From assembly GCA_013202845.1 (NCBI GenBank), contig JABMPT010000005.1, forward strand, positions 1 to 64,000: a DNA stretch of 64,000 nucleotides. The letters run 5' to 3'. This document shows, piece by piece, positions 1-64,000 of the stretch. This stretch comes from Candidatus Woesearchaeota archaeon. GTDB taxonomy: Archaea; Nanobdellota; Nanobdellia; Woesearchaeales; GCA-2686295. Made by a program: the position numbers and the translations under genes. The notes beneath the pieces are model-generated. The model searched no databases and was not told where the DNA came from. It saw only the letters and a program-made list of their open reading frames with translations. Positions within the stretch are counted from its first letter, which is position 1. Each line of letters begins with the position of its first letter.

Positions 1-92
1 AAAGTCACACGAGACGCTAAAAGCGTCGTGACCAAAGGAACATATGTGTTAACGGAAACGACCGTCTATTCTCATTTGAGACTTATATTGTT

Positions 93-1232
93 CTACCAAA
101 TCTTCGGAACCACTTGTATACCTTTCTTCTTAAGATGAGCTTTAACTTCTTTAGGCGTTCGTTTGTCATCTAACGAGAATTGTTTGTCTCCTTTTTCATG
201 AAGATGTTTGTAAACTGTTCTTCCACCGGGATTTGGCACCCCTCCAGTTCCTATTAGGTCTACCATTGGAAATAATTCATTTCGTAAATCTTCATTTTCT
301 CTTGAACTCAGAGCAATTGAAACATCTGGCAGAGATAGACGCAGAGAAGTTACTATCGATTTTAAAATATCTGGTTTTACAGTTGTTTTGCAAAGCTTTT
401 CTGTTTCTGTTGATTCAATTATTTTCTGATATTCTTTATCATAAAGAATCTGGCCAATAAGAGTCTGATATCTAGACAAATCAATTGTTTCAGCATCTTT
501 GAGTGTCGGAACTGATATACAAACATTGGCGCCTTGTTCTCTAAGAAGTTCTGTATGTTGATGTAACCTGTTTACTTCCCACGAAAATTCCTTCCAAAGA
601 CCAAATAATGAACCAATCCCTATATTTTGATAACCCAAATCAATCGCTTTTTCTGGTTCTCTAAATCGTCTTAAAAAATCACTTTTTATGCTATTCTTAT
701 TATGATGAATGTCAAATATCGTAGGCGCATATGATTCCTGAAAAAGAATAAAATGATCAACACCAAGATCGCGAATTTCTTTTAAAGTTTCTGACGATAA
801 GTATTCAAACTCAATCCAAGGATTCAGATTTTCTTCCTTTAGAATCTTAACACTTTTGAGTATCAAGTCCTTATATTTATGCTCTGGAAGAGTTCCGCCA
901 ATCAATATTACATTATTAACACCGGACTCTCTTATTGCTATCGCTTCTTCTCTTACTTCGTCAGGAGTCAAGGTTATTCTCTCTAAATCTTTATTGCTCA
1001 CTCTGTAGCCACAGTATGAACAATCATTTACACATTGATTCGTAATATATAGACAAGTGTAAAAAGAAGCTATATCACCAATATGTTTGGATTTAACCGA
1101 TGCAGCCACATCCATTGCTTTCGAGAGAATATCCTCATAACTACGGCAATAACTATACATTCTATCTATCCTACTAGATTCAACAAATCCTGATACAATT
1201 TCGTCTACGATAGCTTTATCTCCGTAGTTCAT
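93..1232 (-). CDS. Radical SAM protein, ThiH/HydG-like (2-iminoacetate synthase-like)
   Basis: CxxxCxxC motif in ITNQCVNDCSYCGYR; QESYAPTIFDIHH..., GIGSLFGL and C-terminal GTGGVPNPGGRTVY segments resemble ThiH/HydG. Confidence 0.8.
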   Translation of the reverse strand: MNYGDKAIVDEIVSGFVESSRIDRMYSYCRSYEDILSKAMDVAASVKSKHIGDIASFYTCLYITNQCVNDCSYCGYRVSNKDLERITLTPDEVREEAIAIRESGVNNVILIGGTLPEHKYKDLILKSVKILKEENLNPWIEFEYLSSETLKEIRDLGVDHFILFQESYAPTIFDIHHNKNSIKSDFLRRFREPEKAIDLGYQNIGIGSLFGLWKEFSWEVNRLHQHTELLREQGANVCISVPTLKDAETIDLSRYQTLIGQILYDKEYQKIIESTETEKLCKTTVKPDILKSIVTSLRLSLPDVSIALSSRENEDLRNELFPMVDLIGTGGVPNPGGRTVYKHLHEKGDKQFSLDDKRTPKEVKAHLKKKGIQVVPKIW

Positions 1233-1666
1233 AGTAACTCTCCTGAATATGTCTGATGACGTTTAATATAATCCTTATAAGCCAAATCTATTCCAAATAC
1301 TGAGAGAGGAAAAAGAACTTTCGAAGCAATTCTTATCGGAATTGACTGCTTAAATACACCATAATTCTTTCCATTCTCATCAACACCATATTTTTCTATT
1401 AGAAATCCGAAATTCTTTGGATGAGGTGTTAAATTGACTCCCCAACCAACACTATATGCTCGTTCAAGTCTAAACTCTGATTTAATTTGTTCTATAGTGA
1501 ATCCTTTATTTAACATATTACTAGCAGCAGAGCTAGCAGCTCCATTAAAATACAAAACAAAAAGCAAACTTCCACCAATCACCATTTTTATTAAAGGTTT
1601 AACCCCTATATTGGCAGGAATTTTTCTTTTGTTATCTAATATTAAGACAGATTCTTCTAAATCCAT
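1229..1666 (-). CDS. Hypothetical protein with one or two hydrophobic segments, 4-nt overlap with radical SAM gene
   Basis: ORF; hydrophobic stretch MVIGGSLLFVLYFNGAASSAAS; overlaps the downstream start (1229-1232). Confidence 0.6.
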   Translation of the reverse strand: MDLEESVLILDNKRKIPANIGVKPLIKMVIGGSLLFVLYFNGAASSAASNMLNKGFTIEQIKSEFRLERAYSVGWGVNLTPHPKNFGFLIEKYGVDENGKNYGVFKQSIPIRIASKVLFPLSVFGIDLAYKDYIKRHQTYSGELL

Positions 1667-1759
1667 TATAATTTCCTCTACATATAACTAAGCCTTCTTA
1701 GTCGTTTTATTAGTTCTTTTTTCATAATAATGGTAATAAAGAAAAGAATATAAACTTAA

Positions 1760-1780
1760 GTTGTCATCTTTTACGACAAC
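1760..1780. promoter_or_regulatory. Inverted repeat GTTGTC-N9-GACAAC next to TATA box of the TrmB gene
   Basis: GTTGTCATCTTTTACGACAAC followed directly by ATTTATAAAA; start codon at 1811. Confidence 0.5.
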
Positions 1781-1810
1781 ATTTATAAAAAACAACTCCT
1801 TATAAACATA

Positions 1811-2509
1811 ATGCTTGAAAAACTACAAAGACTTGGCTTGACAGAAAAAGAGTCCCTAATATATCTTGGATTAGTTAGACAAGGAGAGTCAACTGCAAAC
1901 CAAGTAGCCAAACAAACGTCAACAAATAGAACTGTAACCTACAACATACTCCAACAACTCATCGAAAAAGACTTAATTACCTATATCAAGAAAGGAGGAA
2001 AAAGATACTATTCTATCGCCAACCCAGAATCATTACTGTACAGAGTAAGAGAACAAGAACACCTTGCACAAGAATTAGTACAAGAAATAAAAAAAGTTCG
2101 TGTCGAACCAAGTTCCTATAAGAATGTTGAAGTACTGGAAGGAAAAGAAGGAGTAAAAGTGATCCATGAAGAAATAAGAAAAGCAAAAGGATTAAGGATT
2201 TTGAATGCAACAGGTTTGATATTTCAACATTTAAAATATGGTGCAAGGCATTTAGTAAAAGAAATTGAGCTAGAATCAAATGCAAAAATAATTGCTAATC
2301 AATCGATGAAAAAAACACCTCTAGTGAAATATCAGTTTGAAAGAAAATACTTGCCAAAAGAAGCAGAGAACTACGCAACAACCTTCATTTTCAACAACAA
2401 AGTTATAATTCAAGTGCTAAAAGATAAACCATTTATGATCATAATAGAAAACAAAGAGGTCTATGATGGTTATAAAAAAGATTTTGATGTGTTGTGGGAA
2501 AAATTATAA
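1811..2509 (+). CDS. TrmB family transcriptional regulator
   Basis: N-terminal winged HTH LGLTEKESLIYLGLVRQGESTANQVAKQTSTNRTVTYNILQQLIEKDLI; TrmB-like architecture. Confidence 0.8.
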   Translation: MLEKLQRLGLTEKESLIYLGLVRQGESTANQVAKQTSTNRTVTYNILQQLIEKDLITYIKKGGKRYYSIANPESLLYRVREQEHLAQELVQEIKKVRVEPSSYKNVEVLEGKEGVKVIHEEIRKAKGLRILNATGLIFQHLKYGARHLVKEIELESNAKIIANQSMKKTPLVKYQFERKYLPKEAENYATTFIFNNKVIIQVLKDKPFMIIIENKEVYDGYKKDFDVLWEKL

Positions 2510-2550
2510 ACCAAAAGCTTAAAAAGAATAATCTATTTAATTAATACAGT

Positions 2551-2814
2551 ATGAAAGAAACTTATCTTGCTTTAGCGTTTATTTTTGGAGCACTTATTTT
2601 TCTAAATACAAAAATAGAAATCCAAGATGATGATTTTAAAGAGCTCACAGGCAAAGTAATTTCTGAGGAGAAAATTGCTAATTTTCAAGAAGATATAGAA
2701 ATACAAAAGAATGAATTGAGAGAATGCTGTTCATTCACAGACGATGAAGGGAATGAGAAATCATGTTTTGCCATGGCAGGCTTCAGCTGCGACTACTGCA
2801 GTACTTTCTGCTGA
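2551..2814 (+). CDS. Small N-terminally anchored/secreted Cys-rich protein
   Basis: 87 aa; N-terminal hydrophobic helix; six Cys in the C-terminal third (ECCSF..KSCFAMAGFSCDYCSTFC). Confidence 0.6.
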   Translation: MKETYLALAFIFGALIFLNTKIEIQDDDFKELTGKVISEEKIANFQEDIEIQKNELRECCSFTDDEGNEKSCFAMAGFSCDYCSTFC

Positions 2815-2858
2815 CTTTGCTTCTTATATTTATTTTCTATTTGTTAGAACATAACTAG

Positions 2859-2886
2859 TATCGAGTCCGATATATCGAAACCGATA
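2859..2886. promoter_or_regulatory. Two adjacent 14-bp dyads TATCG-N4-CGATA, putative PadR operator
   Basis: TATCGAGTCCGATA then TATCGAAACCGATA, immediately upstream of TATA-like TTTAAATATA. Confidence 0.65.
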
Positions 2887-2921
2887 CATTTAAATATAAC
2901 CTAGTATTAAGTAATAATACA

Positions 2922-3440
2922 GTGATGCGCGGATACCTTAAAATACTCACCTTGAAAGCATTAAAAGAAGGTGAGAAAACAGGCTACAGCTTGATGAAGT
3001 ATGTAGAAGAGAAAACAGATAGTAAACCAAGCTTTGGCTCAATATACCCACTTCTAGAACAATTATTAAAAGAAAAACTTGTTAGTTGCAAGGAAAAAGA
3101 CAATAAAAAATTCTATTCTCTTACTGATAAAGGTAAACAAGAATTAAAAGACCTTCTGAAAAAGAAAGACGAAGTGCTGATTAAGATAGAGGAAGGAATG
3201 AAACTCTTTATAGCAGTCTCTGGTGAAACAAAATACAACGACCAGCTAAAAGCTATCGAGATGATGAGAAAAGGAGATATTAATTTCCAAAAAATGATGG
3301 AACAAGCAGAAGAGATAGGTTCTAATGAAATGCAAAAAGTGATGATGCAATTAATACTAGAAAATAAAATAGACAAAAACAAAAAAAAGATAAAAGAGAT
3401 AATGACTAAAGCAACAGAGGAGTTGAAGAAATTAAAATGA
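2922..3440 (+). CDS. PadR family transcriptional regulator
   Basis: LKILTLKALKEGEKTGYSLMKYVEEKTDSKPSFGSIYPLLEQLLKEKLVS is PadR winged-helix-like; start GTG 2922 or ATG 2925. Confidence 0.85.
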   Translation: MMRGYLKILTLKALKEGEKTGYSLMKYVEEKTDSKPSFGSIYPLLEQLLKEKLVSCKEKDNKKFYSLTDKGKQELKDLLKKKDEVLIKIEEGMKLFIAVSGETKYNDQLKAIEMMRKGDINFQKMMEQAEEIGSNEMQKVMMQLILENKIDKNKKKIKEIMTKATEELKKLK

Positions 3441-3486
3441 CAAAAAATAAAATTTTTTGGCATACAAAAACCGGAGGTTTTTGATT

Positions 3487-4179
3487 ATGAACAAAGAAGT
3501 AATAATCGAACTAAAGAATGTATGGAAGACATACAAGATGGGAGCTGTTGAAGTGCATGCTCTGCGTGGACTGACATTGAAAGTGCATAAAGGAGAATTT
3601 CTTGCGATAATGGGGCCTTCAGGAAGCGGAAAAAGCACAGCCATGAACATGGTTGGATGCCTGGATGTGCCTACAAAAGGAAGCATATACTTATCTGGAA
3701 AAGACATATCACATATGAGAGAATCTCGATTAGCTCAGATAAGAGGCAAGAAGGTAGGATTTATTTTCCAAACTTTCAATTTACTAAACACTCTAACTGC
3801 AAAAGAAAACATCAAGTTACCTATGACATTTCAAGACATTGCAAGCGAAGAAAGAGAGAAAAAAGCAGAACAACTGCTTGAAATGGTGGAATTAGGTGAC
3901 AGAATGGATCACAAGCCAACAGAGATGAGTGGTGGACAGCAGCAGAGAGTGGCTATTGCAAGATCACTCTCGAATGATCCAGAGGTTATTCTTGCTGATG
4001 AGCCAACAGGCAATCTGGACAGCAAGACAGGTGAGAGAGTATTAGATTTCCTAAAAAGACTTCATAAAGAAGAAGGAAAAACCATAGTCATGGTGACTCA
4101 TGATAGACGAGTTGCTGAGCAAGCTCAGAGAACTGAGTACTTGAAAGACGGAATAATTGTAAAAAACTTAAGAAGGTGA
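3487..4179 (+). CDS. ABC transporter ATP-binding protein, MacB/LolD type
   Basis: Walker [10 protein letters not shown], signature [15 protein letters not shown], Walker B ILADEPTG; start at MNKEV preferred over the ORF start 3457. Confidence 0.95.
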
Positions 4180-4185
4180 TATGAG

Positions 4186-5388
4186 ATGAAGAAAATAATT
4201 TTGTTTGCAACGATGTTGTTGCTGCTAATTAGCATAGTATCAGCAGCTGATACTCCTAGTTTAACAGCGACATTGATGAAATATGAACCGCAACCAGCAG
4301 AGCCTGGAAAATACACAACGGTTTTCATAAAAATGGACAACACAGGAACAGGAACAGCCCAGAATGTTATCCTGGAGATAATACCTGAATACCCCTTCAG
4401 TCTTGATCCTGGTAAATCAACCCAAGAATATGTTGGAGCTCTTGGAGGAGGAAGCTTTCATGTAGCAGAATTCGACCTTAAAGTCGATGAGGGTGCTACT
4501 GAAGGAACAAACACTCTTAAGGTGAGGTACAATATTGATGGCGACCAACAAATTTGGGTTGAACAAGAATTGGATGTAAGTGTCCAAACCCAGGATGCAG
4601 TTCTGTCAATTGAAGAAATTTCCACTGAACCTGCAGAAATGGCTCCTGGAAGCAGCGGAACAATAAAACTGGTCTTGAAAAACATGGCATACTCAACACT
4701 GTCAGACATCAAGGTAAAGATTGATTTAGCATCATCCAGTTTGCCATTTGCTCCCTACAACTCCGCATCTGAGAAAAACATTTACCAATTAAAACCTGGT
4801 TCAACACACGAGTTCAATTTTGACATAATAGCATTTCCAGATGCAACAGCTCAGATCTACAAGGTGCCAGTCAATATAACCTATTATGATAATATTGGCA
4901 CTGCTTACAGCAAGGATGATCTTATAGGAGTCGTGGTTAACTCTGAGCCGGACATAAAGGTGGTTGTAGACAGTACAACACTCCTTGCAGAGAAGAGAAT
5001 CGGTGACATAGTCTTAAAAATCGTCAACAAAGGACTGAATGACGTAAAATTGATGAATATGAAACTCTCTGATAGCGAAGATTTGGAAATTCTGTCATCA
5101 AGCAATGAAGAGTATATCGGAAACCTTGACTCTGATGATTTTGAAACAGTTGATTTCAGGATCCTTTTCAAAGGAGAAGACACTGTTGAAATACCTTTGG
5201 AACTAGACTACATGGACAATAATAACAACTACTACAAGGAGGACCTTACCTTAAAACTGAAGGTTCACAGTGCTGAAAAATTAGGCACATCAAACGGAAA
5301 AGGAGGAATATACTTCGTAGTAATAGTTGTTGTAGCAGTAGTAGCATTCATAATCTACAGAAGAAGGAAAAAGAAAAAACAACATTAG
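4186..5388 (+). CDS. Exported CARDB/COG1361-like protein with C-terminal TM helix
   Basis: Signal peptide, repeated beta-sandwich domains (PGSSGTIKLVLKNM...), C-terminal TM and RRRKKKK tail; between ABC ATPase and permeases. Confidence 0.75.
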   Translation: MKKIILFATMLLLLISIVSAADTPSLTATLMKYEPQPAEPGKYTTVFIKMDNTGTGTAQNVILEIIPEYPFSLDPGKSTQEYVGALGGGSFHVAEFDLKVDEGATEGTNTLKVRYNIDGDQQIWVEQELDVSVQTQDAVLSIEEISTEPAEMAPGSSGTIKLVLKNMAYSTLSDIKVKIDLASSSLPFAPYNSASEKNIYQLKPGSTHEFNFDIIAFPDATAQIYKVPVNITYYDNIGTAYSKDDLIGVVVNSEPDIKVVVDSTTLLAEKRIGDIVLKIVNKGLNDVKLMNMKLSDSEDLEILSSSNEEYIGNLDSDDFETVDFRILFKGEDTVEIPLELDYMDNNNNYYKEDLTLKLKVHSAEKLGTSNGKGGIYFVVIVVVAVVAFIIYRRRKKKKQH

Positions 5389-5389
5389 A

Positions 5390-6607
5390 ATGCTTTCTGA
5401 CTACATAGTCATGGCCCTGCGGAGCCTCGCAAGGCGAAAGCTCCGCTCATGGCTAACAATGATAGGGATATTTATCGGAATAGCCTCGGTTGTATCCCTA
5501 ATAAGCCTTGGAGAAGGCCTTTCCAATGTTATAGAGTCACAGTTTGACATTGTTGGAACAGATGTTCTCACCATAACTGCCACAGGAAACAATTTTGGAC
5601 CTCCAGGATCCGGAGTTACTGACCCTCTCACAATATCCCAACTCGAGGCTATTGAAAGGGTTGGAGGAGTGGACTTTGCAGTTGGAAGAATAATTGAAAT
5701 AGGTACTGTGGAATTCAATAATCGAGTTGAAATATCTATAATAGCCAGTCTTCCTGATGGTGAGAGGGGAGAACATATGATTGATCTTCTAAATTTCGAG
5801 GTTGATAGGGGCAGGCTTCTTAACCCTGGTGAGAGAAACAAGGTCATGGTTGGAGATAGTTTTGCAGACAGTGATAGATTTGGAAAACCAGTACAATCAG
5901 GTTCTCGCTTATACATTGAAGAGCGGCAATTCGAAGTGGTTGGAGTTTTGAAGAAAAAAGGAAGTTTCGTCGTGGACAGCACCATTATCATGAATGATGG
6001 TCAAATGCGAGAACTATTCGAAGTTGATAGTGAAGAATTAGATGGAATTGTTGCACAGGTAAAGAAAGGAGTTAGCATTAGCAAAACAAAAGAAGATATT
6101 GAGAGATTACTTAGAAAAGAGAGAGATGTGAAGCTTGGACAAGAAGACTTTGGCGTTGAAACAGCTGAAGCAGCACTATCAACAATCAACTCAACATTAT
6201 TTGCAGTGAAATTATTTGTGTATCTGATAGCAGCCATATCATTAATTGTTGGAGGAATTGGAATAACCAACACAATGTATACTACTGTTCTTGAGAGAAC
6301 AGACGAGATTGGCATCATGAAAGCTATTGGTGCCAAGAACAGAACCATATTCACATTGTTTTTCATTGAATCAGGATTCTTAGGGATAGTAGGAGGAATA
6401 ATAGGGATAATACTCGGAGCTTCACTAGCAAAAGGACTTGCTTTTGTTGGGCAAGTAACACTGGGAAGCGGTTTAATAAATGCAGATGTAAGCATGACCT
6501 TGGTTATTGGATCACTATTGTTTTCCTTCATTGTTGGAACAATTTCAGGATTATTGCCAGCATTAAAAGCATCCAAAATGAATCCTGTTGACGCTTTAAG
6601 GAGTTAA
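5390..6607 (+). CDS. ABC transporter permease, FtsX/MacB type
   Basis: ALRSLARRKLRSWLTMIGIFIGIASVVSLISLGEG; GIGITNTMYTTVLERTDEIGIMKAIGAKNRTI. Confidence 0.92.
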   Translation: MLSDYIVMALRSLARRKLRSWLTMIGIFIGIASVVSLISLGEGLSNVIESQFDIVGTDVLTITATGNNFGPPGSGVTDPLTISQLEAIERVGGVDFAVGRIIEIGTVEFNNRVEISIIASLPDGERGEHMIDLLNFEVDRGRLLNPGERNKVMVGDSFADSDRFGKPVQSGSRLYIEERQFEVVGVLKKKGSFVVDSTIIMNDGQMRELFEVDSEELDGIVAQVKKGVSISKTKEDIERLLRKERDVKLGQEDFGVETAEAALSTINSTLFAVKLFVYLIAAISLIVGGIGITNTMYTTVLERTDEIGIMKAIGAKNRTIFTLFFIESGFLGIVGGIIGIILGASLAKGLAFVGQVTLGSGLINADVSMTLVIGSLLFSFIVGTISGLLPALKASKMNPVDALRS

Positions 6608-6608
6608 A

Positions 6609-7826
6609 ATGAATTCAGACCTAATAATACACTCGGCGAAGAGTCTTTTTACACGAAGAACAAGGTCCTCTCTAACAATATTATCTATATTGATAGGTAT
6701 AATGGCTATCTTCACTCTGATAAGTTTTGGAATGGGTTTGTCAAAGTATGTTACAGAAATCTCAGCTGATATGGGAGTGGATAAGCTTGTCATACAGCCA
6801 AAAACCATGGGTGCAATGCCCATTCCTGAAAAGCAGTTGAGTCAGGATGATGTTGATTTTATAGCGAATGTTAAAGGAATTAAAGATGTAACAGGTCTAA
6901 TGATCCAATCAGCAAAGATACAGCCTGACGAAGACACTAAACCAAAATATTTTTTCTTAATGGGATTTACAACAGAAACGGAAGAAATGGAAATCGTCCT
7001 TGAATTGATGACTGTTGATTTAGACTCAGGCAGGATGCTGAAAAAAGGTGATAAACTAAAGGTTGTCCTAGGTTATAACTATCAGTTGCCGAATAAGATA
7101 TTTGAAAAATCAGTAAGAGTGGGAGAGAAAATTCTATTGAATGATATTCAAGTAGAAGTTGTTGGTTTCTTTGAATCTGTTGGCAATCCACAAGACGATT
7201 CAAACATATACATGACTTATGAAGGTGTTGAAGAACTTCTTGGAGAAGAGCAGGGCTATGAGTGGGTAATGGCAAGAGTAGAACCTGGTGAGGATCCACA
7301 AGCCTTAAGCGAGAAAGTTTTTGATAAACTAAGAAAATTCAAAGACCAAGAAAAAGGTAAAGAGGATTTCTTTGTTCAGACTTTTCAGGAACAGATAGAG
7401 ATGTTCACTAATATCATGCAGGTTCTAAACGCTGTTTTGGTGTTGATAGCTCTCATCTCTGTCTTTGTATCAGGCATAAACATTATGAACACAATGTACA
7501 CATCTGTTCTTGAAAGAACAAAAGACATCGGCATAATGAAAGCTATTGGAGCGAAAAACAGCGATATCCTAATAATATTTGTCACTGAAGCAGGTGTTCT
7601 TGGATTAATAGGAGGAATAGCAGGTGTTTTAGTTGGATATGGAATATCAAGTCTTGCAGGCTTTGCAGTAGGCCAGGCAGGTTATACCTTCCTGAAACCA
7701 GCATTTCCATTAGTATTAATAATTGGCTCATTATTATTTGCAACCATTACAGGCGCAGGCGCAGGATTAGCTCCAGCTATTCAGGCTTCTAAGCAGAAAC
7801 CTGTCGACAGTCTGAGATATGAATAG
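6609..7826 (+). CDS. ABC transporter permease, FtsX/MacB type (second)
   Basis: SLFTRRTRSSLTILSILIGIMAIFTLISFGMG; GINIMNTMYTSVLERTKDIGIMKAIGAKNSD. Confidence 0.92.
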   Translation: MNSDLIIHSAKSLFTRRTRSSLTILSILIGIMAIFTLISFGMGLSKYVTEISADMGVDKLVIQPKTMGAMPIPEKQLSQDDVDFIANVKGIKDVTGLMIQSAKIQPDEDTKPKYFFLMGFTTETEEMEIVLELMTVDLDSGRMLKKGDKLKVVLGYNYQLPNKIFEKSVRVGEKILLNDIQVEVVGFFESVGNPQDDSNIYMTYEGVEELLGEEQGYEWVMARVEPGEDPQALSEKVFDKLRKFKDQEKGKEDFFVQTFQEQIEMFTNIMQVLNAVLVLIALISVFVSGINIMNTMYTSVLERTKDIGIMKAIGAKNSDILIIFVTEAGVLGLIGGIAGVLVGYGISSLAGFAVGQAGYTFLKPAFPLVLIIGSLLFATITGAGAGLAPAIQASKQKPVDSLRYE

Positions 7827-7863
7827 AAAAATTATTTAAAGGTAAAAAAGAGGTGTTCAATTT

Positions 7864-8922
7864 ATGAAGTCCATCCTTTCACTTCCAGATTATGTGAGGA
7901 GACTTCCTGAAAAAAAGAGGGAGTTGTTCTTAAGATTATATTATGTTAATGAAGATACTGGTTATCTGAAAGTCCCTAAGGAAATGAAGAAATGGGTTAT
8001 TTCTCGTTTTGGATCTGTAAAAGCTGTCGAGAAGCAAAAAGTTGTCAGGGTTGACAACAATATAACTTGTGAGTCTGCTTTGTTTAATGAACTGAGAGCT
8101 ATGAGACCTATAGAGTCTAACAACAATGGAAACACTCAGAAATTCATAAAAGAAAAGAAAGGAGGGAATTTTTGCAAGCCAAATACTAATACTGCAAGAG
8201 ATGTTTTTGGCAGAGTAAAGGGAAAAAACTCTACAACAGGAAGCAATATTGCAAAATATGATTCTCTTCATGGTTTGGTTATATTCAAAGAACATAATCC
8301 TCTGAAGTTCAAGCTCAAAGATGTTAAGAATTACTTGGAAACAGCTGAGAAATGGATAAAGAAAGGATATAAGAAACATCCTGAAAGAAAATACCCTTAT
8401 ATTATGTGGAACTGTCTTTGGAAAGCAGGGGCTAGCATTGTTCATGGCCATATGCAGATGGTTTTGGCAAAGGACAAGCATTATGGTACAATCGAGAAAC
8501 TCAGACGGTTTGCAGAAGGATACAAAGATGTTTTCAACTCAGATTATTATGATGACATCTATAATTCTCACAAAGCTGTTGGTCTTGGTTTTGAAAAGAA
8601 AAGCAATAAAATAATTGCTCATCTGACACCTGCAAAAGAGAAAGAGGTCATAATCTTCTCTAAAAACCTGAAAAACTGCTCAGAAGCTCTTTATCGAGCT
8701 CTAAAAGCATATCTTGCTATGGGCGTTGAGAGTTTTAATGTCGGCATATATCTTCAACCATTAGATAATTATTGGAAGATGCCAGTGATTGCAAGATTAG
8801 TGGACAGAGGAAGCCTTTCAAACAACACAACAGATATTGGTGGTATGGAAATGTTTGCGGGTTCAATGGTTGTAGCTTCAGATCCATACAAGGTTATCGA
8901 AAAAGTGAAGAAAGAATTCTGA
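7864..8922 (+). CDS. HIT-superfamily protein, GalT-like
   Basis: HxHxQ motif in GASIVHGHMQMVLAK. Confidence 0.65.
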   Translation: MKSILSLPDYVRRLPEKKRELFLRLYYVNEDTGYLKVPKEMKKWVISRFGSVKAVEKQKVVRVDNNITCESALFNELRAMRPIESNNNGNTQKFIKEKKGGNFCKPNTNTARDVFGRVKGKNSTTGSNIAKYDSLHGLVIFKEHNPLKFKLKDVKNYLETAEKWIKKGYKKHPERKYPYIMWNCLWKAGASIVHGHMQMVLAKDKHYGTIEKLRRFAEGYKDVFNSDYYDDIYNSHKAVGLGFEKKSNKIIAHLTPAKEKEVIIFSKNLKNCSEALYRALKAYLAMGVESFNVGIYLQPLDNYWKMPVIARLVDRGSLSNNTTDIGGMEMFAGSMVVASDPYKVIEKVKKEF

Positions 8923-9880
8923 ACCAGAAATAATATTTTTTTTGATATTTCCCAAACTTCTTCTTGTTCATCTTCTTTACAGCTGGAACAAAGAAGCTTC
9001 TTCCCCATAAAAAATATTCTTTTGTTATAAGTCCTGTAGCACAGACATAGTAATCAGTGAATTCATGACTTAGATAAGCAAATTTTACTGCTTTATACAG
9101 ATTTTTTCTTTCCTCTATTGTTAAAGGTCTAAATTTCTCATAGTGCTTTATGAATTTGAAAGTTTTTCTTAGGTTAAGTCCCTTTGAACTTGTGCAAGTC
9201 CAAATAATACTTATACACATATCAAGTATGAATGGTCCTTTCTGACAATTGTCAAAGTCCACGACCCCTGACAGATTTCCTTTATGGACTAATATATTGT
9301 CTCTTTTAACATCACAATGAATAGCTCCTGAAGGAAGGTTTGATGGTAACTTGTTTAATAGAGTTTGTTCTTTCAACCAAGTTGCTTCTGATGCATAACC
9401 AATATTTTTAGCAATGGTTTTTTCAAACTCTTCAGCTCTTTTCTCTGAGTAAGTATACCATGCAAATCTGTTAGTATTATTCTCAAATGAAGATATTCTA
9501 TTGTGGAGTTTTGCTAAGAAATAAGCCATTTGCTTAAATAATCTAGAAGTTATCTTTATAGGAGTTCTTCCTTTTAGCAAAGGATATACACTGTAATAAT
9601 GTCCTTTGTAAGTGTTGATATAGTTTCCTTTAGAATCTTTCATGAAATGAGGAACCGGGAATCCTTTCAAGTGACTCAACATCTCTGCTTCAAATATCTT
9701 ATCTTTTTTTGTTTTGATCTTCTTGCTTACCCTAAGCATGTACGAGCCTTTATCAGTTTTTACAACATGGTTGTAGTTCATGAATCCTTGTTTGATTCGC
9801 TCAAAAGAAACAACCATGCCAAGAGAATATTTATCTGCTAATTTTTGCACTTGAGATTTGTTAAGTTTCATTTTAACCAA
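8894..9880 (-). CDS. Aminoglycoside/choline/homoserine kinase-like phosphotransferase (APH fold)
   Basis: GAIHCDVKRDNILVHKGNLSGVVDFDNCQKGPFILDMC. Confidence 0.85.
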   Translation of the reverse strand: MVKMKLNKSQVQKLADKYSLGMVVSFERIKQGFMNYNHVVKTDKGSYMLRVSKKIKTKKDKIFEAEMLSHLKGFPVPHFMKDSKGNYINTYKGHYYSVYPLLKGRTPIKITSRLFKQMAYFLAKLHNRISSFENNTNRFAWYTYSEKRAEEFEKTIAKNIGYASEATWLKEQTLLNKLPSNLPSGAIHCDVKRDNILVHKGNLSGVVDFDNCQKGPFILDMCISIIWTCTSSKGLNLRKTFKFIKHYEKFRPLTIEERKNLYKAVKFAYLSHEFTDYYVCATGLITKEYFLWGRSFFVPAVKKMNKKKFGKYQKKYYFWFRILSSLFR

Positions 9881-10886
9881 GTCTTGTTTCTAGAGAAGCA
9901 ATAACTTCATCAACTAACCAGGGATTTCCTGTAACAATTGCATATGGTTCTTTGAAATCCTCACTATTTGGATTATCTATTTTGAATCTTGAATGAGAAT
10001 ATCCACCTATTTCTAGCTTGCCATCTTGTTCTTGTATCATCATTGATTTCCCACCAACCTCACTTATCAACAATGACGGTAGGTCCCATAGATAAATCTG
10101 ATTATGCATATATACATCGGTCCTAAATGGAGAATTGGTTTGCTCAGAAAAAGTAGGTGCCATACATTCATATATTGAGGATGTAAAACCAAAAGTTCTT
10201 TCAATCTCAAAACCATTAAATGCCTCTATTACTTGGGCATATCTTTCCAGATAAGATTCTTTTAATACTGATTTTACAAATCCAAATCCCGCAACACTTT
10301 CGGATACAGGTTTTTTCTTTAGAGTTGATAAAGGAAGTAACATTCCACTATTTGTTTGATAAAAAGTACCAAAATCCTTGACAGCAAACACTGTCTCTTC
10401 AAATTCAGGTGCATATGCAACTTCAACCTGCGGTTCATTATCAACGACATAGCTCAAAAATACGCAGTATTTATTGAAGCTTCCAGGGATTATTTTCATA
10501 CCAAGTTCTTTTATATCAGCTTTTGCTTGAGGATTTTTTATGGCTGATTGAAGTTTTCCACTGAATATGCCTGTTCCATCCAGCGGATCTGTTATATAGA
10601 ATCTATTAGGATTATTTATTACTCTACCATCTTCCTCTCCTATTTGAGATGCTTCAGGGTCAAACTCATTCACTTGTGAAAAGATATGTTTTTCAGATGC
10701 AAAATCTGCATCTGTTACCCAATCTACTTTTGAACCATCATCCTTCAGACTCACTTCTCCTTCTGATAAAACACCTGGTCTATAACTTTTTAGAATTTCT
10801 CCTGCTCGTCTTGCAGTTTGAATCATAAAGGTCAATCTTTTCCCTTGTTCTGAATTTAGATCTAAAGAGTTATTTTGGTCTGACAT
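9873..10886 (-). CDS. Inositol monophosphatase/FBPase-superfamily phosphatase
   Basis: DWVTDADFASE and DPLDGTGIFSG metal-binding motifs. Confidence 0.8.
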   Translation of the reverse strand: MSDQNNSLDLNSEQGKRLTFMIQTARRAGEILKSYRPGVLSEGEVSLKDDGSKVDWVTDADFASEKHIFSQVNEFDPEASQIGEEDGRVINNPNRFYITDPLDGTGIFSGKLQSAIKNPQAKADIKELGMKIIPGSFNKYCVFLSYVVDNEPQVEVAYAPEFEETVFAVKDFGTFYQTNSGMLLPLSTLKKKPVSESVAGFGFVKSVLKESYLERYAQVIEAFNGFEIERTFGFTSSIYECMAPTFSEQTNSPFRTDVYMHNQIYLWDLPSLLISEVGGKSMMIQEQDGKLEIGGYSHSRFKIDNPNSEDFKEPYAIVTGNPWLVDEVIASLETRLG

Positions 10887-10905
10887 ATAGAGAAGGTTTA
10901 AAGAA

Positions 10906-10923
10906 GAATATTTAAAGTTTTCG
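10906..10923 (-). promoter_or_regulatory. BRE+TATA promoter of the IMPase gene (leaderless spacing)
   Basis: CGAAAACTTTAAATATTC on minus strand, TATA about 26 nt from the ATG. Confidence 0.6.
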
Positions 10924-10948
10924 TTAATTAACTACTATTTAGTAACAA

Positions 10949-12733
10949 CTACTTATCAAAAGCTTTATTATGCGCTTTTATATAGTTTTCCACAAAGTTT
11001 CTCCAGTCAGCATGATTAGCAAGCGTTTTAGCGACTACTTTGTTCTTGACCCTGTCTTCATGTGATAAGCTTGCAAAATCATACATCATCTTGTACATGT
11101 CATTAACAACCTGCTCCTTTGTTCTGTTGAATCTCTTCAAGACATAAATTCCTCTTATTTTGTCTTTTGGATTGGATATCTTTGTTTCTATGAACCTGCC
11201 AAATCCTGCTAAGTCAGTTGTCAATGATGCTACTCCCATGGCAGCTGTTTCTAATGGAGTATAACCCCATGGCTCGTAGTAGCTTGGGAATAATCCTAAG
11301 TGACTTCCTGCAATTGCATCATAGTATGGTAAATTAATCAGACTGTCATTCCCATCTAAATAGACAGGATAAATTATTGCTTTTACATGATCTTCTTCCC
11401 GGTTCTCAAGACCTGCTTCTCTCAATCCTCTCAACATCGGATCATTTTGTTCATCTGGAATATTATGCGTTAAAACTAATGGATTGCCATGACGCTTGAA
11501 TTGTATAAGATCCTTTTCCAAATCTTTCAGAAATGTTTTTGTGAACATACTCCTGACTGACGGAGTCTTTGATGAGACAATGTCCATCACTATTTTCTTC
11601 AATATATCTTGTGAATGCCACTGAACATAATTCTTTATATGCCTGTAATAATTTTTGTTCTCCAAAACTTCCACTTTTGCACCATGGGTTTCCATAGGTA
11701 TCCAAAAAAAGGCAGATATTGTCCTTTTGGATTTCTCCTTCTTCAACTTAGTATTTAATTTTCCAAGAGCTTTTATCATTACATCCACACCCTTGTTCTT
11801 GAACTCATATCTTCCAACTATGAAGAATATTAAATTATGTTCAAGCTGAATATTATAGTATGGGAAAAAATGAGTTGTTAAGAACTCTCTAATCTTCTCT
11901 CTTGTTAAAAGATGCTTCATAGAAGTCTCTTCTATTGTAGGAAATTTCCTCATTGTCAAGCCATTGTTCAGTATGACTTCTGGTTTCCTTCCTAGCAATT
12001 TCTCTGCTTCGATGGCTGTTGTTTCAGAAACAGTTGTGAAGATGTCTGCTTCCTGAGCAGAAGCTCTCTCTGTCAGAAATTTATCCTGAACCTTATAGTG
12101 ATATGCGCTCTCTTCAGGATTAATTGTTTCAAACATATTGTACAAATCTTCTCCTGAGCCGGCAATGGTTCTTCCAAGCATTGTTGCATGAGTCGTGAAT
12201 ACTGTTTTAACAGCTGAGCCGCATTTTTTCAGGTAAAATATTGAGAATCCTGACAGCCACTCATGGAAATGACCAACTATCTTTTTGTCAGGTAATCTGC
12301 TCTCAATCGCACATAAGAGCATTCCAACAGCCCAAGACCACACCATTGGTTCTTCAAACTCCCAATTAGAATTGTAAGAATCTATCTTGTGAGTTTCCCA
12401 AAGCTCTTTTTTTATATTATCTTTTTCTGCTATCAAGGAATTGAAATCGATCAGTATTGTGTTTGGAGAGCCGTCAACATCCCATGTACCATAATAGCAG
12501 CTTATTCCCTGCTTTTTTACGTCCCAAAAGGCCTTTTTCAACTGTTCTGGAGGCTCTTTCTGATTAAGCTCAATCATTGTCTTCTTAGGGAAATAAGGGC
12601 CTATAAGGAAGTAATTCTTGTAGAATTCTTTCATGATGTAAGCCTTACTCTTTACAACTGTGTAAATACCTCCTACCTTGTTGCAAACCTCCCATGAGGC
12701 TTCAAACAAATAATCTGTTTTTGACTTAATCAT
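10949..12733 (-). CDS. Glycogen synthase, GT3 family
   Basis: YLFEASWEVCNKVGGIYTVVKSKA; FTTHATMLGRTIAG; SYYEPWGYTPLETAAMGVASLTTDLAGFG. Confidence 0.92.
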   Translation of the reverse strand: MIKSKTDYLFEASWEVCNKVGGIYTVVKSKAYIMKEFYKNYFLIGPYFPKKTMIELNQKEPPEQLKKAFWDVKKQGISCYYGTWDVDGSPNTILIDFNSLIAEKDNIKKELWETHKIDSYNSNWEFEEPMVWSWAVGMLLCAIESRLPDKKIVGHFHEWLSGFSIFYLKKCGSAVKTVFTTHATMLGRTIAGSGEDLYNMFETINPEESAYHYKVQDKFLTERASAQEADIFTTVSETTAIEAEKLLGRKPEVILNNGLTMRKFPTIEETSMKHLLTREKIREFLTTHFFPYYNIQLEHNLIFFIVGRYEFKNKGVDVMIKALGKLNTKLKKEKSKRTISAFFWIPMETHGAKVEVLENKNYYRHIKNYVQWHSQDILKKIVMDIVSSKTPSVRSMFTKTFLKDLEKDLIQFKRHGNPLVLTHNIPDEQNDPMLRGLREAGLENREEDHVKAIIYPVYLDGNDSLINLPYYDAIAGSHLGLFPSYYEPWGYTPLETAAMGVASLTTDLAGFGRFIETKISNPKDKIRGIYVLKRFNRTKEQVVNDMYKMMYDFASLSHEDRVKNKVVAKTLANHADWRNFVENYIKAHNKAFDK

Positions 12734-12734
12734 T

Positions 12735-13094
12735 TTAAAACAATTGACTCATTATTATACCTATTATTATTCCAAATATCATTCCGTATATGAATTCTTT
12801 TGCAATGAACCTCTTGAACTCATCAACTCCTTGAATATTTTCTTCTCTGTCTTTGATCATTTCATCGTTTACAAGTTTAACCATATCATCTTTTGAAGTG
12901 ACTTTCTCCATCCTGTCTGCTAAGTAATCTCTGTGAAGTATGTCTCTAACCCAGTTTGCAAAATCATTCTGCCCACTAACATGGTGGTTGAACTCTTTTT
13001 CTGGCATCTCAGCTATCAAATCTCTTAAATCAGACAGATTCTCAGCCTTCTTTCCATTGACTGCAAAGAAGTGCTTATGTTCAGGTAATTTCAT
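12735..13094 (-). CDS. DUF5752-like small protein with C-terminal TM helix
   Basis: KHFFAVNGKKAENLSDLRDLI...HHVSGQNDFANWVRDILHRDYLADRME; same domain ends the protein at 25868. Confidence 0.65.
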   Translation of the reverse strand: MKLPEHKHFFAVNGKKAENLSDLRDLIAEMPEKEFNHHVSGQNDFANWVRDILHRDYLADRMEKVTSKDDMVKLVNDEMIKDREENIQGVDEFKRFIAKEFIYGMIFGIIIGIIMSQLF

Positions 13095-13109
13095 ACTTCA
13101 CCTCTCTTT

Positions 13110-14339
13110 TTATTTTAGTATCTGGCTTGGCGTCTCTGTTATTGGAACTTTTATAGGTTCAAATTCAGTGTTTTTGCTTTTTATCCTGTGTACTATATCA
13201 TTAAGTATATTTATGAAAGTTATGAATGCCTCATAAGGGGAGTCATATGGATTAAAGTATTTATGTACATCCCCATCATTGAACCATTTCGTGCACATGT
13301 AGTAGAAATGGTCAGAGATTGTCAGTTTTCTCCAATCCTCTAATAGTTTAGGATCTTTTAGCTCTTTGATGCTTTTCTCAATCTTGTACAACTCCTCTAT
13401 TGCAGACACCTGCATCTTGTTGCCAAGCCACGCACTCAAGTCCCTTTCAACATCAGCCCATGAGACAAAGCTGTGGATATCTAGTTCATCCTTTGGCTCA
13501 TGCTTAAGTAGCTGGGAAGGCGTTACAAACTCAACACCATTGTTTATTAAATCTTCAGGAAGTTTTTCAAGGAATTTAAAGATGCCTGTGTCCTCCCATT
13601 GATGCTCTCCAAAGGTTTCATAATCCATGAAGAGGTTTATTGTCTCACCAGGACTTTCAGTTACCCAACGAACAAATTTCTCAACTGTCAAAGGATGGTC
13701 TTTCCAGCTGCGTTGGCTGAACCTGAACGCGATATCATCACTTAACTTGTAATTTTTCAGCAATAATTTCATCTTCTTGGTTGTCTTGGCTTTGTAAATG
13801 TAATTGGATGACTTCCATCCAAGGATGTGATCAGCTCCTTCAGCCAGTATTCCTTTATAGCCCATCTTCTCAACATAATTTGCCAGTTCATTATTGAATA
13901 TTAGCTCTGTATTCCTGAATATCTTTGGCTTCTGACCAAATAATTGCTTTATCTTTTTTCTGTGAAGCTTCACCTGGTCTTTAAACTCCTCCTTGGAATA
14001 GATGTATGACAAAGAGTGATAATAGGTCTCTGACAAGAACTCCACCTGTCCTGTATCTGCAAGCTGCTTGAACAGGTCCAACACTTCTGGAGCGTATTTC
14101 TCAAACTGCTCCATGGCCACACCTGTTATGCTAAAAGCTATCTTGAATTTTCCCTTATATCTGTTTATCAGCTCCAATAACAGCTTGTTTGTTGGAACAT
14201 AGCATTTCCTGGCAACCTTCTTCATTATTTCCTCATTCTTCTGATCATCAAAGTAGTTAGAATGATTTCCTATGTCAAACACTTTGTACTTTCCAAGCCT
14301 GTATGGCTGGTGAACCTGGAAATAAAGGCACATCTTCAT
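13110..14339 (-). CDS. Glycoside hydrolase family 57 (alpha-amylase-like)
   Basis: MKMCLYFQVHQPYRLG; SETYYHSLSYI; LFMDYETFGEHQW. Confidence 0.92.
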   Translation of the reverse strand: MKMCLYFQVHQPYRLGKYKVFDIGNHSNYFDDQKNEEIMKKVARKCYVPTNKLLLELINRYKGKFKIAFSITGVAMEQFEKYAPEVLDLFKQLADTGQVEFLSETYYHSLSYIYSKEEFKDQVKLHRKKIKQLFGQKPKIFRNTELIFNNELANYVEKMGYKGILAEGADHILGWKSSNYIYKAKTTKKMKLLLKNYKLSDDIAFRFSQRSWKDHPLTVEKFVRWVTESPGETINLFMDYETFGEHQWEDTGIFKFLEKLPEDLINNGVEFVTPSQLLKHEPKDELDIHSFVSWADVERDLSAWLGNKMQVSAIEELYKIEKSIKELKDPKLLEDWRKLTISDHFYYMCTKWFNDGDVHKYFNPYDSPYEAFITFINILNDIVHRIKSKNTEFEPIKVPITETPSQILK

Positions 14340-15550
14340 CTTAGCAATTCCTCATATACTCTCAGACATTTCTCTGCTGGGATATCCCAATTGAACTTCT
14401 TGACTTCTATTGAACCGTGGTATTTAAGCTCGTTGTTAAGCGTCCTGTAGTGGATTAAGGCGAGAATTTTGCTGGCTATATCCTCTATATCCCAGAAGTC
14501 CACTTTCAGGACGTGATTAACAACTTCGCTAACTCCAGATTGTTTGGAGATTATGACTGGTGTGCCGGATTTCATAGCTTCTAATGGTGTTATACCAAAT
14601 GGTTCACTGATAGACGACATTACATACACTTCTGCCATGTGATAAGCCTTGTTGACATCATCACCTATTAGGAAGCCTGCAAACAGCACATTCTTTGATA
14701 TTCCAAGCTCTGCTGCTCTCTCTATCATCCTTGCCTCCATGTCTCCGCTGCCCACAAACATAAACTTTATTGTTGGATCAACATCAAAGACCCTTTTTGC
14801 AGCTTCTAAGAAATAATCCGGACCTTTCTGTATGGTTATTCTTCCCAAGAACAAGACTAGTTTATCTGTTTTCTTTATTTTGTAATCAGGAAATTCTTTG
14901 AATTCAACTGCATTATGCACCACTGTCACCTTGTCTGGCGAAACGCCGTAATGCTTTACAACCATGCCCTTGGTGTAGTTGCTCACTGCCAATATCTTGT
15001 CTGCTTTGTGAAAACCCATCCTTTCGAGATCATAAACATATTGATTGAGGTTATGCCCTCCTGTTCTGTCAAATTCTGTTGCGTGGATATGCAATACCAA
15101 TGGCTTGCCAGAAATCTCTTTCGCCTTGATCCCTGCCTGGTATGTCATCCAGTCATGGGCATGTATAATATCAAACTCTTCTGTCATAGCTACCAACTTT
15201 ACTCTTTGGCTGTATCTGTAAACCTCATCAAACAAGTCTCGGCCATATAATACTCCTGCAGCATCATCCTTTTTCATTGACAATGTCAATTCATGGTCAT
15301 AGGCCCTTGATGTCAGGTATGGCACAAGCAGACTTTCTATCTGCTTCATCTTTATTTTCTTGTGCTTGTATACCTTGTCTGCCACCAATAGGTTTACATA
15401 TTCCCCTTTTACATTTGCAGGGCCTGTCGGCATTACAAATGTAACATTAACATTATGGTGGCTTAATCCTTTTGTTAATCCATAACAGGCAGTTCCCAGC
15501 CCACCAGAATAAACTGGCGGAAACTCCCAGCCCAGCATAAGTACCCTCAT
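14336..15550 (-). CDS. Glycosyltransferase family 4 (glycogen/starch synthase-like)
   Basis: MLGWEFPPVYSGGLGTACYGL; HAHDWMTYQAGI; SEPFGITPLEAMKSGTPVIISKQSGVSEVV. Confidence 0.92.
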   Translation of the reverse strand: MRVLMLGWEFPPVYSGGLGTACYGLTKGLSHHNVNVTFVMPTGPANVKGEYVNLLVADKVYKHKKIKMKQIESLLVPYLTSRAYDHELTLSMKKDDAAGVLYGRDLFDEVYRYSQRVKLVAMTEEFDIIHAHDWMTYQAGIKAKEISGKPLVLHIHATEFDRTGGHNLNQYVYDLERMGFHKADKILAVSNYTKGMVVKHYGVSPDKVTVVHNAVEFKEFPDYKIKKTDKLVLFLGRITIQKGPDYFLEAAKRVFDVDPTIKFMFVGSGDMEARMIERAAELGISKNVLFAGFLIGDDVNKAYHMAEVYVMSSISEPFGITPLEAMKSGTPVIISKQSGVSEVVNHVLKVDFWDIEDIASKILALIHYRTLNNELKYHGSIEVKKFNWDIPAEKCLRVYEELLR

Positions 15551-15719
15551 TCTCGCCTCTTTTTTCTAGTTTTGAAATTAGCTTACTTAATTAGATTACC
15601 ATTCTTTATAAAATTTATCACATAAAAACAATTAGTTAATTAAGTTATTAAGTTAAAAAATTAATTTAATAAATTATAAAATAAAAATATTTATATAAGA
15701 TACAAGCTTCTCTCTTAGC

Positions 15720-16394
15720 ATGAATTACGGTGAACTATTGACAGATTCTAGATGGAATATAATCAAAGAACTGTCAGAACAAGAGCAGACACCAACAGAA
15801 CTAGCAAAGAAGACAAATACAAGCTTAGCCAATATAAGCCAACAATTAAGACTTCTAGAGGCTTATAGTCTAGTAAAAAAAGAAAGAAAGATCAAAGAGA
15901 ACAAACCAGGAAAGCCAAGAACCTTATTCTCTATTGCAAAAGAAGTTATTTATCTAATTCACATATCCCCTAATAAATCTATGAGAAAGGAGCTTGAACT
16001 GAATTTTGTGCAGAAAGCTGTTATGAACCTATGGTTGAACTTGGAATCAGAAAATCTGTATTATCTCCAGAAATTCTTTATACTAAACGAGGAATTAATC
16101 AAGAAATGCCAAGCAGTAACTATAGTAAAGACAAACCATGAGCAAATAGAGCTATTAATAATCACTAAAGATGTGCATGAAGTCAGGGAGAAGTACAGCA
16201 GCCAAACAATAACCAACCTTGAGAGTAAATCAAAGAAGATAGTGTGCTGGACCCACACATTTGAAGAGATAGAGCACGGCTTAAAGAGCAAAGAAGAATA
16301 CTATGTCAATTTGACTTCAAACTTAAAAGCTTTTCTGGACAAGGAAGGAATAATGACAAAAATAGAGGCTATAAAAAATGGAAAAGATCACTAA
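15720..16394 (+). CDS. ArsR-like winged-helix transcriptional regulator
   Basis: DSRWNIIKELSEQEQTPTELAKKTNTSLANISQQLRLLEAYSLVKKER. Confidence 0.75.
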   Translation: MNYGELLTDSRWNIIKELSEQEQTPTELAKKTNTSLANISQQLRLLEAYSLVKKERKIKENKPGKPRTLFSIAKEVIYLIHISPNKSMRKELELNFVQKAVMNLWLNLESENLYYLQKFFILNEELIKKCQAVTIVKTNHEQIELLIITKDVHEVREKYSSQTITNLESKSKKIVCWTHTFEEIEHGLKSKEEYYVNLTSNLKAFLDKEGIMTKIEAIKNGKDH

Positions 16395-16644
16395 GATAAT
16401 AGAAACATTCAACTATGAAGAATTAATGGATTTGAAAAAACAGTTGAAGGAAGGAAACCTGAATTCCACTGTTGAAAAGAAATTAGAAAGATTTAAAAAT
16501 CTGAATAAAGTCTGTCCAGTATGCAATAGTCCTGTGGGGGAAGAAGGACTGACTCTGACTTTTGGTCCAAGTGACTTTAGGAAAAGAGCATTGTTTGATG
16601 GTGTTGATTGTTTGGAATACTTCCTGTATAAAATCAGAAAATGA
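16378..16644 (+). CDS. Small CxxC-containing hypothetical protein
   Basis: Overlaps upstream and downstream ORFs; KVCPVCNSPVGEEGLTLTFGPSDFRKRALFDGVDCLEYFLYKI. Confidence 0.6.
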   Translation: MEKITKIIETFNYEELMDLKKQLKEGNLNSTVEKKLERFKNLNKVCPVCNSPVGEEGLTLTFGPSDFRKRALFDGVDCLEYFLYKIRK

Positions 16645-16937
16645 GTCTAATAGAAATAAAAAGGATATTTGAAAAAAGAAGGTTCAACCTCATCAAGACT
16701 TTGGAAAACGGAAAAGAGGACATAGAGCTTTCAAAGCAACACCAGATCTACGGAGCGATAAAAGAGCTCGAAAACATAATGAAAACACTTGACTATTACC
16801 AAGAGACCCAGGCAGAAAACCATTTTGACTTCAGATTAAGCAACGAGCCAAACAAAACAATTCTACAGAAGATAACCCTCAAGCTAAAAAGAAATTCTGA
16901 AGAAAAAGAACAAAAGAAAGTTACAGTTAGTGAATAA
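16641..16937 (+). CDS. Hypothetical helical protein
   Basis: ORF with ATGA overlap to the upstream gene. Confidence 0.55.
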   Translation: MSLIEIKRIFEKRRFNLIKTLENGKEDIELSKQHQIYGAIKELENIMKTLDYYQETQAENHFDFRLSNEPNKTILQKITLKLKRNSEEKEQKKVTVSE

Positions 16938-17076
16938 GCCTTCTCTTCTTAAGTCTCATAAAGACCTTACCATCTCTGCTTTCTATCTGCTTATGAAACA
17001 TAACTCCATTGTTAAAGCTCACAAAATTACCAAAAGTAGCCTTTTTAACAGTTTTCTGAAACAAAATGCTTCGCAA
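16927..17076 (-). CDS. Candidate 49-aa basic mini-protein (TTG start), absent from the ORF track
   Basis: MRSILFQKTVKKATFGNFVSFNNGVMFHKQIESRDGKVFMRLKKRRLIH; GGGGAT upstream of TTG; fills an otherwise empty ~170-nt gap. Confidence 0.3.
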   Translation of the reverse strand: MRSILFQKTVKKATFGNFVSFNNGVMFHKQIESRDGKVFMRLKKRRLIH

Positions 17077-17110
17077 ATTAATCCCCAAAAGAAGGATATA
17101 TGAGAGCTAT

Positions 17111-18559
17111 TTAAAAAGTTTTGTCTAAGCTTCTCTCATACAGCAAGACTATCAAGAAGTAGAGCGGAGTAGCCACAAACACTATCAAGAATACTAAGAC
17201 CTTAAACAAGGCAACTAAGTCATATACCTGAGCTAAATACGCTCCGACAATGGAAAGAATGAAAATAGGTATTGAGATAGCAATTCCTATGAATGAGAAA
17301 TACACTTGCCTCTCAGACTCTGATAAGAGCTTATGAGTGAAGAAACCCTGGGCCATACCCAATATGGAAGAGCCGACAATTGACAAGGCAGTAGCCACAC
17401 CCACAACTATTAGATTAGGATTATAAGCCAGAGATAAAGGAAGCATTGCAATCAGCAAAGTTCCAAAGACAAGCATTGGCGAAACACCTATGTGATGCCT
17501 TAAATTCCTTGTGAACCAAGGACCTATGAATGAGAATACAATAGCTATTGAGAAAACAACAGCCACATTCAAAAAACCACCTAAAAACTGATGTTTGAAC
17601 TCATTGAAAATAAAAATTCCATAAAAAGAGTTTCCAAGCAATTGAACAGCACCTGTTATCACAGAAGTCAAAGCCAGAAAGATAACTACTTTGTTATGAA
17701 CAAAGAAAGAAGAGTGAACTTTAACCCTACGCAAGAATTCTCCAACAAAAGAACTCATCTTGGCTTGCTCAGTAATGATTTTTTGTTTTAGATAAGCTAG
17801 TATACCTCCAGAGAGTATAAAAGCAAAAGCAGTTATCTCAAAAGATATCAAGTAGCCGTATAACTTGAAATTCAGTAATTTACCAAATAGATTAAATGAA
17901 ACAGTCTTTCCAACCAAAGGAAACATGTCCATGATATAACCGGATATCATAAGCGATATAACAGTGATCAAAATACCATAACTTGAGATTTTGGAAAGGA
18001 AAGCACCCATGTGCTCTCTCTTAAGGCTGTTTCTTAGAAATCTGGCATAGACCTCTCCATGAGCCACTACACCTATACTTCCAATCAAGAAAGCCAGGGC
18101 AAATAGCAAAGGAGAACGGATAGCCACTGCAAAAGACATTATCAAAAATGAGAAACCATAGAGTATTCCGGCACGGCTGATGAATTTCTTGCTTATCTCA
18201 TGAATCTTTGAGAAATCCTTAAGAAAAGAGGAATAGAACAACGAAACCAATGTTCTCAAACCATTGATGAACCCTATAAGGAAGTATGAAGCTCCTGAAA
18301 ACGCAAACAATATGTTGAGGAAGGGATGGGAGACAAAACCATAACCAACCCTATCAAGAATTTCTTTCCAGGTAAAACCTTTTACTAGCTTCTTGGTTGT
18401 GTCCTCTCTCTTTAACTTTAGCTGTATAGCAGCTCTCTCAATAGCATCATCAATAGCAGCTTCTAAATAACCTCTTTTCACTAAACTTGACTTAATCTGA
18501 TCTGGAGTTACATTCTCCGACAGAAGGTTCTTTACTTGAACAAAAACATCCTCACCCAT
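17111..18559 (-). CDS. MFS-like multi-TM transporter with N-terminal cytosolic helical domain
   Basis: About 12 hydrophobic segments; N-term VKNLLSENVTPDQIKSSLVKRGYLEAAIDDAIERA. Confidence 0.75.
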   Translation of the reverse strand: MGEDVFVQVKNLLSENVTPDQIKSSLVKRGYLEAAIDDAIERAAIQLKLKREDTTKKLVKGFTWKEILDRVGYGFVSHPFLNILFAFSGASYFLIGFINGLRTLVSLFYSSFLKDFSKIHEISKKFISRAGILYGFSFLIMSFAVAIRSPLLFALAFLIGSIGVVAHGEVYARFLRNSLKREHMGAFLSKISSYGILITVISLMISGYIMDMFPLVGKTVSFNLFGKLLNFKLYGYLISFEITAFAFILSGGILAYLKQKIITEQAKMSSFVGEFLRRVKVHSSFFVHNKVVIFLALTSVITGAVQLLGNSFYGIFIFNEFKHQFLGGFLNVAVVFSIAIVFSFIGPWFTRNLRHHIGVSPMLVFGTLLIAMLPLSLAYNPNLIVVGVATALSIVGSSILGMAQGFFTHKLLSESERQVYFSFIGIAISIPIFILSIVGAYLAQVYDLVALFKVLVFLIVFVATPLYFLIVLLYERSLDKTF

Positions 18560-18659
18560 AGAACAGTATTAAAAGAGATGCGGTATTTAAATTTTATTGA
18601 AAACGCCACAGGGAAAAATCAAAACTTTTTTATAATCCAAACCTATAAGCTTTAATACT

Positions 18660-19916
18660 GTGAAAGTTACTTTTGGCTTTAAGAAACTTCTCAGTAAGGG
18701 AAAAAGAGGTCAAATCCGGGAGAAGTGGAAATTCGATTCAAAGAGTGCTCTATTGGCGCCTCCCATAGTCACTGAGTTAGATAATTCTGGAAAGAAAAAC
18801 ATAGTCTTTGGGACTAGCGACGGCAAGATATACTCATTAGACAGAGATGCGAGAATAGACTGGATGTTCAATGCCCAGGAACACATAGAACAAGCAGAAT
18901 TGATGTTCTTTGACGTGGAAACAGCTCACAGCATACAATCATCTCCAAACATCTACGATATTAATGGAGATAATAAGAAAGAAATAGTTTTTGGCTCTGA
19001 GATGGGTGCCGTCTATGCTCTAAGCTCAGATGGAAAACTGTTATGGAAATTCAAAGCAGATGGCTCTGTAAGAGGAGCTGTGCTGATAAAAGATATAAAC
19101 GGAGATGGAAAGCCAGAAATAGTTTTTGGATCAGGAGACAATCATCTATACATTTTGAACGCAGATGGAAAATTACTGCAAAAGCATGATATTGGCTCAC
19201 AGATAGAATCAACTCCAGAAGTACTCGGGGATAAGATAATATTTGGCTCGAATGACGGATATATCAACTGTATCAAGAACAACGGTGACGAAGTCTGGAA
19301 GTTCAAGACAGATGATAAAGTAGTTGCTCAACCAGCAATAGGAAAGATAATAGGAGATGATAAGAATTACATTGTGATTGGTTCATTGGACCATTACATG
19401 TATGTACTGGAAGAGACTGGAGAGCTATTATGGAAATTCAGAACCGGAGGAGCAATATATTCAAAAGCTGCTCTTGTAGACATAAACAATGACAAGAAGC
19501 TGGAAATAATATTTGGTTCATGTGATAACAGCGTATATGCTTTAGGGTGCAATGGAGAGAAAATCTGGTCTTATGAAACGGATTTCTGGGTTGTGGCACC
19601 TGTAATAGTTACTGATATTGACAAGGACGGTCACTTAGAGATTATAGCTGGCTCTTATGACCACAATATATATATACTGGACGCAAAAGGTAATTATATG
19701 TTGGATTATGTTCCTGGACTATCAGGCGTGATGCAGCAAACAGGCTCATACAGCGATGTCGTGACTTCAGAACCTGGAAAGGTCACTGGAAAGAAGATAT
19801 GGCAATACCAAGCTGACGGAGTAGTTGTTGGCTGTGCATTCATAGACGATAACAAGAATATCATTGTAAATACAAGACCTGGAAAGGTTAATAATCTTGA
19901 ACATCTGGAGGGGTGA
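18660..19916 (+). CDS. PQQ/FG-GAP-type beta-propeller without signal peptide
   Basis: About seven repeats of DINGDGKPEIVFGSGDNHLYILNADGKLL type; GTG start; no N-terminal hydrophobic segment. Confidence 0.8.
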   Translation: MKVTFGFKKLLSKGKRGQIREKWKFDSKSALLAPPIVTELDNSGKKNIVFGTSDGKIYSLDRDARIDWMFNAQEHIEQAELMFFDVETAHSIQSSPNIYDINGDNKKEIVFGSEMGAVYALSSDGKLLWKFKADGSVRGAVLIKDINGDGKPEIVFGSGDNHLYILNADGKLLQKHDIGSQIESTPEVLGDKIIFGSNDGYINCIKNNGDEVWKFKTDDKVVAQPAIGKIIGDDKNYIVIGSLDHYMYVLEETGELLWKFRTGGAIYSKAALVDINNDKKLEIIFGSCDNSVYALGCNGEKIWSYETDFWVVAPVIVTDIDKDGHLEIIAGSYDHNIYILDAKGNYMLDYVPGLSGVMQQTGSYSDVVTSEPGKVTGKKIWQYQADGVVVGCAFIDDNKNIIVNTRPGKVNNLEHLEG

Positions 19917-20716
19917 ATTTTATGGTAGAAGAAATTGAAAGAGTAAAAACATATATTCAAGGATTTGACGAAGCACTACAAGGTGGAATACCAAAAGGAC
20001 ATCTTATTCTGATAAGCGGAACCGCAGGTTCGATGAAGTCATCATTGACATTCAATATATTGTTCAATGAAGCCAAGGCTGGCAGAGTTGGACTGTACAT
20101 CTCGCTAGAGCAGAGTTATGATTCAATGTACAAGCACTTCCTAAACATGGGAATGAACCTTGACTTGATTAACATACAACACATAAACGACCTTGGAAAA
20201 ATAGATGAAGTTGTCAACGCGACAAAAAGCTCTGACAAGGGAACAATAGTAGTTGCAGATATGGGCTGCATAAGAAAAGAGATTAAAGACATCAAGGTCG
20301 GCGATAACAAGAGCTGGCTGAATGTTATCAAGAACATCGTGAAAAAGGTAAAGATGGAAACAGCATGTACAAATTTCGTGCTTGACTCATTGTCAGCATT
20401 GTACACCTTGTCAAGATTCGAAGCGCCAAGAGTAGAGCTGTTCTATATCTTCGAGTTCCTAAGAGACATGGGATTAACAACATACTTGATATCAGAGATG
20501 CCATTAGACAGAAGCAAGTACTCACAGTACGAGATAGAAGACTTCCTGGCAGACGGAATAATATATCTACGATTAACTCCATTCAGAAGAAATATTGTCC
20601 GTGAAATCTCAATTGTCAAGATGAGAGCAACAGATTGTAACAATGACGTCTTTAGCTTAGAGTTTAAGAACGCACAATTCTCAGCTCTATACGGCGGACA
20701 GAATCCATTGTTATAA
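19913..20716 (+). CDS. KaiC/RecA-like ATPase
   Basis: IQGFDEALQGGIPKGHLILISGTAGSMKSSLTFNILF (Walker A) and NFVLDSLSALY (Walker B-like). Confidence 0.85.
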   Translation: MNFMVEEIERVKTYIQGFDEALQGGIPKGHLILISGTAGSMKSSLTFNILFNEAKAGRVGLYISLEQSYDSMYKHFLNMGMNLDLINIQHINDLGKIDEVVNATKSSDKGTIVVADMGCIRKEIKDIKVGDNKSWLNVIKNIVKKVKMETACTNFVLDSLSALYTLSRFEAPRVELFYIFEFLRDMGLTTYLISEMPLDRSKYSQYEIEDFLADGIIYLRLTPFRRNIVREISIVKMRATDCNNDVFSLEFKNAQFSALYGGQNPLL

Positions 20717-20783
20717 TTCTTTTATTATTTTCCTTTAAACAAAAACCTTTTTAATATTCCTAGCTTTCTTTTTATAGGGGAAT

Positions 20784-21152
20784 ATGAAAGAAAAATTTCA
20801 AGAGCTGTATGAGTCACTAAAGCTTGATAGGAAGAACTCTGAATGGTCAAGAGAGCATTCAATGGAAGACAGGTTGAAAGAGTTGCAGAGTGAGGTAGAT
20901 GAGATAAAGAAAGCTCTTGAAAATGATGATATTGAAAACTTAAAGGATGAATTAGGAGACGCTCTTCTAGATTTGATATTCATGATAGTTATTGCTGAGG
21001 AACAAGGCTTGTTCAACGGCAAGGAAGTCATAGACAACACCGTTACAAAGATCAAAAGAAGAAAACCCTGGATCTTCAACGGAGAGAAAGTAAGCAAAGA
21101 AGAAGAAAACAGGAGATGGAATGAGACTAAAAAACTGGAGAAAGTAAAATGA
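20784..21152 (+). CDS. MazG-like nucleotide pyrophosphohydrolase
   Basis: LQSEVDEIKKAL...LKDELGDALLDLIFMIVIAEEQG; KIKRRKPWIF. Confidence 0.85.
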   Translation: MKEKFQELYESLKLDRKNSEWSREHSMEDRLKELQSEVDEIKKALENDDIENLKDELGDALLDLIFMIVIAEEQGLFNGKEVIDNTVTKIKRRKPWIFNGEKVSKEEENRRWNETKKLEKVK

Positions 21153-22354
21153 AATTCGCTCACATGGCTGATTGTCACATTGGTGCGTGGCGGGATCCAA
21201 AGCTCAAGGACTTGAGCATGCAGGCCTTTATCAAGGCAGTTGATATTTCTATTAAGCGAAAGGTTGACTTCATTCTTATCTCTGGAGATTTGTTCAACAC
21301 TTCAATGCCTCCGATAGAATATTTGAAGGAAACCACTAAGAAGCTCAAGGAGTTAAATGAAAAAGACATTCCTGTCTACATCATCCCAGGAAGCCATGAT
21401 CAATCCCCTTCTGGCAAGACAATGCTTGATGTGTTGGAAGAAGCTGGATTACTAATTAATGTCTTCAAAGGCAGGGTTGAACAGGAAAGGTTAATCTTGG
21501 ATTTCACACTTGACAAGAAAACAGGCGCAAAGATAACAGGTGTGTTAGGAAAGAGAGGCATGCTTGACAGAAAGTTCTATGAACACTTGACAAAAGCGAA
21601 TCTTGAAAGAGCCCAGGGCATGAAGATATTCATGTTTCACACTGCTTTGACAGAGTTAAAGCCTAAAGAGATGGAGAAGATGGATTCAAATCCATTATCT
21701 TTCCTTCCAAAAGGTTTTGAATACTATGCAGGAGGTCATGTCCATATTGTTAAGAACAAGACTTTCGAAAGTTACAAGAACGTTGTATTCCCGGGCCCTT
21801 TGATGCCTGTAAATTTTGCAGAGCTTGAAAAACTAAGGCGGGGAAGTTTTTACATCTACAATCATGGCAAACTAGAGATGATTCCTATTGAGATGATAAA
21901 GGTTTATCCTGTTCAGATAGATGCAAATAACAGGACTCCTGAGGAAGTTTATGAGATGATAGAGCAATTCACCAAAGCCAAGGATTTCTCAGACACAATT
22001 GTTTTAATAAGAGTTTCTGGCAAGTTAAAGGTTGGTCATCCAAACGATATAAACTTCAAAGAGATTTTCAAGAATCTATATGCTCAAAGAGCTTTCTTTG
22101 TTATGAAGAGCACTTCAAAGCTTACAAGCGAAGAGTTTGAAGAGATAAAAATTAGCAGCTCATCTGTTGAAGAGGTTGAGAATGCCATAATGAAAGAGCA
22201 TTTAGGACAGATAAAGACTTCATTCTCTGATAAAGAAGAAGAGATAACTAGGAAACTCATCAAAACTCTTTCAGAAGAAAAGCATGAAGGTGAGAAAGTG
22301 TATGAGTATGAAGAAAGGATGAAGAAAGAGATTGAAAAAATCCTAGAACTTTGA
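21149..22354 (+). CDS. Mre11/SbcD-like DNA repair exonuclease
   Basis: MKFAHMADCHIGAW; ILISGDLFNTSMP; IIPGSHDQSPSG; YYAGGHVHI. Confidence 0.9.
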   Translation: MKFAHMADCHIGAWRDPKLKDLSMQAFIKAVDISIKRKVDFILISGDLFNTSMPPIEYLKETTKKLKELNEKDIPVYIIPGSHDQSPSGKTMLDVLEEAGLLINVFKGRVEQERLILDFTLDKKTGAKITGVLGKRGMLDRKFYEHLTKANLERAQGMKIFMFHTALTELKPKEMEKMDSNPLSFLPKGFEYYAGGHVHIVKNKTFESYKNVVFPGPLMPVNFAELEKLRRGSFYIYNHGKLEMIPIEMIKVYPVQIDANNRTPEEVYEMIEQFTKAKDFSDTIVLIRVSGKLKVGHPNDINFKEIFKNLYAQRAFFVMKSTSKLTSEEFEEIKISSSSVEEVENAIMKEHLGQIKTSFSDKEEEITRKLIKTLSEEKHEGEKVYEYEERMKKEIEKILEL

Positions 22355-22906
22355 TTCTAATTTCTTGATTTTTCCCCAGGTTCTTTCTAATTTCTTATTA
22401 GCAGCATCTATAAGCACTTTAAGATAATCTTCTGACACCAATAGTTTTCCTTCTTTTGCAATGATTGCGTCTATCTTCTCTGTTGACATTAGTTCCATTA
22501 AGAATCGTTTCTCAATCTCAAACAACCCGCACCTCTTGTAACCAATCAAACGAGCAGCTCTTAACAGTTTAGAAGCATCTTCCAATGTTTTTGCACAGAC
22601 ATGGAGTATTACTGGCTCCTGCCTTAGCCAAATATTCCCTTTCACATCTTTCAAGGCAGCTAGAACATCCTTAAGCTTTGCCTTATCATGAGTTCTGTAA
22701 ATAAACTCTGCTTCTTTCTTGCTGCCAGACTCTGGAATCTGGATGAGGATTATCCTTCCTGAGCAAGAACTGGTTGAATAGTAGTTTTTTGACTTATTGA
22801 TTTTATCTATGAGTTTCTTTACTGGCTTATCAACAAATCCTTTATTGCTTTTGTCATTAGAAGTCATCTTGTTCAAGGTTCTTTCTTTGTCTTTCTCGAA
22901 ACTCAT
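22343..22906 (-). CDS. TYW3-like tRNA wybutosine-synthesizing protein
   Basis: GFVDKPVKKLIDKINKSKNYYSTSSCSGRIILI; LHVCAKTLEDASKLLRAARLIGYKRCGL. Confidence 0.88.
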   Translation of the reverse strand: MSFEKDKERTLNKMTSNDKSNKGFVDKPVKKLIDKINKSKNYYSTSSCSGRIILIQIPESGSKKEAEFIYRTHDKAKLKDVLAALKDVKGNIWLRQEPVILHVCAKTLEDASKLLRAARLIGYKRCGLFEIEKRFLMELMSTEKIDAIIAKEGKLLVSEDYLKVLIDAANKKLERTWGKIKKLESKF

Positions 22907-23415
22907 CTTATCTTTTCCTTTAATTCTTGAATGGAAATATATTCAACATCTAAATCTTTTTCAATTTCAGGATGAAGTTTATTAGAAAGAAAATCTTTTA
23001 GGATAAGCAGTTTCTTGACTTTGAACCATTTGGAGTAGCAAAGTTCAATCATTGCACCAGTTGACAGACCTATTACCAGTAAGATGTCTGAAGACTCACA
23101 GAAAGTTTCTGGCTGGTTTCTCCATGTTCCACAATTGATTACTTCATCAGGAATTGTTTCATCGAGATCAAACCATCCGAACTCAGTGTCATCTTCAGGA
23201 ACCACACCAATCACTTTCTTTCCTTTCAAATCCTTGTATACTTGAGTTACTAAACCAGGAGCAGATGTGTATGAGGGAGTTACAATTATCTCATAGCCTC
23301 CTTCTGCAAGTATTTCTGCAACCTTTTCCAAGAAATGCCTATATTCTGACTCTTCAAAGCCTGTGGCTGCACAGAACTTATCAATTCTTGTAGGTCCTAT
23401 AATTCCAATTCTCAT
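22903..23415 (-). CDS. SLOG/LOG-like Rossmann-fold protein
   Basis: MRIGIIGPTRIDKFC...AEILAEGGYEIIVTPS...LLVIGLSTGAMIEL. Confidence 0.6.
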   Translation of the reverse strand: MRIGIIGPTRIDKFCAATGFEESEYRHFLEKVAEILAEGGYEIIVTPSYTSAPGLVTQVYKDLKGKKVIGVVPEDDTEFGWFDLDETIPDEVINCGTWRNQPETFCESSDILLVIGLSTGAMIELCYSKWFKVKKLLILKDFLSNKLHPEIEKDLDVEYISIQELKEKIR

Positions 23416-23426
23416 AATATCCCCCT

Positions 23427-24716
23427 TTAAGGCTTCCAGCGAAGCATTGTCCTTGGAAATGGTATCGCTTCTTTAATATTATCTAATTCACCTATCCAAG
23501 CAACTACTCTCTCAACTCCAACACCATATCCTGAGTGTGGAACAGAACCATATTTTCTTAGGTCAAAGTACCATTCATAATTCTTGATATCCTCACCCTC
23601 TTTCTTAAGCGCTTCAGTCATCTCTTTGACATTGGTGCTTCTCTGGCTTCCACCTATTATTTCCCCATATCCTTCAGGAGCAAGCATGTCAAAGCAAAGA
23701 GCTTCGTCAGGATGTTTTGGATCAGAAGGCTTATAGAAAGCCATTATCTTTTTTGGATAATGCGTGACAACTATTGGCGTGTCGAAGTGTTCCATCAATT
23801 TATCTTCCTCTATTGTTCTCAGATCTTTTCCAAAAGGGATTTTTAGTTTTGCTTTTTCTTTTAATACTTTCAACGCTTCCCGATATTTGATTGTTGGCCA
23901 TTTCTTGTCAGCAATTTTCAAAAGCTTTTTTGGATCTCTTCCTAAGAACTTCAATTCTTCAACACATTCCTTGGCAACTTTCTTAACACAGTACTTTATC
24001 TCTTTCTTTGCAAACTCTGTGATTTCTTTTAAACCCCACCATGCAACCTCCGTTTCTGCCATCCAGAACTCAGATAAATGGCGAGAGGTCTTGCTTTTCT
24101 CTGCTCTGAATGTAGGTCCCATATTGTAGATTTTTTCCAGGGCAAAGACTGCTGCTTCCGCGTATAATTGCCATGATTGTGAAAGATAAGTCTTGTCTTT
24201 GTAATACTTGACTTCAAACAATGTGCTTCCTCCTTCACATTGGCTTGGTTGTAATATGGGCGCATCAAATCTGTAGAATCCTTGTTTTTTGAAAAACTCA
24301 TCCCTTGCTTGGACATAGGCGCTTCTTATTTTCATTGCTGCTGTTAGCTTCCTACTTCTTATCCACAAATGTCTGTTATCAAGCAAGAACTCTGGGCTTT
24401 GGTCTTTTGCTATTGGATAAGTGTCTGAGCTTCCTACTATCTTGAAGTCCGAAACAGATACTTCATATCCTGTTGGTGCTCTCTTGTCTGGTTTTATGGT
24501 TCCGGTTATCTCCATCGAGGTTTCTATCTGTATTGAATCAATTTCTTTCCATTTATTTTCAAAATCTGATTTCTTCAGCACGCATTGGACTATGTCTGTG
24601 CTGTCTCTTAGAACCAGGAATTTTATCTGATTGGATCCTCTTTCACGATAAACCCATCCTCTTATTGCTACCTTGCCTTTGCCTTTATTAATTGCTTTGT
24701 TTATTGAGACAAACAT
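23427..24716 (-). CDS. asnS: Asparaginyl-tRNA synthetase, archaeal type
   Basis: Class II AspRS/AsnRS architecture; ILQPSQCEGGSTLFEV, FRAEKSKTSRHLSEFWMAETEVAW, PHSGYGVGVERVVAWI. Confidence 0.93.
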   Translation of the reverse strand: MFVSINKAINKGKGKVAIRGWVYRERGSNQIKFLVLRDSTDIVQCVLKKSDFENKWKEIDSIQIETSMEITGTIKPDKRAPTGYEVSVSDFKIVGSSDTYPIAKDQSPEFLLDNRHLWIRSRKLTAAMKIRSAYVQARDEFFKKQGFYRFDAPILQPSQCEGGSTLFEVKYYKDKTYLSQSWQLYAEAAVFALEKIYNMGPTFRAEKSKTSRHLSEFWMAETEVAWWGLKEITEFAKKEIKYCVKKVAKECVEELKFLGRDPKKLLKIADKKWPTIKYREALKVLKEKAKLKIPFGKDLRTIEEDKLMEHFDTPIVVTHYPKKIMAFYKPSDPKHPDEALCFDMLAPEGYGEIIGGSQRSTNVKEMTEALKKEGEDIKNYEWYFDLRKYGSVPHSGYGVGVERVVAWIGELDNIKEAIPFPRTMLRWKP

Positions 24717-24778
24717 AGATGTTAAAAAAGAATATGCATTTAAAAAAGTTTGTAAAAAAAAAGAAAAAAATGTTAGTT

Positions 24779-25663
24779 TTAACCAAGTGCTACTAGGAAG
24801 GTATTGTTTCCTGTGCAGGTTCCTTCAACTCCACTTGATGGTATTCTTAATAGCCATCCTCCTGTTTGGTTCTTTCTTGGGCCCGCTGCCAGGTCGAATT
24901 CAGTATTCGTCACCATGAGCTCTGTTATTGCTGTTGAGTTTTCTGTAAAACTCATTCCAATGTTTGTTAAGTTGTATGTCTGGTTGCCACGACCGATTTG
25001 TCCCTGACCATCGCAGCCCATGACTGTTCCATTGACTCCCAAGTCTATCTGCACGTTTCCAGAGTTATTCACCATAAATGATATTACTGATGAATCCTGT
25101 CCAAGTGATGGGCTTCCATAATCTATTGTGGTAGGAGCGCTAAAGGCTACTAGCTGATTAACTGTTTCAGTATCAGTTTGTGCACCTGTGTCAGTGCCAT
25201 CAGTTGCGTTTACGTCGCAGGTCCATGTTCCGTTGGTTGCGAAGGAGTAAACAGTGGGAAAGTTACAATGCACGTCAGTTGCATTTGTGCCGGCGCCTGC
25301 TGTGAATGTACAGCTGCTGTTTGTGTAGTGTGTTGCATTGGCATCAGCTGCGTCTTTACTTGATGTAATATGATACAAAGTACCTGTTATTGATGATATA
25401 TCATCCAGCGTGTTATTATCATTTACTGTAGCATTGCAATCAACAGATATGGTTGATGCAGCTGTTAAAGTGATTGCCGTGCCAAGATTAAGATCTACAT
25501 TATCTACTACTGGTCGAGCGTTTCCTACTATAACAGTTGTGAGAATTGTTGCATTTGGTTGACCAACCTCTGCATTACTAATTGGAGATATAGATATTGC
25601 AATGAAAAGAAAGGCTAGAGTAACAACTAGCATACTTGATACGATGATTGTTTTTTGCTTCAT
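24779..25663 (-). CDS. Exported Asn/Thr-rich surface protein
   Basis: Signal peptide MKQKTIIVSSMLVVTLAFLFIAISISPISNA; many N-x-S/T sequons; paralogous to C-terminus of the 31781 protein; ORF opens at 25681. Confidence 0.75.
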   Translation of the reverse strand: MKQKTIIVSSMLVVTLAFLFIAISISPISNAEVGQPNATILTTVIVGNARPVVDNVDLNLGTAITLTAASTISVDCNATVNDNNTLDDISSITGTLYHITSSKDAADANATHYTNSSCTFTAGAGTNATDVHCNFPTVYSFATNGTWTCDVNATDGTDTGAQTDTETVNQLVAFSAPTTIDYGSPSLGQDSSVISFMVNNSGNVQIDLGVNGTVMGCDGQGQIGRGNQTYNLTNIGMSFTENSTAITELMVTNTEFDLAAGPRKNQTGGWLLRIPSSGVEGTCTGNNTFLVALG

Positions 25664-25726
25664 TTGTGCAACCTCCAACACAATTAGTTGGACATCAATT
25701 GTAGTTTAATATACTATTTATTATAC

Positions 25727-25748
25727 TAATATATAAATGTTTCGGTCT
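25727..25748 (-). promoter_or_regulatory. BRE+TATA promoter for the 24779 surface protein
   Basis: Minus strand CCGAAACATTTATATATTAG. Confidence 0.6.
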
Positions 25749-25867
25749 TTTAGCTGTTTTTTTGTATTTTCAAAGGGAAAAAACTAAACTTTTTGGTATG
25801 AATATGAAGTTTTCTATGCTTTATGGCAATAAAAAAAATTAAATAGGAATAGATACAAAGAAACAAT

Positions 25868-27364
25868 ATGCAAAATAATTTGAAGCATTATGAACTGATA
25901 ATAATACTAATAATTATAATATTGTCCCTAAGCATGATAGTCCTCATCACTGAGCCAAATATCGTAGGGCTTGTAACAACAACCAGCGTAACAATCTTAA
26001 ATGTTCCACCATATCCTGTACAACTAATTTCTCCTGAAGATGAAGAGATTATTAATACCACAGAAATATTACTCGAATGGAACCCCACAACAGACCCTAA
26101 TGGAGAGCCAGTAATCAGCTATTGGCTTCGTACCAGTAACCAATCAGATTATAATAACACTATAATAAATGATTCTAACGCTACAGGAACAAACTATACA
26201 TTAAATGCGAGTGCTCTAAATTTAAGCAACACTAATTATTACTGGCAGGTTCTAGCATATGATGGTGATAATTATAGTACTAATAACACAAGAAGATTCA
26301 GATACTGCAATCTCAATCAAGGACCAAATATCAGCGAAGTTGCAGATCAAACAATGTATGTAAATGATAGATTTGTTTTGCAACTAAACGCCAGCGATCC
26401 TGATAATGATAGTATCAACTTCTTAATTACTAATCCTCTAAGAATATCTGAGGACGGACTTATAAACATAACAGTAAATACTACAGGAGAGTTTACTATA
26501 ATAGTCTTCGTCGAAGATAGTTGCGAAGAAATAGATTCCATTTCCTTTACTCTTACAGTGGAAGAGACACCAGAAACTCCATCTGGAGGTGGAGGTGGTG
26601 GAAGGATTACACAACCTATATCTGAACCTAGAGAAGAAAACATTACAAATGTAACTATTGAAGAAGTAGAAGAAAGAATAATTAAAGAAATGAACTATGT
26701 TGGTAATCTCGATATACAAGCAGAAATACTTGTTGTTGTCGAAGAAGGAGTAGAAAACATATTTACCTATGATAAAGTAAACTATACATTCACGTTAGTG
26801 CAAGTTTTTAATCCACATCCTGATAGATATTTCCTGAATTTGTTAACCGAAGAAGAAGCGCTGTTTAACAAAAAAGGAATTGCAAAAGAGTTTGATATAA
26901 CAGAGGATGGTGAACCTGACATAGTATTTAAGCTGGAAAACACCCGTCCTTTAATAGTATCAATAAAGAGGATAGAGAAAAAGAAAGAAGCTGTTATAGA
27001 GGAAGTGAAACCAGTAAAAACAGGTATAAACTATTGGTTATTACTCCTAGAAGGAGTGATAATTTTAACACTGGTCACAGCTGTTTTAGTAGAAAGAAAC
27101 ATTTTAAAGAAAAAGTTTGCGATTGCAAAATCTGGGAATTGTTTTATATTAAGAGGAGGAGAAAAAATAAAGTCAATAAAAGAGCTCCTTGAAGTAATGA
27201 GATATATGAATAATGAGATATATTTCAGCCATGTAAATCACAAGAATAATGACTTTGCTAATTGGATTAGATATGTTTTTCACAATAAAAAGCTAGCAGA
27301 ACGTATAGAAAAAGCCAAGACAAGGTTTGAAACAATAAAGATTCTGGAAGATTTCTTTAAGTAA
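25868..27364 (+). CDS. Surface protein: TM anchor, FN3/cadherin-like ectodomain, second TM, cytosolic DUF5752-like domain
   Basis: N-term TM; YPVQLISPEDEEIINTTEILLEWNPTTD; TM YWLLLLEGVIILTLVTAVLV; C-term NDFANWIRYVFHNKKLAERIEK. Confidence 0.75.
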   Translation: MQNNLKHYELIIILIIIILSLSMIVLITEPNIVGLVTTTSVTILNVPPYPVQLISPEDEEIINTTEILLEWNPTTDPNGEPVISYWLRTSNQSDYNNTIINDSNATGTNYTLNASALNLSNTNYYWQVLAYDGDNYSTNNTRRFRYCNLNQGPNISEVADQTMYVNDRFVLQLNASDPDNDSINFLITNPLRISEDGLINITVNTTGEFTIIVFVEDSCEEIDSISFTLTVEETPETPSGGGGGGRITQPISEPREENITNVTIEEVEERIIKEMNYVGNLDIQAEILVVVEEGVENIFTYDKVNYTFTLVQVFNPHPDRYFLNLLTEEEALFNKKGIAKEFDITEDGEPDIVFKLENTRPLIVSIKRIEKKKEAVIEEVKPVKTGINYWLLLLEGVIILTLVTAVLVERNILKKKFAIAKSGNCFILRGGEKIKSIKELLEVMRYMNNEIYFSHVNHKNNDFANWIRYVFHNKKLAERIEKAKTRFETIKILEDFFK

Positions 27365-27518
27365 AAAACTTTTTTTAAACAAATTCTGAAAGAAGGTATA
27401 GAAAGAACTATAAAAAAATAACATAAATAATAAAGATAACAAAGATAATAAAAATAACAAAACATACTTTCATACCGAAAATTATTTAAATAATAAAAAA
27501 TAATAATTAGATATTAGT

Positions 27519-27614
27519 ATGGAAATAAGTATATCTATCGAGGTTTTTTGGCAAGAACATGCTAAAACCAACATAGATACTTACAGAGAGATCACAAGAG
27601 GCTGCCTTTTATGA
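27519..27614 (+). CDS. Candidate 31-aa leader ORF upstream of RHH gene
   Basis: MEISISIEVFWQEHAKTNIDTYREITRGCLL; ATGA overlap with next ORF. Confidence 0.3.
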   Translation: MEISISIEVFWQEHAKTNIDTYREITRGCLL

Positions 27615-27781
27615 AGAGAGTAAATACAGAGACGAAAGCAATTAATCTCGTCCTAAGTGATAAAACCCACGATTTAGCAAAAATTTGTGCAGTTCTAAAA
27701 AAAACAACTCTAAAAGAATATATAAAAAAAGCAATAGAAGTGGCTATAGAAGAAGATAAAAAACTCTTAAAAGAACTATAA
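27611..27781 (+). CDS. Ribbon-helix-helix-like small regulator (56 aa), not in ORF track
   Basis: MKRVNTETKAINLVLSDKTHDLAKICAVLKKTTLKEYIKKAIEVAIEEDKKLLKEL; beta-strand + two-helix RHH-like pattern. Confidence 0.55.
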   Translation: MKRVNTETKAINLVLSDKTHDLAKICAVLKKTTLKEYIKKAIEVAIEEDKKLLKEL

Positions 27782-27782
27782 A

Positions 27783-30560
27783 ATGATAGATGGAACTATA
27801 AACAAATGGATTAAGAAAACAATTTTCTTAATGTGGATACTAATAATTCCATTTGTTTACTCCTCAGGCTCTGTTTGGACTGGAAGCCTAAACCCATCTG
27901 ATTCAGATATATGCGGCGCTTATCAAAACAGCACAACCATAACTGCAACAAACATACTGAATACAGAAGATGAAACACTTGTAAACCTAACAGCTACACT
28001 GATAATAGCTGAAAATGCTGGTCTAATAATAACAGAAGAAGAAGTTTTCCTAGGCAACCTCATAAATAAATCTGTTTCAAGCAACAATCCTAACTGGGAT
28101 GTGGCATGTGATAATGCAACACCAGGAAATTATACTCTTTACATTAACTATGCTTCTGCAAACGGATACACAGGAACATCAGAGAACGAGGCAGAGACAA
28201 CAATAGAAGTCCACCCAGAGCCAACAGATACAGATACAACCCCTCCAAACATCACAGCACACTCTCCAATCAGTAAAATCCTATCAACAACAACTGAAAT
28301 AAGCGTTGAAACAGATGAAGACTCAACATGTAGATATTCAACCACTGTAGGAGTATCATATGAAAATATGCAAGAGCAGCTAACAACTGTTGACAAGAGA
28401 ACACACAAAAAACTTCTCTCGCAACTGAGTGATGGTGTGAAAACATATTATATTAGATGCAAAGACACAGCAGGAAATACACTAACAGAGGATTATGAGC
28501 TTTTGTTTGAGGTAGATGCTTCTCCAACTGCAGAAGTGCAGGTGGAAAAGGAAAGCCCTCTCAAAGAGGGAAAATATGAAGTTACTTTGACAACCTCTGA
28601 AGACGTCGAGTTCAGTCCTTCACTCCAATATAAATTTGAAGGAGAAACAACAAAAAAAGAGATAGCTCTAGAAGGTTCAGGAAGTGAGTGGAAAGGAATA
28701 CTAAAGGTAGATAGTGATGACAATGATAAAACTGGAACGTTCTACTTCAGCGGAATAGACCTTATAGGAAATTCAGGGACAGCCATAACAAAAGGACAAA
28801 CATTCTTTGTTGACACAGAGGCGCCACCAATCCCTACAATCTTAGGGGAGAGTGATAAAACAACTGTGACTCTAACATTTATATATAACGATGAAGATTT
28901 CGACAATTTCAAAGTTTATCGTTCAGAAGACGAGAGCTTGATAAAAGCATGGATGATTAAAAAAACATCTTCAAAAACATACTCTGATAGAAATCTTATT
29001 GAAGGAATAACTTATTACTATGCAGTCTCTGCGGTGGATGAGGCAGGAAATGAAGGCCCAATATCTAATATAGTCACAATAACAATTCAAAAAACAGCGT
29101 ACACTCAAGAACAAGAAGAAATTTTGAGTCAAGAAGAAATACTTGAGGAAGAAGAAAAGACAATATCACCTGAAGATGTGAAGAAGATAGATAATACAAA
29201 GAATTCGATTGCTGAGAAAGAAGAAGAAATTCTTGATGCAAAAAAGATAATAGATAGCTATCAAGGATTTGAAAAAGAATTAGCAGTCATGTTAAATTTA
29301 GATAGTGTTATAGCTGAGAATCTAAATCAGTTATCGTCTCTTGAAAAAAATCTTGAGAGATTAAAGACAAACACAAATGAAGAATTAGATGAAGAGATAA
29401 GAAAGATAGACATAAAAAGCAAAGCAATAGTAAAATCAACTCCTGTAAAAATAGAAGTTGAAAACACTATCTCAACCAATCAAATAACGATGGACGAAGA
29501 TGTGAATGATATAATTATAAAAATACAAGATTGGCTAAGATTATCTGACAAACAAGTTAACAAATACACCAAAGAAAGCAAGAAACTGCAGAACAGAATA
29601 GGAATTAAGATAACAGCTAAAATAATCAAGTTATCTTATCTAGGAGGGTCAGAAGAGACCTCGTTGTTTGTGGAGAAAGAGATCATCAACAAGGAAGGAG
29701 CTGATATGAGTAACACAAAAATAGTGGAGTACATTCCAAAAGAGGTTGCTGAAAACACTAAACAAATCATCATTAGATCAGCCAATTATGAAGTGATACG
29801 AGAAGATCCAATCATTGAATGGAAGTACACAGATATTGACTCAAGAAAGATAAAATACTTGGTGAAAAATAATCCTCTCATCGCTAGCAGCAAAGAAACA
29901 AAGACATTTGTTCTTCCAGATGTTGACTTAGATAGTGGATTTAGTGGAGTAACAGGGTTTTCAATATTTGGAGAAGGAAGCGGACTTAATATCTTATCAT
30001 TAATAGTTGGCTTGTTCATTATTGCTGGACTAGCAGGATACTATGTATTTGCAGCAAAAAAAACTAAACAACTGGAGTATGAGACAGTTCATTACAAGAA
30101 GAAAGCTGAACAACCAGATCTTAATTGGGAAGCTAGAAGCGTCCAAGCAAAAGAACAACCAATCGAGGATTTAGTGGACGAATCATCCGTTATTAAAAGC
30201 CTTATCAGGCAAACAGACACTTCAATAAACAATAATAATTTTGAACTTGCAAGAAAGCTATATACCCAGATATTGCTAGCTTACAATGATCCAAATCTCC
30301 CCTCAGGAGAAAAAATGAAATATTATTATAGAATCATAAAAATTCATAATAAACTAACACTCTACAACTACATACTAAGAGCAAAATTCTATGCCAAGAA
30401 AGAAGATATAACAGGGCTAAAAGAAACTCTGGAAAAAATCAATGAGCAATATGAAAAGGTATCAGCTAGCGAGCTAGAACAGATACCATTAGTAGAACAC
30501 GCTAAAGAAACACTTAGCTATTACAATAATGCTTTAAACGGATTCCATAAGTCACTCTAG
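27783..30560 (+). CDS. Large exported multi-domain surface protein with coiled coil, TM and cytosolic helical tail
   Basis: Signal peptide; TPPNITAHSPI Ig-like; FN3-like; coiled coil; TM LNILSLIVGLFIIAGLAGYYVFAA; helical C-terminus. Confidence 0.75.
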   Translation: MIDGTINKWIKKTIFLMWILIIPFVYSSGSVWTGSLNPSDSDICGAYQNSTTITATNILNTEDETLVNLTATLIIAENAGLIITEEEVFLGNLINKSVSSNNPNWDVACDNATPGNYTLYINYASANGYTGTSENEAETTIEVHPEPTDTDTTPPNITAHSPISKILSTTTEISVETDEDSTCRYSTTVGVSYENMQEQLTTVDKRTHKKLLSQLSDGVKTYYIRCKDTAGNTLTEDYELLFEVDASPTAEVQVEKESPLKEGKYEVTLTTSEDVEFSPSLQYKFEGETTKKEIALEGSGSEWKGILKVDSDDNDKTGTFYFSGIDLIGNSGTAITKGQTFFVDTEAPPIPTILGESDKTTVTLTFIYNDEDFDNFKVYRSEDESLIKAWMIKKTSSKTYSDRNLIEGITYYYAVSAVDEAGNEGPISNIVTITIQKTAYTQEQEEILSQEEILEEEEKTISPEDVKKIDNTKNSIAEKEEEILDAKKIIDSYQGFEKELAVMLNLDSVIAENLNQLSSLEKNLERLKTNTNEELDEEIRKIDIKSKAIVKSTPVKIEVENTISTNQITMDEDVNDIIIKIQDWLRLSDKQVNKYTKESKKLQNRIGIKITAKIIKLSYLGGSEETSLFVEKEIINKEGADMSNTKIVEYIPKEVAENTKQIIIRSANYEVIREDPIIEWKYTDIDSRKIKYLVKNNPLIASSKETKTFVLPDVDLDSGFSGVTGFSIFGEGSGLNILSLIVGLFIIAGLAGYYVFAAKKTKQLEYETVHYKKKAEQPDLNWEARSVQAKEQPIEDLVDESSVIKSLIRQTDTSINNNNFELARKLYTQILLAYNDPNLPSGEKMKYYYRIIKIHNKLTLYNYILRAKFYAKKEDITGLKETLEKINEQYEKVSASELEQIPLVEHAKETLSYYNNALNGFHKSL

Positions 30561-31765
30561 AATATCTTGTTTCGTTTATACTCTTTTTTCATTCTATAGA
30601 TCAAGAACAAGATAATACCCGCTATTGCTATGTAAGAAAGTGACCACCAAGAAAAAACTCTTTTTCCAATCGCGTAGAATACAACTTCCTTTTCGTAAGT
30701 TCTTTTATCACCATAAAACACTCTTCCCCTAACAAGATATCTGCCTTCCTTAGAAGGGATGTAAGACAAGCGGAATTCCACGGTCTCATTTATAGGAACA
30801 TTAAGAGAGTCTGATTCAAGAACTCTTACTGTTTGTCTATCAAGGATTATTTCCCCTTTAAACACTGCAGAGACTGGTCTTTCACCGGTATTTTCGAATA
30901 CAGGAGTTATTATGATTTTATCACCAACCCTGTTTTGCACTTTATTTATTATTCTCAATAAAGTGCCTGAAGTAGACAAGGTTCCCACCTCTAAAACATC
31001 GAAAGTTAGCAAATCACTATCACCACAATCAGCAACAGATACATCAGTCCAATACTGATTGATTAGCAAATCATTTGTTTCAACGCTGAAGTTGAGCTTT
31101 TTTTCAACAGTTGGCAATATTTCTTCGCCTTCAAACACGAAGAATGAAACCAATTCCTCTAGCTCCTGACCCCAAATATCAATAGAGACCTCAGGTGTTA
31201 GCAAAACATTACCATCATTCTTTATTATCACTCCATACTCAACAGGCAAACCTTTCTCAGTACTCTTCACTGAGAAAGATTTGGCTCTGCAAGCTTTTAT
31301 CTCTTTATCAGTCACTGTCACAATAACTTTAACACCTATAACTATAATTGTTTGTGCACCAACAGCGACTTTTCCCTCTTCTACTTCTGTTGGCTCTGCT
31401 TCCAATGTCTTGAATATCTGAAACTCTAAGAGTGCTTCGTAATCTCCATTAGGAGTGTTTTCAGGAACTAAAACACTCAATTTAATTCTACCAGGACTAT
31501 TAACAGAACTAGTCTGTTCGGTATGTGACAAGGTGAGCCAATCAATTATTTCTCCGGACTTTGAAATCCTTACTGAAGAATTATCCTCAGAATCACTCAC
31601 AACAGATATGAAATCCTCTGCATAACCCCCTCTTAAAACATCAGAAAAGTGGATGCTTGCTGGACTAATACCTACATTTGCAGCAGACACAAACAAGCTG
31701 CATAAGGCAAAAAAGGTAACCACTAATATTATTCCTCGCATCCCTTTTTTTATCTTTGAATCCAT
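30557..31765 (-). CDS. Exported COG1361-like membrane-anchored protein
   Basis: Signal peptide; beta-sandwich repeats; C-term TM SLSYIAIAGIILFLIYRMKKEYKR. Confidence 0.7.
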   Translation of the reverse strand: MDSKIKKGMRGIILVVTFFALCSLFVSAANVGISPASIHFSDVLRGGYAEDFISVVSDSEDNSSVRISKSGEIIDWLTLSHTEQTSSVNSPGRIKLSVLVPENTPNGDYEALLEFQIFKTLEAEPTEVEEGKVAVGAQTIIVIGVKVIVTVTDKEIKACRAKSFSVKSTEKGLPVEYGVIIKNDGNVLLTPEVSIDIWGQELEELVSFFVFEGEEILPTVEKKLNFSVETNDLLINQYWTDVSVADCGDSDLLTFDVLEVGTLSTSGTLLRIINKVQNRVGDKIIITPVFENTGERPVSAVFKGEIILDRQTVRVLESDSLNVPINETVEFRLSYIPSKEGRYLVRGRVFYGDKRTYEKEVVFYAIGKRVFSWWSLSYIAIAGIILFLIYRMKKEYKRNKIF

Positions 31766-31780
31766 TTTTAAATATTTCTA

Positions 31781-33733
31781 TTAAGTCAAAACTGTTGCAA
31801 ACTTCACAGCCCCTACACAGGTACCTCCAACTCCTGCAGGTATCCTTATAGCCCAAAAAGTGTCCTTGGTGGAGTTTAGGCTGGCATCTGTTCTCTTTGT
31901 AAGGTTAAAATTCGTTTCAACAACACTAATATTTGTTAAGTTGATCATACCAGCATCATAGACCATGATAGGGGTTAGAGCTGTTAGGTTATACTTTTCC
32001 TGTTCTATTGAAATGTTTCCCAGGGTGCAGTTCATTGCAAGACCATCACCCTCTGTATATCCATAGCCATTCACTCCAATATCTATCTCCACATTCCCAA
32101 GGTTCGTGACTGTATAGTTTATTGTTGAAGATGTCTCTCCAGTAAAGTTTGTTCCATAATCAATAGAGTCTGGAACACTGATAGCTAACAATTGATTCAT
32201 TGTTGTGGTGTTAATGCCAGATCCTATTGCATTTGAAGTATCAATTACTGTGGCATTGCAGGTCCAAGAGCCATTAGTAGCGAAATACCAGACTTGCAAG
32301 GAGCATGTGAAGTTCTTTGAGTTTCCAAAAGCTGAACCAAGAGTACAGCTAGTGTTGGTGTAATGAGTCTCGTTATTATCAACAGCTGTTGGTGATGATG
32401 TAATGTGAAAAAATGTAGCGTTAACAGCAGAGATCTCAGTTACATCATCTATGTCAGTAGCTGTTCCTGTACAATTCACTTCCCTGGTTGCTCCCGGGCT
32501 TAGATCAATCTCTTCGGAAGGGTCTGTTGTAGCATCATCAATTGACATGTTCTCTATTGTCGGAGGATTATTTGCTACAGTAGCGTTTATTTCTATGCTT
32601 CTGTTGCTGTCAAACCAATCAAAATTGCCAGCTATATCATAAGCCAAACAATTCCACGTATAGTTGCCATTTGACAGGCTTACTGTCCAGTTAGCAGAAG
32701 TATTTAGCCCTGTAACAACAGTGCTTCGATTAAGGATAAAGCTCTGGTTAGAGCTATTAGTTATATATAGACTTATATTAACAAGGTTGCTTAGGCTGTC
32801 TGCTGCAGAACAATTAAAAGCTATGTCTACAGGGTCTGATGTGTCATTATAAGCGTTGTCTGGCGGAAACTCCAGAATCGTTGTTGGAGCTGTCCTATCA
32901 ACTGTCAATGTGAAATTAGCTGTATTGTTAAACGCGCAGTTCGGCGAAGCTGCATCATCGCAGACAAGAACATTCCAGACAAAGCCGCCTTCAGGAGCAT
33001 CTGTCACATTAATCAGAAAAGGTACTCCGCTAACCAAGCCAGCTGTTATGCTCTCATTTGGCCCCCATGTACCTGAGAAATTAGTATACAGTGTAGCATT
33101 CAGTATTCCGCTGCCATCAGTCCCAGTGAAGTTGAAGCTTGCATTACCCAGAGGTATGGTTGCGCCATTTAACGGGCTAGTCAATGTTACATTTGGTGCT
33201 ATAGTGTCTGGTACTGAATAACTAACATTAAGGTATGCCGCGTCTACATAAATCGCGCCCTTTCCTCCTGGTATATTATTGTCCGCATCAAGATAGATTT
33301 TCGCACCATCAATCTTAGCCCATGTATCAAGAACTGTTGAGACATTATAACTTTGCCAACCATAAGCGGTTAAGGTAAAAGTATAAGGAGTCCATGTTGA
33401 GCCGTTCCAAAGCTGAATAAGTAATATGTCCAGTGCACTCACTTTGTATCCATAAACATATAAATAAACACTATCGATTGTGCCCGATACGCTACTATTT
33501 GTGAAATTAAAATCTCCGTATGTTTCTACATTTCTCCTATCTATCCAAACATAATGATTGGGCTCGTCTTGGGCATTTAAATAAGGCGTGGTTCCAACTG
33601 GTATCCAAGTGGTTGGAGGCTTTTCTGTACCTAACGCATCAACATAAAGAATATCTTCTGCTGCCTGTACACCTATGATCAAGGATAAGCAGAATATCAA
33701 TGTTAGCACTATCACTGCTTTTTTATTCTTCAT
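31781..33733 (-). CDS. Exported Asn/Thr-rich surface protein with Ig-like repeats
   Basis: Signal peptide; TIAPNVTLTSPLNGATIPLGNASFNFTGTD and following Ig-like repeats; many sequons. Confidence 0.75.
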   Translation of the reverse strand: MKNKKAVIVLTLIFCLSLIIGVQAAEDILYVDALGTEKPPTTWIPVGTTPYLNAQDEPNHYVWIDRRNVETYGDFNFTNSSVSGTIDSVYLYVYGYKVSALDILLIQLWNGSTWTPYTFTLTAYGWQSYNVSTVLDTWAKIDGAKIYLDADNNIPGGKGAIYVDAAYLNVSYSVPDTIAPNVTLTSPLNGATIPLGNASFNFTGTDGSGILNATLYTNFSGTWGPNESITAGLVSGVPFLINVTDAPEGGFVWNVLVCDDAASPNCAFNNTANFTLTVDRTAPTTILEFPPDNAYNDTSDPVDIAFNCSAADSLSNLVNISLYITNSSNQSFILNRSTVVTGLNTSANWTVSLSNGNYTWNCLAYDIAGNFDWFDSNRSIEINATVANNPPTIENMSIDDATTDPSEEIDLSPGATREVNCTGTATDIDDVTEISAVNATFFHITSSPTAVDNNETHYTNTSCTLGSAFGNSKNFTCSLQVWYFATNGSWTCNATVIDTSNAIGSGINTTTMNQLLAISVPDSIDYGTNFTGETSSTINYTVTNLGNVEIDIGVNGYGYTEGDGLAMNCTLGNISIEQEKYNLTALTPIMVYDAGMINLTNISVVETNFNLTKRTDASLNSTKDTFWAIRIPAGVGGTCVGAVKFATVLT

Positions 33734-33912
33734 TTTAACCCCAGTCTCTCTGCCTCTTCCAGAGTTTGTCTTGCTTCCCTTATCTTTCTGAGAGCATTTT
33801 TTTCGAAATTAGAAACGGCTGCCTGACTTATATCAAGCTTTTTGCTAACCCCTACCTGGGTTAACTCTTTTGCTCTTAGCTCAAGAACTTCTATCTCTTT
33901 TTGTGTAAGCAT
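33730..33912 (-). CDS. Tfx-like HTH regulator
   Basis: LTQKEIEVLELRAKELTQVGVSKKLDISQAAVSNFEKNALRKIREARQTLEEAERLG. Confidence 0.75.
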   Translation of the reverse strand: MLTQKEIEVLELRAKELTQVGVSKKLDISQAAVSNFEKNALRKIREARQTLEEAERLGLK

Positions 33913-34017
33913 GTTATCTCTGCGTCTCTACAAGTGTTATAAGTTGTATCTCTATTATAAGTTGTATTTGTTATATTTAAATCTTTCCATAAAAAAGAGA
34001 TAAAGTACAGAAATAAC

Positions 34018-35385
34018 CTAACCCTTCTTTCTCAGCGAAAGATTCAACTCTTTCAACTGCTTATCATCAACAGTAGAAGGAGCGTCAAGCATCAAGTCCT
34101 TAGCATCCTTGTTCTTCGGAAAAGCGATTACATCCCTAATAGAATCAGAGCCAGCCATTATCGCAACCAGCCTGTCAAAGCCAAAAGCAATTCCTCCATG
34201 AGGAGGAGCTCCATACTTGAAAGCATTCAACAAGAAACCAAACTTCTCTTCAGCATCTTTATCACTTATCTTCAATGCTTTGAATACTTTTTTCTGAATG
34301 TCAACCTTATGTATCCTAATAGAACCACCTGCAATTTCTTCACCATTAAGAACCAAATCATAAGCTTTTGACATTGCTTTCTCAGGCTTTTTATCTAAAA
34401 GTTTTAAAGAATCTTCATCAGGCATTGTGAATGGATGATGCACAGAAACCAATCTTTTTTCTTCTTTGCTGTATTCAAACAATGGAAACTTATTAACCCA
34501 TAAGAATGAATATTCATGCCCTCCTTTTTTCAGATGGGGTCTATCGCAGCCATACTTCTTCATGGCAGTGTGATAATCCATTCTTGGGAAAGGAGTCTTT
34601 ACATCAACATTCAGCACTTGTTTGAAAACATATTTCATCAATTTCTCAAAAGTAGAATAAATATCCTCCTCTCCAATAAAGCTCATCTCAACATCTATCT
34701 GAGTAAATTCTGGCTGTCTATCAGCACGTAAGTCTTCATCCCTGAAACATTTAACTATCTGAACATATTTATCAAAGCCAGAAACCATGAACAACTGCTT
34801 AAACAATTGTGGACTCTGTGGCAAAGCATAAAATTTTCCTTTCTGCATCCTGCTGGGAACCAAATAATCCCTGGCTCCTTCTGGTGTACTCTTAGCAATC
34901 ATAGGAGTCTCTATCTCGTAGAATCCTTCTCTATCAAAAAAATCACGAACAGCTTTAGCTACTTTATGGCGCAGAGCAATATTCTTCTGCATCAATTCAC
35001 TTCTCAGATCAAGATATCTGTATTTAAGCCTTGTCTCCTCAGTATTCTTAGGATCTCCAATTTCTAAAGGCATTGGTTCAGACTCATTCAAAACCTCTAT
35101 CTTATCAGCCTTGACCTCTATATCGCCTGCAGACTCTTTCCTAACATCCTTGTCAGGTCTCTTCTGGACTGTTCCGTGTACGAGAACAACTGATTCCTTT
35201 CTTAACTGCCCATACTTTGCAGCAAGTTCAGGATTTAGAAAAATCTGAGTCTGTCCATACCTGTCCCTCAGCCTTAGAAAACCAATCTTTCCAAATGTTC
35301 TTATCTGATGAATCCATCCACAAAGTTTGACTTTCTTGCCTACAGATTTCTTATTCAACTCTCCGCAAGTATGTGTTCTAAGCAT
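34018..35385 (-). CDS. aspS: Aspartyl-tRNA synthetase, bacterial-type, apparently without GAD insertion
   Basis: FYALPQSPQLFKQLFMVSGFDKYVQIVKCFRDEDLRADRQPEFTQIDVEMSF; GAPPHGGIAFGFDRL; GCDRPHLKKGGHEYSFLWVNKFPLFE joins directly. Confidence 0.92.
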   Translation of the reverse strand: MLRTHTCGELNKKSVGKKVKLCGWIHQIRTFGKIGFLRLRDRYGQTQIFLNPELAAKYGQLRKESVVLVHGTVQKRPDKDVRKESAGDIEVKADKIEVLNESEPMPLEIGDPKNTEETRLKYRYLDLRSELMQKNIALRHKVAKAVRDFFDREGFYEIETPMIAKSTPEGARDYLVPSRMQKGKFYALPQSPQLFKQLFMVSGFDKYVQIVKCFRDEDLRADRQPEFTQIDVEMSFIGEEDIYSTFEKLMKYVFKQVLNVDVKTPFPRMDYHTAMKKYGCDRPHLKKGGHEYSFLWVNKFPLFEYSKEEKRLVSVHHPFTMPDEDSLKLLDKKPEKAMSKAYDLVLNGEEIAGGSIRIHKVDIQKKVFKALKISDKDAEEKFGFLLNAFKYGAPPHGGIAFGFDRLVAIMAGSDSIRDVIAFPKNKDAKDLMLDAPSTVDDKQLKELNLSLRKKG

Positions 35386-35432
35386 TTTATCAACATAAAC
35401 AAGGCGTGTTTTTATTATTTTTGGTTTGATTG

Positions 35433-35456
35433 TTTGTATTATTTAAATAATACAAA
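35433..35456. repeat. Perfect 24-bp palindrome in aspS upstream region
   Basis: TTTGTATTATTTAAATAATACAAA. Confidence 0.9.
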
Positions 35457-35464
35457 TCAGCATT

Positions 35465-35493
35465 CAAAAGACAAAAGCATTTTTTGTCTTTTG
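35465..35493. repeat. 12-bp perfect inverted repeat, 5-nt loop, abutting the idi stop codon
   Basis: CAAAAGACAAAA-gcatt-TTTTGTCTTTTG. Confidence 0.9.
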
Positions 35494-36015
35494 TTAAGGA
35501 ATCAAATCAGGGTGTTTCACAAGCAGAATCTTGAGTGCAATCTTGAGCCAGGGAGCATATATCTCAGGTTTTTCTACAAATTCCTTCTGCAAATCCGCAA
35601 CAGAAATCCATCTATAATCAGCGACTTCTTTAGGATTTGGCTCTGGTTCCTTATCACAAATTCCAAAGAAAACATGGTCGAATTCATGCTCTGTCAAGCC
35701 ATTATCAAACTCTGCTTTATAAGTGAAAGTGAAGATCTCCTTTAATTCGCAATCAAAGCCCATTTCTTCCATTATTCTCCTGTGAACAGCATCCTTTAGA
35801 TCTTCTTTAGGTCTTGGATGGCTGCAGCAGATATTGGCCCAGATTCCTCCACAATGATATTTATCCAAAGCTCTTTGTTGTATCATTAATTCTCCTTTTG
35901 AATTGAAGACAAATATCGAGAAACATCTGTGGAGCTTTCCATCCTTGTGAGCCTGAAGCTTCTCTTCTGTACCAATTTGGTTATCGTTCTCGTCAACTAA
36001 TATAACTTCTTCCAT
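35494..36015 (-). CDS. idi: Isopentenyl-diphosphate delta-isomerase type 1 (Nudix fold)
   Basis: EEVILVDENDNQIGTEEKLQAHKDGKLHRCFSIFVFN; GIWANICCSHPRPKEDLKDAVHRRIMEEMGFDCEL. Confidence 0.92.
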   Translation of the reverse strand: MEEVILVDENDNQIGTEEKLQAHKDGKLHRCFSIFVFNSKGELMIQQRALDKYHCGGIWANICCSHPRPKEDLKDAVHRRIMEEMGFDCELKEIFTFTYKAEFDNGLTEHEFDHVFFGICDKEPEPNPKEVADYRWISVADLQKEFVEKPEIYAPWLKIALKILLVKHPDLIP

Positions 36016-36070
36016 TTTTTTACCTATAAAAAAACAAGTTTTTCCTATAACATTTAAATTTTTTCATATT

Positions 36071-37069
36071 TTATTTTATTTGTGATTCTGAACCAGGATA
36101 ATAATCAAGCTTTTCTTCATTTAAGACGATTGCAAAGTCATAACTTGCAATTATGTCTGGAAATCTATCCCTTAAGTCAAGCATGACTTTATGAAATATG
36201 TTAAAGTCTGGCATTTCAAAGTCTAATTCAACATCCCATGATCCAGTACAATTTATAAGATAAACAAGGTTTGGAATATCTGAGCAGACTGCAAAGAATT
36301 TACCATATTTCTCTTTCGTCAGATTCTTGAATTTTATCAATGCTTTACAAAATATGAAATTCAACTTCGGAAGATTCAAGAATATCCTTTGCATTAAAAT
36401 TATCTTATCTTTTCTTAGTTTTCGAAGTCTATAAGTTATTGTTCGAGCACTCATTTTCAATTTTTTTGCCATTTCAACAACAGGCATTCTTGAATTATTG
36501 ACAATTAGTCTGATTATCTTTTCATCTTCTTCATCTAATTGATAATCTCCTAGAAAGCCTCCTTGCTGTTCCCAAGAATAAGGCGGTTTTTTATCTAAAA
36601 GATATTCTTTCTTCCAGTGAGGAACTCCGAGAGCTATTGTTACTTCTCTAAATGCCATGAAAGAACTGTAGCGTTGTTCTAATTCTCTTACAGCCTCATC
36701 AAATTCATAGGGTGTCTTCACTATAAAACCTACAATGCAATCCCACTTCCCAGAACATGAGGCAATCCATTCTGTTTTTTTGTGTGCAACCAAATAATCA
36801 GTTATCTCTTGTATCTTGTCTTTATCTGCATTCTTAAACGATAAATAAAGTTTGAACTTGTAGAATCCGAGTTTGTAGGTATCTACTACTGATGCAAACC
36901 TTGTTATCCATCCTTCTTTCAAAAGTCTTTGGATTCTATAGCGAACAGTTTGTTTCGATAGTTTGAGTTTTCGACCAATTTTAGCGTCCGATTGTCTGCA
37001 GTCAGAATCTAACTCGTAGAGTAATTGTAAATCCTTCTTATCAAACATTGACAAAGTATTTGTGGACAT
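36071..37069 (-). CDS. Lrp/AsnC family regulator, tandem-duplicated
   Basis: Two AsnC HTHs (LDSDCRQSDAKIGRKLKLSKQTVRYRIQRL and IVNNSRMPVVEMAKKLKMSARTITYRLRKL), each followed by a ligand-domain-like region. Confidence 0.88.
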   Translation of the reverse strand: MSTNTLSMFDKKDLQLLYELDSDCRQSDAKIGRKLKLSKQTVRYRIQRLLKEGWITRFASVVDTYKLGFYKFKLYLSFKNADKDKIQEITDYLVAHKKTEWIASCSGKWDCIVGFIVKTPYEFDEAVRELEQRYSSFMAFREVTIALGVPHWKKEYLLDKKPPYSWEQQGGFLGDYQLDEEDEKIIRLIVNNSRMPVVEMAKKLKMSARTITYRLRKLRKDKIILMQRIFLNLPKLNFIFCKALIKFKNLTKEKYGKFFAVCSDIPNLVYLINCTGSWDVELDFEMPDFNIFHKVMLDLRDRFPDIIASYDFAIVLNEEKLDYYPGSESQIK

Positions 37070-37198
37070 ATAAGAATATAGTTACAATTTATTTATATAA
37101 TTTGTTGTTTTGACAAAAAAATCGTAGTAAATGTTTATCAACTTACATCATTACCCAACACCAGAATTAAAAATACTTTCAAAAAAAGGCGATAAAAA

Positions 37199-38026
37199 AT
37201 GATAGAAAAACTTACTGAAATGATTTTAATTGAAGAAGGGCTTGATCCTAACAAAGGAAAAGTATTAAGTAAAAAAGAGACAGATCAAAAAATTAAACAA
37301 ATGTTCAACAGAGAAAACCCACTTGAAGCAATAGTATTATTTGATTTGTCAAGTGTAACTGTAGGAACTGATGAAACAGAGAATAAGATTTTTGGCGAAA
37401 AAATCATGATAAGCAACTACTATAATTTCGGTGGAAGCATAAAGAGACAGAAAGGATTAAGAATTGAAAAAATTAATACAACAGAAGAAACTCAAATTAA
37501 TAATATTGTAATTAAGAATAAAGAATACAACAAATATGTATCAATAGATCCGACAGGGACATACAAGTTTATGAAAAGAGGAGAGACAAGAACAGGAAAA
37601 GTAAAAAGAGAAACAGTTGGATGGATGGATATAATGTACAGACCAACTGTTATATGGTTTCCAGTAATTGAAGAAAGAAAGAAACGTGAAGAAACAGAAA
37701 AAAGGCTTAGAGAATATTTTGGAATTAATAAAAATAATTTAATGCAAACTAAGAATAACGAAAAAATTCAACTAGCAACAATTTTTTTTTGCCAAGGAGA
37801 TGAACATTATATTACAGCCGTTATGCCAAAAAGCATCACTCGAAAGTCTTTTCATAAAAATGTAACTGATGGGATTGGAGGTAGAATCTCAAAAATAGAC
37901 TGTTTGCCAGAATATGGCAAATATAATAATACGGACGACAAATTCAAATCATGTGTCTATGAATCTAATAGAATTATAGAAGTATTTGAATATCTTTCAA
38001 GGCTTCAGAACCTAAAATTTAATTAA
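37199..38026 (+). CDS. Hypothetical protein (no family recognised)
   Basis: Long ORF, no motif recognised. Confidence 0.55.
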   Translation: MIEKLTEMILIEEGLDPNKGKVLSKKETDQKIKQMFNRENPLEAIVLFDLSSVTVGTDETENKIFGEKIMISNYYNFGGSIKRQKGLRIEKINTTEETQINNIVIKNKEYNKYVSIDPTGTYKFMKRGETRTGKVKRETVGWMDIMYRPTVIWFPVIEERKKREETEKRLREYFGINKNNLMQTKNNEKIQLATIFFCQGDEHYITAVMPKSITRKSFHKNVTDGIGGRISKIDCLPEYGKYNNTDDKFKSCVYESNRIIEVFEYLSRLQNLKFN

Positions 38027-38027
38027 T

Positions 38028-38663
38028 CTATATTATCTCAACTCTGCATGGTGCTCTTTGCTTGAAAGTCTCTGCATCTCCCTGAGTTCCAACTATTGCT
38101 CCGTAATGCATTGGAATTGCAAGTTTTGGCTTTATCACTTTGCATGCTTCTGCTGCTTCCATAGCAGTCATTACATATGTGCCTGAAACAGGTAACAATG
38201 CAACATCGATGTTTTCAAAGCTTTCCATCTCAGGAATCTTGTCAGTGTCGCCTGCATGGTAAATCCTCTTCCCATCCATTGTCAGGATAAAACCAATCCA
38301 ATTATACTCTTTTGTGTGGAAGGACTTGTTGGTGTTGTAAGCGGGAACAGCTTCAATAGCTAATCCTAAGAGCTCAACCTTATCCCCTGGCTCCACCAAA
38401 GTGATATTCCTAACTCCCAAACCAGATAATTTGCTCTGACAATCAGCAACAGTTATTATTATCGTGTTCTCATCTGACACTCTCTCAACATCCCTTGGAC
38501 TGCAATGGTCATAATGTTCATGAGTTATAAGCACTAGATCAGCTTTCTCATCCACATCACCAACCTGATATGGATCGATGTAAACAATCCTGCTTCCTTT
38601 TATCTTGAAACAGTCATGATATATCCTTTCAACAGATATTCCTTCATAATCCATTAACATCAC
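38028..38663 (-). CDS. MBL-fold metal-dependent hydrolase (UPF0173-like)
   Basis: LVLITHEHYDHCSPRDV; YHAGDTDKIPEM; AIPMHYGAIVGTQGDAETF. Confidence 0.9.
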   Translation of the reverse strand: MMLMDYEGISVERIYHDCFKIKGSRIVYIDPYQVGDVDEKADLVLITHEHYDHCSPRDVERVSDENTIIITVADCQSKLSGLGVRNITLVEPGDKVELLGLAIEAVPAYNTNKSFHTKEYNWIGFILTMDGKRIYHAGDTDKIPEMESFENIDVALLPVSGTYVMTAMEAAEACKVIKPKLAIPMHYGAIVGTQGDAETFKQRAPCRVEII

Positions 38664-38765
38664 CCCTTGTGTCTGGTATTAACTATTTTTTATAAAAGTT
38701 TTGTGATTATGCAGAATAGATAATCAAAACATTTATATACTATTCAGTCAATAATTTGTATTACA

Positions 38766-39332
38766 ATGGCAGAGACTGTACTAGGCGGAACGCTAACTTT
38801 TTTAAACGAATTAGGAGTGTATGATGTTATCCTTCCGTTCTTGTTATCCTTCACTATAATCTTCGCTATTCTCGAGAAGACAAAGATTTTTGGAGTTGAG
38901 AAACGCGGGGATGAAGAAATTACAAGAAAGAACATGAATGCCATGACTGCTTTTGTAATTGCATTCTTTGTTGTGGCATCATCAAAAATTGTTGCTCTGA
39001 TAAACATGGTTGCCAGCCAAGCATTCCTATTGATATTGTTGGTTGTGTTATTCCTTATCTTGGCAGGTGTGCTTCAAAAAGAAGGAGAGTATCAACTAGA
39101 GGGTGTTTGGAGAAACTGGTTCATGGGCGTAGCAGCAGTTGTACTCATATTAATATTCCTAAACGCTATTGGCTGGCTGGAATGGATATATGAATTCCTG
39201 ACAGATTATTGGAACACAGAAGCTGTCTCTGCAGTCATACTGTTAATACTCATTGTTATTTTCATTGCTTGGATTACAAGAGACAGTAAATCAATCAAGA
39301 AAAAAGTAGAAAAAGAAAAGAAAGGTGATTAA
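38766..39332 (+). CDS. Multi-TM membrane protein, paralog 1 of 3
   Basis: YDVILPFLLSFTIIFAILEKTKIFG, shared with the next two ORFs. Confidence 0.75.
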   Translation: MAETVLGGTLTFLNELGVYDVILPFLLSFTIIFAILEKTKIFGVEKRGDEEITRKNMNAMTAFVIAFFVVASSKIVALINMVASQAFLLILLVVLFLILAGVLQKEGEYQLEGVWRNWFMGVAAVVLILIFLNAIGWLEWIYEFLTDYWNTEAVSAVILLILIVIFIAWITRDSKSIKKKVEKEKKGD

Positions 39333-39334
39333 TT

Positions 39335-39952
39335 ATGGTTTGGAGTTTTGAACAATCAATATTTGCTCTCTGGGACATAGGACTAATAGATGTTATTTTA
39401 CCATTTCTGATTGTATTCACAATTATATATGCCTCTTTGGAGAAATCTCATATTCTTGGAAAGGACAGCAAGAAGTATAATGTTATCATTGCATTAGTGA
39501 TGGGTTTCTCAGTGGTTATTCCCCATGTCTTATGGGGTACTAGGGATTTCACAAATCCATATTTATCAAACGGAATGATTGACGTTGTTAATATTATGAA
39601 TAAAGCATTGCCGGATGTTTCTCTGGTCGCAATAGCTTTCATAATGGTTATGCTGATCCTTGGAATAATAGGTGGTGATGTGAATTTTGCTGGAACAAGT
39701 CTTGGCGGACTTGCAGTTTTAGTCGCGATTATCGCAGTAATTATAGTATTCTTAGCAGCCGCAGATGTTCTCAGAAACCTTCCATGGTGGCTCTATTGGA
39801 TTTATGATCCATATGTAAAAGAAGTGATCGTTGTTATACTGGTCTTTGGTATAATAATATGGTTTATCACAAAAGACGATAAGGGGAGCCAGGAAAAAGG
39901 TTTCAAACATTTAATGGAAGACGTAACAAAGATATTCCCTGGCAGAAAATAA
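39335..39952 (+). CDS. Multi-TM membrane protein, paralog 2 of 3
   Basis: IGLIDVILPFLIVFTIIYASLEKSHILG. Confidence 0.75.
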   Translation: MVWSFEQSIFALWDIGLIDVILPFLIVFTIIYASLEKSHILGKDSKKYNVIIALVMGFSVVIPHVLWGTRDFTNPYLSNGMIDVVNIMNKALPDVSLVAIAFIMVMLILGIIGGDVNFAGTSLGGLAVLVAIIAVIIVFLAAADVLRNLPWWLYWIYDPYVKEVIVVILVFGIIIWFITKDDKGSQEKGFKHLMEDVTKIFPGRK

Positions 39953-39959
39953 TTATAAA

Positions 39960-40547
39960 ATGGCTACATTCCTGGATATTGGTATAATTGAGCATTTCTC
40001 AATTGTTTTTGTATTCTTGCTAATATTCACAGTAATATACGCTCTGCTAGAGTACAGCAAACCATTTGGTAAGGGAAAGAAAGGATTACATGGCATAATA
40101 GCGCTTGTGCTTGGATTATTGATAGTCATTTCAAAGCCAGCAGTTTTGCTTGTCAATTTCTTGACTTCTTGGTTTTTAGTATTATTCCTGTTTTTATTTC
40201 TAGTAATATTCACTCTTAGGATGTTTGGAACATCAGAATCAGACATGACTGCACTAGTAAAGGATGTGCGATTCTATCCTTGGTTGGTAGTCATAATAGT
40301 TGTTATTGTAATAGCTGGTTTTGGATCTGTATTTGGTCAAACACTTCTTGAAAGAGGAGCTGGTTTAGATGATGAAGATGTTGAAGAAGGTGTTGTATTG
40401 CCAGGCGATTTAGAAGGAGGATCAACAAGAACAACAAGCTTTGGAACAAATGTTCTTAACACAGTGTTTCATCCAAAAGTACTAGGATTAATAGCAATTC
40501 TATTGGTGGGATTATTCTCAATTACCTTCCTTTCAAAACTAACCTAG
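39960..40547 (+). CDS. Multi-TM membrane protein, paralog 3 of 3
   Basis: IGIIEHFSIVFVFLLIFTVIYALLEYSKPFG. Confidence 0.75.
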   Translation: MATFLDIGIIEHFSIVFVFLLIFTVIYALLEYSKPFGKGKKGLHGIIALVLGLLIVISKPAVLLVNFLTSWFLVLFLFLFLVIFTLRMFGTSESDMTALVKDVRFYPWLVVIIVVIVIAGFGSVFGQTLLERGAGLDDEDVEEGVVLPGDLEGGSTRTTSFGTNVLNTVFHPKVLGLIAILLVGLFSITFLSKLT

Positions 40548-40549
40548 AA

Positions 40550-41209
40550 CTATTTGGTTTTCTTCTTCATAGTATCTGCAACTTTAGAAAGATCGTTAAC
40601 TTTCTCTGTGAACACAGGCAGTACTTTTGAGAAAACCTTTTCCATTGCTTTTACTTCTGCACCAACATTCAGAATGTTCTTATCATACTCCCCAATCTTT
40701 CCTATTACTGCTTGGTGTAATTTATCAAATTCTTCTTTAAGACTTGAGAAATCTTTTTCTAATGAACCAAGTTTGGCTTCTGTTTCATTCTTCCATTCAA
40801 CTATCTTGTTTATATCCTTTACAATCTCGCTCCATTTCTCTTCTATGATAGATTCTACTAATTCTTCTACTTCAGGAGATTTTTCTTGATATGGAGGAAT
40901 ATTCATAGGTGCCTCTTGTGGTTGCCTAAAACTATCTTGTGAATAATTAGGTTCTGAGAACGCTTGTTGCTGAGTAGGCTCCTGTACTTGTTGAGTCACT
41001 TCCTGTTCAACCTTCTCTGGCTCCACTCCACTCACAGCAGGTTTTGTATCTGCCTGATTCATCGCCTCAAATATCCTCGAAGAAGAATAGCCATCTCTCT
41101 GAAGTGTTTGGATTATCCTGTTATTATCAATTCCCTGTCCTCTCATAGAAAGAACCTGATTAACAGGGGTCTCATTTTTTGGTGGTTTGCTTTTTCCAAA
41201 TAAGCCCAT
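40550..41209 (-). CDS. Coiled-coil protein (FlaC-like size and position) with N-terminal small helical domain
   Basis: VLSMRGQGIDNNRIIQTLQRDGYSSSRIFEAMNQAD + long heptad-rich C-terminus. Confidence 0.55.
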   Translation of the reverse strand: MGLFGKSKPPKNETPVNQVLSMRGQGIDNNRIIQTLQRDGYSSSRIFEAMNQADTKPAVSGVEPEKVEQEVTQQVQEPTQQQAFSEPNYSQDSFRQPQEAPMNIPPYQEKSPEVEELVESIIEEKWSEIVKDINKIVEWKNETEAKLGSLEKDFSSLKEEFDKLHQAVIGKIGEYDKNILNVGAEVKAMEKVFSKVLPVFTEKVNDLSKVADTMKKKTK

Positions 41210-41261
41210 TTTTACCTCTTTTCTCTTTCCTTAATGTTGTAGTTGCTATATAAATTTTTCT

Positions 41262-41675
41262 CTATTTATTTTTCAGAGCTTTGTTGAGCTCTTCTCTCGT
41301 GACAAAATCCATTGGTTGCCACATGTCAACATATTTCTCAACCACTTTGAAGTCTGATTGCTTGACAGATTTCTGTAGTTCAGCAGACATCTGTATTAGA
41401 TTCTCATTTATCTCGCTCACAGATCTCTTTATATCCAATAAATCCTGATTCAAGGATCTTATCTCTTGTCTCATATCTCTTTCAAACTCTAACAAAGCTT
41501 GGTCTGTCATCTGGGTCTTCTTTCTGATATTAGAGTATCTCTCTTCAAGGACTCTCAATCTAGAACCAAGAGTTGTGACTTTTCTTGAAACATTCTGAAA
41601 AGGAGTTTCAGCCTCATCCTCTTTTTTAGCTTCCTGTTGTTGTGCTACAAAATCTTCTTCTGCCATATTATTCAA
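41262..41675 (-). CDS. Coiled-coil protein, FlaC/D/E-like candidate
   Basis: Heptad-rich; C-term YVDMWQPMDFVTREELNKALKNK. Confidence 0.55.
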   Translation of the reverse strand: MNNMAEEDFVAQQQEAKKEDEAETPFQNVSRKVTTLGSRLRVLEERYSNIRKKTQMTDQALLEFERDMRQEIRSLNQDLLDIKRSVSEINENLIQMSAELQKSVKQSDFKVVEKYVDMWQPMDFVTREELNKALKNK

Positions 41676-41717
41676 AAATTTTATAAAGGTATTTCGTATA
41701 GAGAATATTCATAGATA

Positions 41718-41734
41718 CTAATATAAAGTTTTCG
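41718..41734 (-). promoter_or_regulatory. BRE+TATA promoter (CGAAAACTTTATATTAG) for the minus coiled-coil gene
   Basis: Near-identical to element at 56586-56603. Confidence 0.55.
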
Positions 41735-41737
41735 GCT

Positions 41738-41782
41738 TATTGATTTAAAATCAATATTCAAAAGACATAATCAGGTCTTTTG
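41738..41782. repeat. Interrupted palindrome plus inverted repeat upstream of flaI-like gene
   Basis: TATTGATTT-A-AAATCAATA and CAAAAGAC-ataatcag-GTCTTTTG. Confidence 0.8.
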
Positions 41783-41797
41783 TTATGAGGTGAGCTT

Positions 41798-44083
41798 TTG
41801 GCAGAGAAGGATGTGTTCTCCTACGAAACACAAAGACAAGGGGAGGACAATGTTTTAAAAATTGATTGTGAGAAAGTAACTAGGGTTCCCTCTATTGAGG
41901 ACGATGAACTTTATATGGCTAAAACAGCCGAGTTTCTGAATGAGAATCCTGGAACAACAAAGATTATTTTTTCTCAGAAAAGAGATTATGAATATGATTA
42001 TGCCCAGACAATCATGCTGACAGAAATGGCACATCTGTACAACGAGCTTCTTAAAAACAAAGAGTTGTTCAGCTATGAATCATTCAGGGCCTATGATGAA
42101 GGAGGAAGACAGGATGCAAAATTCAATGAAATAAGAAACAGCATCTTCAATTTTCTGAAAAAGGACCCTATGGGCTGCTATGTAACGCTTAAGAGAATCC
42201 ACAGGAGGGAAAACATTCTATTGGATAAGAGCAAGGACAAGAAAAGCATAAGCTCTCACAAGAAATACGTCCAACTAGTGGAATACCTGATAAAACTTCT
42301 TGAGAATACCAAGATAATAACAATTCTCAAGCCTTTCTCAGCAGGGCACAGGGTTGGTACAAGGGATATTTACAGGAAGGTCTTCAGTCCAACCATCAAG
42401 CCAGATTTCATGTTCACAAGATTAATGGCTACATATCCAAAAGACGCAACAGAAATGGACAATTATGATGTAGAAGATTCTGAAGTAGTGATTTTTGAAT
42501 TGAATGATGACATACAATATCTTTATCACGTTACCCCACCAGAATTTAAATTAAACGAGGATAAATATGAAATATTAGACCTTGCCAGAAATATAATGGC
42601 AGAGCACAAACCAGAAAAACAGGATTTTGTTGATCCTGAAAGGATGAGAGAGGTTTTCTACAATGTTGGTCATGATTTACTGGAAGAATTGGCAAATTAT
42701 CGAAATATGAAACTTAGTAAAAAAGAATTGAATGAACTAACACAGATTCTTATCAGATATACTGTCGGCTTTGGACTGATAGAAGTTCTGCTACAAGATC
42801 CAAAAATTCAAGATATAACAATAAACAGTCCCATGGGTCAAATACCTATGTTCATAGTACACCAAGACTTTGGAGAGTGTAAAACAAATATCCTGCCAAG
42901 TATTGATGATGGAGAATCTTGGGCTTCAAAACTAAGACTTCTCTCTGGTAGACCATTGGACGAGGCAAATCCTGTTCTTGACACAGAAATAGAGATACCG
43001 ACGATTGCAAACGCCAGAGTTGGAGTGATTGCACCTCCTCTGAATCCTTCTGGGATAGCCTATGCCTTCAGAAGACACAGGGACAAACCATGGACTCTTC
43101 CATTATTCATAAAACACAAAATGATTAATTCTCTAGCTGCAGGGATTCTTAGTTTCATAATTGATGGCAGCAGAACAATGCTCATAGCTGGAACTAGAAG
43201 CGCTGGAAAAACTTCTCTTCTCGGCTCATTAATGGTCGAGATAATGAGAAAATACAGGATGATAACCATAGAAGACACTTTGGAGTTACCAACAAATTCA
43301 CTTAGAAAGCTCGGCTACAATATCCAATCTATGAAAGTTGCTTCTGCACTTTCAAAAGGAAGCTCTGAAGTCCCTGCTGATGAAGGAATAAGAACAACTC
43401 TAAGACTTGGGGATTCATGCTTGATAATCGGCGAGGTTAGAAGTACAGAAGCAAAAGCATTGTATGAAGCCATGAGAGTTGGTGCTTTAGCTAATGTTGT
43501 TGCCGGAACAATACATGGTGATAGCCCATATGGTGTTTTTGACAGAGTTGTCAATGATTTAGAAGTTCCTAGGACAAGCTTCAAAGCCACAGATATTATA
43601 GTTGTTGCCAATCCTATAAAAAGCGCTGACGGACTTCACAGATGGAGAAGAGTAACCCAGATAACAGAGGTTAGAAAACTTTGGGAAGATGATCCTATGA
43701 GAGAAGGTGGCTTCATAGATCTGATGAAGTATAATTCAAAAACAGATCAATTAGAGGTTTCTGATGATTTAATTAATGGCGAATCTGAAATACTTAAAGG
43801 AATAGCCGGAAATGTCAAGGAATGGGCCGGTAACTGGGATGCAGTATGGGATAACATCATGTTAAGAGCAAATATGAAGGAGCTATTGGTGAAAACAGCT
43901 GAAAAAGAGAAGAATGACGAATTATTGGAAGCACCTTTTGTTATCAGGTGCAATGATGAGTTTCACAGGATAAGTGACAAAGTCAAGGATAAAACAGGCA
44001 AGCTTGACTCCAAGAGAATACTTTTTGAATGGAAAGAATGGTTAAAAAAAGAGGTTCGCAAGAATAATTCCAAAAATGGATGA
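41798..44083 (+). CDS. FlaI/TadA-type secretion ATPase with long N-terminal extension
   Basis: Walker A AGTRSAGKTSLLGSL; ITIEDTLELP; LIIGEVRSTEAKALYEAMRVGALANVVAGTIHGDS; TTG start after GAGGTGAG. Confidence 0.93.
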   Translation: MAEKDVFSYETQRQGEDNVLKIDCEKVTRVPSIEDDELYMAKTAEFLNENPGTTKIIFSQKRDYEYDYAQTIMLTEMAHLYNELLKNKELFSYESFRAYDEGGRQDAKFNEIRNSIFNFLKKDPMGCYVTLKRIHRRENILLDKSKDKKSISSHKKYVQLVEYLIKLLENTKIITILKPFSAGHRVGTRDIYRKVFSPTIKPDFMFTRLMATYPKDATEMDNYDVEDSEVVIFELNDDIQYLYHVTPPEFKLNEDKYEILDLARNIMAEHKPEKQDFVDPERMREVFYNVGHDLLEELANYRNMKLSKKELNELTQILIRYTVGFGLIEVLLQDPKIQDITINSPMGQIPMFIVHQDFGECKTNILPSIDDGESWASKLRLLSGRPLDEANPVLDTEIEIPTIANARVGVIAPPLNPSGIAYAFRRHRDKPWTLPLFIKHKMINSLAAGILSFIIDGSRTMLIAGTRSAGKTSLLGSLMVEIMRKYRMITIEDTLELPTNSLRKLGYNIQSMKVASALSKGSSEVPADEGIRTTLRLGDSCLIIGEVRSTEAKALYEAMRVGALANVVAGTIHGDSPYGVFDRVVNDLEVPRTSFKATDIIVVANPIKSADGLHRWRRVTQITEVRKLWEDDPMREGGFIDLMKYNSKTDQLEVSDDLINGESEILKGIAGNVKEWAGNWDAVWDNIMLRANMKELLVKTAEKEKNDELLEAPFVIRCNDEFHRISDKVKDKTGKLDSKRILFEWKEWLKKEVRKNNSKNG

Positions 44084-46292
44084 CAAGAATGTTGATAATA
44101 TCAAGAAGAAATACCAGGCCAAGATCAGTTCTGAGTTACACGAGAAGAAAAGCGATCTGAAACCCATAACCTCTAAAGATTATAATAGCTTCAAAAGTGA
44201 ATATCTCCCTAAACATTTATCTTTCTATGAAAAAGCATGTAATTTTTCAGAGAAACTCCTAAAAATAAAAGCTGAGAAAGCAAAGATTCCAACATATCAG
44301 GAAGCAATTGATATATGTCATTTGAATATAACGCCTACAGGCGCCGCTAGTTTTCCAATTGCAGTCTTCATGTTTTTCTTATTCCTTGGATTGTTCATTG
44401 GTTTTGTACTACCTTATGCATTTGGAGGAGCAACTAGTTACTTCCTGATAATAATGTCCATATTCATAGGTATTGGTGTAATGATACCTCTTGGCAATCT
44501 GCCTTTCTTCTTTGCCAATAATTGGCGTATGAAGGCAAGTAACGAAATGGTTCTTTGCATATTCTATATCGTAACCTACATGAGGCATAACTCAAATCTT
44601 GAGCTGGGTGTTGATTTTGCTGCAGAACATCTTTCTCCTCCTCTATCTATTGACCTCAAGAAGATTGTATGGAATATCGAGACTGGAAAATTCCATTCAA
44701 TAAAGGAGTCAATTGATGATTATCTTGAAAGCTGGAGAAAGTGGAATCTTGAATTCATAGAGAGCATGCATTTGATAGAATCATCCTTGTATGAGGCTTC
44801 TGAAGGCAGGAGGTTGGATGCACTTGATAAATCCTTGAGTGTAATGCTTGAAGAGACCTATGAGAAGATGCTTCACTACGCCCAGAATCTTAAATCACCA
44901 TTGACAACATTGCACATGATGGGTATAATCCTGCCAATCCTTGGATTGGTTATTCTTCCTTTGGTTGTTAGTTTCATGCCAGAGGTAAAATGGTATCACC
45001 TATTCACTCTTTACAATATCATATTACCTGCAGCGGTTTTTTATCTTGGAAAAATCATTCTTTCAAAGAGACCCACAGGTTATGGAGACTCTGATATCTC
45101 CAAAACAAGTAAAGAAGTCAGAAAATATAAGAATATACTTATAAGACTGGGTAATTTTGAGATTAAGATACACCCAATAATTCTTTCAATAATAGTCATT
45201 GTTGTGTTTTTGTTTATAGGGTTTTCTCCTTTGATGATACACGCGGTCCTTCCGAATTTTGATTGCAGTGTTGGTGAAGAATCTGGTTGTATGAATTCAT
45301 TAACTCACCCCAATGCAAAGTATTACTTCTTAGGCTACAGGGATGAAACAGACTCTGAAGGATCTCCAACAGGAAAAATAATAGGGCCATATGGTATTGG
45401 AGCGACACTTCTTAGCTTAGCAATACCTTTTGGATTAGGGCTCGGAGTTGGATTGTATTTCAAGTTTCGTTCAAAGAATGTCATAAAGATAAGGAACGAG
45501 GCGAAGAAACTTGAGCAAGAGTTTGCTTCAGCATTATTCCAGCTGGGAAATAGATTGGGAGATGGTTTTCCTGCAGAGATAGCTTTTGGCAAGGTTTCCA
45601 AGGTTATGGAGGGAACTGTTTCTGGAAAGTTCTTTGACACTGTAAGCGGCAATATAAGGAGATTGGGCTTCAGCGTGGAGCAGGCAATCTTTGACCCTGA
45701 AAAAGGAGCCATAGCATATTTTCCATCTCCGATAATTGAGAGTTCTATGAAGGTTCTTGTTGAGAGCAGCAAGAAAGGACCTTTGGTTGCCAGCAATGCA
45801 TTGATTAATGTGTCAAATTACATAAAAGAAATGCATAGGGTTGATGAGAGATTAAGGGACTTGATGGCAGATGTTATCAGCAGTATGAAATCACAGATAT
45901 CCTTTTTGACACCTGCTATCTCTGGAATCGTCATTGGAATAACAAGCATGATAACAGCCATACTGGGAACACTTGGAGATAAACTTGGTCAATTGGCTTC
46001 TGAAGCAGAAGGGGTTGCAGGTGGAGGTGTGCTTAGCATGTTTGGCGCTGGAGTTCCAACATTCCATTTCCAAGTAATAGTTGGACTGTACGTTATTCAG
46101 ATAGTATATCTTTTGACAATCCTAATAAACGGCATAGAGAATGGTTCTGATAAACTGAATGAAAGATTCTTGATTGGAAAAAACTTGATAAGAACATCCA
46201 TTACATACACCATTGTTGCTTTCATCATAATGGTGTTATTCAACCTAATAGCTGGTAGCATCATGGGTTCTTTAACCGCTAGCGTAGGATAA
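44076..46292 (+). CDS. FlaJ/TadC-type membrane platform protein
   Basis: Two T2SF-like halves; LSPPLSIDLKKIVWNIETG; multiple TM; follows ATPase with overlap. Confidence 0.85.
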   Translation: MDDKNVDNIKKKYQAKISSELHEKKSDLKPITSKDYNSFKSEYLPKHLSFYEKACNFSEKLLKIKAEKAKIPTYQEAIDICHLNITPTGAASFPIAVFMFFLFLGLFIGFVLPYAFGGATSYFLIIMSIFIGIGVMIPLGNLPFFFANNWRMKASNEMVLCIFYIVTYMRHNSNLELGVDFAAEHLSPPLSIDLKKIVWNIETGKFHSIKESIDDYLESWRKWNLEFIESMHLIESSLYEASEGRRLDALDKSLSVMLEETYEKMLHYAQNLKSPLTTLHMMGIILPILGLVILPLVVSFMPEVKWYHLFTLYNIILPAAVFYLGKIILSKRPTGYGDSDISKTSKEVRKYKNILIRLGNFEIKIHPIILSIIVIVVFLFIGFSPLMIHAVLPNFDCSVGEESGCMNSLTHPNAKYYFLGYRDETDSEGSPTGKIIGPYGIGATLLSLAIPFGLGLGVGLYFKFRSKNVIKIRNEAKKLEQEFASALFQLGNRLGDGFPAEIAFGKVSKVMEGTVSGKFFDTVSGNIRRLGFSVEQAIFDPEKGAIAYFPSPIIESSMKVLVESSKKGPLVASNALINVSNYIKEMHRVDERLRDLMADVISSMKSQISFLTPAISGIVIGITSMITAILGTLGDKLGQLASEAEGVAGGGVLSMFGAGVPTFHFQVIVGLYVIQIVYLLTILINGIENGSDKLNERFLIGKNLIRTSITYTIVAFIIMVLFNLIAGSIMGSLTASVG

Positions 46293-46310
46293 ATTTTCTA
46301 TTAAGAAATA

Positions 46311-46405
46311 TGGGGACGCCGGGATTTGAACCCGGGACACCTAGATCTTCAGTCTAGTGCTCTTTACTGCGCATGATCTTGCGTCCCAGTCTGAGCTACG
46401 TCCCC
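46311..46405 (-). tRNA. tRNA-Phe(GAA) with ~21-nt intron in D-loop (intron about 46364..46384)
   Basis: GGGGACG/CGTCCCC acceptor; D-stem GCTC/GAGC; anticodon arm CTAGA-CTGAAGA-TCTAG; T-arm CCGGG-TTCAAAT-CCCGG; D-loop carries an extra 21 nt with relaxed BHB potential. Confidence 0.92.
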
Positions 46406-46406
46406 T

Positions 46407-46691
46407 CTATAATTTTGTCAAGGTTCCGTTTCTACCAGTCGTGACTTGCATCTCTCCCTGCCACTCATTGACATAGCCGTCTTTGAGTTCTACCTTGTCA
46501 CCGACTTTGACTAGGTCTATTTGTTCATTCCAGAGTGTCATTGCAACTTCTCCAGAATCATCCTTTATAGTTGCATTGGCAACTCTACCAGGATCTCCGA
46601 ACTTCTGGAATTCACGGACAGGGCTTATATCTGTTACCTCTGCCTGCAAATCAACACTTCCTTGTCGTGGTTTTAATTCACTTATTTTCAT
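46407..46691 (-). CDS. Single OB-fold (RPA/SSB-like) protein
   Basis: VDLQAEVTDISPVREFQKFGDPGRVANATIKDDSGEVAMTLWNEQIDLVKVGDKVELKDGYVNEWQGEMQVTTG. Confidence 0.85.
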   Translation of the reverse strand: MKISELKPRQGSVDLQAEVTDISPVREFQKFGDPGRVANATIKDDSGEVAMTLWNEQIDLVKVGDKVELKDGYVNEWQGEMQVTTGRNGTLTKL

Positions 46692-46712
46692 ATTCCTGAG
46701 AAAAAGTTGGCA

Positions 46713-48218
46713 CTATTTAAAGCTTTTGATGTCCTTGAATCTTATTTCTCCAGAAATCAAGGCATTAAGCACTTCCTTTAGCTTGGCTATCTTAACCCTT
46801 TTCTGCTTTTCAGTATCTCTATCCCTGATAGTCACAGCCTTATCCTTCAAGGAATCATAATCAATAGTAATTGCATAAGGTGTTCCCTCCTCTGCAGCTC
46901 TAAGGTATCTCTTCCCTATGGATGCTGTTTCATCATATTTGCACAGAATGTCGTCCCTTAAGTCCTCATAAACCTTCTTTGCCAGTTTTGTCAGCTCTGG
47001 TTTTTTCAAGAGAGGTAAAACAATTGCTTTGAAAGGAGCCACATTTACAGGTAGTTTCAGAATTGACTTTCCTTCTCCTTCTTTCTTCTTCTGATAATAA
47101 TTGTCAAGCAATGCAAAAGCTGGTCTTCCAATGCCAAACGCTATCTCTAAAACATGCGGAACTTGCTTCTTGTTATTCAAATCAAGAACACTCATATTGA
47201 TACCTGAGAACTTTGAATGCTGCTTTAAATCATAATCTGTTCTGTCATGGACACCACATAGCTCTGTCCAGCCAAAACTTTTCAGGTTTGCTTCTATATC
47301 CCATGCATCAGCTGCGTAAAAAGCTTTTTCCTCAGGTCCGTGCTGAACCAGTCTTAATTGCTTGGCAGGGATTCCTATTTTCAGAAATGTTTCGTACGCA
47401 ATATATATTGTGTATGCATAAGCCTCGTTTTTCAGCCATTTCTTTTTCATGGCATCCGTTAAAGCTATGTTCTGGGCTTCTTTTCCTTTCTCATGATCTT
47501 TCCAGTTAAGCAATGGTACTTTCTTGTTCTTTATCTTATTGTACTTCTCAAACCTGTTCTTCTGATCCTTGAATAAGAACAATTGCGCCTCTGCCTGTGT
47601 AAACTCCCTTGTCCTCAAAAGATGCTGTCTAGGGCTTATCTCATTCCTGTAAGCATTACCTATCTGAAAGACTCCAAAAGGCAGTTTCTTCCTGAAAAAG
47701 TCATAATATCTCAAGAATTGCAGATAGGTAGTAGTCGCTGTCTCAGGCCTGATATAAGCTTCAGTGCCAATACCTACCTTGGTTTTCATCATTAAGTCAT
47801 GCTCTTTAATATCTGAGCCAAGAACTGCCTGACAGCTTGGACATTTAACCTTGTTTTTTGCTAAAAAATCTTTGCGATTAGTTATCTTCTTATCAGGAAA
47901 CAACTCTTCAAGCAACTGCTCAACCTTGAATGATGATTTGCATTTCTTACAGTCAATCATAGGGTCTGAAAAGCCACTTAGATGTCCTGATGCATCCCAA
48001 ACCTTCTTAGGCATTATAGTAGGACACTCCACTTCAAAGAAATCCTTCTCAGTGAAAACATCTCTTATGATATTCTCAACATTATTCTTCAATAGTTTTC
48101 CTAGAGGTGCATAAGTATAGAACCCTGCTGAACCACCATATATCTCTGGTTCTGGCCCCCATATGAATCCTTTCTGCTGTGCAAAGGAAATAAGTTCTTG
48201 CAAAAACTCTTTGGTCAT
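46713..48218 (-). CDS. glyS: Glycyl-tRNA synthetase (class II, alpha2)
   Basis: GFIWGPEPEIYGGSAGFYTYAPLGKLLKNNVEN; IRPETATTTYLQFLRY; IGNAYRNEISPRQHLLRTREFTQAEAQLF. Confidence 0.95.
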   Translation of the reverse strand: MTKEFLQELISFAQQKGFIWGPEPEIYGGSAGFYTYAPLGKLLKNNVENIIRDVFTEKDFFEVECPTIMPKKVWDASGHLSGFSDPMIDCKKCKSSFKVEQLLEELFPDKKITNRKDFLAKNKVKCPSCQAVLGSDIKEHDLMMKTKVGIGTEAYIRPETATTTYLQFLRYYDFFRKKLPFGVFQIGNAYRNEISPRQHLLRTREFTQAEAQLFLFKDQKNRFEKYNKIKNKKVPLLNWKDHEKGKEAQNIALTDAMKKKWLKNEAYAYTIYIAYETFLKIGIPAKQLRLVQHGPEEKAFYAADAWDIEANLKSFGWTELCGVHDRTDYDLKQHSKFSGINMSVLDLNNKKQVPHVLEIAFGIGRPAFALLDNYYQKKKEGEGKSILKLPVNVAPFKAIVLPLLKKPELTKLAKKVYEDLRDDILCKYDETASIGKRYLRAAEEGTPYAITIDYDSLKDKAVTIRDRDTEKQKRVKIAKLKEVLNALISGEIRFKDIKSFK

Positions 48219-48254
48219 AGTGGAGAAAAGGTGTTGTTTCTTTAAAAACTTTTC

Positions 48255-49457
48255 TTAACTTTTGAGCCAGGCAACTTCATCTTTATCTAGTTCCAGAAAA
48301 TTACTTATTCTTTCAGACTCTTGCTTGTTCTTCTTAAAGATAGTCTTGAGGTAAAGAACATCGCTTTGCACAGCTCGTTTTGTGCTTGTATGAGTCTTTC
48401 TGGCTAATTTCTGTGCTATTGCTTTCTTCTTAGCGTTCTTCTGGTTCGCCATCCATATTCTTAGAATCCTTGTTGTTGGCTTGTAACTTGTAAAGCCAGG
48501 ATACTTCTCTTCTTTTGAAAGAGCAATACCTGCAGATAGCAGATTATAACAGTAAACATAGAATCTGTAATACTGCCATTTCCTTATCCTTCCCTTGAAA
48601 ACATCAGCCATTGCCAGATTTGTGAAAGCTTCTGCTAAGTCCTCTGCTTTTGTGTATTCTTTTGGGATGTTTTCTTCAATCCATAAGAAAATCTCATCCA
48701 AGTCCTCTTGAACATCGTCAAATGCGGAAATGGCCACTGCTGCACTTGTAGTCTTGAAAACCCTGACAAGAGCGTTTATTATCTTCTCTGTGTGATCTCT
48801 GCTATAGGCAAGATCTAAGTCTTTTTTAGTTAACTTATTATTGTATGAAAAACTCTGCAAGTCATTGATAGCCGCCCTCATATCTCCACCAACAGACCTT
48901 GCCAAAGATGTCAAAGCCTCATCATCTGCTTTTATTCCTTCTTTCTGACAAATCTTCTTTAGATAAGAGAGTATTGAAGTGTATGCCAAGCCATGATATT
49001 CTTGCAACTCACATTTCTTTCTTAATGAAGCAATATTCTTCTTGTAAGGATCATTAGCAACTAGTATTGCTGGAAAACTGCTCTTTTCCACTAAAGAATT
49101 TATTGCAGCAACACCACCCCTGTCCTCCCTTCCCGCCAAGCCATCAATCTCATCAACCAAGATTATTTTCTTCTTTGCAAACAATGATTGCTGTTTTATG
49201 GCGGCTCCAAGCACAGAGTTTATGCTATCAGCGTTTCTAAGATCAGAAGCATTTACTTCAACAATCTCATAATCATTCTCATTAGCTAAAGCATAAACTG
49301 AAGAAGTCTTTCCAACACCCTGAGGACCATGGATAAGCAATGGCTTTACACCTCTCTTATGATTGCTAACATAAGATTTCAACTTCTCCAAAGCAGTGTT
49401 CTGACCCTTTACTTCAGACAAGGTTTTAGGAGCATATTTATTAATCCAAATTGACAT
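48255..49457 (-). CDS. rfcL: Replication factor C large subunit
   Basis: WINKYAPKTLSEVKGQNTALEKLKSYV; HGPQGVGKTSSVYALA; ILVDEIDGLAGREDRGG. Confidence 0.93.
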   Translation of the reverse strand: MSIWINKYAPKTLSEVKGQNTALEKLKSYVSNHKRGVKPLLIHGPQGVGKTSSVYALANENDYEIVEVNASDLRNADSINSVLGAAIKQQSLFAKKKIILVDEIDGLAGREDRGGVAAINSLVEKSSFPAILVANDPYKKNIASLRKKCELQEYHGLAYTSILSYLKKICQKEGIKADDEALTSLARSVGGDMRAAINDLQSFSYNNKLTKKDLDLAYSRDHTEKIINALVRVFKTTSAAVAISAFDDVQEDLDEIFLWIEENIPKEYTKAEDLAEAFTNLAMADVFKGRIRKWQYYRFYVYCYNLLSAGIALSKEEKYPGFTSYKPTTRILRIWMANQKNAKKKAIAQKLARKTHTSTKRAVQSDVLYLKTIFKKNKQESERISNFLELDKDEVAWLKS

Positions 49458-49541
49458 GGTGAGAGGAAGAGAAAAGTGTTTTTAAAGCTTCACTTTATAT
49501 CCAGCAAAACCTTTTTATAATGAAAACCTTTCTTATACGGC

Positions 49542-50741
49542 ATGTTAGTGGGGGTCGTTGGTAAAGCAAATGTTGGTAAGAGCACTTTCTTTAAAGCTCT
49601 AACTCTTGCAGATGTTGAAATAGCCAATTATCCATTCGCAACCATAAAGCCAAATCATGGCATTGGATTTGTAAGAGTTATTTGCGTCGATAAAGAGTTT
49701 AACTTGCAATGCAAGCCAAAAGAGGGTTTCTGCACTAATAACACAAGGTTTGTGCCAGTTGATGTGATTGATGTCGCTGGATTGGTTCCCGGTGCGCATG
49801 AAGGCAAGGGAATGGGCAACCAGTTCTTGAATGATCTCAACCAAGCCAACGCATTAATACATATCATTGACTGCGCAGGAACTACCAATGAAAAAGGAGA
49901 GACTGTTGAAGCAGGTAGCTATGACCCTGCTAATGATGTAAAATTCCTTGAAGAAGAGCTTGATTACTGGTACCTTGAAATACTAAAAAAAGGTTGGGAG
50001 AAATTCGCCAAGCAAGTACAGCAGGAGCAAGATGATATTGTTAAGGCTTTAGCCAAGCAATTATCAGGTGTTGGCGTTGACGAGGATATTAGCAAGGATG
50101 CAATATCAAATGCTGGTTTGAGCAAGGATTCACCAGCTTCCTGGAGTGAGGATGAACTCTTTAAGCTGGCTTCTGAATTCAGAAAAAAGACTAAGCCTTT
50201 GATAATCGCTGCTAACAAGATTGACATTCCTGGAGCCTTTGAAAACTATGAAAGATTAAAAAAACAATTTCCAAACCATTTAATCATTCCTTGCAGCTCT
50301 GAATCTGAGTTGGCTTTGAAAGAAGCTGCTCATCACAAAATGATTGATTATGCTCCTGGCAGCAATGATTTCTCAATAACTGATGATTCAAAGCTTTCTG
50401 ACAAGCAAAAAGCAGGGCTTGAATTCCTAAAAACAAATGTCTTGAAGAAATTCAATACCACTGGTGTTCAAGAAGTGCTTGAAAAAGCTGTTTTTGAACT
50501 GTTGAAGTTTATAGCTGTCTACCCCGTTGCTAACAATAGATTAGAGGACAAAGACGGCAACACACTTCCAGACTGTTATCTTGTTCCAGATGGCATCTCT
50601 GCTTTGGATTTTGCTTTTAAAATTCACACAGATATTGGAAACAATTTTATCAGAGGGATTGATTTAAAGACTAAGATGACTGTTGGAAAAGAGCATTCTC
50701 TAAAGCATCTTGACGTTGTAGAAATAGTTACTTCAAAATAA
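49542..50741 (+). CDS. ychF: YchF/OLA1-type GTPase (archaeal subfamily)
   Basis: [60 protein letters not shown]-terminal TGS-like domain. Confidence 0.93.
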
Positions 50742-50742
50742 T

Positions 50743-51471
50743 TTACTTTTTCTTTTTAGGCTTGTTCTCTACTTTTTTCTTCTTTTCTTCCTTCTTAGGA
50801 GCTTCTTCCTGCACTTCTTCTTTAATTTCCACTACAGGTATCTCCTCCATCTTTTTCTCTTTTACCAAACCATACTTCATAAGAATCGTTTTGTATTTAT
50901 GAAAGTCCTCAGAACCTTTAAAAGCTCTTTTTGCTCTATCTGGCAATCTTTCAAGCCAAATATGAGCTATTTTTAGAACATCCTTAACATCTTCATCGAC
51001 AGCTCCTGTCTGCATGGCTTCCTGCTCAAACTCTGCTGCAAATGCTTCTTCATCAAAGTCATTCCTGTGTTTTGGCTTAAATATGTTTATTTTTCTCATC
51101 AAGACAGAAAGCAAACTCCCCCTTCTTTCCTCAAATTCTTCTTCCATCTCTTCAAGAGCTGATTCTTCTTCTTCCAGAGCTTCAATCTCTGCTTCTAGTT
51201 CATCAAGTTCTTCTTTCTCTTTTTCAGGAAGTTCTTCCTCTATCTCTCCAAGTTTATACTTCCTTCTCCATCTCATCATCCTTCTAAAGATTGAAGGCTC
51301 CTTATATTCGACATGAACCTCTCCTTCGGCTAGTTCAGGAACTTTTTCACTAAATGAACCACCCAAAAACTTTAATTTGCTTAGAACATCTGTTGTTGAG
51401 TCTTTCTTTCTAATATTATCAATGTAGCGACCCATGTCTTGATTGAATGTTTTCTGATTAATGACAACCAC
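50743..51471 (-). CDS. Hypothetical acidic/coiled-coil protein with Lys-rich tail
   Basis: EEELPEKEKEELDELEAEIEALEEEESALEEMEEEFEERR; KKEEKKKKVENKPKKKK C-terminus. Confidence 0.55.
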   Translation of the reverse strand: MVVINQKTFNQDMGRYIDNIRKKDSTTDVLSKLKFLGGSFSEKVPELAEGEVHVEYKEPSIFRRMMRWRRKYKLGEIEEELPEKEKEELDELEAEIEALEEEESALEEMEEEFEERRGSLLSVLMRKINIFKPKHRNDFDEEAFAAEFEQEAMQTGAVDEDVKDVLKIAHIWLERLPDRAKRAFKGSEDFHKYKTILMKYGLVKEKKMEEIPVVEIKEEVQEEAPKKEEKKKKVENKPKKKK

Positions 51472-51578
51472 CCTCTAAAAAGTTGTTTTTATAACTTTAT
51501 GAGGTTATACTATATAAATTTTTTTATTCAAGAATGTTGACAAGAAAATATAAATAATAGTATATTAAGATTTAAAGA

Positions 51579-52730
51579 ATGAACGGACAACACTCAATAC
51601 ATTACTTTAACTTGAAAAGTGAATTGCATGAATTATATTTTAGTATTTCTCTAAGGACTTTCGCCATAATGCTAATTAATATCTTTGTACCAATATATCT
51701 AATAAAGTTAGGTTATACCTTTCAAACTGTTCTATGGTTCTTTACTATCTTTGCCTTTACCCACGCAGTTACATCATTTCCAGCAGCAAAAATTTCTTCA
51801 AACATTGGTTTAAAACACACAATCTTGATAAGTGTTCCATTCCTAATACTCTACTATTTCTTACTATACTCTGTTCAATTTGTTCAATCACTTGGAATTC
51901 CAATAATTACAATAGCTGTTTTTGGAGGAGTAAGCAATGCTCTATTCTGGATAGGTCATCATACACATTTTGCAGAATACTCTCATGAAGGTAAAATTGG
52001 AAAAGAACTGGGAACTGTTAAGATATTAATATCCATATTCACAGCTATTGGACCTGTAATTGGAGGACTTTTGCTTACATTTTTTAGTTTCAATGTTGTT
52101 TTTCTCATAGTGTGTGGACTATTGGTGTTGTCAGTAATCCCTCTGCTTATGAGCGAGGATAAACACGAAGCATTCAGATTCTCACTTGAAGATTTCAGAA
52201 ATATCTTCAAGACAAGAGATATTATTGGTAATGCAGGATGTGGTATAGAAGGTTCAATACAACAAATTATATGGCCTGTCTTCATATTTTTCTTCATTCT
52301 TGATCAAGAATTTACGACTCTAGGTACAATAAGCTCCCTATCTTTGCTCTTCTCACTCATAATAACTTATATGATTGCTAACAATGTTGACAAAAAACCA
52401 AATTTTATGAACGATATAGGAGCTATAATAAATAGTTGTGTATGGATTCTAAAAACTTTTGTTAGAACAAGCTTTCAAGTATTAATGATAGATTCTGTCT
52501 CTGGAATGTCAAGAACCACTCAGAACATCTCTTTCAACAAGATATGCTATGACAAGGCCAAAAAAACCAGTACATTACAATACATAGTTCTAAGAGAATT
52601 TAATATCAACTTTGCTCACGCAATCACTTATTTCTTTCTTAGTTTTGTTATAGCAGGCGCTGGCAGTTACTTCATAGCTTTCTTGCTTGGAACCATTGGC
52701 TCTTTGATGTTTTTGTTTTATAGAGCTTAG
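51579..52730 (+). CDS. MFS-like transporter
   Basis: About 10-12 hydrophobic segments; no clear substrate signature. Confidence 0.75.
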   Translation: MNGQHSIHYFNLKSELHELYFSISLRTFAIMLINIFVPIYLIKLGYTFQTVLWFFTIFAFTHAVTSFPAAKISSNIGLKHTILISVPFLILYYFLLYSVQFVQSLGIPIITIAVFGGVSNALFWIGHHTHFAEYSHEGKIGKELGTVKILISIFTAIGPVIGGLLLTFFSFNVVFLIVCGLLVLSVIPLLMSEDKHEAFRFSLEDFRNIFKTRDIIGNAGCGIEGSIQQIIWPVFIFFFILDQEFTTLGTISSLSLLFSLIITYMIANNVDKKPNFMNDIGAIINSCVWILKTFVRTSFQVLMIDSVSGMSRTTQNISFNKICYDKAKKTSTLQYIVLREFNINFAHAITYFFLSFVIAGAGSYFIAFLLGTIGSLMFLFYRA

Positions 52731-52768
52731 AAATACTTACTTAACTTGTCAAGCTATAGAATAAAACA

Positions 52769-52895
52769 TGGGGACGGAGGGATTCGAACCCCCATCTGAC
52801 GGTATCTCCACGAATGGGCGCCATTAATCATTGGCATATGCCTCATCGCTCCAGTACTGGAGCCGACCATTCTAGCCAGGTTATACTACGCCCCC
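52769..52895 (-). tRNA. tRNA-Trp(CCA) with 53-nt intron at canonical 37/38 (intron 52804..52856)
   Basis: GGGGGCG/CGTCCCC acceptor; T-arm GGGGG-TTCGAAT-CCCTC; anticodon CCA in CTCCAG^...^A; BHB CTCC[AGT].../GGAG[ATA]. Confidence 0.85.
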
Positions 52896-52932
52896 AACAA
52901 TTGTATTAGAAAAAGTATTTGTTTTTAAAGTT

Positions 52933-55215
52933 TTATCTTCTTTTCTTTTTTTTAGGTTTCTGCTTTTTATTTTTCAGAAGAAGGGGTTTCCTTCTTAATT
53001 TCTTGAAACCAATAACTGATAGCAGAATGAAAGCGATAACTAGCAAGGCCCAGTTAACATACCATGCAAGCTTTGTATATGCTTGGAAAGCTGTGTATTC
53101 CTCTCTCTGAATGACTTCTAAGGTTATCTCAGGACTCATTGCAAAAGCTCCTTTGCTGTCTTTAGCTACTATAGAAACTGTTGCTGTTCCATACCAGTCT
53201 TTTTTTGGTGTGAAAACCATCTTCCTATTTACAACAGAGAAGTTCACTTCTTCTATTTCTTCAGACAAATATAATTCCAATTCATCCTCTACATCAGGGT
53301 CTGCTACAAACTCAGCTACACCCATCTTGTAATTTGTGTTGTGAGGCCAAATAAAGTGTGTTTCGCTGGCTTCTGAGTAGTCTAGAGGCTCATAAAGAAC
53401 AGGTAATCCTTTGTAGAAATATAGCAAACCTGCAAATATAACTAATAAAGCTATCATGATTATCAAAGCAGTAGAGAATGAGCCGAGCATCAATTTGCCC
53501 GCTAACCTATTTAGGAATATTACCAAGAACAGTAAAACAACTATTACAACAACTAACAAAGTAGTTGCGGCCTGAGAAGGTCTCTTTGAAAAATAATTGT
53601 GTGCTTTAACATATAATGGTTTGTCCTTCAATGAAACCACTAAGTCATGTGTATACTCCAAATAATTAAGTTTAATTGTCAGGTTAACAGGATAATCATT
53701 GAACTCTGTTTCTTGAGTGTGTTCTGATAACAAGTTTATTGTTTTTGTTTCTCCTGCAGCAAGTTCTAGAGTAGTATTTTCAAGAGTTATCCAGAACTCT
53801 GACTCAAGGCTTAATTCATATTCCTCATCTGTTTTTCCTTTATTTATTAGTTTCACCTGGAAGCTGTTCTCTGTGTCCCTTCTCATAGAGTATTTATTCT
53901 TTCCAACATCTACGTAATGGCATGTTCCTTGAGATAGTACTTTTATTCTTGCATGATCCTCTGCAGACACATTGTTGGAGAGAACTGCCCTAGTAACTAT
54001 ATCATACGTTTCATCCTTATCTTCAGGGCTTATGACCAAAGTAATATTTGTGTCATCTCCAGGATTTAAAGTTGTTGAGCCATGTTTGAAGTAGGCAACA
54101 TCAGGGGTGGCTTCTAATTCAACCAGTTCCCTAAACGCACCATTATTCTTTACATTAACAGTTACTGACTTCTTCTCTGTACAAAACTCTTCTTCATAAC
54201 CCATTATATTTATTGAAATATCATAACAATCTGTTATGTTGAGAGAGATATTCTTTTCCTGCATAATATCTCCGTACGCAGTCCATGTTAGTAGAGTGAA
54301 TTCAAAGAAGCCAAGGTTCCTTCCTTCCCGAATATTTAATTCTAAATCAAAAGTTCCTTCCATTTTGCCTTCCAAGCTTATGCTCTGGTTGCTTAAGCTC
54401 ACAAAGAATGGTGCTCCAACTAATTCAAAATAATAAGTGTTCGGAGTATTTACACTATTCTCAATCCAGAGCTTGATTGGTTCTGCACCTTCCTCACAGA
54501 CATTGTATTTATCTTCAATGTCTAAAGTGTAAGCATAATATTGGTTTATCATTAAGTTGTGTGTAAGCTTTGATTGCAATTGGTTCTTTTCAGCGTTTAC
54601 AAAGAATTCTACTGGTGTTTCACCATAGAAGTTGCAAGATAACTCTAGTGTGGCATTAATCCTTGCTATCTCTTCAGGAGCCAGCTCTACTTCTGAACTT
54701 GAATAATTAATATAATCATTAAAATTTGAACTTAACAGGTACTTTTCTGTAAATGGACCTAAATTCTTTATTAGAACTCTATAATTAGCTGTTTTACAAG
54801 GGTCTATTTCTGCTTCTTCAGCATATAATTTAGTTCCTATATTTGCACATTGACCTGCTGCTATTTGTTTGACTATTCTTTCATTATCTCCTTTATCACT
54901 TCTGACTTTTATTTTCAAGTCCTTTCTCAAGCTTTCACATGGAGCTTTAACAAGCAAGGTAACATCCTGTACTTCTCTTGGCGCCAATTCAAATTCAAAA
55001 GGAGTTATCTCTACAAAGTCCAAATTGCTTGACAGAGTGTATATAGTATTCTCAGAACCTGTATTCTTTATCTTTATAGTATCTTCAAGTTCTGAACATC
55101 TGCATAATTTTAGAAGATTCTTTTCTGAATAGACACCAAAACTAGCGCTTACAAAACTAACAAGAAATAGTCCTACTAAGAGAAATACTACTAATTTTGT
55201 AAGTTTCAGGGTCAT
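52933..55215 (-). CDS. Exported COG1361-like surface protein with TM segments
   Basis: Signal peptide LTKLVVFLLVGLFLVSFVSASF; repeated beta-sandwich domains; C-terminal TMs and KKQKPKKKKRR. Confidence 0.75.
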   Translation of the reverse strand: MTLKLTKLVVFLLVGLFLVSFVSASFGVYSEKNLLKLCRCSELEDTIKIKNTGSENTIYTLSSNLDFVEITPFEFELAPREVQDVTLLVKAPCESLRKDLKIKVRSDKGDNERIVKQIAAGQCANIGTKLYAEEAEIDPCKTANYRVLIKNLGPFTEKYLLSSNFNDYINYSSSEVELAPEEIARINATLELSCNFYGETPVEFFVNAEKNQLQSKLTHNLMINQYYAYTLDIEDKYNVCEEGAEPIKLWIENSVNTPNTYYFELVGAPFFVSLSNQSISLEGKMEGTFDLELNIREGRNLGFFEFTLLTWTAYGDIMQEKNISLNITDCYDISINIMGYEEEFCTEKKSVTVNVKNNGAFRELVELEATPDVAYFKHGSTTLNPGDDTNITLVISPEDKDETYDIVTRAVLSNNVSAEDHARIKVLSQGTCHYVDVGKNKYSMRRDTENSFQVKLINKGKTDEEYELSLESEFWITLENTTLELAAGETKTINLLSEHTQETEFNDYPVNLTIKLNYLEYTHDLVVSLKDKPLYVKAHNYFSKRPSQAATTLLVVVIVVLLFLVIFLNRLAGKLMLGSFSTALIIMIALLVIFAGLLYFYKGLPVLYEPLDYSEASETHFIWPHNTNYKMGVAEFVADPDVEDELELYLSEEIEEVNFSVVNRKMVFTPKKDWYGTATVSIVAKDSKGAFAMSPEITLEVIQREEYTAFQAYTKLAWYVNWALLVIAFILLSVIGFKKLRRKPLLLKNKKQKPKKKKRR

Positions 55216-55256
55216 TGTACATCTTTAAAAAAATAAGAGATAAAAAAATAAAAAAA

Positions 55257-56516
55257 TTAGTAATAGGTTTGTGAACCTTCTTCGTCACTTCCCCTCAACT
55301 TGTTGAAGCCGATTATCAAACCCACAATTATCAAGATAATTACAAGCACTACTAGAGCAACTTCTAATCCTCTCTTCAAACCACCAGTTGCATCGTCTGC
55401 AACAAGGTTTGCGGTTAGTGGGATTGCTTCTGAATCATCATCTGATGCCACAGTTGCCATAAAGACTTTCTGTCCTGAGGCATCTGCGTCTGCTTCAACG
55501 TACAGATATACTGTCTTTGTAGTTCCTGCTGGAACAACAACCACTGATGAAGGTGAAAGTCTGGATGATCCCCAAGCTTCAACTCCTGAAACAGTTACTG
55601 TGAAGGTCTTTGCAGTTGTTCCCTGGTTTGCAATCATTATCGGATATGCAACCTCTGAACCTGCTGCGACGTCTTGTTCTTCTGGAACTGTCACAACTGT
55701 TCTTCCTTCTCTTGCTGCAACGCATGAGTCTCCTGGAAGAACTGTTATTTGAGCGGTCTCAGTTGTTGATTCATATTCATCAAACTCAACTTCAATCTCA
55801 ACATCATAAGAACCTGGCTCTGCACAGTCTGGGATTCTTAGCAAGAATTCCTCGAGTGTCTCCTTCTCATCAACTTCTAACTCATCCAAGTACTCTGAGT
55901 CTTTAACATTGAGTTCTGGCACTGAGACTGTAACTTTAACATCGTCTAAATCATCATCTCCTATGTTCTCAACTCTAACAGTTGCTGTAAATGCTCTTCC
56001 CGCATTTATTGTTGATGACGGGCTAAATGAATAGTCCTTTACGATTACTGCTTCTTCTTCATCTACTCCAACAACGTGTAGCTGGTAGACAGCTTCGTAT
56101 GAGTAACCATCTTCATCTGCAACTCTTATTCTCAACAAGGTGTACTTCTTATCCATCTTCACTGGAACTTCAAGTTCCAACTCAATTGTGTCTACATCTC
56201 CAGTTGACATGTCAAAGCTTCTTGACGAATCTGAAACAAGTGTTTCTTCTTTGTGAGAGTATCTGTACCCTTTGATATCAGCATCTATCTGGACATCTGT
56301 GACGTCTGCTAATGCTCTAACTCTTACTTTTATATCAAGGTCTTCTCCTCTCTCAACCTGTAGGTTGTTTGTGTGTTCACCAACAGATGAATTATCAAAC
56401 TGATCACCGTTGATCTTTACGTACAAAATCTCTAGATTTTGTGCACTAGCGAAATTTGTTGCTAGTAAGGCTATTGCCAATAGAACCAAAATTTTAGCAA
56501 TGTTCATTTTCTCCAT
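55257..56516 (-). CDS. Exported CARDB/COG1361-like protein with C-terminal TM
   Basis: Signal peptide; VENIGDDDLDDVKVTVSVPELN, IANQGTTAKTFTVTVSGVE; TM VALVVLVIILIIVGLIIGF. Confidence 0.8.
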   Translation of the reverse strand: MEKMNIAKILVLLAIALLATNFASAQNLEILYVKINGDQFDNSSVGEHTNNLQVERGEDLDIKVRVRALADVTDVQIDADIKGYRYSHKEETLVSDSSRSFDMSTGDVDTIELELEVPVKMDKKYTLLRIRVADEDGYSYEAVYQLHVVGVDEEEAVIVKDYSFSPSSTINAGRAFTATVRVENIGDDDLDDVKVTVSVPELNVKDSEYLDELEVDEKETLEEFLLRIPDCAEPGSYDVEIEVEFDEYESTTETAQITVLPGDSCVAAREGRTVVTVPEEQDVAAGSEVAYPIMIANQGTTAKTFTVTVSGVEAWGSSRLSPSSVVVVPAGTTKTVYLYVEADADASGQKVFMATVASDDDSEAIPLTANLVADDATGGLKRGLEVALVVLVIILIIVGLIIGFNKLRGSDEEGSQTYY

Positions 56517-56585
56517 ACCCCCTCAAATCGGTTTTTTCAAAAGGAATTTCACGACGAACTTCCTGTTTGAATATAAAATTGATGC

Positions 56586-56603
56586 TAATATATAAAGTTT
56601 TCG
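56586..56603 (-). promoter_or_regulatory. BRE+TATA promoter CGAAAACTTTATATATTAG upstream of the 55257 gene
   Basis: Matches archaeal BRE/TATA pattern; near copy at 41718. Confidence 0.65.
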
Positions 56604-56649
56604 ATATTTTTTCATTCAAAAGTGAAAACTTTTTGTTTTTATTTTCGAG

Positions 56650-59600
56650 TTAACGAATTCTTAATGGAAGATATTTTGTCCTCTTCAAATCACTATTTGA
56701 GACATAAATACCTAAATAATAATCTCCTGGTTCCACATCATGTGGAATGTATAAATATGACTTTACAGTCTTCTTCTCACCAGCATCAACATCAACAACA
56801 CCCAAAGGTTCTTTGATGCCTAATTCAGGCATTATAGCTCCAACTGTCAATGAATCTATATCTTCATCAATATAATTCTTCAAGGTAGCGGATATCATCA
56901 AATAATCACCTGCCAGTGCAGAGTTATAATCATATCCAAAAGCTCTGACTTTAGATATCTTTATGCCTTTCTCGACATTATTCACAATTGAAAACTCATC
57001 CTTGTCTTCAGGACTGTCACAACCAGGATCTTCAGGATAATCAGTCAGACCATCATTGTCATTATCCAATCCGTCTGAACAATGTGCTGGATTGTAAAAT
57101 AGTATTATTAGTGAAAAAGTCTCTTCCTCTGTAAACACCCCATCACTAACAAACACAGTAAAAGTATGACGCAAGGCAAATTGACTAACTGCAGGAATGA
57201 AATATATAACTCCTGTTGCAGGATCAATATCAAACAAATTAGAGTCATCAGAAAACGTCAAGATGTCATTATTCAAGTCCTCAACTTCAACCTGAAAGGT
57301 GAAAGCTTTGTCAACATATGCTGTAAACCTCTGCACAGATGGAGTAATAACCGGACGTCTAGGAAGACTGTCAACAGTGAGTGTGAAAACATCACTAACT
57401 AACAAAGCTGAATCGCTACAGGTTATATTTATATCATATACTCCTTCATCATTTAATGTCGGAGTGAAACTAATATAACCAGTTGAATCTATATCAAACA
57501 AAACAGTGTCATCAGTATAAGTCAATGTATCTCCATCAGGATCAGTGCATACAACCTGATAAGTGAAAGTTGAATCTTCCACAGCATTTTGATCAGATAT
57601 TGCTTGCATTGAAGGAGCATCATTAACCCCATTCACAGTTATTGAAAAAGTGTTTGGAGTCACCCATCCTTGGCCATCATCAGCGCCTATTGTACAGCTG
57701 GAAAGTCCATTCCAGTCACTAACCGAATTCAAAATTAAATCATTTCCTGAAACTTCGCAATCAACCTGTGCAGTGTTTTCAGATATAACAACAAATGAGA
57801 TTGTGTCATTGTCAGAGTCTGTTACCATGCTGGCAAGACCTGATACAAGTATTGTTGAGCCAAAATCCTCAGCAAGGTTTGCATCAGGAATATCTGTCGT
57901 CCATACAGGAGCGGTGTTAGTAATAACTTCAATAGCCACATCATCTGTTGCAACGCTTCCATCTGTATCATCTGCTGTAAAGGTTACGGTTTCATTTCCA
58001 ACCCAATCAGATGAAGTTATAGTAACAATGTTTGTCGCAGCATCTATTGATACACCAACATTAGTATTTCCTGCGAAGCTCCATGCAATCTCATCATCAG
58101 GAGTTTCAAGGTCTGTAACATAATCATCCAAGTCCCATGAAACCTGTTGATTTTGAGACATTAGTATATCAGACATGTCCAATAATTCCAACTCATTATT
58201 TAGTACTGTTACTGCAAGATAAGCATGGTCTGCTGCATCATCCTTAAAGGTGAAAACAAACACCATTGAGTTACCTAACAAATAATCATCTAAAGGTATG
58301 CTTGGTAAAGAGTAGTAATAGTTACCATCAGGAGTGGCTGGCTGACCATCAACTACTTGAGTTCCACCAACAGTTCCATTATATGCTAACAAGTCCATAT
58401 CTCCCAATCCGGTTTCTGCATTGTAAATCCTAACAGTATTTATCTGATTTGGTGCAAAACTTCCGTTTAACAAGGAATAAACCTCAAAGCCTACATATAA
58501 CTGCATTCCTCTGAAGAAGTCTGAATTTTGAACTGAATATTGATCATCTTCATAAGAGTTTAAGTCTGAAATATTATATCCATGTTCATACACATTTATT
58601 TGTATTGAATCAGTATCTGTTAAGTTAGTGGTGTCACTAACTTCAACACCTATTGTATAAGTTCCTGGTGTTTCATATGAATGATAAGCAACGCTTTCAA
58701 TTCCTGTTGAGCCATCACCAAAGTCCCATTCATAACTAAGTGTTTGAAGGTCAAGATCCTCACCAAAAGCTATGAATTGTATGTCTTTTCCAGCTGTGAA
58801 GCCGTCTCCGTCTCTTGGTTGAGTTATAATCACAGTCGGAGGATTTGTTGGCATGTTGACTGTGGCAGTCATAGAATCAAAATCAGAACTATCTCCAAGG
58901 TCTGATGCTGTGAATCTTATAGTCTCACTACCCCACCAATCCACAGTAGGTGTTAATGTGACAACACGACCAAGACCAATTTGAACATCAATAAAATTGT
59001 TTCCTGAAAAAGTCCATGTGATCTCACTATCAGAGTGATCAACATCAGTTACATAATCATCTAAATCAAATATGTTGAAAGGAACACCATAATCATTTGT
59101 CTGATCTGGAATGTCAGAAACAACAGGCGCATCATTAACAGAATTCACAGTCAAAAGAAATTGATTGCTTGTAACATTAAATTTGCCATCACTTGCAGTT
59201 ATTGTGATTGTCTCGCTCCCAAACCAATCATTATCAGGCGAAAAGGTCATGTTATTATCAAATATATCAACACCGGTATTTGACAGCGGAGTGTGAGTAT
59301 AAGTCAAAACATCATCATTAGCATCAGAGAAGTAAGCATTTAGATTAATGGTGTGTTGATCGTCCTCACTCCATGTCTGATCAGGTATAACTTCAACAAC
59401 AGGTGCAACGTTAATCTCAATTACTGTTAAAATCAAGTACTCTGAGTATGCAGAATAAGCATCAGCAGCATATATTCTTACTCTATAATTACTGTATTCA
59501 GAGTAGATAGATTGATCAACTGTTTCCATTTCTTCAAGATATGAAACTCCAAACTCATCCCCAGAATCAGTTCCTGAAGCAAAAGTATGAACTACTTGAT

Positions 59601-59823
59601 CTCCATCGTCTAACAATTCAACTTCATATGTTGTTGGAGCATTCATGCTAAAGATTGACCAGTTGAAATCTGCAGACTCCCCATCAAGCAGAACCATTGA
59701 TTTATTTTGCAAGTAATTTCCTTGATCATCTAGCCAAAACCCCGCAGTCAATGCTGCCTCTGCTGATTGAAAACTAATAGTTAATAGTAATACAAATAAT
59801 GTCAGAAGAATTGCTTTCCTCAT
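56650..59823 (-). CDS. Giant exported cadherin-like/PKD-repeat surface protein
   Basis: Signal peptide; repeats VNDAPVVSDIPDQTNDYGVPFNIFDLDDYVTD...; PKD-like YEWDFGDGSTGIESVAYHSYETPGTYTIGVEVSD; CSDGLDNDNDGLTDYPEDPGC. Confidence 0.88.
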   Translation of the reverse strand: MRKAILLTLFVLLLTISFQSAEAALTAGFWLDDQGNYLQNKSMVLLDGESADFNWSIFSMNAPTTYEVELLDDGDQVVHTFASGTDSGDEFGVSYLEEMETVDQSIYSEYSNYRVRIYAADAYSAYSEYLILTVIEINVAPVVEVIPDQTWSEDDQHTINLNAYFSDANDDVLTYTHTPLSNTGVDIFDNNMTFSPDNDWFGSETITITASDGKFNVTSNQFLLTVNSVNDAPVVSDIPDQTNDYGVPFNIFDLDDYVTDVDHSDSEITWTFSGNNFIDVQIGLGRVVTLTPTVDWWGSETIRFTASDLGDSSDFDSMTATVNMPTNPPTVIITQPRDGDGFTAGKDIQFIAFGEDLDLQTLSYEWDFGDGSTGIESVAYHSYETPGTYTIGVEVSDTTNLTDTDSIQINVYEHGYNISDLNSYEDDQYSVQNSDFFRGMQLYVGFEVYSLLNGSFAPNQINTVRIYNAETGLGDMDLLAYNGTVGGTQVVDGQPATPDGNYYYSLPSIPLDDYLLGNSMVFVFTFKDDAADHAYLAVTVLNNELELLDMSDILMSQNQQVSWDLDDYVTDLETPDDEIAWSFAGNTNVGVSIDAATNIVTITSSDWVGNETVTFTADDTDGSVATDDVAIEVITNTAPVWTTDIPDANLAEDFGSTILVSGLASMVTDSDNDTISFVVISENTAQVDCEVSGNDLILNSVSDWNGLSSCTIGADDGQGWVTPNTFSITVNGVNDAPSMQAISDQNAVEDSTFTYQVVCTDPDGDTLTYTDDTVLFDIDSTGYISFTPTLNDEGVYDINITCSDSALLVSDVFTLTVDSLPRRPVITPSVQRFTAYVDKAFTFQVEVEDLNNDILTFSDDSNLFDIDPATGVIYFIPAVSQFALRHTFTVFVSDGVFTEEETFSLIILFYNPAHCSDGLDNDNDGLTDYPEDPGCDSPEDKDEFSIVNNVEKGIKISKVRAFGYDYNSALAGDYLMISATLKNYIDEDIDSLTVGAIMPELGIKEPLGVVDVDAGEKKTVKSYLYIPHDVEPGDYYLGIYVSNSDLKRTKYLPLRIR

Positions 59824-60974
59824 TCTCCTCCTCCTAGCACGTCCTTAACCTCATCATATAACCCCCTAAAGTCAGGATCATAGCTCATACCAACTGAGAA
59901 AATGGTTGACTTTCCATTCCAACTAGGAATAGTGTGACCTGTTTGGTCTTCTATCATATACCCAACAGAACCATTCACGCGTAATCTATCAGTTATGTCA
60001 ACACGGGCATTTAACCCTATCATCCAGGCCAACATCTTGAAATTATCAATATTTAGGAAATCCATCTCAGCAGTCACCTCTCCAAACTCAACCTTTTCTT
60101 CATGAGTTGTACTAGCAAGCCTATAACTATCCTGTTGAACTCCACCAAACAAGCCAAGGCTTAGTTTACTGTAAACATTCCAAAGGAAACCAATGTCCAA
60201 ACCCGCTCCTTCCAAATAATCATATGTGTCAGTTCTTGTGCCTGAGAAGACTCCATGGGATGAAGGCACTGCTTCATTAGAAATCATTCGTCCAAACATG
60301 TACGAAACTCCAACTTGGAGTACAAAGTCCTCAAAACCATATCCTAAGCTGGCGCGTACACCATTAATAGTTGTTCCTCCTCCATTGGCCTGCCATACAG
60401 CATCAACACCAAGCTCAAGTGGAGTATCAGACCTATAGAATGGACTATCTGGTGCAGGGATTTGATCACCTGGTTGGAGAACAAATTTTTCACCATTATC
60501 ATCTCTGAACCAATCATAAACCAAGAAAGCTAATTTCTTTTCACCAACAGTTCTTGTCTCTATCCTTGTCTCATACCTAACACCTATTCTTTCACCATCT
60601 CTAATAACACCTGTATTAACAGTTTCATCAACCATGATTTGAGCCAAGGCATGGACTTTGGCATAATCCATGCCAAAGTTTCCTTCTTCAAATTCGTTTA
60701 TGGCAACCCTGGAATGATCTGCTTGCACAAACATCTCGGCAGAGTTCCATATGCTAGAGAGTGATTGTGGCGCATCTTTTTCCAAAACCAACCAAGGTCT
60801 ACCACCATGATAAACTGTGTTGTTCTCAATTGTTTGAGTTAGAGTTTTGTATGTGAGATTTTCTTCTACTTTTCCTTCTTCTGCTTTACCATTTGTTTGA
60901 GCAATGATTTGATTAGCTCCGACAGTAGTGATTCCTAAGAAAGCGAGAAGCGCATAGAATGTTTTAGTATTCAT
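59820..60974 (-). CDS. Exported beta-barrel-like protein
   Basis: Signal peptide MNTKTFYALLAFLGITTVGANQIIAQ; C-terminal half of alternating amphipathic strands (GVRASLGYGFEDFVLQVGVSYMFGR; GLDIGFLWNVYSKLSLGLFGGVQQD; ARVDITDRLRVNGSVGYMIED); ORF opens at 61040. Confidence 0.6.
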   Translation of the reverse strand: MNTKTFYALLAFLGITTVGANQIIAQTNGKAEEGKVEENLTYKTLTQTIENNTVYHGGRPWLVLEKDAPQSLSSIWNSAEMFVQADHSRVAINEFEEGNFGMDYAKVHALAQIMVDETVNTGVIRDGERIGVRYETRIETRTVGEKKLAFLVYDWFRDDNGEKFVLQPGDQIPAPDSPFYRSDTPLELGVDAVWQANGGGTTINGVRASLGYGFEDFVLQVGVSYMFGRMISNEAVPSSHGVFSGTRTDTYDYLEGAGLDIGFLWNVYSKLSLGLFGGVQQDSYRLASTTHEEKVEFGEVTAEMDFLNIDNFKMLAWMIGLNARVDITDRLRVNGSVGYMIEDQTGHTIPSWNGKSTIFSVGMSYDPDFRGLYDEVKDVLGGGE

Positions 60975-61194
60975 TTTATTTACCCCCAATAAAAGACTGA
61001 TTCTACATAGTTTTTCAAAAGTAAAATCAGCCTCCCCCAAAATTACAATAAGGAATATTTTTTTGTTTATAAAATTTGCTATTTTTAACTATTTTGTAAT
61101 GAGAACAAACAAAGAGTACTTTTTAGTAGTATAATAGTATTATATACTTTATATTAAAGCAAGATTTAAAAAAAAGAACAAGTTCTAAAACAAC

Positions 61195-62256
61195 ATGAAG
61201 ATAACAGTAATAGGCGGAGGACCTATAGGTTGCTACACAGCATCCTTGCTTTCAAAAGATAATGAAGTGACTTTATATGAGGAGAAAAAAGAAGTTGGTC
61301 TGCCAATACAATGCACAGGCATTCTTAGCGATACAATACACGAAATAATTCCTATAAAAAAAGACTTTGTGGCAAACAAGATATGGTCTACAAGAGTGTA
61401 TTCTCCAAACAATAAATTCCTAAGAATAGATTTCAAGAAACCAAACATAATCATATACAGAAACAAATTCGATCAACATTTCAGAGACAGGGCATTGAAA
61501 AACGGAGCAAAGATAGTTCACAAGCACAGGTTCACTGGTAAGAAAGAAGTGTTGAGTTTAGAAACCAGAAAAAAGAAAAAAATAGATTACAAAATGCTCA
61601 TCGGAGCAGACGGTCCCTTGAGCAAGGTTTCAGAACTAAATGGATTGGGAAAGAGGAAATATCTTCAAGGAGTACAGGCCTTGATAAAGAAAAAGAATGA
61701 CAATGTTATTGATTTCTATCCACACATCGGAACATATGCCTGGGCAGTTCCACAAACAGAAGATGTGCTGAGAGTGGGAGTTGCTACAGAAAAAAACGCA
61801 ATGAAGATCTTCAAAGAATTTTCAAAAAGATACAAAGGAAAACTTCTAGGATGGCAGGGAGGATTAATACCCCTACATAATCCGAAACTACAAACAGCAA
61901 AAAACAATGTATACTTGGTAGGAGACGCTGCAGCCCAGATAAAAAACACAACAGGCGGCGGATTAATACCAGGATTAATATCTGCTGAAGAATTGAAGAA
62001 AGCAATCGACAATGACCTTGATTATGACAAGTTATGGAGAAAGAGAATAGGAAAAAGCCTGTGGACACACTACTTTGTCAGGAACATAATGAATAACTTT
62101 GATGATGATGACTGGAACAGGTTAATACAGTTATTCAACAAAAAATCCATGAAACATATTCTTGCAACAGAGAGCAGGGACAAGCCAATAAGGATACTGA
62201 CAAAAGCAATACTCAGAAACCCTTCGATGCTTAAATTCTTCAAGAAAATATTCTAA
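61195..62256 (+). CDS. Geranylgeranyl reductase-family FAD flavoprotein
   Basis: MKITVIGGGPIGCYTASLLSKDNEVTLYEEKKEVGLPIQCTG; VYLVGDAAAQIKNTTGGGLIPGLISAEEL. Confidence 0.88.
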   Translation: MKITVIGGGPIGCYTASLLSKDNEVTLYEEKKEVGLPIQCTGILSDTIHEIIPIKKDFVANKIWSTRVYSPNNKFLRIDFKKPNIIIYRNKFDQHFRDRALKNGAKIVHKHRFTGKKEVLSLETRKKKKIDYKMLIGADGPLSKVSELNGLGKRKYLQGVQALIKKKNDNVIDFYPHIGTYAWAVPQTEDVLRVGVATEKNAMKIFKEFSKRYKGKLLGWQGGLIPLHNPKLQTAKNNVYLVGDAAAQIKNTTGGGLIPGLISAEELKKAIDNDLDYDKLWRKRIGKSLWTHYFVRNIMNNFDDDDWNRLIQLFNKKSMKHILATESRDKPIRILTKAILRNPSMLKFFKKIF

Positions 62257-62936
62257 TGAGTCAGTTTACGAAACAACATTCTAAATCCTATCTTGACACT
62301 ATTCCATCCACGTTGACCTTTCTGTTTGGAATAATCAGAATAAGTGATAGTAACAGGAACCTCCTTGTAAGGAATCCTCCTTGAATGAATCTCCTCAACA
62401 ATCTGAGAAGCATGCTCCATCCTGTCAGAAGTGATATTTATCCTGTGAGCTGCAGTTCTTGAAAAAACTCTGAAACCATTATGAGAATCAGTCAGTTTTA
62501 TACCATACAAAATCCAAACAACAAGCACTCCCATCTTCAAAACAAGTCTTCTCAAAAAAGGAGTATTTGAATCCTTTTTCAAAAATCTAGAACCTAGAGC
62601 GGCTTCACACTCACCATTCATCACCGGTTTTAGCAATCTTTCAATATCTTCAGGATGATGCTGACCATCTGCATCAAAAGTCACAATGTAATCAGCACCT
62701 TTCATAAGAGCATAGTCAATTCCTGTCTTCAAAGAAGCGCCCTGCCCACGATTGATGAAATGTTGTAAAGCAGTAGCTCCAGACTTAGAGATAATCTCAA
62801 AAGTGCTATCTTTAGATCCATCATCAACAACAACAATGTTTCTATAACCATGCTTTTTCAAACCTTTTATGACTCTGGTTATTGATCTCTCCTCATTATA
62901 AGCTGCTATAACCACAAAAACATTGTTTTTTTTCAT
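62253..62936 (-). CDS. GT2 glycosyltransferase, dolichyl-phosphate mannose/glucose synthase-like
   Basis: VVIAAYNEERSITRVIKGLKKHGYRNIVVVDDGSKDST; YIVTFDADGQHHPEDIERLL; start MKKNN preferred over 62984. Confidence 0.9.
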   Translation of the reverse strand: MKKNNVFVVIAAYNEERSITRVIKGLKKHGYRNIVVVDDGSKDSTFEIISKSGATALQHFINRGQGASLKTGIDYALMKGADYIVTFDADGQHHPEDIERLLKPVMNGECEAALGSRFLKKDSNTPFLRRLVLKMGVLVVWILYGIKLTDSHNGFRVFSRTAAHRINITSDRMEHASQIVEEIHSRRIPYKEVPVTITYSDYSKQKGQRGWNSVKIGFRMLFRKLTH

Positions 62937-63283
62937 CTTGTTATCAAAAGCACTCCTAAAATTATCAATAAAATACCTAACCATTTATAGGTGTTCATCT
63001 TTTCATTTAAAAATTTGACTGAGAGAAGAGATATCCACACATACGAAAAAGAAGTTATTGGGTAAACTAATGATAATTCTGCATATCTTAAAGCCCAAAC
63101 ATAGAAAACAGATGAAATAAGAAACAAGAATATCCCAAACAATAATTTAAAGTTCTTGTATTGCTTAAAGATATTTCTGTGAATATCAGCGGCTCCTTTC
63201 TTCAGATAAAGGGAACCAAAAGCTCCAATAACAGTTGCAAAGATAGTAACTAATATAACAACAAGTTTATCCATGGTTACCAC
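62933..63283 (-). CDS. EamA/SMR-like 4-TM protein (ArnE/F-like)
   Basis: Four TM; ELSLVYPITSFSYVWISLLSVKFLNEKMNTYKWLGILLIILGVLLI. Confidence 0.75.
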   Translation of the reverse strand: MVTMDKLVVILVTIFATVIGAFGSLYLKKGAADIHRNIFKQYKNFKLLFGIFLFLISSVFYVWALRYAELSLVYPITSFSYVWISLLSVKFLNEKMNTYKWLGILLIILGVLLITR

Positions 63284-63629
63284 CCCAACCTATCAAGCTG
63301 ACACCCAGTATTATAAAAATCAAACCAAACCAATTAACAAATAAAATAACTTCTTTTAAGACAAAAGTTGAAAGTAAAAAAACCCATACAAAGCTCAAGG
63401 CAATGAAAGGATACAAAACAGAAAGTTCACCATACTTCAAAGCAATAATGAGAATTACCGCACCAATGCCATATAACAAGAAACCTCCAATCAAAGGAAC
63501 ACTCAATATCGAAATAAGATTCCCAGAAATCTTTGCAGTTCCCAACTTTATGAAATACTGACCAAAAGAAGTAAGAAAAGTGCATATTACCACGAGCATA
63601 ATAGCAAAAAAAGGATTTCTTTTTTCCAT
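63267..63629 (-). CDS. EamA/SMR-like 4-TM protein (ArnE/F-like), paralog
   Basis: Four TM; ELSVLYPFIALSFVWVFLLSTFVLKEVILFVNWFGLIFIILGVSLIG. Confidence 0.75.
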   Translation of the reverse strand: MEKRNPFFAIMLVVICTFLTSFGQYFIKLGTAKISGNLISILSVPLIGGFLLYGIGAVILIIALKYGELSVLYPFIALSFVWVFLLSTFVLKEVILFVNWFGLIFIILGVSLIGWGGNHG

Positions 63630-63695
63630 GAGACGCTAAAAAAAAGATAACCTTTATATAGTTTCTTAAAACAAATATTTTGGGGGAAAACATAA

Positions 63696-64000
63696 ATGTT
63701 CAAAAGAATACTAATAACTGGAGGAGCAGGATTTGTAGGTTCAAATCTTGCAGTTTTTCTGAAAAAAGACTTTCCAAAATCAGAAATTATTTGCCTTGAT
63801 AATCTTAAAAGAAGAGGGTCTGAGCTCACTATAAGCAGATTAAAAAAAGAAAACATCAAATTTGTTCATGGAGATATAAGAAACAAGGAAGATCTGGAAA
63901 ATCTTGGAAAAATTGATTGCATCATTGAATGCTCTGCGGAACCATCTGTTCTTTCAGGTTACGGCGAATCACCAGAATACTTGATAAACACAAATCTCCT
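63696..64000 (+). CDS. NAD-dependent sugar epimerase/dehydratase (partial, runs off the window)
   Basis: MFKRILITGGAGFVGSNLAVFLKKDFPKSEIICLDNLKRRGSE; extended SDR. Confidence 0.85.
   Translation, partial: MFKRILITGGAGFVGSNLAVFLKKDFPKSEIICLDNLKRRGSELTISRLKKENIKFVHGDIRNKEDLENLGKIDCIIECSAEPSVLSGYGESPEYLINTNL

Follow-up and report, generated by a model that had tools for sequence, protein, structure and literature searches.

A predicted relaxed bulge-helix-bulge intron in the D-loop of a woesearchaeal tRNA-Phe gene and the endonuclease that may excise it

The minus strand of a Candidatus Woesearchaeota contig (JABMPT010000005.1) carries, at 46405-46311 of the window (i.e., the whole analysed stretch of 64,000 nucleotides), a complete tRNA-Phe(GAA) gene plus 21 additional bases in the D-loop. 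Very probably, this gene encodes an intron-containing precursor with a relaxed bulge-helix-bulge (BHB) motif, which the splicing endonuclease EndA and the ligase RtcB would convert into a 74-nt tRNA. The intron is held with high confidence to be real as a feature of the gene. The surprise is the enzyme, not the position of the intron.

In the proposed mechanism, (i) D-loop exon bases 16-18 would pair with the intron's 3' end, giving a helix which, with the intron hairpin, makes up the relaxed BHB; (ii) the tRNA splicing endonuclease would cut the precursor at two sites, GG^A and AA^A; and (iii) RtcB would join the halves, so that the 74-nt tRNA has a D-loop of the normal 9 bases. From the sequence, the pairing, the recurrence in relatives and the genes for both enzymes, we infer that the precursor is cut, that its halves are joined and that the mature tRNA is used. 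The endonuclease would most likely be a homotetramer of a single alpha-type gene product, able to act on relaxed motifs although it lacks the Crenarchaea-specific loop; on this step, the least certain, belief and doubt weigh about equally.

The interrupted gene and its surroundings

The whole primary unit (95 nt; 46311..46405, minus strand) has an acceptor stem GGGGACG/CGTCCCC, a T-arm CCGGG TTCAAAT CCCGG and an anticodon loop CTGAAGA, with the anticodon GAA at 46350-46348 (-). It consists of (i) a 5' exon (positions 1-20; 46385..46405, -) ending in AGACTGGG, as delimited by the splice register and in agreement with intronless relatives; (ii) a 21-nt intron, ACGCAAGATCATGCGCAGTAA, placed at 20/21 by sequence and register analysis (46364..46384, -); and (iii) a 3' exon (positions 21-73; 46311..46363, -), matching the spliced query at its positions 22-74 with 100% identity. 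The first-pass annotation had described this sequence, strand, location, cloverleaf and 21-nt D-loop insert, all of which are present as it claimed. Its relaxed BHB (ACTG/CAGT, GGA, AAA, CGCA/TGCG) was likewise recovered in all its parts, which place the intron at 20/21.

The central helix H is formed, with 4/4 pairs, by the exon strand ACTG (bases 16-18; 46387..46390, -) and, according to the register analysis, the intron strand CAGT (46366..46369, -). It is flanked by a 5' bulge GG^A (46384..46386, -), the predicted 5' splice site, and by a 3' bulge AA^A (46363..46365, -), predicted as the 3' splice site by register analysis and folding. The intron hairpin h' (CGCA-AGATCA-TGCG; 46370..46383, -) was obtained by the same two approaches. 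The 3' bulge joins an opposing AG into a 2x3 internal loop beside the D-stem. Since it opens into the D-loop, without a flanking helix, the motif is of the relaxed (HBh') kind; the strict hBHBh' form, in which an outer helix would adjoin the 3' bulge directly, is not made, nor do relaxed introns need it. In other respects the gene has what is expected of an archaeal BHB intron: a 4-bp exon-intron helix with 3-nt bulges, a standard tRNA upon removal of the insert, and endonuclease and ligase genes (EndA, RtcB) in the genome.

Of the two splice registers that restore the D-loop AGACTGGGA, only 20/21 has four H pairs. Among shuffled inserts, 4.9% gave four H pairs, and 0/2000 combined these with a 4-bp inner helix. 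The cloverleaf with the BHB has a folding energy of -38.8 kcal/mol, of which the intron pairing is worth 9.4 kcal/mol; unconstrained folding (MFE -40.6) favours a non-cloverleaf structure, by 1.8 kcal/mol.

With 14 contigs and a completeness of 91%, the assembly leaves some room for a decayed tRNA with another tRNA-Phe lying in the missing part. Such decay is very improbable: pairing is complete in the acceptor, anticodon and T stems, congeners retain the interrupted gene, and a search of the 91%-complete assembly with the spliced sequence found no second copy. A second intact tRNA-Phe is what the first-pass annotation had named as speaking against its own reading.

Simple scans were said to be likely to miss the gene, and this is true of the scanners tried (ARAGORN and the Rfam tRNA model), because (i) the window yielded no tRNA with default ARAGORN; (ii) intron-mode ARAGORN miscalled it as His(GUG), taking TCATG of the insert for the anticodon loop; and (iii) the match to the Rfam tRNA model was limited to positions 10-63 (D-arm to T-arm).

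Regarding the neighbourhood, the stop codon of a gene for an OB-fold (Ssb-like) protein (46407..46691, -) lies one base ahead of the tRNA. As a similar OB-fold gene recurs upstream of tRNA-Phe in three congeners (G003, G004 and G005), the arrangement suggests co-transcription of both genes. A co-directional glycyl-tRNA synthetase-like gene lies upstream (46713..48218, -); in a genome scan, its product matched GlyRS of Bacillus and of CPR bacteria at 36-37% along nearly the entire length, and the best 80 matches, mostly from Bacillus and relatives, included no archaeal locus. This pattern possibly reflects gene transfer, or merely the peptide patterns used. On the plus strand, two long ORFs (41798-46292) resemble an archaeal pilus/archaellum secretion ATPase and a membrane platform protein, the second without a Pfam match.

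Recurrence of D-loop introns across the order

The spliced sequence was searched in 60 relatives, and D-arm patterns in 359 genomes of the order. The congener G005 has no D-loop intron and carries the uninterrupted D-arm AGACTGGGAGAGC, while the congeners G001, G003 and G004 have introns of 37-42 nt that differ in sequence from the one of the window and lie at the identical insertion point, with 3/4 H pairs only. An uninterrupted D-arm, TAGCTCAGNCTGGGAGAGC, occurs in 131/359 genomes, G005 included. Taking out the 21 nt, which had been claimed to yield a normal 9-base D-loop, gives the D-arm that these uninterrupted relatives, the congener among them, possess.

A D-loop intron in tRNA-Phe was found in 33/359 genomes, belonging to 19 families, at 18/19, 19/20 or 20/21. 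Of the 33, the pattern search gave 30 and a further search, for longer inserts, gave two; the last is G001, where a contig end truncates the tRNA. The reversed-pattern control gave 0 matches. Given the strictness of the search pattern, both 33 and 131 are lower bounds. One genome (G141) has both interrupted and uninterrupted forms of the D-arm. Insert length ranges from 14 nt (G228) to 42 nt (G004) among the analysed set, that of G131 being slightly longer.

The exon strand and intron strand of H follow the register: AGCC/GGCT at 18/19, GCCT/GGGC at 19/20 and CCTG/CAGG at 20/21, with ACTG/CAGT in the gene of the window. When only registers restoring the consensus D-loop were permitted, 27 of the 32 inserts showed four H pairs and the remaining five three, while shuffled inserts would be expected to give four pairs in 1.1; the nominal probability, 3e-38, treats related genomes as independent. 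With three registers and three differing helix sequences, simple inheritance of one sequence does not account for the pairing. At the level of sequence comparison, the intronless relatives, the congener introns at the same point and the register-linked pairing in 32 genes support a relaxed-BHB intron at 20/21.

The same data make it highly improbable that the 21 nt are retained and the tRNA functions with a 30-base D-loop. Some tRNAs tolerate odd D-arms, and the gene of the window keeps G18, G19 and an intact D-stem, as retention would allow. Nevertheless, the insert pairs as a BHB precisely at the loop-restoring register, a behaviour which recurs in 32 genes and three registers, and inserts of 14 to 42 nt vary in sequence, yet the exons stay constant. 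Removal of the insert by splicing remains the preferred reading.

Some further observations concern tRNA-Phe in the order. G131 possesses two D-loop-interrupted copies (contigs C3 and C37), with H strands CAAG and CAGG, respectively. In other families, tRNA-Phe has inserts at 37/38 and in the T-arm. The T-loop is interrupted at about 59/60 in several loci (L112 of G005, L130 of G001, L117, L119 and L135), and in G053 by an insert of about 16 nt. Among open-licence papers, no literature on tRNA introns in Woesearchaeota was found.

Other introns and the splicing endonuclease

At least 35 tRNA genes were located in the genome of the window. D-loop inserts that form a four-pair H occur, too, in Gln(UUG), Gln(CUG), Arg(UCU) and, less surely, Arg(GCG); a 15-nt insert distinguishes the D-loop of Arg(UCU) from that of Arg(CCU). 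Anticodon-loop inserts occur in Trp, Met, initiator Met, Leu(CAA), Leu(UAA), Lys(UUU), Ile and Ser(CGA). A tRNA-Asp(GUC), on the minus strand of L013 and upstream of tRNA-Lys(UUU), likewise bears a D-loop insert, with about 30 additional bases lying between the D-loop and the anticodon stem, for which a register search gave no clean four-pair register restoring a normal D-arm.

The anticodon-loop introns of Trp CCA (52769-52895 of the window, -), Met CAU (L024) and Leu CAA (L025), all of them in tRNAs with C at position 34, share a hairpin TGA-GGC/GAC-loop-GCC/GTC-NATGATT. This motif has four matches in the window, counting both strands, one of which is the Trp intron, and it also appears in the Phe 37/38 introns of G022 and G026. 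The hairpin resembles a box C/D half or a kink-turn, and it is possibly an intron-encoded guide for 2'-O-methylation of C34.

The genome contains RtcB (E 2.8e-172) and a single splicing endonuclease gene, whose product has the catalytic Tyr, His and Lys. Contrary to an expectation of the first-pass annotation, the searches gave no heteromeric, two-unit or three-unit endonuclease and one short alpha-type gene only. A catalytic-domain match (Pfam) was obtained in 59/61 genomes, nearly always to one gene, with concordant results for the N-domain; among the 33 intron-bearing genomes, 31 have one EndA gene above the cut-off, one has two and one has none.

With regard to the known architectures, (i) neither mark of an (alpha-beta)2 enzyme with the Crenarchaea loop was found: the lysine loop (after YG..), which carries K-P-K in S. 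tokodaii 2cv8, is absent from the EndAs of the order aligned with it, and Pfam N-/C-domain searches gave no beta subunit gene; (ii) the epsilon2/ARMAN-loop type comprises three fused units (about 390 aa), while EndA has 201-214 aa and one unit; and (iii) one single-domain catalytic gene, its product about 175-230 aa long, and no second subunit, as in the alpha4 type, is what the searches found. The structure model of EndA (pLDDT 87) has the M. jannaschii alpha4 enzyme 1a79 as its closest fold (TM 0.92). An alignment of EndA took in 47 sequences. Support in the EndA protein tree was too weak for counting intron gains.

According to the literature, alpha4 enzymes cut canonical/strict BHBs only (PMC4033280), relaxed motifs require enzymes of the (alpha-beta)2 or epsilon2 type (PMC6379350), and lysine loops and the diversity of introns evolved together (PMC12397907). 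Relaxed-motif cutting would be due either to a lenient alpha4-type enzyme or to a partner missed by the profile search. That partner would be a structural subunit forming (alpha-beta)2 with the alpha protein, as in N. equitans, which would explain the relaxed specificity; it concerns the enzyme step alone and leaves the intron reading unaffected. In its favour, the best PDB sequence match of EndA is the N. equitans alpha subunit, which works with NEQ261. We consider it rather unlikely: Pfam N-/C-domain searches give one gene per genome, with few exceptions, the closest fold is that of the alpha4 enzyme, and an NEQ261-like protein scores E 1.6e-13 against the EndA of this genome, so such a protein should have been detected. 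Excision of relaxed non-canonical introns across the order by a homotetrameric alpha4 enzyme without a known specificity loop is, in turn, a proposition that could go either way.

Significance and comparison with known systems

The set of 33 genomes is weightier than the single intron: it offers natural D-loop substrates in three adjacent registers, whose introns measure 14 to 42 nt, together with relatives that lack the intron, and a single short endonuclease would serve all the substrates. With this set, the proposed connection between the architecture of the endonuclease and the diversity of introns can be put to a direct test. A lenient alpha4, if true, would break the accepted rule that, in evolution, a broad range of substrates came together with either a second subunit or a lysine loop. 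From a practical point of view, the generic scanners tried miss or miscall such D-loop-interrupted tRNAs.

In Crenarchaeota and Nanoarchaeota, non-canonical tRNA introns are known at 20/21 and at further sites of the D-arm (PMC4090602). The position is indeed non-canonical, as the earlier annotation held, but less unusual than it implied, being listed in reviews; the intron of the window is, in consequence, one further case of a known type. Its position, its relaxed BHB and its length (within 11-129 nt) are like those of the listed introns, and both occur beside canonical introns in other tRNAs. The listed cases have (alpha-beta)2 or epsilon2 enzymes (PMC4090602), whereas the present one comes from another archaeal order, probably within DPANN, with a single short alpha-type gene.

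In Thermoproteales and the Asgard Atabeyarchaeia/Freyarchaeia, as here, many tRNAs have non-canonical introns, some genes having two (PMC11291895); intron-bearing tRNAs are fewer in the present case. With the M. jannaschii alpha4 enzyme (1a79), EndA shares the single-domain alpha architecture, the fold, the catalytic triad and the lack of the Crenarchaea-specific loop; its KNRVAHST motif, in contrast, is common to the N. equitans alpha subunit and not to M. jannaschii. Enzymes of the M. jannaschii type reportedly act on strict BHBs only, whereas here relaxed D-loop motifs must be cut.
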